From a bacterium (GTDB taxonomy: Bacteria > Vulcanimicrobiota > Xenobia > Xenobiales > JADMJV01): a DNA stretch of 37,531 bases. Each line of letters starts with the position of its first letter. Position 1 is the stretch's first letter. The stretch is taken from assembly GCA_030149525.1 (NCBI GenBank), contig JASBRJ010000047.1:1-37531 (forward strand), read 5' to 3'. Made by a program: the position numbers and the translations under genes. The notes beneath the pieces were generated by a model, which was given only the letters and a program-made list of their open reading frames with translations, was not told where the DNA came from and did not search any database. Positions 1 through 37,531 of this stretch are shown in pieces.

Positions 1-1
1 G

Positions 2-433
2 GACTATCATGACTCGCCGCTCACTCCTCTCTACCCCTTTGGATTCGGGCTCACCACCTCAACGTTTGAGTTGTCGAAGCCTGAGGTTTCCGGGACAGGC
101 TGGCCCGTCAAAGTGAAGGTCACCCTTACCAACACCGGGAGCCGCACCGCGGATGAGACCCCTCAGCTTTACCTCTCCGACGAAGTGCGCAGTGTGACTC
201 CGCCTCGCCGGGAACTCAAAGGGTTTCAGCGTGTTCGCCTGGCTCCGGGAGACTCCAAGGAGATCGAATTTTCCATTGAGCGATCCGATCTTGAGTTTGT
301 AGGCCTGGATATGAAGAAAACCTTCGAGCCTGGCTGGTATTCTCTTGCAGTGGGAACCGATAGTACGGCCCCGTTCAGTTTCCGCTTTAAGGTGGAAGAG
401 ACAGGATTAGCCGAGGTTCAATCGGGAGAATAG
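2..433 (+). CDS. GH3 family beta-glucosidase, C-terminal fragment
   Basis: The open frame runs in from the left edge, so only about the last 143 residues are visible. They match the fibronectin type III-like domain that ends family 3 glycoside hydrolases. The segment PFGFGLTTSTFE is the usual entry to this domain. It is followed by a beta-sandwich with TNTGSR, QLYLSD, RELKGFQRV and LAPGDSKEIEF, then a closing GWYSLAVG strand. The catalytic domains lie outside the window, so substrate (beta-glucoside, xyloside or other) cannot be told. The stop at 431-433 lies five bases before the kinase start at 439, so the two may be co-transcribed. Domain identity is confident; enzyme specificity is unknown. 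Confidence 0.85.
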   Translation, partial: DYHDSPLTPLYPFGFGLTTSTFELSKPEVSGTGWPVKVKVTLTNTGSRTADETPQLYLSDEVRSVTPPRRELKGFQRVRLAPGDSKEIEFSIERSDLEFVGLDMKKTFEPGWYSLAVGTDSTAPFSFRFKVEETGLAEVQSGE

Positions 434-438
434 CAATC

Positions 439-1716
439 TTGAAGAAGGGGTCATTCATCAGGGGGAAGGTGGGCTCTACGCTCGTCCTTGTTGGTTTTTT
501 GTGCGGTCAGGCCCTGGCCGACGGTCTTCCCATTCGCGTGGACACTCCACGACCGGCCGCCGTTTATATTCGCGGAGTGGATTCCGGAGAGGCTTTTCGC
601 AAGCTCTCAGACTCCACCCCAGCCACCTATCAGGCCGCAGCGGGAGAACGGATCGATATTCGAGCAACCTCTCAGGAGGGGTTCTTCATCCGGTGGGAGG
701 GGAACCGCCAGAACGTTGCCGGGCCCGCCAACATCACCATTCGTCTTGAGAAAGCGGTGGCCTGGGAACGGGTGGCTCTGGTGGCAGGCGGTGGGGCCTT
801 GCTCTTAATCGGGCTTTTTGTGGGCTACCGGCGGCGCACTAAGATGGAAGTGGAAGTGGCTCGTTCCCAAATCATGTCGCTCACCGAAAGAGCGGCAAGC
901 GCCGAGAAGGTGGGCAGTGTGGCTCGAACTCTTGGCTCCTACAAAGTTCTGGGCAAGTTAGGTGCCGGTGCCATGGGGGTGGTTTACAAGGTGGAGAACT
1001 CCGGCGGAGATATTTTTGCCGCCAAAGTTCCCAACGAGATGGATGATCGGGTTCGCCGCGAGGCTGAGGTTTCGGCTAGTCTTCTCTCGCCCAATATCGT
1101 CAAGTTTTACGGCCTGGAGGAGGGGGAGACTAGCTTCTTGCTCATGGAGTTCCTGGATGGCGAGACCGTTCATGAGTGGCTGGCGACGGCAAGCGCCGTG
1201 AGCTTTGAAGAGCTTGATAATCTGGTGACTCAGCTCCTGGACGGGCTGGAAGTGGCCCACAATCAGGGGGTTTATCACCGGGATCTCAAACCGGAGAACC
1301 TCTTCTTGTGCCGAGAGGGCGGAAAACAGATTCTTAAGATTATGGACTTCGGTCTCGCCGCTTCCGTGAACGCTGCACGGTTAACCCGCACCGGCCAAGC
1401 CATGGGTACTCCCATTTACGCCTCTCCTGAACAACTCCAGGGCGACCCTGTAGATTGCACCACCGACCTCTATTCGGTGGGTGTTTTCATTTTCGAACTG
1501 GCCACCGGCAAACTGCCCTGGAAGAAGACGGACCCGGTGGCTTTGACCTTGCAAAAATTCAAGCCTCTCCCTGACGAACCGGTGGTTTTTCGTCCCGACC
1601 TTCCCATGGAATGGAACCGGTTGGTCGTCGACCTACTTCAGGGCGACTCCTCCAAGCGACCCCAGTCGGTGGCCGAAGTAAGAGCCAGGTGGCAAAGCGG
1701 TCGCCAAGGAGTTTAA
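439..1716 (+). CDS. Membrane Ser/Thr protein kinase with exported N-terminal domain
   Basis: A 425-residue Hanks-type kinase. The start is TTG at 439, with GGGAGA about 9 bases upstream. Residues 1-27 look like a signal peptide or anchor ending ALADG. Residues 30-105 form a small beta-rich domain resembling PEGA-type domains. A transmembrane helix spans about 110-130 and the kinase domain about 167-420. The glycine loop GAGAMG is at 175-180, the catalytic lysine in FAAK at 196, HRDLKPEN at 280-287, DFG at 303-305 and SPE (in place of APE) at 329-331. All catalytic residues are present, so activity is expected. The order of domains is opposite to PknB, where the kinase is N-terminal: here the outside part comes first. 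The ligand of the outside domain is unknown. The gene ends tail to tail with the HAMP protein gene, overlapping it by 4 bases. Confidence 0.92.
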   Translation: MKKGSFIRGKVGSTLVLVGFLCGQALADGLPIRVDTPRPAAVYIRGVDSGEAFRKLSDSTPATYQAAAGERIDIRATSQEGFFIRWEGNRQNVAGPANITIRLEKAVAWERVALVAGGGALLLIGLFVGYRRRTKMEVEVARSQIMSLTERAASAEKVGSVARTLGSYKVLGKLGAGAMGVVYKVENSGGDIFAAKVPNEMDDRVRREAEVSASLLSPNIVKFYGLEEGETSFLLMEFLDGETVHEWLATASAVSFEELDNLVTQLLDGLEVAHNQGVYHRDLKPENLFLCREGGKQILKIMDFGLAASVNAARLTRTGQAMGTPIYASPEQLQGDPVDCTTDLYSVGVFIFELATGKLPWKKTDPVALTLQKFKPLPDEPVVFRPDLPMEWNRLVVDLLQGDSSKRPQSVAEVRARWQSGRQGV

Positions 1717-2573
1717 GACTTAGAGCTTTTGGCCCTCACGGCGTTCATAAACTCGGCAAAGGCTTCTTCCAGGGGTGTGAGCTTGTCGTACTCTCGAAAA
1801 CGGAGCTCCACATCTCTTTCTCCCGCGGCCACCCGTTCAAAAGTACGGGCAAGCTTCACATGAACTCCGGCCAAACGATGAGCCGTCACGGCGGCTCCAA
1901 ACATCACTCCAATAACGGCAAAAAGAAGAAGAGCCGTAAGCAGCGTTACGGCGTTATGGAGATCGATATCCTGGCCCCGGACGGTTATGAGGAACACGTA
2001 GAGGTTAGCGGCTAGGTAGTTGGTGAGAAGATTTCCGCAGGTGAGAGAGAGCCACAGGCTCATGTAATGGATGTGGTGCTTTGAGGTCTGATCCAGGTTT
2101 CTTAAGCTGCGGCGGTTGCCTGCCCCGGTCCGGGGTTTCGCTTTCTTCTCGTTGGGAGCGTCTGCAGAGGCCTCGACCACGGGGTTTTCCAGACATTCCA
2201 TCATCTCATTGAACGCTTCGGCCACCTCTTCCAGGCGATCGGTCCTCCGATAACGGAGTCGGACGGAGAAGTCCTGGGCTGCCTCCTTGAGAGTTCGCTC
2301 GGTTCGGATATGGACGCCCACCAGGCGATGGGCCCAGATCCGGCCGATGAGTTGGATGCACACAAGCATGCCGAGGAAAACAATGATGGAGAAGAGGCCG
2401 AGGCCGATGGGCAGAAAGTCGGGCTGAGGAATTACCTCTTGTTGGAGGGAAAGAAGAAAAACGATTTCGGTCACGACCAGCAACAAAGAGTTCAGAAGGA
2501 CCCAGTAGATCATGTAGGTCCAGTGATACTTCTTGGTGAGCTTGATATTCTTGATCGAACGTTTTTCTTCCAT
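1713..2573 (-). CDS. Tandem TM-HAMP membrane protein without output domain
   Basis: The protein is an internal duplication. Each half has two hydrophobic helices (about 18-42 and 55-77; about 170-197 and 209-230) followed by a HAMP-like segment of about 50 residues. The two HAMP segments begin AHRLVGVH and AHRLAGVH and continue with similar heptad patterns ending in EEVAEAFNEM and LEEAFAEFM. No kinase, cyclase or methyl-accepting domain follows, so it may pass signals to a partner or be structural. I chose the ATG at 2573 (286 residues). An in-frame ATG at 2723 would give 336 residues but would lie inside the upstream gene, and neither has a clear Shine-Dalgarno; a GTG at 2627 is also possible. 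Function is unknown. Confidence 0.75.
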   Translation of the reverse strand: MEEKRSIKNIKLTKKYHWTYMIYWVLLNSLLLVVTEIVFLLSLQQEVIPQPDFLPIGLGLFSIIVFLGMLVCIQLIGRIWAHRLVGVHIRTERTLKEAAQDFSVRLRYRRTDRLEEVAEAFNEMMECLENPVVEASADAPNEKKAKPRTGAGNRRSLRNLDQTSKHHIHYMSLWLSLTCGNLLTNYLAANLYVFLITVRGQDIDLHNAVTLLTALLLFAVIGVMFGAAVTAHRLAGVHVKLARTFERVAAGERDVELRFREYDKLTPLEEAFAEFMNAVRAKSSKS

Positions 2574-2685
2574 TGAAGTTTGCTTCGTTGTCGGTGGGCT
2601 GAGCTCCCAGTGGCGAGGAGAAAACGGCACACGGCTTGGGCGGGTCTCTTCAGGAAACTCCGGGTCCGGGCTATCGTTGAAGAGT

Positions 2686-3249
2686 TCAGTCGTAGGCAAC
2701 CTCTTTGACCTGGATACCGCCATTGTCGGTGATCAGATAAACAGATCCGTCTTTCATGACCGATTTGGTGCCGTCTATCTCGACCGTCATCTGATCGCCC
2801 TTTTGGATTCCGACCTTCACGGTTCGGAGGCCGTTGGCACCGGCTTTGGTGACCTTGCGAGTCTTCTGGGTGGAGTCGGCCATGGTCAAGTTGAGTTGGA
2901 GATCTCGACCGGTGGCGTTGATCACTTGGGCGCCGTGTCCTCTTCGAGCCCCCTGAAACTGCCCGGCCTTAGAGACGGCAAATCGATTCTGGCTGGCAAA
3001 ATTCAGGATGTAAACATCGCCCGCTTGGCGCTCATCTCGAAACAGGTCCGAGCCGTCTTTCGACTTCACAACCAGAATTTCGGTGCTACCCGGTGAAAGC
3101 TTCTGTCCGATGGGGGCGGTCAAATCTGTTGAGGCGGTGATATCGACGCCGTTGATCTGAAGCGGTTGTCCGGTGAAGTTGAGAAAGCGCATCTCCGCGT
3201 TGGCGTTCAGGGCGGTGAGGGCGATAAAGGCAAGAGCTAGACGTTTCAT
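2686..3249 (-). CDS. Exported hypothetical protein, two similar beta-domains
   Basis: A 187-residue protein with a short signal peptide, cut near ALNANAEM at residue 18-19. The mature part is beta-rich, and two halves look alike: one begins RFLNFTGQPLQINGV, the other QVINATGRDLQLNLT, each with a short hydrophobic strand around a conserved N-x-T-G. This resembles the duplicated small-domain layout of periplasmic AlgF-like proteins, but similarity is too weak to name it. It probably resides in the periplasm or outside the cell. It sits in a run of small exported proteins on the minus strand. Function unknown. Confidence 0.72.
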   Translation of the reverse strand: MKRLALAFIALTALNANAEMRFLNFTGQPLQINGVDITASTDLTAPIGQKLSPGSTEILVVKSKDGSDLFRDERQAGDVYILNFASQNRFAVSKAGQFQGARRGHGAQVINATGRDLQLNLTMADSTQKTRKVTKAGANGLRTVKVGIQKGDQMTVEIDGTKSVMKDGSVYLITDNGGIQVKEVAYD

Positions 3250-3305
3250 GTTAGGTGTCCTTCAACGTTCAACAGCACATTCATTCCTACTCTCAGAGAA
3301 GCATG

Positions 3306-3338
3306 ACGGGCCTCGAAGTGAGTCACTGCGAGGCCCGT
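3306..3338. terminator. Strong 10-bp hairpin between two small exported genes
   Basis: ACGGGCCTCG at 3306-3315 pairs perfectly with CGAGGCCCGT at 3329-3338. The loop contains a second small palindrome, AGTGA/TCACT. On the minus strand it lies 22 bases after the stop of the 3361-3720 gene, where a terminator would be expected. There is no clean T-run after it on either strand, so it could equally be an mRNA-stabilising stem or a processing site. Confidence 0.4.
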
Positions 3339-3360
3339 GGGGTTCTATCTGGAACGATTC

Positions 3361-3720
3361 TTAGTAACGCCTGTTCTGCATCATTCTCCTGTTACGGTTT
3401 CGCATCTCCAGATAATCTTCTTGATAAAGGTTATGATCGTAGAGAGATTCATAGTAGTCGGCCCCACGGTCACCGGTCCAGATGTAAGGATCGTCGTCGG
3501 TGATTCGGCCATAGTCTTCCAGGTAATAGGAACGCTCTTCATCGAGAGCGGCGGTGTCATGCTCTTGAATATGGTAGTGGTTGGTGTCGTAGATTCCGTC
3601 GCCGTCCGTATCGGTCATATGTCGCTCGATGGTGTACTTCCCGTCGGAATAGTAACCGGTTTGAGCGGAGGCAACTCCTGCCAGCAGAAGGGTTCCAAGC
3701 GCGATATATTTGATATTCAT
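3361..3720 (-). CDS. Small acidic exported protein with a DxDxDG motif
   Basis: A 119-residue protein. The ATG at 3720 is preceded by AGGAG at about 8 bases, which favours it over the ATG at 3735 that overlaps this ribosome site. A signal peptide ends near GVASAQ at about residue 20. The mature protein is rich in Asp, Tyr and Arg. It has one DTDGDGIYD segment, the pattern of a calcium-binding EF-hand or thrombospondin-type 3 loop, at about residue 40. The tail is Arg/Asn/Met-rich (RNRNRRMMQNRRY). It is probably periplasmic or surface-exposed and may bind calcium. No family recognised. Confidence 0.72.
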   Translation of the reverse strand: MNIKYIALGTLLLAGVASAQTGYYSDGKYTIERHMTDTDGDGIYDTNHYHIQEHDTAALDEERSYYLEDYGRITDDDPYIWTGDRGADYYESLYDHNLYQEDYLEMRNRNRRMMQNRRY

Positions 3721-3832
3721 AAGTAGTCTCCTCATTCTTCAATTGGATCCTCATTATGTGTCGCCTGGTCTTTTGGCCGAAGCCACACAAGCATAATACC
3801 CCCCCACCATATGTTCCATAGAACTCGTTGGT

Positions 3833-4339
3833 TTATTTTCGGTCTTTCAAGACCCGAATCTCTTTGATTCCGGTGGGCTGTTGTACGCCGAGAACGGTGG
3901 AAAAATTGGTTCTGAAGAAAAGCAACTGGACCGGTCGGTCGTCTCCCGTTTGAAAGAGCCGCCAGCGACCCTGGTGCTTTTGCAGGTTGAACTTCATACT
4001 TCCATAGCGAGCCGTGGGGACGACACCCTCGAGGTAGCTCAGGCTGGCCTCCCCACCAGTCTCGGGGTCAAAGTTGAGAATGTCCATCTTGAGGACAGCC
4101 TTGCCCTTGTACTCTCGAAGGTTCACGCCTTTGTTGAGATCCTCCAAACGGTAGACACCCATGACAAGATCGTAGGCTCGGTGAACCAGTTCGTAAGGAG
4201 TACCGTTTTCGTCTAGCTCCAAATACAATCGGTCATCTCGTTCATTGAAGTCGTTGCGGGTTTTCACCAGAAGAACTTCTTTCGCGACGCAACTGGCCGT
4301 CGTGAGAAAGATCAATGTCAACAGGAAGAGGCGCTGCAT
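3833..4339 (-). CDS. Exported hypothetical protein, possible lipoprotein
   Basis: A 168-residue protein. I use the ATG at 4339, which puts a hydrophobic signal at the very N-terminus; an upstream GTG at 4354 adds five residues. The signal ends LTTASC, an imperfect lipobox, so lipidation at this Cys is possible but not certain. The rest is a soluble beta-rich domain with no transmembrane segments and no recognised motif. It contains GGEASLSYLEGVVP and KFNLQKHQGRWRLFQTGD. It lies downstream of the oxidase block on the same strand, about 85 bases after the ctaF stop, but it has no obvious link to respiration. Confidence 0.7.
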   Translation of the reverse strand: MQRLFLLTLIFLTTASCVAKEVLLVKTRNDFNERDDRLYLELDENGTPYELVHRAYDLVMGVYRLEDLNKGVNLREYKGKAVLKMDILNFDPETGGEASLSYLEGVVPTARYGSMKFNLQKHQGRWRLFQTGDDRPVQLLFFRTNFSTVLGVQQPTGIKEIRVLKDRK

Positions 4340-4423
4340 GGGCTGAGATTCCACTCGTTATGCTAGGGGTCTTCTTTTTTTTGCTGATGACAACTGACTT
4401 GCCGAGTTCCCTAAAGCCGCCTA

Positions 4424-4678
4424 TCAGAAGCCGAGTCTGCTGAAGTAGTCGGCCAGGGTGAACCCAAACAGGATGAGCAGCCAGAACAGAACGGCACCTG
4501 CCACGAATTTTGTGAGGGGCGACTCTTTCCTGAGATGCATAAAAAACGCTATGACAAGAGCTGCTTTGGTCACGGCGATGGCAAGAGCCATGAGAAAGCC
4601 CAGATGGTATTGCCAAGCTACCACTGTGAGTCCAAGAAGAAGCATTAAGCTGAGCCAGACCAGAAGATGCGTTTTCAT
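4424..4678 (-). CDS. ctaF: Cytochrome c oxidase subunit IV
   Basis: An 84-residue membrane protein with three hydrophobic helices and the short loop FFMHLRKESPLTK, typical of prokaryotic subunit IV (CtaF/CoxD-like). The ATG at 4678 shares a 4-base ATGA overlap with the ctaE stop. The much longer upstream frame is only read-back into ctaE. This subunit binds no cofactor and is thought to stabilise the oxidase. It is the last gene of the respiratory block. Confidence 0.88.
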   Translation of the reverse strand: MKTHLLVWLSLMLLLGLTVVAWQYHLGFLMALAIAVTKAALVIAFFMHLRKESPLTKFVAGAVLFWLLILFGFTLADYFSRLGF

Positions 4679-5319
4679 GAAGCTCCTCCCACGAGATAAA
4701 GGAAAGGAAAAAGAAAGATCCACACTAGATCGACCAGATGCCAATAGATCCCCGACAGCACGACGGGCGAAGGATCCGGGACCCAGTGGGCTCGATAACG
4801 GCAGACCCAGGCGAACCAAAGATTCACCAGGACGCCGATGGTGACATGGATCGCATGAAGGGCGGTAGAAGTGAAATAGAACCAGAAGAAGAGGAGCAGT
4901 CCAGGGAGATGCTCGCCCTCGTAAGTGAAGTTGAGTCCCGGCACTCGGGCGCGCTCATACTCTTCATACCATTCGTAGGCTTTGATTCCGAGAAAGCAAA
5001 TTCCCATGACAGCGGTGAGGAGCAGCAGCCAGGAGGCGGTTCGATACTTCTTATCTTCCGCTTTCGAGACCGCTACGGCCACGCTGAACGAACTAGTTAA
5101 CAGGATAGCGGTATTGACTGCTCCCAGAAACTGGTTGAGTTCATGGCTTCCTTCTGTGAAGGCCTCGGGATGAGTCATTCGGCCGATCAGGTAGACGAGA
5201 AAGATTCCGGCAAACAGCATGATCTCCGAGGCCACAAAAACCCAGGCCCCCAGACGGTACGCATCCTTCTGCTGACGGAGATCGGAAAACTGCATTCCCA
5301 ATTCTGGCGGACTACTCAT
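4675..5319 (-). CDS. ctaE: Cytochrome c oxidase subunit III
   Basis: A 214-residue subunit III. ATG at 5319 overlaps the end of ctaD by 8 bases. It has five transmembrane helices, as in the short form of the family. Landmarks are [11 protein letters not shown] in the first helix, [26 protein letters not shown] with the conserved His pair, and the ending [18 protein letters not shown]. It holds no metal and helps proton uptake and stability of the oxidase core. An upstream frame extension of 39 residues lies inside ctaD and is rejected. Confidence 0.93.
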
Positions 5320-6895
5320 GACCCGGCCTCGGATAACGATAAGGTTGTTCGACAACGGGAATTGTCTCGAAGTTATGATGAGGGGGTGGTGAAGAGACCT
5401 TCCATTCAAGCCCGGCGGCATTCCAAGGATCGGCACCGGCCGGTCGACCTTTTATCAACGACCAGGTGAAATAGGCCAGGGGGAGAGCGTAGCCGAGAGC
5501 GAGGAGAACGGCCCCTGCCGAAGAGATCACATTCAGAAACTCAAACTGTTCGGGATAGGCGTAATAACGGCGAGGCATCCCTAGATAGCCGAGGATGAAT
5601 TGGGGTAAGAAGGTTCCATTGAAGCCCAAAAAGATCAGGACGGCAGAGATTCGGCCCAACGTTTCCGGGTAGAGTTTTCCCGTCATCTTCGGCCACCAGA
5701 AGTGAAGTCCGCCCAGGTAAGCCATAAGCATTCCCCCCACCATAATGAAATGGAAGTGGGCCACCACGAAAAAAGTGTCGGTGAGGTGGACATCGACGGC
5801 GAGAGTAGCCAGGAAAAGCCCGGTCAGTCCTCCGATGGTGAAGAGACCCATAAAACCCAGGGCATAAAGCATGGGAGTGTCGAAGCGGATGGAGCCTTTG
5901 TAGAGGGTGGCCGTCCAGCTGAACACTTTGATCCCTGAGGGAACCGCGACCAAAAAACTCAAGAAACTGAAGACCAACCCCGCGTAAAGGGATTGCCCGG
6001 CCGCAAACATATGATGGCCCCAAACCAGGAATCCGAAGACGGCGATAGCCAGACTCGAGCCGGCAATGAACTTGTATCCGAAGATGGGTCGGCGGGCAAA
6101 GCAGGGCAGAATCTCACTGATCACTCCCATCCCCGGCAGAATCATAATGTACACGGCGGGGTGGGAGTAGAACCAGAAGAGATGTTGGAACAACAGAGGA
6201 TCGCCGCCGAGCGCCGGGTCGAAGATGCCTACCCCGAAGAGGCGTTCCGCCGCGATGAGTACCAGAGTCACGGAGAGAATAGGGGTGGCTAGAACCATGA
6301 TCAGACTGGTGGCATAGAGAGTCCAGACAAAAAGAGGCAATCTGGTCCAGGTCATCTCAGGGGCTCGAAGGCTGTGGACGGTGACAATGAAGTTCAGGCC
6401 GCTAAAGATCGATGAGAATCCAACGATGAAGATGCCGGCGGCCATCATGATGACATGACTGTTGGTGTATGTGGTGCTGTACGGCGTGTAGAAAGTCCAT
6501 CCGGTGTCGACTCCTCCGATGATGATGGACCATAACGTGAGCAGCCCACCAAAAAGGAAGACGTACCAACTCAGCAAGTTGAGTCGAGGAAAAGCGAGAT
6601 CCTTAGCGCCGATCATCAGAGGGAGCAAGAAGTTGCCGAGAGTTGCGGGTATGGACGGAATCAAGAACAGCCACACCATGACGGTTCCGTGTAGGGTGAA
6701 AAGACGATTGTAAACGTCGGCGGAAACCAGGTCTCCCGGCGCGGTGGCGAGTTCCATCCGCATGAGGGTGGCAGCTACGCCGCCGATGATAAAGAAGAAA
6801 GTGATGGTGAGGAGAAACAGGATGCCAATCCTCTTGTGGTCGGTGGTGAGCAACCAGGACTTCAGAGAGACATCTTCATAGAGGTAGTCTTTCAC
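5312..6895 (-). CDS. ctaD: Cytochrome c oxidase subunit I, A2 type (YSHP motif)
   Basis: The 527-residue catalytic subunit of the heme-copper oxidase; it reduces oxygen to water and pumps protons. Ligands visible: His69 for the low-spin heme (HGTVMVW), CuB site YSHPAVY at 243-249 with His245 cross-linkable to Tyr249, HH at 294-295, and VAHFHF with His380 and His382. The K-channel lysine is in SGIK at about 323. The usual D-channel glutamate (GHPEVY in A1 enzymes) is absent, and the Tyr-Ser pair of A2-type enzymes is present instead. The start is GTG at 6895, in a GTGA overlap with ctaC, with GGAGG 6 bases upstream. Confidence 0.97.
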
Positions 6896-7854
6896 TTCTT
6901 GCCTCCATCGTCGACGGTGGAGCCGGAGCGACTTCGAATGTAGGCGATGAGATCGAGGAGTTCTTCCTCGGAAAGTCGTCCCTCATAGGTTGGCATGATC
7001 GGTTGGAAACCGGCCACAACTTGGGCCTTTGGTCTTAAGATGGAGCGTCGAAGGTAATCGTCGTCGACCTTTGTGGAGCCACCGGCTTCCAGGCCGACTG
7101 TTGAGCCATAAATACCGTCGAGCAGCGGAGCGCCGGAGACCACCTGACCGTCTTGATACTCATGGCAACTGTCGCAGGCCATCTTAAGGTACAAGCGTTC
7201 ACCACGTTGGACCGAGGTGAGAGGGCTGAGAGCCTGCCACGACTCATACTCCTCAGGTGTGACAACAACCACTTCTCCTTTCATGCGAGAGTGGTCGGTT
7301 CCACAGTACTCGCTGCAGGCGAGCGTGAACCGCCCCAACTTCTTGGGTTCTATCCAAAGATCGGTATAGCGGCCGGGCAAGACATCGTGCTTGGTTCGGA
7401 ATTCCGGTAGGTAGAAGGAATGGATTACATCCCGGCTTATCATCTTGAGCTTGATTTTGGTGCCCAAAGGAACATGAAGGGTGTTGATCTCACGCCGACC
7501 GCTAGGATGCCGTATTTTCCACATCCACTGTCGTCCCACCACCTCGATTTCAAAACTGTCTGTGGGGGCGACCCGCAGATCGTAATAAGCCCGAGCTCCG
7601 AAGATGAACATGACGAGGCTTAAGACAACGGCGCCACCCACCCAACTCAACTCCAAAGGGAGGTGGCCTTCCGGTGGGTTGTCACGATTCACATCGCTTC
7701 CCGCACGATAGCGAATGAGAAAATAGACCACTGCTACCAAAACGCCCAGGGCGAGAAGGCCACAAATGGCGCAAACCACCAGAGCTACCATGTCCACTCC
7801 CGCGGCTCCGGTGTCTGCTTGTTGAGGAAAAAGAGGTACTCCGCCTATCTTCAC
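6892..7854 (-). CDS. ctaC: Cytochrome c oxidase subunit II fused to cytochrome c (caa3)
   Basis: A 320-residue subunit II. GTG at 7854 is in a GTGA overlap with sco and has GGAGG 8 bases upstream; the longer ATG frame lies inside sco. Two transmembrane helices (about 20-48 and 70-88) are followed by the CuA cupredoxin domain, with His145 and [12 protein letters not shown] supplying Cys180, Cys184, His188 and Met191. A C-terminal cytochrome c domain follows, with CDSCH at 227-231 and a likely axial Met in PIMPTYEG. The fusion marks a caa3 oxidase that can receive electrons directly from a partner complex. N-terminal signal cleavage is not obvious. Confidence 0.95.
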
Positions 7855-8630
7855 GCTCTCTGCCTCCGCTCCCGACGCAGCCAGAAGAAAATGGCCGCCA
7901 TCATCAAGAGTACGGTGGCACAACCGAGGAGCTGGACCAGCCGGTAGACGGCCAAACTGTATTTTCCTGTGGTCGGGTCGTATTGGTAGCAGAGGAGGAG
8001 GACCGGTTGAAGAAACGACCCCTCTTCTTCTCGGCTTGCCTTTTCGATAGCTTGTTCCAAGGAAAGGGCGGGAAAGCGGAGCCCTTGTAGGTAGGAGGAG
8101 ACTTTGCCGCTGGGAGTCAGAACTATCATTCCCGCAGGGTGGGAGATCTGGTCTTTGAGCTTGGCTGAGCGAAAGCCCACAACGGTCTGCAAGGTGTCCA
8201 GAGCCTCAGGTTTCCCCACGAGAAACGGCCAGTCCCGTTGGCCTACGGGATAGGGATAGGCTTTCAGATAACTCTCTCTTTTGGCGGCCGCAAGCTGGGA
8301 AGTTTCTTCCGGGTCCACGCTCACGGTGAGAATGCGAAACTCTTTCCCCACTCGCATTTTGCTTTCAGTGAGACCTTCCACTAAGCCGTCCTGAACCTTA
8401 TGGCAGAGCATAGGGCACTCGTAGTATCCAAGGACTAAGAGAACAGGCTTGTTGTTGAGCAACTCTTTGACGGTAACGTCTTGGCCCCGTTCGTTTCGGA
8501 GAACGAGGTCGAGGGGAACCTGGGCCCCAAGGTGGTGATCGAAGCCTACCTTCAAAGGGTTGTCTCCGGGTTGGGCAAGAGTGTTCAGGCTCATGGCCCA
8601 CAGCAGGGCCAGAAAAAGGAGCTTTTTCAT
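7851..8630 (-). CDS. sco: SCO1/SenC copper chaperone, C-terminally anchored
   Basis: A 259-residue SCO-family protein that delivers copper to the CuA site of subunit II and keeps its cysteines reduced. A signal peptide ends near NTLAQP. A thioredoxin fold follows, with the CPMLC copper motif (Cys72, Cys76) and a conserved-position His in KDQISHPAG. A C-terminal helix, LVQLLGCATVLLMMAAIFFWL, adds a membrane anchor, as seen in SCO genes of alternative complex III clusters. The ATG at 8630 shares an ATGA overlap with the small upstream gene. Its place directly before ctaC fits its role. Confidence 0.93.
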   Translation of the reverse strand: MKKLLFLALLWAMSLNTLAQPGDNPLKVGFDHHLGAQVPLDLVLRNERGQDVTVKELLNNKPVLLVLGYYECPMLCHKVQDGLVEGLTESKMRVGKEFRILTVSVDPEETSQLAAAKRESYLKAYPYPVGQRDWPFLVGKPEALDTLQTVVGFRSAKLKDQISHPAGMIVLTPSGKVSSYLQGLRFPALSLEQAIEKASREEEGSFLQPVLLLCYQYDPTTGKYSLAVYRLVQLLGCATVLLMMAAIFFWLRRERRQRA

Positions 8631-8905
8631 GGTTTTCTCCGTTCTTTCAGCACTCGGGATTTCGCAGCCTCGAAGTCTGGTGTGATCTCCGGTACAGGCT
8701 CGTCTTCTACGGGTTGAATGGGGTACAGGTGGTGGGGGGAGAGAGGAAAGCGGGTCCCTTCGGCAAGGGGTGTAAATCGCCACACGGCCTGACGCCCGTT
8801 GCGCTGGGAGAGCATTTCCCCATGGCAGAGCCAGAGCAGGCCTCCGCTGAGGAAGACAACGATCATGATGGCTGCAGCTCCCAGAAGTGGATACTTAAAG
8901 TTCAC
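8627..8905 (-). CDS. Small single-pass membrane protein between actF and sco
   Basis: A 92-residue protein. One helix (about 5-27, ending GGLLWLCHG) is followed by a hydrophilic, proline-rich tail (HHLYPIQPVEDEPVPEI). It overlaps actF by 11 bases upstream and sco by 4 bases downstream, so it is surely translated with the block. No family recognised. It may be a small extra subunit of alternative complex III or an assembly factor; only its position supports this. Confidence 0.78.
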   Translation of the reverse strand: MNFKYPLLGAAAIMIVVFLSGGLLWLCHGEMLSQRNGRQAVWRFTPLAEGTRFPLSPHHLYPIQPVEDEPVPEITPDFEAAKSRVLKERRKP

Positions 8906-9959
8906 GAGGCTCTTCCTTAACTCGACTCAGTGCCACTCCCCAGAAGCCGGCAATCATAAGGCCGAGACAAGCCGTGCCGGGTTGAAACGGGACCTCGTGA
9001 GGGTGAAAGGTCGGCATGATAAGCCAGAAAAAGTGGAGAGGTGAGAGGGCGACCACAACGGCGGCCACACCTCCCAGGACTCTGACCCTCCGTTTCAGGC
9101 CGCCCCATATGAGGCAGAGGAACGGAAAGAATAACTGGACCAGCAGGAGCGCAAGAGCTATCCACTTCCAACTTCCCCAAACTCTCGAATGAAGCCATCC
9201 GATCTCATGGGGGAGATTGCCTGACCAGATAATCACCAGTTGGCTGAAGCTAAGATATCCTACCAACATCACCTGGGCCAAAAGGAGTCCGCCGAGGTCG
9301 TAAAAGCAATCGGAATCGAAGCTCGGATGAGAGGCTTCCTTCCAGCAAGCCACGGCTGTGAGGAGTGCGAAGGCCGTTGCGGCCTGGAGGACCATAATGA
9401 GCATTCCGTAGATGGTGGAGGCAAAATGAAGGTTGAGGCTCATGAGCCAGTCGACCGTAACTATGCCGGTGAGGAAGAGGTGGAGCGCCAGCCCTACGGA
9501 GGCGGTCGTTTGGAGCTTGGGGGTGCTCACTTTCTGTTGCATGCGCCAGGCCAGATAAGACCATATGAGGAGCGCACCCAGGGAACGCAACCAAAACCCG
9601 GTGAGATTCATGTAGGCGGAGCGATGCTGCCAGAGCGGTTCGGCTGCCACAATCTCAGGTTGAGCCCACGGATAGAGATGGGGAGCGGCCAGACCGAGAG
9701 GCAAGAAGAGGAGAATGAGAAAGGGGGTTGTGGCCGCCGCTCCTCGGGCTAGAGAAAGCACAGGCTCACTCCATTTGCCTCCCGTGGTGTGATAGATCAT
9801 CAGAAAAGCAAGAGAGCCGAGTGGCAGGCAGGTGGCCCAGGCGAAGGACCAGAGATAGCAACGGGCTGCTTCTTTCGGATCTCCCTGGGCGGTGAGTAGG
9901 AAGCCCAGCAAACCGATAGCAGCTACCACGACGCTGACTTTAGAGTTCCGTGATGTCAT
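8895..9959 (-). CDS. actF: Alternative complex III subunit ActF
   Basis: A 354-residue integral membrane protein with about ten helices. It is the second, shorter NrfD/PsrC-like subunit of alternative complex III, the quinol:cytochrome c oxidoreductase that replaces the bc1 complex. Recognisable stretches are SFAWATCLPLGSLAFLM, DWLMSLNLHFASTIYG and QLVIIWSGNLPHE. The ATG at 9959 forms an ATGA overlap with actE; the long frame upstream is actE read in another phase. It carries no cofactor motif, as expected for ActF. Confidence 0.92.
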   Translation of the reverse strand: MTSRNSKVSVVVAAIGLLGFLLTAQGDPKEAARCYLWSFAWATCLPLGSLAFLMIYHTTGGKWSEPVLSLARGAAATTPFLILLFLPLGLAAPHLYPWAQPEIVAAEPLWQHRSAYMNLTGFWLRSLGALLIWSYLAWRMQQKVSTPKLQTTASVGLALHLFLTGIVTVDWLMSLNLHFASTIYGMLIMVLQAATAFALLTAVACWKEASHPSFDSDCFYDLGGLLLAQVMLVGYLSFSQLVIIWSGNLPHEIGWLHSRVWGSWKWIALALLLVQLFFPFLCLIWGGLKRRVRVLGGVAAVVVALSPLHFFWLIMPTFHPHEVPFQPGTACLGLMIAGFWGVALSRVKEEPREL

Positions 9960-10447
9960 GAGTTCCGCTCTTTCTTGAGCGATTCCGCCATCTGCAGCAC
10001 TCGGATCCACTCCACGATGGCCCAGCGGTCTTCGGGGGAGACACGGTTGGCATAAGGATACATGCGCCCTGCGCCGTTGGTGATGGCGGACCAGAAATGG
10101 AGATCGTCGGCAGCTTTCAGCTTCTCGTTGTGAAAGGAAGGAGGCGCGGGGAAACCGTGTTGGACTATCCGCCCGTCTCCGTGACCGGTTGCTCCGTGGC
10201 AAACCGAGCAGTAAATGTTGTAGCGTTCCTCTCCTCGTCGTAGCAGTTCCTCAGTGAGAATCGGTCGGGTTTGACGGCTCTGGAAAAGAACCGTGCCGGC
10301 GGGGGGCTTGCGAGCGGAGGTTCTTTCCGGTTGGCCCTGCAGCGGCTCGTAGGTGTCGTAGCGTGGTTGCTCGGACATTTGCCATCCGCAGCCACCTAAT
10401 ATCAACAAGGTTATGAGAATGAATAGGTCAAGAGGCTTAAAACTCAT
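9956..10447 (-). CDS. actE: Alternative complex III monoheme cytochrome c, lipoprotein ActE
   Basis: A 163-residue lipoprotein with lipobox LGGC (Cys20) and one heme c motif, CSVCH, at 80-84. It has a likely axial Met in GRMYPYANRV at about 129 and the helix WAIVEWIRVLQ near the end. In the family, ActE sits on the periplasmic side next to the pentaheme ActA and may pass electrons on to the oxidase. It overlaps actD by 11 bases and actF by 4. Confidence 0.94.
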   Translation of the reverse strand: MSFKPLDLFILITLLILGGCGWQMSEQPRYDTYEPLQGQPERTSARKPPAGTVLFQSRQTRPILTEELLRRGEERYNIYCSVCHGATGHGDGRIVQHGFPAPPSFHNEKLKAADDLHFWSAITNGAGRMYPYANRVSPEDRWAIVEWIRVLQMAESLKKERNS

Positions 10448-10928
10448 GGATTGTCCCCTTCTCGAACTGCGGGAGGGCCGTTGGTGAGACTCCTTCCACC
10501 ACGATCACGAATCGGTCTCGGGTCACTCGATGGAAGCCCTCGATGTCGAAAACCGGGTGGTGATAGCGAGGCAGACCGGAAAAGAAGAGAACGGAGAAAA
10601 ATGCCGTGATGGAGCCCATCAGGACACCGAACTCGAAGGTGACGGGGAGAAAGGCCGGCCAACTGTGATGAGGAGTACCGGCTACGTCGAAGGGGTAGAG
10701 CCTGACCGCACTCCAGTACATGAAGCCGTAAGCCGCCAGAGCGCCCAGGGCGACAGCCAGGAAGACGGCTCGCGAGACTCTGGAGGGCCGAGTGGGAAGC
10801 AGGGCTTCCAACTTTTTGACATGGTACGGCGAATAGACATCGACATGGTTGAAGTCTCGCTCTCTCAGCGTCTTCACAGCTTCTATCATCTCTTCCGAAG
10901 CCGCAAAGGATATGGCTGTTCCGCTCAT
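10437..10928 (-). CDS. actD: Alternative complex III subunit ActD (DUF3341)
   Basis: A 163-residue protein with two central helices (about 53-72 and 90-117). N- and C-terminal soluble parts are typical of DUF3341. Landmarks are SPYHVKKLEALL, SWPAFLPVTFEFGVL and GLPRYHHPVFD. It holds no cofactor and contacts ActC in known structures of the complex. The ATG at 10928 shares an ATGA overlap with actC. Confidence 0.93.
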   Translation of the reverse strand: MSGTAISFAASEEMIEAVKTLRERDFNHVDVYSPYHVKKLEALLPTRPSRVSRAVFLAVALGALAAYGFMYWSAVRLYPFDVAGTPHHSWPAFLPVTFEFGVLMGSITAFFSVLFFSGLPRYHHPVFDIEGFHRVTRDRFVIVVEGVSPTALPQFEKGTIHEF

Positions 10929-12295
10929 TCCTTGTCCTCCTTGATAAGCTCCACCATTTCATGAATAGAAATGACCGGAACGTATCGGATAAACAGGAGA
11001 AAGAGAGAGCCGAACAGTCCGAAGGTCCCCAGGAAGAGTCCCCAGTCCCAAATGGTGGCGTGGTAGAGCCGCCACGCCGAGGGGAGATAGTCTTTGTAGA
11101 GAGTTCCCACCACGATGATGTAACGCTCGCCCCACATGCCTACGTTGACAGCCAGGGAGAGCCAGAAGAGAGCCCAGGGGCTGGTTCGAAACTTTCTCCA
11201 CCAAAGCAGTTGGGGCAGGATTGAGTTGCACAGGAGAACGACGAACCAGAGAGGAGAGTAGGCCCCGGTAAACAGATGTTTGAGGTGGGCCATGTGGAAG
11301 ACTTCCCCACTCCACCAGCCGAAGAAAATTTCACTGGCGTAGCCGTAGGTTACGATGAAGGAAGTTATCAGCATGAGCTTGGCCGAGTTTTCCAGATGCT
11401 TGAGAGTGATGTAATTCTCGAGCTTCATCCAGGCCCGCAAGGGGACGGCCAGGGTAATCACCATGGCAAAACCCGAGAGAATAGCGCCGGCCACAAAGTA
11501 GGGCGGAAAAATGGTGCTGTGCCAGCCAGGTAGGATGGCGACGGAAAAGTCGAGAGAAACGATGCTGTGCACGGAGACCACAAGCGGTGTTGCCAGGGCG
11601 GCCAGGATCAAGTAGGCCCTTTGATGGTAGCTCCAGTGGTAGGCGGAACCTCTCCATCCCAAACAGAGCAGGGCGTAGACCTTCTTTTTTCGGCCGGTGG
11701 CCCTGTCACGGACGGCAGCGAGATCGGGTACCAATCCCAGGTACCAAAACAGAAGGCTGACGGAGCCGTAGGTAGAGACGGCCACGAAATCCCAGATGAG
11801 CGGGCTCCGCCACTGAGGCCAGAGAGCCATTCGGTTGGGGTAGGGCATCAACCAGTAGAACAGCCAGGGGCGGCCGAGGTGAAGCAAGGGAAAGACTCCA
11901 GCGCAGGCTACAGCCAGGAGGGTCATTCCTTCTGCAAATCGATTGATGGAGGTTCGCCAACCCTGGGACATGAGAAGGAGGAAAGCCGAGATGAAAGTTC
12001 CGGCGTGACCGATACCGATCCACCATACGAAGTTGGTGATGGCAAGACCCCAACCGACCGTGTCGTGGATCCCCCAGACCCCCACACCTTTCCACAGTAG
12101 AACGGCTACACTGATGGCGAAGACGGTGAGCAAGAGGAGGGAGCATCCCAGGGCTACCCACCAGATTTGACCGAGCCGGTCGGTTAAAACATGAGCGGAG
12201 ATATCGTCCACCACATCGGCTCCGCTTAAGCCGCCTCCGACGACCGGATCGGGAGGGTGGGAGTGTCGTTCTACCTTGTCGACCTTCGAACTCAT
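10925..12295 (-). CDS. actC: Alternative complex III subunit ActC (NrfD/PsrC-like)
   Basis: A 456-residue polytopic membrane protein with about ten helices. It is the main quinol-binding membrane subunit of alternative complex III. Typical segments are WGLAITNFVWWIGIGHAGT, LLHLGRPW, SVSLLFWYLGLVPDLA and EIFFGWWSGE. The last also occurs in ActC homologues close to the proposed proton path. The start ATG at 12295 is in an ATGA overlap with actB. NrfD family members pair with an iron-sulfur subunit, here ActB. Confidence 0.95.
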   Translation of the reverse strand: MSSKVDKVERHSHPPDPVVGGGLSGADVVDDISAHVLTDRLGQIWWVALGCSLLLLTVFAISVAVLLWKGVGVWGIHDTVGWGLAITNFVWWIGIGHAGTFISAFLLLMSQGWRTSINRFAEGMTLLAVACAGVFPLLHLGRPWLFYWLMPYPNRMALWPQWRSPLIWDFVAVSTYGSVSLLFWYLGLVPDLAAVRDRATGRKKKVYALLCLGWRGSAYHWSYHQRAYLILAALATPLVVSVHSIVSLDFSVAILPGWHSTIFPPYFVAGAILSGFAMVITLAVPLRAWMKLENYITLKHLENSAKLMLITSFIVTYGYASEIFFGWWSGEVFHMAHLKHLFTGAYSPLWFVVLLCNSILPQLLWWRKFRTSPWALFWLSLAVNVGMWGERYIIVVGTLYKDYLPSAWRLYHATIWDWGLFLGTFGLFGSLFLLFIRYVPVISIHEMVELIKEDKE

Positions 12296-14937
12296 GCTTG
12301 CGACTCCTGATGGGAAATTCGCGCCAGATAAGTGGTTCGGGGGCGAGTATTGAGTTCGGCCAGGAGTCCGTAGTTATGGGGGAGAGCGGCTTGTCTTGCC
12401 ACTTCACTCTGAGGGTCGTTGAGATCGCCGAAAACGATGGCGCGTGTTGGGCAAGCCGCCTGACAAGCGGTGACGACCTCGCCGTCTTCGATCTCGCGTT
12501 CCTCGATTCTTGAGCGGATATCAGCAGCTTCTATGCGCTGGACGCAGTAGGTGCATTTTTCCATGACTCCTCGAGAGCGAACAGTGACCTCGGGGTTTCT
12601 AACATTGTCCCACTCATCGATGTCCGGATGGGTGTAGTCCAAGAAGTTGAATCGACGAACCTTGTAGGGGCAGTTATTGAGACAATATCTGGTGCCGACA
12701 CAGCGGTTGTAGACCATCTGATTGAGCCCTTCTTTGTTATGAAGGGTGGCCTCGACCGGACAAACTTGTTCGCACGGGGCGTTCTCACAGTGCATGCAAG
12801 GCACCGGCTGAAAAGCGCTCTCCGGTTCAACATAGTGATCCACCCGAAGCCAGTGCATGGCCCTTCCCTTGGCAGTCTGCTCCGGACCGACTACAGCCAG
12901 ATTGTTCTCGGCTCCGCAGGCAGCAGTGCAGGCGTTGCAGCCGATGCATTTCGTAAGGTCGATCACCATGCCCCAGCGTCTTTGAGGGGTCTCTTGTTCC
13001 TCCGGGTAGAGGGACTCCTGGGGCGGCGGTTCGATGTCTAGATGAGGGTCGTCTTCCCATTGCTTTAAGGTGCCGCGCCGGACAAGATCTCGCCCCTCCA
13101 TTTTTTGCTGGTGTTGGGTAGAGATAAGATCTGTATGATCGGCTGACTTTTCTATCTCCACCGAGAGAAAGTATGCTTCGTTCGCCCCGCGCAAGGGATA
13201 AGCGTTGTAGCCTCGACCGGAGCCGAAACGGCCGGCCTGCTCCTGGCCCCATCCTACGGAGACTCCAAAGACTCCGAGAGCCTGGTCTTTGCTGAGGTAG
13301 ACAGGGGCTTCTAATTGTCCCTGTTGAGTTTTTAGAAGGATATGATCGCCGTTGGAGTATCCTTTGTCCTCGGCCCAGTCCTGGTTGACGATCACCGCGT
13401 TATTCCAGGCCAGGCGAGTGACAGGGCGAGGGAGTTCCAGAAGCCAGGGATTGTTGGTATGGCGGCCGTCATAGAGGTAGGGGTCTGGGCGGAAGGCGAG
13501 TTGTTGACCGTTCTGTGGCTGGGCAAACTCGGTCTCCACGAAGGCGCTCTCGAGGAAACCTTGTTGGGCCACTATCCCGGTCGAGAGGGCCTGGGACCAG
13601 TTCTTGCCCAGGTTGGTCCAGTAGGACTTCACGTAGTCCAAATCGGAGATGGCCGCCCCGGTCAAGCTGCCCAGGAGCTTATAGGGACTCCATCCTCCCG
13701 CCAACGGCTCGATGACCGGTTGGGCCAGCGACGTGGTTCCATCAAAAGAGCGAAGGTCTCCCCATCGCTCCAGAGGGTGAAGGCCGGGAACGACCCAGTC
13801 CGACTTGCCGGCGGTCAGGTTGGGCCGGTGGTTAAGATGGATGGAATTTGCGGCCTTCTCCAGGGGCAAGGTGTCTCCTGAGAGGTAGCAGGGGTCGCAG
13901 TCGAACGTTATGAGCCATTCCACTTTGCCCCAGTCGAGGGCCACTCGCAGATCCTTGAGAGAAGTGGTAGGCCGGTTATGAAGACTGTAGGTGACCGTTT
14001 TTCCGAGGTTGTCGAATTTCTCGTTGAGTTGGTGGACTGTTGAAGAGTTGACTCCAGGACCACCCATGACCAGACACCGGCCCCTCTTCTGCTGAAGAAG
14101 TGACAACAGTCGACTCTCCTCGTCTCCTTCCGGCTCATCGTCCAGGAATCTTTGAAGAAGAGCTTGTTGCTGATGAGGCGTCAACGTTTTGTGGTGATCG
14201 GCGGCAACCGTCGTTAGGGTCGGTTGGCAGTCGTAGGACCAGATTTGCGACATGTTTTCCGGGTTCCGGCGTTTGGCGAAATCTCGAGCAAGGCGAAGTG
14301 AGTTGGGGTGATTCCCCAGGAAGTCGAGCCCTAGAGTTACGATCAGATCGGCCTGTTCCAGCCTGTAGTGATGTCGAACAGGACTCTCGGGGAAAGCCTC
14401 AACTCTGTGCCAGGTGGCTCGAGGCAAGGTCGACTCAATCAGCTTTTCCAGGGAAGGTGAGTGGAGAGGGGGACTCACAATGTGGACACCCTCTCCCCGA
14501 CGGCGGGCAATGCGGGGTCTATGTTCCTTGAGGAAGGCTTCTAGTTGAGATATCGATGCGGTCTTGCCGCTGTGGGTGACCGTTTGCGACCGATCAGGAT
14601 CGTAGAGCTCTAGGAGACAGGCTTGGAGAGCCGCGTCGCTCCCACCGAGTGTCGAGGGGTGGTCGGGATGACCGTCGACTTTGACCGGCCGCCCCATAAC
14701 GCACTCCACCACTACACCACGACCGTAGCCCCGAAACGGAAGGGTCGTGGCGTAGAAGTCACGCTCGCCGGGCATAACCTCGGAAGGCGGTCGAACGTAA
14801 GGGAGCGCCTCTGAAGGGGGGCGAAACCGTGCACACCCGCTCAGACCCAGTAGGGCCATAGAGGTGCTCATGAGCTTCAAAAAGCGTCGTCGACCCATTT
14901 GGCCCGTGTTTTCCCAGGGGCGATCTATCGGTGGCAT
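12292..14937 (-). CDS. actB: Alternative complex III subunit ActB, Fe-S and molybdopterin-like domains
   Basis: An 881-residue protein. The ATG at 14937 is preferred because GGAG lies 8 bases upstream; a GTG three codons earlier has no such site. The N-terminus has a Tat motif, RRRFLKLM, and a lipobox, LSGC, suggesting a folded, exported lipoprotein. Residues about 60-640 are the molybdopterin oxidoreductase-like domain, which in this family lacks the cofactor. Residues about 660-840 are NrfC-like with four Fe-S sites: CIGCNACTAAC, CMHCENAPCEQVC, CVGTRYCLNNC and CTYC...CQAAC. The third motif has Thr in the place of one Cys, which fits one [3Fe-4S] and three [4Fe-4S] clusters as known for this complex. 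It overlaps actA by 13 bases. Confidence 0.95.
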   Translation of the reverse strand: MPPIDRPWENTGQMGRRRFLKLMSTSMALLGLSGCARFRPPSEALPYVRPPSEVMPGERDFYATTLPFRGYGRGVVVECVMGRPVKVDGHPDHPSTLGGSDAALQACLLELYDPDRSQTVTHSGKTASISQLEAFLKEHRPRIARRRGEGVHIVSPPLHSPSLEKLIESTLPRATWHRVEAFPESPVRHHYRLEQADLIVTLGLDFLGNHPNSLRLARDFAKRRNPENMSQIWSYDCQPTLTTVAADHHKTLTPHQQQALLQRFLDDEPEGDEESRLLSLLQQKRGRCLVMGGPGVNSSTVHQLNEKFDNLGKTVTYSLHNRPTTSLKDLRVALDWGKVEWLITFDCDPCYLSGDTLPLEKAANSIHLNHRPNLTAGKSDWVVPGLHPLERWGDLRSFDGTTSLAQPVIEPLAGGWSPYKLLGSLTGAAISDLDYVKSYWTNLGKNWSQALSTGIVAQQGFLESAFVETEFAQPQNGQQLAFRPDPYLYDGRHTNNPWLLELPRPVTRLAWNNAVIVNQDWAEDKGYSNGDHILLKTQQGQLEAPVYLSKDQALGVFGVSVGWGQEQAGRFGSGRGYNAYPLRGANEAYFLSVEIEKSADHTDLISTQHQQKMEGRDLVRRGTLKQWEDDPHLDIEPPPQESLYPEEQETPQRRWGMVIDLTKCIGCNACTAACGAENNLAVVGPEQTAKGRAMHWLRVDHYVEPESAFQPVPCMHCENAPCEQVCPVEATLHNKEGLNQMVYNRCVGTRYCLNNCPYKVRRFNFLDYTHPDIDEWDNVRNPEVTVRSRGVMEKCTYCVQRIEAADIRSRIEEREIEDGEVVTACQAACPTRAIVFGDLNDPQSEVARQAALPHNYGLLAELNTRPRTTYLARISHQESQA

Positions 14938-15587
14938 GAGGAACACTCCGTCAGCCGAGACAACTCGACGTCATATTTCTTCATAAGGAACTCTGCGATT
15001 TCTTCTCTTTGCTGATGATCCGGAGGAGACCACTCCGGGCTGAAAACTTCTTCCTCCGGACGAAGGCGACGGGCCGGGTCTTTATGGCACTCCAAGCACC
15101 AGCCCATGGTGTAGTGGTGAGCCTGGCTCATGAGGGGCATGCGGTCGACCCGGCCATGGCATTCGGTACACGCTACCCCGTTGTTAACATGGACATTGTG
15201 GGCGAAATAGACAAAGTCGGGGAGTTCGATGACTCGTTTCCAGCGGATGGGCTTATCTTCCGTCCAACTCCTGCGAATCGGAGCGGTCACCTCGTCCTGG
15301 GTGTAGAGTTGGGAATGGCAGGTCATACAGGTTTCGGTAGGGGGGAGTCCCGCCTGAGCCGATGTCTCCACGGAAGTGTGGCAGTAACGGCAGTCGATCT
15401 GGAGCTCTCCGGCATGATGGCGGTGGCTAAAAGGGATAGGTTGCTCGGTGAAACGGTTTTCGCCGGTCACCCAGGAGGACCGGGTTAGCCCTATGAGGGT
15501 CAATAGAACGAAGAGAAACATCAGAGCAGTGATGAAACACCCGATCCGTAATACACCATCCAGTTTTTTGGGGAACACTTGACTCAC
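14925..15587 (-). CDS. actA: Alternative complex III pentaheme cytochrome c, ActA
   Basis: A 220-residue pentaheme cytochrome. I start it at GTG 15587, giving an N-terminus VSQVFPKKL like other ActA proteins, with AGGA 7 bases upstream; a longer ATG frame from 15740 would overlap the divergent methyltransferase. One helix (about 14-35) anchors it. Five heme c motifs follow: CRYCH 66-70, CMTCH 87-91, CTECH 140-144, CLECH 164-168 and CSSCH 215-219, with many extra His for axial ligation. It takes electrons from ActB Fe-S clusters towards ActE and the oxidase. It is the first gene of the block. Confidence 0.94.
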   Translation of the reverse strand: MSQVFPKKLDGVLRIGCFITALMFLFVLLTLIGLTRSSWVTGENRFTEQPIPFSHRHHAGELQIDCRYCHTSVETSAQAGLPPTETCMTCHSQLYTQDEVTAPIRRSWTEDKPIRWKRVIELPDFVYFAHNVHVNNGVACTECHGRVDRMPLMSQAHHYTMGWCLECHKDPARRLRPEEEVFSPEWSPPDHQQREEIAEFLMKKYDVELSRLTECSSCHR

Positions 15588-15716
15588 CCGTACGTCCTTT
15601 TGAGTAGTTTGAGTCTGAAGTGGATGAGAAATCATATCCGACGGGATGCAAACCCGGGTATACGATTGGCCTGTCTCTCGTCGAGGGAAGTCTTGTCTGA
15701 ACAAGAAATCACCTGT
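15588..15716. promoter_or_regulatory. Divergent promoter region, act-cta block and methyltransferase
   Basis: This 129-bp gap separates the divergent actA and methyltransferase starts, so it must hold at least one promoter, and almost certainly that of the whole respiratory block. On the minus strand a TATGAT hexamer (about 15633-15638) could be a -10 box, but no convincing -35 lies at the right distance. I see no clear operator palindrome. Confidence 0.4.
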
Positions 15717-16451
15717 ATGTATCTGATTTTCGAGCTTCATAAAGACATGCCGCGCCAGGCGCCGGGAAGCGATTCTTCAACTCTGCGAGCCTTGAGAGCG
15801 TTGGGTCCGTTTCGTGAGGGGTCGAAGATTCTCGACCTCGGTTGCGGTCCGGGGGCTCACAGTCTGGCCCTAGCCCGGGAAACCGGCGCCTCGGTGACCG
15901 CTGTGGATATTCATCAACCGTATCTGGATCAGCTGGAAGAGAACGCTGCTGCCGAGGGGCTTTCCGGGCTTATCACAACTCGCAACGCCGATATGGGACA
16001 GCTTCCCTTTGCCTCCGAGTCGTTTGATCTGATCTGGTCGGAGGGTGCCGTCTATCTATTGGGCTTCGATCATGCTCTTAGAGAATGGGCACGATTGCTT
16101 CGTCCGGGCGGGCGAATGGCTGTCACCGAGATCTCCTGGCTTCATCCCGAGCCTCCTGAGGAGATTCGCAAGTTCTGGAACGTGGCCTATCCCGCCATGC
16201 GGTCGGTAGAGGGAAACCTCGAGGCTGCAGTCGGGGCCGGTTATCAAGCCGTGGAGCATTTGGTCCTCCCCGAGTCGGACTGGTGGGACGGTTATTACAA
16301 CTACCTGGAGCGCCGACTTGCTCTCTTCCGACAAGAGTTTCGAGAGCATCCCGAGGCGGAGACTCTGGCTCTGGGGACCGAGCAAGAGATGTCGCTTTTT
16401 AAGCGGTTTTCTGAGTATTATGGGTATGTGTTTTATTTGCTGAAGCGGTAG
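15717..16451 (+). CDS. Class I SAM-dependent methyltransferase
   Basis: A 244-residue methyltransferase. The start at ATG 15717 gives IFELHKDMPRQAPGS, a typical opening for this group. The SAM-binding motif I, ILDLGCGPGAHSLALA, is at about 39-54. It is followed by the acidic residue of motif II (TAVDIH), then RNADMGQLPF, FDLIWSEGAVYLLGF and LLRPGGRMAVTE. The substrate cannot be read from sequence; relatives act on small molecules, quinone precursors or arsenite, and no Cys pattern for arsenite is present. No clear Shine-Dalgarno is seen. It stands alone on the plus strand, facing the lipoprotein gene. Confidence 0.9.
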   Translation: MYLIFELHKDMPRQAPGSDSSTLRALRALGPFREGSKILDLGCGPGAHSLALARETGASVTAVDIHQPYLDQLEENAAAEGLSGLITTRNADMGQLPFASESFDLIWSEGAVYLLGFDHALREWARLLRPGGRMAVTEISWLHPEPPEEIRKFWNVAYPAMRSVEGNLEAAVGAGYQAVEHLVLPESDWWDGYYNYLERRLALFRQEFREHPEAETLALGTEQEMSLFKRFSEYYGYVFYLLKR

Positions 16452-16488
16452 TCTTCTTTTGACTCCCTGCCGCGAGAAGGCGGTCTTC

Positions 16489-18747
16489 CTAAGGGAACGT
16501 GGGAATCGTCGTTAGAAACGGGTCGACTAAGAGCTGTACTGAGGAGTTCGTGCCCTCAATCTGGTTGCTGAGAGGGCCGGTTGACTGGCCCCACCAGTTG
16601 TTCGTTAAGTCGAAGACCCCTGTACTGAAACTGTCGATTTTGACGACGGTTGGACTGAGAAAGATATTATTGTTGATCTTATAAGGGTCTCCCCTGTCAA
16701 TTCCGGTCAGCTGAAGAGCTGTGTCGCAGCTTTGCTCGAAGTAGCAGTTTTGAAGTTCGGCTCTATCTCCCGAAAAATAGCCTAGATAAGCGCCGACAGG
16801 TGTGTTGAGAAAGCGACACTGCGAGACCTTCAAGTCATAGATAAAGACACTCAGATTAAGACCCGAGTAACCCCCTTCGAATAGGTTGTCGGTGAGGGTA
16901 AAGGCATCGCTTCCGAAGCACTCAATGCCCGCGGTGTTAAAGTCAAATGCTCGAAAGACACAATTTTCAATGCGAGCATTGGAATTGTCAATAAACAGAA
17001 GTGAGCCGTCGACACCCGCTATAGGAGCCAACCTTTCCTCTCTTACGAAGTCGATCCCGTCGAAAGTGACTTGTCCGAGAACGTTCAGAGACGTTGGGGG
17101 CCAAATTGTGGGATCGGTCCGCTCGCTGTTGAACTTTGCTGCAGAGAGGCCCGCGTTTGCCCCCTGGATGGTAACATCTCCGAGTTCAGCAAATCCGAAT
17201 TGGATAATTTTTTCGTCCTTGTTGCGGGCCGCGCGGTAATCACCTGCGGATACGGTTATGGTGCTTCCCGGCCCCGCTTTCTTTATAGCGACATCGACGG
17301 CTTCCTGAATCGTGTGAAAGTTCGTTTCGCTCGCTGGAATGTTCCGGTTTATCGAAAGATGAATGGTCTCACCGCGGAGCGAAAACCCATCCCCGCTACG
17401 AAAAGTGCCTCCTCGCCCGTCATCGAGGTCGATAAGGATATTCAGCAGGGACTGGCTCCCCTGGTACTCGATGGTGACTGCCTCAAGGAAAGCTTCCACA
17501 GTTGCCGGAGTCGCGTCTGCTGAGAGTGCCACCGTGAGCTTTGCGCTGCCTTCACCGGTGACTGTTCCTATCTGAGGAAGCTGCGGTGCACTCAAGGTTG
17601 CTATCGCCCCCGCAGGTAGTGAGGTTGTGCGGAGTGAGACAACAAGCAATCCACCGGCGAAGTCTGTCTGATCGTCGGTGACCTGCACGTTTTGTAAGCT
17701 GAAAGGCACGCCGATCTTTTGGCGTGGTAAAGGCTTCCCGGGGGGACTCTCAATAAGAATCAGGGGCGATTCGTTTTCAGGAGTCTCCGGGGGCTCGACG
17801 GTTGCCTTCACTATAAAGCTCAAATCGCCGGCACCAACTCTGACTTGAGTCATTCCTTCTGCCTCAGCCGTAAGTGTTCCGTCGGCTTCCACCGATACCA
17901 CATTCGGGTCGTCCGATAAGAAGGTGATGCCTCTACTCACCGGGTCTAGAGTTTGAACGTCGTCGTTTGAGAATGTCCCCAGCACCGATAGCTTAAGCTT
18001 GCTGCCCTTGGAAAAGGTGACCGTCTCGGGATCGGTGGAGATGCTCTTCAATGACGGGGAGACAATGACTTGAGGGGTGACGTCCACGGTTGTCTGAGCT
18101 TGTAGTTCGCCTACTCGGGCGGTGACAATGGAGGTCCCTACAGACAGGGCGGTGATTCGACCATTGCTCGTGACAACAAGATTTCCGTTGTCCACGGACC
18201 AGGTCGCCTCAGACACTTGCACAACGGACTGATCGGAGAGCCTCAGGGTCAAAGGTATATTCTGCTCGGCTCCAACCGACAACGTAAGACTGTTCGGCAA
18301 GAGAAGTTCTTCTGCGACCACGGGTTGGTGGAAAGTCCAGGAGACGGAGTTCTCTTGAGAAGCGGTCAGAGAAATGTTTGAGAAGGTCCAAAGAAGAGGG
18401 GCCCCGTTGGTGTCCAGAGCGGAAATGCGAACAGACCTCGCAGTGACCGGGACGCCCTCGATTCTCACGGTCGGCGCGAAGTCGACCACTCTCTCTAGAA
18501 GGAGCGCACCCTCACCGCCTTCACCTGAGAAGAAAAGAATCCGTAAACGCGCGGTGGCAGAGGGAACGGTCAGGACGCTCTGTGCTCTTGCAAACTGGAA
18601 GACCACGGAAGCTGATGAGGCCGATGAAGGAGTTGAGGGAACCGATGCCCCTCCCGTGGACCCACTGGCAGACTCACCAGCACCACCTCCACCACCACAA
18701 CCTAAAGCTAGGGAGCAAAGAAAAACGAGTAGCAAGATGAATCTCAA
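16489..18747 (-). CDS. Large surface lipoprotein with Ig-like domains and a beta-helix
   Basis: A 752-residue lipoprotein. TTG at 18747 has GGAGG 8 bases upstream. The lipobox LALGC is followed by a Gly/Ser/Ala-rich linker to about residue 50. Two bacterial Ig-like (BIG2-type) domains lie at about 150-225 and 230-320, each with the SxGRITA/ADGTLTA strand and a following G-T-x-x-V-x-V pattern. A third beta domain, about 340-450, resembles repeats of large adhesins (VTDDQTDFAGGLL, IDLDDGRGG). A right-handed parallel beta-helix at about 470-740 opens with FHTIQEAVDVA and has NCVF, DNLFEGG, QCRFLN, QNCYFEQ and NNIF rungs, then NNWWGQSTGP. No catalytic residues of pectate lyases stand out. It may bind or modify polysaccharide or act in attachment. 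Confidence 0.88.
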   Translation of the reverse strand: MRFILLLVFLCSLALGCGGGGGAGESASGSTGGASVPSTPSSASSASVVFQFARAQSVLTVPSATARLRILFFSGEGGEGALLLERVVDFAPTVRIEGVPVTARSVRISALDTNGAPLLWTFSNISLTASQENSVSWTFHQPVVAEELLLPNSLTLSVGAEQNIPLTLRLSDQSVVQVSEATWSVDNGNLVVTSNGRITALSVGTSIVTARVGELQAQTTVDVTPQVIVSPSLKSISTDPETVTFSKGSKLKLSVLGTFSNDDVQTLDPVSRGITFLSDDPNVVSVEADGTLTAEAEGMTQVRVGAGDLSFIVKATVEPPETPENESPLILIESPPGKPLPRQKIGVPFSLQNVQVTDDQTDFAGGLLVVSLRTTSLPAGAIATLSAPQLPQIGTVTGEGSAKLTVALSADATPATVEAFLEAVTIEYQGSQSLLNILIDLDDGRGGTFRSGDGFSLRGETIHLSINRNIPASETNFHTIQEAVDVAIKKAGPGSTITVSAGDYRAARNKDEKIIQFGFAELGDVTIQGANAGLSAAKFNSERTDPTIWPPTSLNVLGQVTFDGIDFVREERLAPIAGVDGSLLFIDNSNARIENCVFRAFDFNTAGIECFGSDAFTLTDNLFEGGYSGLNLSVFIYDLKVSQCRFLNTPVGAYLGYFSGDRAELQNCYFEQSCDTALQLTGIDRGDPYKINNNIFLSPTVVKIDSFSTGVFDLTNNWWGQSTGPLSNQIEGTNSSVQLLVDPFLTTIPTFP

Positions 18748-18871
18748 GATGAACGCCTCCGCCGGTTGGTTCGGTGAGAGTTGCTATTCTCATTTCTCGT
18801 CGGCATGGTGAAGGGTGTGGTCGGTGGGGGCCGGCTCCTTCGATTTGGTGTGCTGTATGCCGTTTGCCCTT

Positions 18872-19347
18872 CTAAGGCCCGCCGACGATCTGTCCGAGGA
18901 GTTCGATAATCCGGTTCTTATACTGAGCGTATTTTAACAGGTCGATTTCGGTCTCTTTTGAGTTGGCGAAATTCTCGTAGTTCCACTCCAGTGTTAGCGG
19001 CATGTACCAAAAATGGGCTACCAACTTTCTCGGGAATACCTCGAGGTTTTGTGCAACTGCTCGAGGAGAGATATTACGCGTTCTGCACCGGCTTCGTCGA
19101 AGTCCAGGGCCTGTTGACATTCAGCATTCCGTCGTCACACTTGCCCATTTCCAGCCTCTGGAAGCGAATTTTTTCTCACGTACACCCGGTACTAGTCGAA
19201 AAAATCCGCCTCCATAGGCAGAAAATGTACTTCCTGTGTCTCGAAATGCTGAATATCAACAGGCCCTAGGCCGCGAAGCTTCGAGAAGAATCCAGACTCG
19301 ACTTCCCACTCTTTGTCCAGGGCGGTTTCTATTTCTTCGAGCGACAT
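18872..19347 (-). pseudogene. Small gene disrupted by palindromic insertion and frameshift
   Basis: From ATG 19347 the frame reads MSLEEIETALDKEWEVESGF, then stops at 19192-19194 inside the 162-bp palindrome at 19106-19267. If that palindrome is removed, the frame continues without a break as KLRGL-DFDEAGAERVISLLEQLHKTS. A single-base loss near 19045-19050 then shifts it. The other frame carries on with VFPRKLVAHFWYMPLTLEW to a normal stop at 18872. The rebuilt protein is about 104 residues, soluble and mostly helical. It starts 18 bases after the HNH gene stop, so it was probably co-transcribed with it. Family not recognised; an immunity or partner role is only a guess. Confidence 0.7.
19106..19267. 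mobile_element. 162-bp palindromic MITE-like insertion
   Basis: The outer ends are inverted copies of AGGGCCTGTTGAYATTCAGC. The two arms, about 19106-19175 and 19197-19267, pair over roughly 70 bases with about 70% identity by hand count: a near-perfect outer 25 bases, a divergent stretch, then a matching inner part (GGCGGATTTTTTC against GAAGCGAATTTTTTC). A spacer of about 20 bases separates them. The length is an exact multiple of three. It holds no transposase. Arms read in the same phase give similar peptides (GPVDIQH...HFLPMEADFF and GPVDIQH...HFQPLEANFF). No clear target duplication is seen. Confidence 0.72.
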
Positions 19348-19365
19348 AGCGTTTGTGCTCTCCAG

Positions 19366-21060
19366 TTAGGCCGACACTGCTGACCAGTCGATGCCGCACC
19401 TGGCTTTATAGGAATTGTGCTCCCCACCGGTCCAGCCTATTTCATAATCGAGCCACTCCGCAATATGCAGATCGACCTGGCGGTCTAAGCGGCTCCCGAA
19501 CTGGTCAAAGAAGAGCAGTCTGCCGTCGGATTGACGTTCGATTTTGAGGAGCCCGTCGTGAGTGTTTTTGTGGCAGGCGGAGCACAGGCCTATGAGGTTT
19601 CCGGGCTCGGTTTTTCCGCCTTTGGAGAAGCTTTCCAGGTGATGGATGTGGAGCCAAATTCGATTCGGGCATCCCGGGGTGCTACAGCACCAACAGTCCC
19701 GGCGCAAGATCTCTCTTGACTGGGCTTTGGTGGTGCTTCGGGCGTTGATGGTGAAGCGGACTCTGGTGCTTGCCCACGGGTTCTTGATAGGGTCAAGCTG
19801 AACCCGGTGCGGGTCCAGTTGGGATATCCATTCTTCGTTGAGAGAGGCAACACCCAGTGCATCGGCCAGTAGTTCGGCGGCGCGTTCGGAATCGACCCGG
19901 TGCGGGTTCGTTGGAGAGATGATCTTTCCATCGCCGCGCTCACCCAAGGCCTCGGTCAGGAACGCGGCAGTATCTTTAGACCCGACCCGGTGCGGGTTCA
20001 CCCGAGAGATGAATTCTTCATTGATTGCGGTGGTACCGTGGGCGTTGCTAAGCATTGGGGCAGCGCGTTCGGTTTGAACCCGGTGCGGGTCCATCCCAGT
20101 GACAAGCTTTTCTTCGAACGAATCAGCGCCGAGGACTCCGGCCAGAACATTGGCAGTATGTTCGGGCCCGACCCGGTGCGGGCCCATTTGAGCGATGAGC
20201 CCTTCATTGAACTCACTCCCCAAGGCCTGGATCAAAAGTTCATCAGCATGCCCCGACTGAACCCGGCGCGGGTCCAACTCAAAGCACTCAGGAACATCAT
20301 CATCAGCCTCAATAAGCCCCATCTCCACAGCGGTTTCTCTGGCTTCGGCCACCACGGGAATGAGTCGAGCCCGCTCCGCCTGGAGATCCTTATCGGCCTC
20401 CTCAAGGACCTTGGCCTTCGACTCTTCGTCGAGCGGATGATTGGCTTGATACGAAGTGAGAAGTTCTTTCATGAACTCAGCATGAGTCATGGCCTTATCT
20501 TGTTTCAGACAGAACGCTCGCTTAGCGGCATCGTACAGAACACTCGTTTCCGGGTCGAAGGGACATTGAAAGTAGGACCGATAGGCGGTCTCTTCCAGGT
20601 CCACTTCGCCCGGCACGGCTCCAGGCGGAGTCTTACTCACCAACGCCTGAATCTGCTTATCGTTGTAACGTCCGGCAAGTTGCAACCAATATTCCTCGGT
20701 TTCCTCAACGGCAACCCGAACAATCTCCCTCAGCTTCCCCCAGGCGATTCGACCCTCTTCTGCAGCCAACGACAACTCAGGCAAGAGAATCAGGGCTCGA
20801 GCGACCCGCTTAAACTCGTTGGCCTCCCGCTTCTCCATGCCCAGCTTCGCCACAGCATAATGAGTAGAACACGAACAGCCATGCTTTTTGAAGTCGCCGG
20901 TCTCCTGAATCGCCAACAAGCAACGACCCAGCGTAAGCCGGCTGGAAGTTAGCGTTCCAACGGCTCGCAAAGCCAGGTTGTGACGCACTCGCTCACCCAT
21001 GGAAATCAGCTCGGCAAGTCGGAATCTCTTGGGGTCTATGGATAAGGGTCTCAGGCTCAT
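19366..21060 (-). CDS. HNH endonuclease-like protein with five tandem PHRV repeats
   Basis: A 564-residue protein. ATG at 21060 is preferred (GAGGAG about 7 bases upstream) over the ATG at 21108. Residues about 10-200 are a helical domain resembling the DUF222/13E12 region that precedes HNH in many bacterial proteins (SSRLTLGRCLLAIQETG, EGRIAWGKLREIVRVA). Residues about 262-420 are five tandem 30-31-residue repeats, each opening with P[HR]RV. The HNH nuclease core is at about 471-503: HIHHLESFSKGG, then GNLIGLCSACHKNTHDG, preceded by a Cys-rich CWCCSTPGC that could bind zinc. Catalytic His residues are present. Possible roles are DNA cleavage in defence, mobility or competition. No phage or transposon genes surround it. 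Confidence 0.88.
   Translation of the reverse strand: MSLRPLSIDPKRFRLAELISMGERVRHNLALRAVGTLTSSRLTLGRCLLAIQETGDFKKHGCSCSTHYAVAKLGMEKREANEFKRVARALILLPELSLAAEEGRIAWGKLREIVRVAVEETEEYWLQLAGRYNDKQIQALVSKTPPGAVPGEVDLEETAYRSYFQCPFDPETSVLYDAAKRAFCLKQDKAMTHAEFMKELLTSYQANHPLDEESKAKVLEEADKDLQAERARLIPVVAEARETAVEMGLIEADDDVPECFELDPRRVQSGHADELLIQALGSEFNEGLIAQMGPHRVGPEHTANVLAGVLGADSFEEKLVTGMDPHRVQTERAAPMLSNAHGTTAINEEFISRVNPHRVGSKDTAAFLTEALGERGDGKIISPTNPHRVDSERAAELLADALGVASLNEEWISQLDPHRVQLDPIKNPWASTRVRFTINARSTTKAQSREILRRDCWCCSTPGCPNRIWLHIHHLESFSKGGKTEPGNLIGLCSACHKNTHDGLLKIERQSDGRLLFFDQFGSRLDRQVDLHIAEWLDYEIGWTGGEHNSYKARCGIDWSAVSA
19802..20273 (-). repeat. In-frame tandem repeats, period 90-93 bp, inside the HNH gene
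   Basis: The plus-strand word ACCCGGTGCGGGT or a one-base variant recurs at 19802, 19895, 19985, 20078, 20171 and 20261, at spacings of 93, 90, 93, 93 and 90. These encode the PHRV (once PRRV) motif and bound five units of 30-31 residues. Between the words the sequence varies, but it keeps a pattern of xxxxAAxLLAxALG followed by NEExIS. All spacings are multiples of three. Confidence 0.9.
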
Positions 21061-21273
21061 ATTCGGCTCCTCAAAAGAAGGTTTTGTACAGCACAAGAAC
21101 GGCTTCATAAAGCCATTTTTGTCAACTGTAGTACCTTCGACGGAGCCCTCCTCAGACCTCGCAAAGTCAGGGTGGATTTGGGGCTTTTTCGAGAGAAATG
21201 AGGATCAAATTCCCCCGGATTGATTGGGAGAGATTTGTGGAGGGGAAGGTGTTACTTAGTGGCTGAGAGTCAC

Positions 21274-21837
21274 CTACTCACTGAGGTATTCGTCAATCCA
21301 AAAGGGGTGAGAGAATTCACCATGGCGGGAGCTGAGCAGGCTTCGTAGGTAGCCTGAACTATTGTTTTCGAAGAACGCGCTCGGGCAAAGTTCAATCCAT
21401 ACTTCGACAGCTTTCTCCATTTCTTTCAGAGGGTTTACTGGCCGGGGCTCCTGCTGCTGTGGGCAGATGCTCGATGCGATTTGCAAGATGAGGAACTCCC
21501 AGATAGGCATTGTCTGAGTCTTGAACTGAGAGCTATCGGAAAAACTGAACTCGCCTCGATTGCCCGGCGATTCACTATGAAGCAGTAGCCAGAGGGTCAA
21601 GCTTTCATGATCAAACATCTCAGACTCTTGGAATTGAAGATGGTCTCGAGTTCGCTTCTTCCATCCCTCACTGAGAGGGCTTGCGGCCAAGCAAATCTCT
21701 ACAGATTCACTAAAAAGGGCTTCGATGGAAGAGAGTTCCTTCATCAATTCTCGGTTGATGGGAAACTCTTTTAAAGGGGCACAGCGCCACAGGCAAACAA
21801 GAAACTTGATTCCCCACAAAGCTGCATGAATGTCCAT
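21274..21837 (-). CDS. Hypothetical cytosolic protein
   Basis: A 187-residue protein with ATG at 21837. It has no signal peptide and no long hydrophobic helix. It is helical and acidic, with Trp-rich patches (TLWLLLHSESPG, PIWEFLILQIASSICP, VEVWIELCPSAFFE). The codon pattern and the lack of an open opposite frame support real coding. It resembles no family I recognise. It lies upstream of the HNH gene on the same strand, separated by about 210 bases in which I see no further gene, so a functional link is uncertain. Confidence 0.62.
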   Translation of the reverse strand: MDIHAALWGIKFLVCLWRCAPLKEFPINRELMKELSSIEALFSESVEICLAASPLSEGWKKRTRDHLQFQESEMFDHESLTLWLLLHSESPGNRGEFSFSDSSQFKTQTMPIWEFLILQIASSICPQQQEPRPVNPLKEMEKAVEVWIELCPSAFFENNSSGYLRSLLSSRHGEFSHPFWIDEYLSE

Positions 21838-21910
21838 TTAGATGGAACCTTCGAGTAAAAGGGTTCTGAAAGGTTCAATACCGGCGCAGCCATTAGCCAG
21901 GTCATCAAAA

Positions 21911-21940
21911 TTGCGACTTGTGAAGTTCGAGGAGTCGCAA
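21911..21940 (-). terminator. Hairpin followed by T-run after the 21962-22603 gene
   Basis: TTGCGACT at 21911-21918 pairs perfectly with AGTCGCAA at 21933-21940. Read on the minus strand, the stem is directly followed by TTTT, and it begins 21 bases after the stop of the exported protein gene. This fits an intrinsic terminator, although the 14-base loop is long and the stem only moderately stable. Confidence 0.5.
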
Positions 21941-21961
21941 ACGATATTCATCGAGACTGAT

Positions 21962-22603
21962 TCAGCTGTCGGAGGACTTTAACCCTCCCCCTGACTCCAA
22001 AAAGCTCAAGTAGAAACCACTAACGCGCTCCCCCACAAAATCAACCCTCACCCAATGCTTTCGCGAATGGGGCAACCGGACCACGATGAAGTCCTCTTCG
22101 ACCCTTACCGTTCGCCCGATTTTGCACTCCGAATCGAACGTGATGTGAAGAGTCGATATCTTTGCAGGCGCCTCTGCCCAATCCAGCCCGAGTCTCGTGG
22201 TAACTTCGAGGCGAGATTGTCCAAGCGCCAGTCCGGGCTCAAGCACCCAGTCAGTGAAGTCGACGGTTCTCTCGGCCTTACCCTCTCGGTGGTAGTTTGA
22301 GTATCGCTTTAGTTGGTGCCAGACGGCAGGGTCTGGCGCCTGAAGAGAAAGGCTCTCAAGGGTTCTGGTTTCTACGTTGTAGGTCACCCCCAGGAGGGAG
22401 TCATTCCGTCCGAGGAAGGTGACGCCCACAATTCCGGGCAGATTGCGGAGACTCTGTACGCCAAATCCCAGGACGTTTCGAAGGTCTCCAATGTTTTGTC
22501 CCAGATGAGCCTCTCCGAGACCGCAGCAGGGCACCCCCGGTTCAGCGTAGACTGGCGCCCTCGCGACCAGGAGGAGAAGCAAGAGCGACACCAAGCGCCT
22601 CAT
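21962..22603 (-). CDS. Exported hypothetical protein
   Basis: A 213-residue protein with a clear signal peptide (LVSLLLLLLVARAPVYAEPG, cut near residue 20). The mature part begins with a CCGLGEAHLGQNIGDLRNVLG segment and appears to hold two similar halves. Each has an AxLGQxxxDLRxxLG-like or ALGQSRLEVTTRLGL helix followed by beta strands. Such repeats occur in small periplasmic domains that bind other proteins or lipids. The ATG overlaps the acyl-CoA synthetase stop by one base (TAATG), so translation is probably coupled. Function unknown. Confidence 0.72.
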   Translation of the reverse strand: MRRLVSLLLLLLVARAPVYAEPGVPCCGLGEAHLGQNIGDLRNVLGFGVQSLRNLPGIVGVTFLGRNDSLLGVTYNVETRTLESLSLQAPDPAVWHQLKRYSNYHREGKAERTVDFTDWVLEPGLALGQSRLEVTTRLGLDWAEAPAKISTLHITFDSECKIGRTVRVEEDFIVVRLPHSRKHWVRVDFVGERVSGFYLSFLESGGGLKSSDS

Positions 22604-24549
22604 TACAAAACCCCCGAAACCTTCCCAATCTCCCTCAACTCAACCCGCACAGCAAACACCCCAAACGCCTCTTCCAGCGCCTTGCGATGACTCTCCAGGT
22701 TCTCCACTTGCACATCCACAAGCGTTCCATACTGCTTGTGCCCTTCGGCCTTGATGCGGATCTCGCCTAAGCCGTCGATTTTGCCGGTAGCCTCGGTGAG
22801 GACTTCTTCGATCTGTTGGCGGGCCAGGGCGGGTTTGAAGATTTTGCCTACGGGGGTGAGGGGGAGTTCGCTGATGATGTAGATTTTCTTGGGGACGGCG
22901 GCCCGTTCGCCGATTTTGTCCTTGGCGAATTCCAGCAGTTCCTCTTCACTGACTTTTGCCCCGGGCTCAAGTTGAACATAGGCCACGGGAACCTCACCGG
23001 AGTGAGCGTCGGGGCGACCGACGGCGGCTGCCATAGACACTTGAGGATGCTCCACCAGAGGGTCCTCAATCAGTTTGGGGTCGATGTTATGACCGCCACG
23101 AATGATGATCTCTTTCTTGCGTCCGGTGAGCCACAGATAATGCTGGGCATCCATTCGGCCGAGATCGCCGGTGTTGAGCCAGACGCCCTTGCCGTCGCCG
23201 TCGTCCACCCACAAACCCTTATTATGAAACTCATCCTTGTAACCGGGGAAGACGTTGGGGCCGCGAACCACCACGGCACCGATTTCGTCGACCTTACAGT
23301 CTCGTTCGAAATTGCCGTCCTCGCCCAGAATCACAGTCTTCATCTCCTGATAGGGAAGGCGCAACCCCACCGAACCGATGCGACGCTCGCCGTGAAGTGG
23401 GTTGGCCGAGGAAACACAGGTGCCCTCGGTGAGACCGTATCCCTCGATGATGCTCAAACCCGTGCGCTTTTGAAACTGGTTGAACACCTCCACCGGCATG
23501 GGCGCGGCTCCGCAAATGCACCCTTCCAACGACGACACATCCGACTCTTCCAAAGGCTTGTTTAAGAGGTTGGCATAGACGGTGGGGACACCGCTGAAGA
23601 AGTTGACCTTATAGCGGTCCACGATTTTCCAAAAGTTGTCCAGGATGCCCTCACCACGATAACCGGCGGGCGACCCGAGAATGGTGGTTCCGCCGGAGGC
23701 AAATGGAGTGAGACCGGTGAGAATAACGGCGTTGACATGGAAAAACGGAAGGCCGCAAAACAGCGTCTTTCCTTCAAGTCCTGCCAACTGAGTGGTGGCC
23801 CAGGCGTTGTAAACTTCATTGCCGTGGGTGTGCTGGGCGAGTTTGGGGATTCCGGTGGTTCCGCCGGTGTGAAAGAAGGACGCGATGTCGCTTGAGGCGG
23901 CCACTCTTTTACTCACGAGCGCACCGCTCGGCTGAAGGGCCAAGAGTTTGTCGAAGTCATGAACCGGAACCTTCGGTTTGGTCACACCCTTGCCGGCTTT
24001 CCAGGCGAGGGCCGGAGCGAGCAGGCTCTTAGGAAAGTCCAGGTACTGCCCGATTTTTATCGTGAGGACCGTCTCAAGGGTGGGCACCTGATCCACAATA
24101 GAGGCCACCTTGTTCCAGATGTCCGTCTTCACAAAGGGGCCTAGAGTCACCAGCACTTTGGTACCGGCAGCCTTCATAATGTCCGCCATAACTTCCGGCT
24201 CCAGCAGGGGGTTGATGGGGTTCACGATGCCCACCGCTTCGGCTCCGAAGAGAGTGAAAATCGTTTGAGGCAGATTGGGCAGAATGAAGGATACGACATC
24301 CTCTTCACCCACGCCTAACTCGGTAAAAAGGTTGGCCGCGCGGTGAATGTTGGCAAGAACATCTTTGAAAGTGTAATCCCGAGAGTTCTTGTAATCGGTG
24401 CCCTGGAAGATGTAGCGAAGGGCGATCTGATCGGAGTGTTTTTCAGCGCTTTCTTTGATAGCCGCGTAGGTGCTTGGGGCGAGTTGGTGCTCGGAAAGCG
24501 GCTTCTTCTCAACTTCGAGAATGTCGTCGATAGTGGAAATGGAAAACAT
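22603..24549 (-). CDS. Acyl-CoA synthetase (AMP-forming)
   Basis: A 648-residue member of the ANL superfamily. It activates a carboxylic acid with ATP to an acyl-adenylate and then a CoA thioester. Motifs: P-loop HTGGTTGIPK at 227-236, EGYGLTEGT, NTGDLGRMD, GRKKEIIIRGGHNIDP and the final catalytic lysine in LTPVGKIFKPAL. NPINPLLEPE and HGNEVYNAW match a distinct group of about 630-residue acyl-CoA synthetases that act on medium-chain or branched acids; the exact substrate is not readable. ATG at 24549 has AGGAGG about 5 bases upstream. The C-terminal 50 residues after the core are an extra tail. Confidence 0.93.
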   Translation of the reverse strand: MFSISTIDDILEVEKKPLSEHQLAPSTYAAIKESAEKHSDQIALRYIFQGTDYKNSRDYTFKDVLANIHRAANLFTELGVGEEDVVSFILPNLPQTIFTLFGAEAVGIVNPINPLLEPEVMADIMKAAGTKVLVTLGPFVKTDIWNKVASIVDQVPTLETVLTIKIGQYLDFPKSLLAPALAWKAGKGVTKPKVPVHDFDKLLALQPSGALVSKRVAASSDIASFFHTGGTTGIPKLAQHTHGNEVYNAWATTQLAGLEGKTLFCGLPFFHVNAVILTGLTPFASGGTTILGSPAGYRGEGILDNFWKIVDRYKVNFFSGVPTVYANLLNKPLEESDVSSLEGCICGAAPMPVEVFNQFQKRTGLSIIEGYGLTEGTCVSSANPLHGERRIGSVGLRLPYQEMKTVILGEDGNFERDCKVDEIGAVVVRGPNVFPGYKDEFHNKGLWVDDGDGKGVWLNTGDLGRMDAQHYLWLTGRKKEIIIRGGHNIDPKLIEDPLVEHPQVSMAAAVGRPDAHSGEVPVAYVQLEPGAKVSEEELLEFAKDKIGERAAVPKKIYIISELPLTPVGKIFKPALARQQIEEVLTEATGKIDGLGEIRIKAEGHKQYGTLVDVQVENLESHRKALEEAFGVFAVRVELREIGKVSGVL

Positions 24550-24576
24550 AGAACCCTCCTGATGTTCAAACCAAAA

Positions 24577-25581
24577 CTACGACTTTATCCAGCCCACAGC
24601 CTTGATCTGCTCGATAGATTCATTGATAGCCTCAACCGCCCCTGGATCTTTGGATAAGATCTGCAAGGCTTTACCTGCCACAGTCCGAGCTTCTTCCCCG
24701 TCTTTCACCAGGTCGTCGGCCAAAGCGTGCAGGCCTTCCACCACGTTCCCCTGGGGGAAGTCGCGGGAGTCGATGAAGAGGGCGTTGCCGGATTCTGAGA
24801 GCCCGAAGTCTCCCAGGAGTTCTCGCACTTCGCCTTCGATGGGAGTGGCGATGGGGTCTTTCAATCTCAGGGCTTTGGAGTCGGTTTCGGCAAAGAGGTA
24901 AGCTTTACAAGCCGATGTGATCGCTTTGCGGGCGTCGGTGCGAGCGGAGGCCACATCGGTTTTCGCCTTGCGCTCGGCCCGGCTCAAATGAAGTTTGGAT
25001 TGATAAAGGTAAGCGTCCACCTCATCGATGGAGTGACCGGCCACCCCGTTATAATGCTCGGTTCGACCTAGCCAGTTATCGGGACGGTTCTCTTCCGCCA
25101 GCTTCACCCGAACCTCCGGGCGAAAACCTGAGCCGTTGCCGTTACGGGAGGCCTCACGTGCCTGGGATTGATGAAAGTGGCGCACCTCATGCATGGTCAA
25201 GGTTTCCAGAGGGCCGTCGTCTTGAAGCTCCACCCAGGGAAGGCTCAGGGAGGACTCTCCGCCGAGATGCTTACCGAAAGCGTTGAAGGCACCGATATCG
25301 GAGAGGTAGTGGCCGGTGGAGAAGTGGACCACGCAACCTTTTTCCAAAAGCCCTCGGGAGAGACTGGTGAGGACATTCACCGGTTGATCGGCGTTCAGAG
25401 GCTCGGGTTTAATGATAAGAACTCGGTTGGTGTCGGAGTCGGAAACCACAAAACTATCCACGTTCTGAGTGGCCAGGAAGTTTTTCGTTTCCTCAGCCAG
25501 ACCCTGATGGGCGTCGGGAGTCCCCGCGACTTCAAGGCGAATAGCAGGCTCCATCAGAGCCGGGGGAATCTTTTTCGCCAT
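24577..25581 (-). CDS. Putative HExxH zincin-like protein
   Basis: A 334-residue soluble protein without a signal peptide. The best sign of function is TMHEVRHFHQ, an HExxH motif at about residues 131-135. It is followed about 50 residues later by HSIDEVDAY, which could supply a third acidic metal ligand. The N-terminal half looks alpha/beta; the C-terminal half is long helices. I use ATG 25581; an in-frame ATG at 25599 and a TTG at 25629 are also possible, none with a strong ribosome site. It could be a zinc protease or a metal-binding protein that has lost activity. It lies 27 bases upstream of the acyl-CoA synthetase, so the two are probably co-transcribed. Confidence 0.7.
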   Translation of the reverse strand: MAKKIPPALMEPAIRLEVAGTPDAHQGLAEETKNFLATQNVDSFVVSDSDTNRVLIIKPEPLNADQPVNVLTSLSRGLLEKGCVVHFSTGHYLSDIGAFNAFGKHLGGESSLSLPWVELQDDGPLETLTMHEVRHFHQSQAREASRNGNGSGFRPEVRVKLAEENRPDNWLGRTEHYNGVAGHSIDEVDAYLYQSKLHLSRAERKAKTDVASARTDARKAITSACKAYLFAETDSKALRLKDPIATPIEGEVRELLGDFGLSESGNALFIDSRDFPQGNVVEGLHALADDLVKDGEEARTVAGKALQILSKDPGAVEAINESIEQIKAVGWIKS

Positions 25582-25664
25582 GGTTGAGAGACCTATCATG
25601 ACCTCATCATGGCAGGTGGAGGCACTCAAGTCTTTGCTAAATCGTTGCTAAACGGCGCGGCGGC

Positions 25665-26456
25665 TCAAAGCGTGAGCTCAGCCTGATATCTTTCCAGCGC
25701 TTTCAAACTGGCCTCAGGAAACGCTCCACTCTTTTCATGGGCGTAGAGGATATCGGAAGAGACGTTGATTCGATGCCGCCGAGGATGGGCGCTCCCGCGA
25801 ATCAAGGCCATCATATCCTCGCTCTTTCCCCCCTGGGCGCCCACACCGGGAATCAGAAGCGGCCGACCCACGGGATCGTCGGTGAGAACCTTTTCCAGTT
25901 CTTCCGGCCGGGTAGCCCCCACCACATAGCCGAGACAACCGGTGGTGTCCCACTCATCGATGCTGTCAAAAAGGCGCGGCCAACCCTCATTCTGGAGCAA
26001 CACGCTTCCGGGATTGGAGGTGCGCAACAATAGGTAGCCGCCTTTGTCGGGGAAGTATTCGGCGAAGGGGGCGATGGACTCCGGGCCCATCCAGGGATGA
26101 AGAGTCACCGCGTCGCCCGCCAGAGTCTCGTACATCGCTTTAGCGTAGGCGGTGCTGGAGCGCCCGATATCGCCCCGTTTGCAGTCCAAGACGATAAGAC
26201 ACGAGGAAGACCATCGCGCCACCAGTTTTTCCAACAACTGCCAGCCGCGCCAACCGTACTGCTCGAAATAAGCAAGGTTCGGCTTGAGAGTGGAAGGCAG
26301 GAGATTCCGAGCTTCCGCCTGCTCTAAAAGAGTGGTTAAGAAGCGCTCGACCGCCTCGATGCCCTGGCCCAACTCTGAGGGAATACGACTTGCCACCGGG
26401 TCGAGACCCAGGCAAAGAAGATTCTCCGATTGTTCCAATCGTTCTAGAAAAGTCAA
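25665..26456 (-). CDS. pyrF: Orotidine 5'-phosphate decarboxylase, type 2
   Basis: A 263-residue enzyme for the last step to UMP. The active-site core is DCKRGDIGRSSTAYA at 91-105, the form of the type 2 (longer) PyrF subfamily, with substrate loops LKPNLAYFEQYG and LIPGVGAQGG. The start is TTG at 26456, in a TTGA overlap with the pyrE stop, with AAGGAG 11 bases upstream. It is the last gene of the pyr run. The small gap after it has no clear terminator. Confidence 0.95.
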   Translation of the reverse strand: MTFLERLEQSENLLCLGLDPVASRIPSELGQGIEAVERFLTTLLEQAEARNLLPSTLKPNLAYFEQYGWRGWQLLEKLVARWSSSCLIVLDCKRGDIGRSSTAYAKAMYETLAGDAVTLHPWMGPESIAPFAEYFPDKGGYLLLRTSNPGSVLLQNEGWPRLFDSIDEWDTTGCLGYVVGATRPEELEKVLTDDPVGRPLLIPGVGAQGGKSEDMMALIRGSAHPRRHRINVSSDILYAHEKSGAFPEASLKALERYQAELTL

Positions 26457-27079
26457 AGTCCGCAGAACTCCTTCATAGCCTGGTATTTCGAAGCCTCAAT
26501 CAAGCCGTCTAGGGAGAGGCACAGACTCTTGAGCTTGATGACAGAGTAGACGGGCACTCCCGTTTCTTGGGTGAATCGCTCGGCTGCTGTCACGCCGCCG
26601 TCTTCATGCTGGCGGTCTACGCCCACCACAACGCCAAGACATTTATAGCCTTTGAGCATTTCCAGGGCCTGCACTTTGGTGCCGCCGGAACTCATCACAT
26701 CGTCCACCAGCACGTAGCCTTCACCGGGTTTGGGCTGATGTCCAAAGAAGTTGCCTCCCTCGCCATGTTGCTTGGCTTCTTTACGGCTGAATAAGCAGGG
26801 CATATCCTTGCCGCTCCAGGTGAGAGCGCAGGCCCCGGCAAGCATCACCGCCTTGTAGGGAGGACCGTGAAGAAAATCGATCTTGTCAAACCCCACCTTC
26901 TCCTCAATCACCTGATTGAAGAAGCTGCCCACCTGGCGAAACGCTCCGCCTGTGGCAAGCGCTCCGAAGTCGAGAAAGAAGGGAGACTTGGAACCGTCTT
27001 TCAGAGTGAAGTCTCCAAACTTGAGAACTCCTTGAGAGAGTAAAAACTCGGTGAATGTATTTTTATTGAGCACGTCCAT
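26453..27079 (-). CDS. pyrE: Orotate phosphoribosyltransferase
   Basis: A 208-residue enzyme that joins orotate to PRPP to give OMP. The PRPP-binding motif VLVDDVMSSGGT is at 123-134, and the flexible catalytic loop FSRKEAKQHGEGG is at 97-109. KDGSKSPFFLDFG near residue 27-39 fits the orotate-site region. It overlaps pyrD by 17 bases and pyrF by 4. Confidence 0.95.
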   Translation of the reverse strand: MDVLNKNTFTEFLLSQGVLKFGDFTLKDGSKSPFFLDFGALATGGAFRQVGSFFNQVIEEKVGFDKIDFLHGPPYKAVMLAGACALTWSGKDMPCLFSRKEAKQHGEGGNFFGHQPKPGEGYVLVDDVMSSGGTKVQALEMLKGYKCLGVVVGVDRQHEDGGVTAAERFTQETGVPVYSVIKLKSLCLSLDGLIEASKYQAMKEFCGL

Positions 27080-28088
27080 AGCCCGCCGCCTGTTTCAAGA
27101 TTTTTCGCACCAGACCGGGGCCTTCATAGACCAGACCGGTGTAGAGTTGAACGAGGTTGGCCCCCGCGTCGAGAAAGTTCTGATAGGTTTGAGGGCTTCG
27201 CACCCCGCCGCAACCGATAATGAGGGATTCACTGCCTGCCACCTGACGAAGCTCCCGCACCATGTCCACCGCGTGGTCGTGCAACATAGGACCGCTGAGC
27301 CCGCCTTCGGCCGGTATCAGGGCGTATTGATCGTCTCTCTTGGAGGTGGTGTTGGCGGCCACAAATCCGTCAATGCCCGCTTCCAAAGCGGTTTCGGCAA
27401 GAGCGGAGAGACTTTCCGCCGGACCATCGGGGCTCAATTTCACCAGGACAGGTCGGGCTTTGAGCTCAAACTGCTCAGCCAGTTCCGCCGAGCGCTGGGT
27501 GAGTCGAGACAACAGCTTGTCCAGACCGCTCTCTTGGAGGTTGCGCAAGCCTTCGGTATTGGGGCTGCTGACGTTGACCACGAAGAAGTCGGCGTAGCCG
27601 TAAAGCGTTTCAAGACAGGCCTGATAGTCGTCGCCCGCCTTTTCTAAAGGAGTGGTGGCGTTCTTACCCAGATTGATCCCCACGGGAAAATCGCTCGGTC
27701 GATGACTTAAGGCACGGGCCAGAGCCCAGGCCCCGGGATTGTTGAAACCCATCTTGTTTCTCACCGCGCGGTGTTCAGGATATCGCCACATACGTGGTTT
27801 GGGATGGCCCGGTTGACCTTTGGGAGTGACCGCTCCCACCTCGGTAAAGCCGAAGCCCAGAGCTTGAGCCCCGCACAGAAAGTGGCCCTTCTTGTCGAAA
27901 CCTGCGGCAAGACCTAACCGATTGGGGAACCTGATTCCTTTGAATTCCACCGGGGCCTCGCACACCCCCATCCGTCGCAAGGAAGCGGGAAGGCAGGAGG
28001 CCAGGGTTTCAAAGGACTGGGAAGCCAGAGTGTGAGCCGTCTCGGCTTCCAGCATGAAGAGCAGTTTTCGAAGGAAGGTATAGCTCAC
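27063..28088 (-). CDS. pyrD: Dihydroorotate dehydrogenase, class 2 (quinone)
   Basis: A 341-residue membrane-associated flavoenzyme that oxidises dihydroorotate with quinone as acceptor. The N-terminal helix with LEAETAH is the class 2 quinone-tunnel region. FMN-binding and catalytic parts follow: LAAGFDKKG, AVRNKMGFNNPG, VNVSSPNTEGLRNLQ with the catalytic base Ser at 174-175, NTTSKRD and GCGGVRS. The start is GTG at 28088, in a GTGA overlap with pyrC; a longer upstream frame lies inside pyrC. It links pyrimidine synthesis to the quinone pool that the alternative complex III here would draw on. Confidence 0.95.
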   Translation of the reverse strand: MSYTFLRKLLFMLEAETAHTLASQSFETLASCLPASLRRMGVCEAPVEFKGIRFPNRLGLAAGFDKKGHFLCGAQALGFGFTEVGAVTPKGQPGHPKPRMWRYPEHRAVRNKMGFNNPGAWALARALSHRPSDFPVGINLGKNATTPLEKAGDDYQACLETLYGYADFFVVNVSSPNTEGLRNLQESGLDKLLSRLTQRSAELAEQFELKARPVLVKLSPDGPAESLSALAETALEAGIDGFVAANTTSKRDDQYALIPAEGGLSGPMLHDHAVDMVRELRQVAGSESLIIGCGGVRSPQTYQNFLDAGANLVQLYTGLVYEGPGLVRKILKQAAGYGRAQ

Positions 28089-29284
28089 CGGAGGACCTTG
28101 CCTTCGATCATCACCTGGGCCACTCGACCGGGAAAGGTCACTCCTTCGAAGGGAGTCCAGGCACACTTGGTGCCCAGGCCCTCGGCTTGAACGGTGGTTG
28201 GGGTTTTGAGATCGAGGACGGTGATGTCGGCTCGGCATCCGGGATTGAGTCGCCCTCGGTCGGGAAGTTCCAAGAAGTCGGCGGGGTTGCTGCAACACAT
28301 TTTATGGATGATTTCCGGTGCCACTTTCTGGTCGACAAGAAGCCATGTGACAAAGCCGCCATAGGTATCTAGAAGGGGGACACCGGAGGGTGGATTGTCG
28401 GAGAGCTTCTGCTCCAGAGGATGAGGGGCGTGGTCGGTGGCCAGGAAGGTCGGCTTGCCGGCTTTCACCGCGTTGAGGAGATCCTGGCGATGACTGGGAG
28501 GCCTCAAGGGAGGATTCATCTTGAGCAGAGCGCCCCGCAGAAACTGAGTTCGATTTTCGGTGTCGAAATAGAGGTGGTGAGGAGTCACTTCGAAGGTGAC
28601 TTTGCCACTGTCGAGCGCGTGCTTCAAGGCGCCTGAGGTGGACAGGTGGGCGATGTTGGCAACGATGCCGTATTTCTCCACCCACTCCACCACTCGTGCC
28701 ACCGCGGCCGCTTCCGCTTCTGGTGGGCGGCGAAGCTCATGAGTGGCGGCCCCCTTGGCAGCCTCGATCATCACCGGGTCTTCACAGTGGAACGTGATCT
28801 TGCAGCCCGCGTAGTCGGCCACCAACTTTTCCGCAGCGTCGAGGTCTTCGAAGAAGAGCGGCCCCACCGAGTGAGCCAGAAAGCATTTGTAGCGGATATA
28901 GCCGAAAGGCCGTGTGCCCGGACCCATGGCAGCATACATTTCGATATGAACCGGGTGATCGGGGAGCTTGGCCAATTTGCGGTCCATGGTCTCTTGATCG
29001 ACGGGAGAGATGGGGTTGTTGGGCATATCGCAGCAGAAGGTTACTCCGCCGTTGAGAGCGGCCTCCGAACCGGTGACGAAGTCTTCCTTGAACTCTTCAC
29101 CTTCCCGCAGATGCACATGAATATCGCCGAAGCCGGGGAAGATGAGGTGGTCGTTGTTCCACACTTTGTGGGCTTTGAGGCCGAGGTCGCCTCGATCTTT
29201 TATCACTCCGTCTTCAATACGAAGCTGTTCTCTTTTTACGCCCGCATCCGTAACAATGGGGCCTTCAATTACCATTTCTGTCAT
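28085..29284 (-). CDS. pyrC: Dihydroorotase
   Basis: A 399-residue amidohydrolase that closes carbamoyl aspartate to dihydroorotate. Metal ligands: DIHVHLRE (His56, His58), likely carboxylated Lys133 in YKCFL, His166 in HCED, His213 in IAHLS and Asp284 in ATDHAPH. The Lys region resembles the dihydroorotase domain of animal CAD more than the short E. coli type. The ATG at 29284 is in an ATGA overlap with pyrI. It is a full catalytic enzyme, not the inactive PyrC-like partner seen in some operons. Confidence 0.95.
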   Translation of the reverse strand: MTEMVIEGPIVTDAGVKREQLRIEDGVIKDRGDLGLKAHKVWNNDHLIFPGFGDIHVHLREGEEFKEDFVTGSEAALNGGVTFCCDMPNNPISPVDQETMDRKLAKLPDHPVHIEMYAAMGPGTRPFGYIRYKCFLAHSVGPLFFEDLDAAEKLVADYAGCKITFHCEDPVMIEAAKGAATHELRRPPEAEAAAVARVVEWVEKYGIVANIAHLSTSGALKHALDSGKVTFEVTPHHLYFDTENRTQFLRGALLKMNPPLRPPSHRQDLLNAVKAGKPTFLATDHAPHPLEQKLSDNPPSGVPLLDTYGGFVTWLLVDQKVAPEIIHKMCCSNPADFLELPDRGRLNPGCRADITVLDLKTPTTVQAEGLGTKCAWTPFEGVTFPGRVAQVMIEGKVLR

Positions 29285-29736
29285 AAGAATTTCACCTGAT
29301 CATGAGAGTATCGGAACTCGCAGTAGTAACACTCGAAAGGCAAACGGCCCTCCACAGTGCGAATTTTGTGGGGGACTTCTTCGGAGTGAGTGATGCAGCG
29401 CGGATTGGGACACAACATCAACTCTTCCACGATGTCGGGAAGTTGGGGTTTGATCTTCTTTTCGATCTGAAAGTCGCGAATGAGATTAATAGTGGCGTAA
29501 GGAGCCAGCAGAACCACCTTCAGTTCCGTCACCGAATCAGGCTCCCAGTTGTCGATGAAGAGGAGATCTTTCTTTTGATAGCGGCTGCTGGGATGGCCTA
29601 AGAGCATGGCCACCGGTTTGCCAAGGGCTTGGAGCTTCAACGTCTCCAACACTTTAGGAGCCTGCCAGAAAGCGATGTGATCGATCATGGTGCCGGTTTC
29701 CATGATTTGGCCGGACTTAGGTGTTGTGGAGGTCAA
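29281..29736 (-). CDS. pyrI: Aspartate carbamoyltransferase regulatory chain
   Basis: A 151-residue PyrI homologue. I use TTG 29736: it shares a TTGA overlap with pyrB and has GGAGG 6 bases upstream; ATG codons at 29703 and 29688 are the alternatives. The C-terminal zinc domain has Cys109, Cys114, Cys136 and Cys139 (LCPNPRC and CYYCE), then YSHDQVKFL, close in spacing and order to E. coli PyrI (153 residues). The N-terminal nucleotide-binding half is more diverged, so whether CTP or ATP regulate it as in E. coli is uncertain. It should join PyrB into a regulated holoenzyme. Confidence 0.88.
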   Translation of the reverse strand: MTSTTPKSGQIMETGTMIDHIAFWQAPKVLETLKLQALGKPVAMLLGHPSSRYQKKDLLFIDNWEPDSVTELKVVLLAPYATINLIRDFQIEKKIKPQLPDIVEELMLCPNPRCITHSEEVPHKIRTVEGRLPFECYYCEFRYSHDQVKFL

Positions 29737-30656
29737 AGCGGGCCTCCGATCAACAGGTCCAACACAGCGCACCGCGCCTCGACGCCACCTTTGGCCTGTT
29801 CAAAGTAGTGGGCATAGGGTGTGCGGTCCACGTCATGGGCGATTTCGTCCACCCGGGGCAGGGGATGAAGAATCTTGAGGTTGTCCTTCACATCCACCAG
29901 GTCCTTCGCACGAAGACGATAGAAGCCCCTGACCCGTTCGTACTCGTCGGGATCTTCCATTCGCTCTTGTTGGATGCGGGTCATATAACAGATATCCACC
30001 TCTGAGAGCACGTCTTCCAGTCGTTGGCAATGCTGCAGGCGAGTCCCTCGCTCTTGCAAACGCTCCACCTGATCCAGGGGGAGTCGCAGAGACGGCGGGG
30101 AGACGAGGAAGAGTTCGTTATCTTCAAAGAGAGACAGCGCCTGGCTCAAGGAGCGAACAGTACGGCCGTATTTCAGGTCGCCCACCATGGCCACTTTCAA
30201 TCCCGTAAGTCGCCCTTGGGTCCGTTTTATGGCGAGAAGATCCAGTAGAGTCTGAGTGGGGTGCTGATTTTGGCCGTCGCCTGCGTTGATCACCGGCACA
30301 CTGCTCACATCGGCGGCCCAGCGACTGGCCCCGTCTCGCGGATGCCTCAACACGATGGCGTCGGCATACTCTTCGAACATCTTGATGGTGTCGTGAAGAG
30401 ACTCCCCTTTGAGAACCGAGGTCCCCGCCGTTCCCGCAAATCCGCAAGTGAGTCCGCCCAGGCGGTGGATGGCCGTGCGGAAACTGGAATACGTTCGCGT
30501 GCTGTTCTCATAAAATAAAAGGGCAATTTGCTTGCCCTCTAACGTCGGTTGGGAAGAGAGACTCTCTGCCCGATGCAGGATCTCTTCGATATGTTCTCTG
30601 GTCAGGTCCGACATGGACACCAGATGCCTCAAGGTTTTGGCCGCCGTGCTCATCAT
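29733..30656 (-). CDS. pyrB: Aspartate carbamoyltransferase catalytic chain
   Basis: A 307-residue enzyme that joins carbamoyl phosphate and aspartate. The carbamoyl-phosphate site is ENSTRTYSSF (Ser52-Thr55), the loop is GTSVLKGESL, and HPLPR at 264-268 is at the same position as in E. coli; GDGQNQHPTQTLLD is also present. The start is one of two adjacent ATGs at 30656/30653, without a clear ribosome site. It is the first gene of the minus-strand pyr run and faces carA. Confidence 0.96.
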   Translation of the reverse strand: MMSTAAKTLRHLVSMSDLTREHIEEILHRAESLSSQPTLEGKQIALLFYENSTRTYSSFRTAIHRLGGLTCGFAGTAGTSVLKGESLHDTIKMFEEYADAIVLRHPRDGASRWAADVSSVPVINAGDGQNQHPTQTLLDLLAIKRTQGRLTGLKVAMVGDLKYGRTVRSLSQALSLFEDNELFLVSPPSLRLPLDQVERLQERGTRLQHCQRLEDVLSEVDICYMTRIQQERMEDPDEYERVRGFYRLRAKDLVDVKDNLKILHPLPRVDEIAHDVDRTPYAHYFEQAKGGVEARCAVLDLLIGGPL

Positions 30657-30815
30657 CGGCCGTGCGCTTCGGACTCATGGCTTGTGATCCTTTGCTGCTT
30701 TCCTCGCATATCAAGAAAATACGTTTCAAGACTGCGGGATTCGGCAAAGGAACAATGGGTCGGTTCAGAAAAGGGCTCGGCCCGAAACCACTTGGTGGAG
30801 ACGGAAAGGGGGCTT
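30657..30815. promoter_or_regulatory. Divergent control region of pyrB-F and carAB
   Basis: These 159 bases lie between the divergent pyrB and carA starts and must hold promoters for one or both halves of the UMP pathway. I looked for PyrR-type attenuator stems, a pyrBI-like leader with a run of U, and palindromic operators, and found none convincing. Possible -35/-10 pairs on both strands have poor spacing. A candidate ribosome site GGAAAGGGGG precedes carA. Confidence 0.4.
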
Positions 30816-31898
30816 ATGAAAGCCTTACTGATGTTAGAAGACGGGACGGAGTTCAAAGGACAGAGCTTCGGCGCCCCGGGTATTCACTTCGGAGAAGTGA
30901 TTTTTTCCACGTCCATGACAGGATACGAAGAACTCCTCACCGACCCGTCCTATGCCGGTCAAATCCTGGTCTCCACTCTGGCCCACGTTGGTAACGTGGG
31001 CATTAATATGAAAGACCATGAGTCGGAGCGACCCTGGCTCACCGGTTTCGTAGTCCAAGACGCCCCCCGAACCTTCAGCAACTGGAGAGCCAACACCGAT
31101 CTCGGCTCCTGGCTCACCGACCACAACGTGGTTTCCATCTGCCGCCTGGACACTCGGGCTGTGGTCAAGCATCTTCGTTCTCGAGGAGCCATGAGAGGCG
31201 CTGTTTGTGCAGGCCCGCCCCCCGCCGACCTCCTGGAACAGATCAAGAACAGTCCCCGCATAGAGGACCAAAATCTCGTCTCCACCGTGACCTGCAAAGA
31301 GAAGAAAACCTACGGAGAGAAGAACTCCCTCCACGTGGTGGCCTACGATTTTGGAATGAAGAATCGGATGGTAGATCTGCTCCTACACCACAATCTCAAG
31401 GTCACCCGAGTTCCCGCTCACACCACAGCCGAGGAAGTGCTGGCCCTCAAGCCCGACGGTGTTTTCCTCTCTAACGGCCCGGGAGACCCGGCTTATCTAG
31501 AGTCCATCGTGGGTCAGATCAAGAAGCTTCTCAACAAAGTTCCCATCTTCGGCATCTGTTTGGGTCATCAACTGCTGGCTAGAGCCCTGGGAGGCGAGAC
31601 CTTCAAGCTCAAATTCGGCCATCATGGTAGCAACCATCCGGTCAAGAATTTGGCTACAGGGCGAGTGGAGATCACTACTCAGAATCACGGCTTTGCCGTC
31701 GATTCGAAGACGCTCCCGGAAAGCGTTGAGATGACTCACCTGAACCTTAACGACCAGACTTGTGAAGGGCTCCTGGCTCCTGCTTGTCGGGCTTTTTCGG
31801 TTCAATATCACCCTGAGAACGCTCCCGGCCCCCACGACTCTCGTTACCTTTTTAAAAATTTCTTGGAAATGATGGAGACCAATCTTGCCCAAGCGTAA
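30816..31898 (+). CDS. carA: Carbamoyl-phosphate synthase small chain
   Basis: A 360-residue glutaminase subunit that supplies ammonia to CarB. The class I amidotransferase triad is present: Cys248 in [16 protein letters not shown], and His332 with Glu334 in [11 protein letters not shown]-terminal small-chain segments include [20 protein letters not shown] and [21 protein letters not shown] 30816 is preceded by AAAGGGGG; the frame is open further upstream but is not conserved there. The end overlaps carB by 14 bases. Confidence 0.96.
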
Positions 31899-34800
31899 AG
31901 ACCTCAAAAAAATTCTCATCCTCGGTTCGGGGGGGATCATTATCGGTCAGGCCTGCGAGTTCGACTATTCCGGGACTCAGGCGGCTCGCGCTTTGATGCA
32001 GGAGGGCTATGAAGTGGTGCTGGTCAACAGCAACCCCGCCACCATCATGACCGATCCCGAGTTGAGTCACAGGACCTACATCGAGCCACTCACGGTCAAT
32101 GCCGTAGACAAGATACTCTGCAAAGAGAAGCCGGATGCCATTCTCGCCACAGTGGGTGGTCAGACAGCTCTCAACCTCGCCGTAGAACTTCACGAGAAGG
32201 GGGTTCTCAAGAAGCACAACGTCGAGTTATTAGGTGCAAATCTTGATTCTATTCAGTTGGCGGAAGACCGGGAGAAGTTTCGCCAAGCTATGATCAAAGC
32301 GGGTATCGATGTCCCTACATCCCGTATTGTGGGAACTGTGGAAGAGGCTCTGGAATTCGTTGAAGAGGTCGGATACCCGGTGATCTTGCGTCCTTCCTAC
32401 ACTCTTGGGGGAGCCGGCGGCGGTTTTGCCCACGACGAAGACGAACTCAGAAGCGCCTGCGCTCATGGCCTCCACGAATCGCCGGTCACGCAGGTTTTGG
32501 TAGAGGAGTCGATCTCCGGCTGGAAGGAATATGAACTCGAGGTCGTGCGCGACCGAGTCGGTAACTTCATTGTCGTCTGTACCATCGAGAATATCGATCC
32601 CATGGGTGTTCACACAGGCGACTCCATCACCGTGGCCCCCGCCATCACCCTCACCGATCCCGAGTATCAGCAGATGCGCAACTGGTCGCGGGACATTATG
32701 AACATCGTGGGAGTGGAAACCGGCGGCTCCAATGTTCAGTTCGCCGTCGATCCGAAGTCGGGCAGGACCATTGTCATTGAGATGAATCCCCGCGTCTCTC
32801 GCTCTTCGGCTCTGGCCTCCAAAGCTACCGGGTTCCCCATCGCCAAAGTGGCCGCGCGCTTAGCCGTTGGCTACACCTTGGATGAAGTGAACAACGAGAT
32901 CACCGGCACCACGCCCTGTTCTTTCGAGCCTGCCATCGATTATATGGTGGTGAAGATTCCCCGCTGGGATTTCGCCAAGTTTCCCGGAGTGAATCCCAAG
33001 CTTGGTCCCACCATGCAGTCGGTGGGAGAGGTGATGGCCATCAGTCGCTCCTTCATCGAGGCCTTCCAGAAGGGTTTCCGAAGTCTGGAATGCGGTCTCG
33101 ACGGGCTTCCTTCTCCGCCCAAACTTTCCACCGAAGAACTGGAGAGTACCCTCATTCCAACACCGGAGCGCTTGCTTCATGTCATGAAGTTTTTGCGCGA
33201 CTCTCTGCAGGACGGAATGGTGCCGATGGAAGCTCTACAGAAGCTTCACGGCATCACCAAGATCGACCCCTGGTTTCTGGATCAGTTTGCGCAGATGATC
33301 GAGGGTGAGGCGAAGGTGTCGCGTGAGTGGACGCCCGAGCTTTTGAGAGAATTGAAAGAGCTCGGCTTCTCCGACCAAAGATTGGCTCAACTCACCGGTC
33401 GCACCGAGGATGAAGTGGCCGATATCCGCCACAAGTTCTCCCTCTATCCCTGTTATCAACGAGTGGATACTTGTGCCGCCGAGTTTCCCGCCAGAACCCC
33501 TTACCTCTATTCGAGCTATCGTGCCACTGAAGACGAAGCGGAGATAAGCTCTCGTAAGAAAGTGATCATTCTAGGTTCCGGCCCCAACCGGATCGGTCAG
33601 GGGATCGAGTTCGACTACTGTTGCGTTCACGCCAGTTTCGCCCTTCGCGATGCCGACATCGAGAGCATTATGGTCAACTGCAATCCCGAAACGGTGAGCA
33701 CCGATTACGATACCTCCGACAGGCTTTACTTCGAGCCCCTCACTTTCGAGGATGTGTGGAATATTATCCGCACCGAAAGTGAGAAGGGCGAGTTGCTGGG
33801 TGTCATCGTTCAGCTTGGCGGTCAGACGCCTCTGAAACTCGCGGCACGTCTGGAACAAGCCGGAGCGAAACTTCTGGGCGGTGGGCTTGAGCCTATCGAC
33901 CGAACGGAAGACAGAGAGCGCTTCCACCAGTTGATCAACGAACTGGGCCTGCGTCAACCTGAAGGAGCTATGGCTCGAAATCTTGAGGAGGCCTACACTT
34001 ACGCAAGGCAGATCGGATATCCCGTCTTGCTTCGTCCTTCGTTTGTTTTGGGAGGAAGAGCCATGGCGGTTGTTCCCAATGAGGACAGTTTGGAGCAGTT
34101 CGCCGTTAGCGCCCTGGAGGTGAGTGAAAGCAAGCCTTTGCTGCTGGACAAATTCTTAGAAGACGCCGTGGAAGTGGATGTAGATTGTTTGGGCGACGGC
34201 CGCGATGTTTATATCGCGGGTATCCTTCAACACATCGAGGAGGCCGGAATTCACTCCGGCGACTCCGCTTGCGTGATTCCGCCCTTCAAAATCAGTTCCG
34301 ATATCCTGGATATGATTCGAGACGCCGTAAGAAAGATCGGAAACGCCCTGAAGCTTGTGGGCCTTATGAATGTGCAACTGGCCGTCCAAAACGATCATGT
34401 CTACGTCATCGAAGTGAATCCGAGAGCCTCCCGCACGGTTCCGTTTCTGGCCAAGGCCACGGGCTTTGCTCTGGCTCGAATGGCGACTCAACTGATGCTT
34501 GGCAAGACGCTGTCGGAAGTGGGAATGATCGACGAGCCGCGTTTGGACGGCTTTTTTGTGAAAGCGCCGCTCATACCGTTCCGAAAATTTCCCGCCTTCG
34601 ACGCCTTGCTCGGACCGGAGATGCGCTCGACGGGTGAGGTTATGGGTCAGGATAAGACCTTCGGCAACGCCTACGCGAAGAGTCAGGCCTCGGCTAAGTC
34701 TCCCTTGCCTTCTCCCCCAGGGACAGTGCTCGTCACCGTCAACGATCAGGACAAGGCCAAGGTTTTGCAACCCGCCCAAGACTTACAGCGACTCGGCTTT

Positions 34801-35133
34801 ACCCTTGCCGCCACCCCGGGCACGGCCGACTTCCTCACTCAAGCGGGACTGGAAGACGTCAAAGTTGTGCCCAAGATAGACCATCAAGAGCACGCGCTCC
34901 TGAAAGCTATCGCCGAGGGGCCGGTAGTTATGGTGATCAACACTCCCACGGTTGGCGGCGACATGACCCACGGGAAGATGATTCGCCGCTGCGCCATTAT
35001 GCGCGGGATTCCGCTTATCACCACCGTGCCGGCGGTCTACGCAGCCGTCTCCGGGATAAAGGAGTTGGGTGAGAACTCCTGGGACGTCAGGGCGATTCAG
35101 GACTGGATGCCCAGTCTAGCCGCCCTCTCTTAG
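31885..35133 (+). CDS. carB: Carbamoyl-phosphate synthase large chain
   Basis: A 1082-residue enzyme making carbamoyl phosphate from bicarbonate, ammonia and two ATP. The two homologous ATP-grasp halves open with [20 protein letters not shown] and [20 protein letters not shown] (about residues 12 and 565). Each contains the nucleotide-binding [11 protein letters not shown] or [11 protein letters not shown] loop and an EVNPRASR-type metal site. Residues about 400-550 are the oligomerisation domain, and about 940-1082 the MGS-like allosteric domain ([22 protein letters not shown]). The start is TTG at 31885 with GGAGA 6-7 bases upstream. Confidence 0.97.
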
Positions 35134-35141
35134 GGTCCGTC

Positions 35142-37256
35142 TTAGAGAATCACAGGTCGAGCCTGGGGATAATCCGGTCGAGTCTGGAGCGGGTCAGGCA
35201 ACTCAACTTCACCGATGTTCACATCGAAGACTTTGGTCGACTTGCACTCAGTGCACTTGGGTGTTTGGGGAGCGGGTGCTCTGAAAGTTTCGGCGTAAGT
35301 TTCTTTGCAGTCGGCTCCTTTGAGGCGATGGCTTTTCTTGCAGTACACTCGTTTGACCGGCGTCGTTGCGAGGAAGTCGAACGTCTTCTGTCGGCCCTGG
35401 GGAAGACCGAGCATCATCTTGCGCCAAGCGCGGGCAGGAAGATCGCCACCGTAAAGATGACGGGTGGGCGAGTTGTCGTCGTTACCCATCCACACCGCCA
35501 GGGTGTAGCGCGGGGTGAATCCCACAAACCATGCGTCTTTGAAGGAGTCGGTCGTTCCCGTTTTACCGGCAATTTGCAAGCCGGGGATGAAGGCGGCAGC
35601 ACCTGTTCCTCGTGATGCTACTCGAAGCATCATATCAACAGTTTGCTCGGCAACCTCAGGGCTGGTGGCCTGTCTGGACCAGCCGTGGGACATGTCGGCA
35701 AGCTTTTGGTTCTCGGCGTCGGTGACTAGTGTGAGAACTGTAGGCTCGTGAAAGGTTCCCTGATTGGCAAAGCATGAGTAGGCGGTTGCCATATCGAGGG
35801 GGGTTACCTCACCGGTTCCCAGAGCAAGGGAAGGCACTCGGGGAAGTTCCGACTTAATCCCTGTTCGCTCTGCCATATCGAGAAGGCTCCAGACTCCGAC
35901 TTTTTGAGCTAGATCCACGGTGGCCTGGTTTCGACTGAGGCGAAGAGCTTCTCGCATGGGGATTTTGCCTTTTTCACGACCGTCTGAGTTGATAGGCTTC
36001 CAGACTTTTGTTTTGTTTCCGTCCTTCACCACCCACTTGACCTCACCATCGTTGAGAAGAGTGTCCTGAGTGTACCCTCTTTCCAAGGCGGCGGTGTAAA
36101 GGAGAGGCTTGAAGGTGGAGCCTGGTTGGCGTAGAGCCTGAGTGGCGCGGTTGAAGCGGTCGCCCGAGCGCCAGTTTTTACCGCCCACCAGAGCTTTGAT
36201 GTGGCCGGTTTTGTTCTCGATGAGGACGGCCGCACCGTTGTTGACACCGTAGCTCCCGCCATAGCGTCCGAGCATCTCTGTAAGGACGGACTCCATGTGC
36301 TTCTGAGCCTTGAGATCCAGGGTCGTTCTGATGGTCAGTCCACCTTCGTAGACTTTTTTCTCACCAAAGGCATCGATGGCTTTCTTCATTGAGTAGGTGG
36401 TGAAGTAGGGATACTTCAAGAGGGGGCGTCCGGCTTCGGGGGTGAGTTCGTCGAAGTCGGCTTGACGGGCTTCGTCTAAAGAGTCACGGAACTCCTGACC
36501 GGTGATGTAATCGTTGTCGCGGAGAGCGGTGAGAACCTGAATCTGACGATAACGGGCACCCCGGTGATTTGTGAGAGGGTTGAGGTAGGTTGGAGACTGA
36601 ATGAGACCGGCAAGCAGTGCGGCTTGGGCTACGGTGAGTTGATCCGGTGTCTTTTTGAAGTAACGGGAAGAGGCTGCACCGATGCCCATGGAGCCGGCAC
36701 CGAAATAAACTTCGTTCAGATAACGTTCCAGAATCTTGTCCTTGCCGTATTCTTGTTCAATCTTTCGGGCAAGGAGAGCTTCTTTAATTTTCCGTTCGTA
36801 GCTTTGCTCGTCGCTGAGATACAGGTGGCGAGCTAGCTGCATCGTGATAGTACTGGCACCCTGTTGGATTCGACCGGCCAGAGCGTTCTGGACTGCCGCG
36901 CGAGCCACGCTTCGATAGTCGACGCCGTTGTGTTGATAGAAGCGAGCGTCTTCGATGGCGACGACGGCGTTCTTGATATTGTCGCCCATGTCTTCGAACT
37001 TTACGGGTTTGTAATTCTCTTTGAAAAGAGTGGCAATGAGCTTGCCGTCACTGCTGAGAAAGCGAGTGATCCGTTTGTCTTCTAGATGATCGAGATCTCG
37101 GATGGGAGGGAGAGACTGCTCGATATCCCGCTTGATTTTTCTCGCGGTCATGGTCGTGCCCAGACCGACAAAGAGAACGGACAAGATTATAACAACAGTA
37201 AAAACTCTGAAGAACGACAGGGCGCGCCTGCGAAGAGTGTACTTGGAACGTTTCAT
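35142..37256 (-). CDS. mrcA: Penicillin-binding protein 1A, bifunctional
   Basis: A 704-residue class A PBP that polymerises and cross-links peptidoglycan at the periplasmic face. After a basic N-terminus and one membrane helix (about 15-37), the GT51 glycosyltransferase has EDARFYQHNGVD (catalytic Glu102), QGASTITMQLARHLYL and KILERYLNEVYFG. The transpeptidase has STFK (Ser380), SRNQ (441) and KTGTT (565). The C-terminal tail has Cys pairs (YCKK...ADCKE, CTECK), as in many PBP1A proteins. ATG 37256 is chosen because the preceding 43 residues look non-coding; no strong ribosome site is seen. It ends tail to tail with carB, only 8 bases apart. Confidence 0.93.
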   Translation of the reverse strand: MKRSKYTLRRRALSFFRVFTVVIILSVLFVGLGTTMTARKIKRDIEQSLPPIRDLDHLEDKRITRFLSSDGKLIATLFKENYKPVKFEDMGDNIKNAVVAIEDARFYQHNGVDYRSVARAAVQNALAGRIQQGASTITMQLARHLYLSDEQSYERKIKEALLARKIEQEYGKDKILERYLNEVYFGAGSMGIGAASSRYFKKTPDQLTVAQAALLAGLIQSPTYLNPLTNHRGARYRQIQVLTALRDNDYITGQEFRDSLDEARQADFDELTPEAGRPLLKYPYFTTYSMKKAIDAFGEKKVYEGGLTIRTTLDLKAQKHMESVLTEMLGRYGGSYGVNNGAAVLIENKTGHIKALVGGKNWRSGDRFNRATQALRQPGSTFKPLLYTAALERGYTQDTLLNDGEVKWVVKDGNKTKVWKPINSDGREKGKIPMREALRLSRNQATVDLAQKVGVWSLLDMAERTGIKSELPRVPSLALGTGEVTPLDMATAYSCFANQGTFHEPTVLTLVTDAENQKLADMSHGWSRQATSPEVAEQTVDMMLRVASRGTGAAAFIPGLQIAGKTGTTDSFKDAWFVGFTPRYTLAVWMGNDDNSPTRHLYGGDLPARAWRKMMLGLPQGRQKTFDFLATTPVKRVYCKKSHRLKGADCKETYAETFRAPAPQTPKCTECKSTKVFDVNIGEVELPDPLQTRPDYPQARPVIL

Positions 37257-37531
37257 AGGTATAGTGTGCCGTCTCCCGGCGATACCTACGACAGCGAGAA
37301 GAATCGATTCCAGGTATCCTTTCGTCTCGGCGATTTCGGGGCAGGGATTCAACCGGGCTATACTTTTGGATATTTGAACCCTCAAGGGAGACTAGTGGTC
37401 TGTCACATAAAGATTTTGGGCCGAGACCGCCCCAGAGGCGGCCGTAGCCTCACCGATTTTTCCTCACGTGCGGCCAGGCACGCCGCGGAAAAACCGGTAA
37501 GCCCACAACCACCTCTGGAACGCCCTCGACT
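37257..37531. other. Non-coding region upstream of PBP1A, reaching the window edge
   Basis: No gene is supported in these 275 bases. The first about 130 should contain the promoter of the PBP gene. From about 37392 the sequence changes character: a TAGTGGTCTGTCACATAAAG segment, then GC-rich inverted repeats. The TAGTGGTCTGTCA word resembles ends of some insertion sequences, but the other end lies beyond the window, so I do not name an element. Confidence 0.4.
37427..37499. repeat. Nested inverted repeats near the right edge
   Basis: CCGCC at 37427-37431 pairs with GGCGG at 37437-37441. Further on, ACCGATTTTTCC at 37452-37463 pairs with GGAAAAACCGGT at 37488-37499 with one mismatch in twelve, around an inner GCGGC/GCCGC stem (37470-37474 and 37482-37486). 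Together they would form one short and one long hairpin. This is more structure than a plain promoter needs and may be part of a repeat family. Confidence 0.55.

Follow-up and report, generated by a model that had tools for sequence, protein, structure and literature searches.

The window, by which we mean the whole 37,531-nucleotide stretch analysed, carries on its reverse strand an HNH nuclease gene in which a helical N-terminal domain and the nuclease core are separated by an array of repeats. The features of this locus are as follows.

21061..21197, (-): upstream region common to the copies of the gene, with a TTGACA box and the inverted repeat GGCTTTATGAAGCC
19366..21060, (-): HNH nuclease gene, 564 aa from MSLRPLS; stop codon 19366-19368
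20611..21036, (-): N-terminal helical domain, residues 9-150, DUF222-like, with a predicted ParB/Noc DNA-binding-domain fold
20323..20553, (-): second helical region, residues 170-246, helices in the AF2 model at medium confidence
20185..20274, (-): unit A, 30 aa
20092..20184, (-): unit B, 31 aa
19999..20091, (-): unit C, 31 aa
19909..19998, (-): unit D, 30 aa
19816..19908, (-): unit E, 31 aa, alone in having clear protein constraint (dN/dS 0.34)
20261..20273: palindrome 1, ACCCG-CGC-CGGGT (coding strand)
20171..20183: palindrome 2, GCCCG-CAC-CGGGT, one outer base changed
20078..20090: palindrome 3, ACCCG-CAC-CGGGT
19985..19997: palindrome 4, ACCCG-CAC-CGGGT
19895..19907: palindrome 5, ACCCG-CAC-CGGGT
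19802..19814: palindrome 6, ACCCG-CAC-CGGGT, closing the array
19471..19764, (-): HNH nuclease domain, with zinc-type cysteines (CxxxxxC/CxxC) and an intact HH..N..H pattern (PF01844)

The reading frame begins at the second ATG, preceded by a GGAG Shine-Dalgarno sequence; a longer start at 21108 is possible. The upstream region shows 81-87% identity among close copies, compared with ~68% at synonymous sites, and is probably a promoter or regulatory element. The HNH core named in a preliminary description of the locus is borne out by Pfam (PF01844, E 1.4e-6, above the cut-off), where it is the sole recognised domain of the protein. Its profile matches include the HNH domains of IscB and McrA; an RNA-guided IscB, with a RuvC domain around the HNH and a guide RNA, was rejected, the match to NF040563 being confined to the HNH part (32.6 bits vs a cut-off of 175). 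The same description called the N-terminal domain DUF222-like. Judged by profile matches this label is probably correct, but the relationship is distant: PF02720 is matched by the N-terminal domains of 8 of 15 relatives (best E 2.4e-6), whereas the window domain alone reaches only E 0.05, and the curated cut-off was exceeded by none in the scan of its own genome.

Five units of 30-31 residues with a P[HR]RV start had also been described between the two domains, and all were located in the reading frame. Six motifs bound them (DPRRV, GPHRV, DPHRV, NPHRV, NPHRV and DPHRV, starting at residues 263, 293, 324, 355, 385 and 416), giving unit lengths of 30, 31, 31, 30 and 31 residues or, along the + strand, motif spacings of 93, 90, 93, 93 and 90 nt. 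Tandem Repeats Finder reported nothing on the array because the spacers are too diverged.

The gene belongs to a dispersed family, with ~20 copies or fragments in the genome (8.27 Mb, 398 contigs). Close copies share 83-97% amino-acid identity per matched piece, many of them ending at contig ends, and divergent paralogues are also present. The copies are alike from ~137 bp upstream of the start codon through the stop codon, with flanks otherwise unrelated save for one pair with a common 155 bp downstream of the stop; as regards transposon or homing features, common flanks are almost absent, and no genome was close enough for an empty-site comparison. The two domains are under strong constraint (dN/dS 0.10 and 0.07), and the array is far less constrained, at 0.57 in the bulk alignment. 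Copies differ by whole units, numbering from 3 to 5: typed by eye, the window reads ABCDE, L034 ACDE, L033 and L035 ADE, L036 ABE, L039 ABC, and L031 AB followed by two copies of a new unit and E. In addition, the N-terminal and C-terminal parts give trees that are mutually incompatible by the AU test (p = 0.0014 and 0.0015); therefore, the copies have probably exchanged segments. Assembly chimeras possibly explain some of this conflict, but are less likely given 10-15% divergence. The suggestion of recombination within the array, made in the preliminary description, agrees with both patterns.

What is constant in this array is nucleotide sequence. PHRV is almost always spelled within the palindrome ACCCG-NNN-CGGGT. 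Among unit pairs with spacer identity below 60%, to which the comparison was restricted, synonymous codon identity is 0.966 inside the palindrome vs 0.42 at the next codon (Val, its third base outside the palindrome), 0.45 in the spacers and ~0.34 expected. In the motifs, dS (0.077) falls below dN (0.140) as well as below the spacer dS (0.363); a dS below dN is the opposite of what protein selection gives. Among 38 motifs, which are not independent counts since the units share ancestry, codon choice hardly varies or does not vary at all, although these genes commonly use synonyms for each amino acid (Pro CCG 0.35, Arg CGG 0.25); synonymous codon shuffles within genes yielded a mean of 3.5 sites and a maximum of 8, vs 36 actual sites. 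The genome contains 32 instances of the exact 13-mer ACCCGCACCGGGT, far more than chance would give; 30 belong to the HNH family or its relics, and 36 of the 48 sites of the looser ACCCGNNNCGGGT fall in family reading frames, which make up 0.26% of the genome. In the divergent paralogues L037 and L038 most of the spacer sequence is different, and several units have longer spacers, yet the palindrome is mostly spelled the same way, with another loop codon (GAC, GGC); the palindrome is lost in a few units (L032, L039). The palindrome is therefore conserved at the nucleotide level beyond the protein code, and the constant motif and variable middle noted earlier correspond to near-invariant palindrome codons and near-neutral spacers.

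The consensus over 44 sites is TGRACCCG-NNC-CGGGTY(CA), with a dyad-symmetric in-frame form TGRACCC-GNNCC-GGGTYCA; we write the candidate recognition site of the window array as TGGACCCGCACCGGGTTCA or TGRACCCGNNCCGGGTYCA. Position -8 carries G in 42 of the 44 sites, whether the codon specifies Met, Leu, Val or Thr. At +/-7 a purine is kept in each half, read on its own strand, while cross-pairing of the halves lies below the independence expectation; this fits a dimer on double-stranded DNA, not a hairpin. An array of RNA hairpins was considered, as RNA of the array is folded more stably than its shuffled versions (z = -4.0), and rejected: just outside the 13-bp core, the first position pairs less often than expected, so that a double-stranded dyad fits better. 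Hairpin flipping, which the CAC loop read as GTG in L033 and L035 might suggest, was likewise set aside, for the relatives include GAC and GTC, which provide a stepwise route. Rfam returned nothing meaningful. Palindromes with arms of 6 or more are not enriched overall in family genes; hence, the case rests on the synonymous constraint of one motif and not on palindrome number.

Could the units instead be a functional protein repeat, either an array that binds DNA or a partner or a spacer that sets the distance between domains? Both roles had been proposed from the sequence, and we give this reading a very slim chance. The units do hold to 30-31 residues, and unit E, which has homologues in L037 and L038, is constrained. 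On the other hand, dN/dS by unit type A-E is 0.75, 0.96, 1.48, 1.08 and 0.34, that is, the spacers of units A-D evolve nearly neutrally; unit number varies, and protein selection leaves the frozen synonymous sites unexplained. AlphaFold2 left the repeat region unfolded, with a pLDDT of ~30. A protein solenoid or TALE-like array, for which no fold is predicted, was rejected on these grounds. As for an inter-domain ruler, most relatives have no array, sister-genus proteins lack linker repeats altogether, and it is the nucleotide palindrome that is held constant instead. Of the binding array proposed earlier, the array survives as our leading idea in the form of DNA sites, and protein repeats as binders of DNA or a partner are not favoured. 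The array looks like DNA sites set into a tolerant protein linker.

An explanation without any binder is that the palindrome is a recombination or duplication point: a disordered linker would grow and shrink as its identical motifs of 13 bp exchange with one another, with concerted evolution keeping the motif uniform. The whole-unit differences and conflicting trees speak for it, as does the motif being the sole stretch common to all units, and so does an out-of-frame relic downstream of the L036 copy (L036:5694-6186), pieced together from the final unit, the tail of the N-terminal part and the opening units. Yet identity stops sharply at the palindrome edges (the next codon falls to 0.42), unlike conversion tracts, divergent paralogues with unrelated spacers retain the spelling, and a related site in the sister genus lies outside any array. 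We therefore regard this explanation as unlikely. More doubtful still is a selfish palindromic coding element inserting in-frame, as in Rickettsia or in PARCELs, which are tandem coding repeats with dyad symmetry and variable residues (PMC2996958). The window has a palindrome inside a tandem coding repeat, variable residues around it and a tolerant linker, and dyad symmetry was indeed found in its repeat-coding DNA; but the palindrome spans 13-19 bp, not tens to hundreds, and other genes of the genome are without it except by chance. PARCELs, moreover, encode a 25-residue domain (DUF285/TIGR02167) in membrane proteins, with longer palindromes, whereas the window units have 30-31 residues and no DUF285/TIGR02167 match was found in the protein.

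A candidate binder is offered by the protein itself. Modelled alone, the N-terminal helical domain reaches a pLDDT of 87.2 in AlphaFold2, and in a Foldseek search against the PDB ranks 1-23 are all ParB, Spo0J or Noc, including the DNA-bound 6y93 and 6s6h; match probabilities are mostly 0.85-1.0, but with E 0.1-0.9 and TM ~0.5. A profile built from 26 ParB HTH domains of this phylum aligned in a ParB-consistent register over 53 columns, though only with P = 0.047 and an HH probability of 1%. Neither Pfam nor the PDB gave a match to an N-terminal CTPase (ParB/Srx) domain in the window protein. We accordingly describe it as ParB-like in predicted fold rather than as a ParB.

Relatives in other genomes help to place the site. 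At E 1e-20, the close family was recovered from 8 of 148 other genomes of the phylum; no PHRV array was seen in these 148, so the fragmented genome of the window is its one known carrier. Intact proteins of the sister genus (G001-G005) have ~320-378 aa and no linker array, but the genomes of this genus contain a palindrome, CGMCCCG-NN-CGGGKCG, close to that of the window (for example, CGCCCCGCACGGGGCG). In 7 of nine inspected copies (drawn from G001, G003, G004 and G005), this palindrome or a near form is present in the stretch that codes for the HNH domain or no more than 310 bp upstream of the gene. Of the 32 full sites in the same four genomes, 8 lie in a family gene or gene fragment or no further than 150 bp upstream of one, and G004 has 12 of its 15 sites within 16 kb of a family gene; the copy number and distance limit of this association were chosen post hoc, and its probabilities are accordingly rough. 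Many sites lie away from the gene, and a reversed-pattern control gave 14 full sites vs 32; thus, part of the remaining sites is background or another repeat. The common sister-genus centre, CCCGCAC-GGG, is one base from the CCCGCACCGGG of the window, and the centre between GACCC-type half-sites differs by genus (5 bp in the window vs 4 bp). In a third lineage (G010, G012), CGACCCACGTGGGTCG occurs within an unrelated linker repeat, RPTWV, in another reading frame, again with a GACCC half-site and with the uncommon Arg codon CGA.

The near confinement of sites to the family, the ParB-like predicted fold and the related palindromes in sister genomes together lead us to a self-addressing reading, bearing in mind that several of the association tests were framed after seeing the data. 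We put at even chances that the in-frame array is a set of sites recognised by the ParB-like domain of the same protein; it is from these observations, and from a fold known by prediction, that we infer self-binding. Dimers of the protein would bind palindromes in the family's own genes through this domain, as ParB does on parS, and binding would concentrate the protein on its own gene copies. The outcome might be a shut-down of family-copy expression (autoregulation), or the HNH domain might nick family copies and so bring about exchange between dispersed copies. The recognition site would accompany the protein family and, in the window genus, would have settled in its own linker and multiplied there. 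A fuller version is more speculative, and we hold it only tentatively: the dispersed family would address itself, a centromere-like in-frame array collecting the protein and the nuclease driving copy exchange, with a site older than its present position, as its occurrence upstream or in the HNH-coding part in the sister genus and within unrelated linker repeats in two lineages may suggest. Alternatively, the site would be genuine and its binder some other protein of the host, such as a regulator or nucleoid protein. Since the link between the HNH protein and the site is one that we infer, such a binder has some room; but a general regulator would have other targets, whereas the sites of the window genome are almost confined to the family, whose own domain, as modelled, resembles a palindrome-binding fold. 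We consider it distinctly unlikely.

Binding of the array by the protein's own domain would have parallels in known systems. One is ParB/Noc with their parS (TGTTTCAC-GTGAAACA) and NBS (TATTTCCC-GGGAAATA) sites (PMC7383237), similar in the predicted DNA-binding fold and, in the sister lineage, in a palindrome of two 8-bp halves. Differences lie in the site sequence and, in the window, the centre length, as well as in the protein, which carries an HNH domain instead of a recognised CTPase or dimerisation domain. In the F plasmid, ParB-bound parS-F (sopC) has twelve 43-bp repeats with ten 16-bp inverted repeats (PMC6238139); the logic of tandem repeats each with an inverted repeat is the same, but parS-F is non-coding and the window array is in-frame inside a gene. 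A ParB-CTPase fused to HNH (PMC12704722) likewise joins a ParB-related domain and an HNH domain in bacteria, though with a CTPase fold where the window protein has only the helical DNA-binding part. By architecture, the window protein resembles the DUF222-HNH proteins of REP13E12 in Mycobacterium tuberculosis, noted as a repetitive class (PMC10589994), with a DUF222-like N-terminal domain, a C-terminal HNH and dispersed multiple copies, differing in its only distant PF02720 match. No description of a linker palindrome array in this family was found in the literature searched. DUF222-HNH genes are repeated in many genomes, including Mycobacterium REP13E12, and the literature searched gave no function for them; a ParB-like domain together with its accompanying candidate site would allow a cheap and direct test of what they bind. 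If true, self-binding would make the array a clear case of selected DNA sites inside coding sequence, mimicking a protein repeat.

Beyond the phylum search, phage records gave no relative and plasmids one HNH-only match; PADLOC gave weak HNH matches only, and PHROGs gave HNH matches and, for the N-domain, a single weak hit of unknown function (phrog_17202, E 2e-4). In the same phylum, G033 (L069-L074) has at least 39 matches, from 178 first-look candidates, to HNH proteins of ~650-880 aa with a duplicated helical domain. Within the window genome, a related HNH protein (L054:7406-9397) has a Gly/Ser/Pro-rich repeat linker between its domains, with the palindrome absent. A divergent family copy on L038 is flanked on both sides (1-850 and 3480-3920) by 63-bp direct repeats and a 174-bp repeat. 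Finally, a 162-bp imperfect palindrome (19106-19267, 73% self-complementary, MITE-like) lies ~100 bp beyond the stop of the HNH gene; its best relative in the genome (93%, L034) is likewise just beyond the stop of a family copy, so that this palindromic repeat adjoins two copies, and some eight other matches in the genome are weaker or partial.
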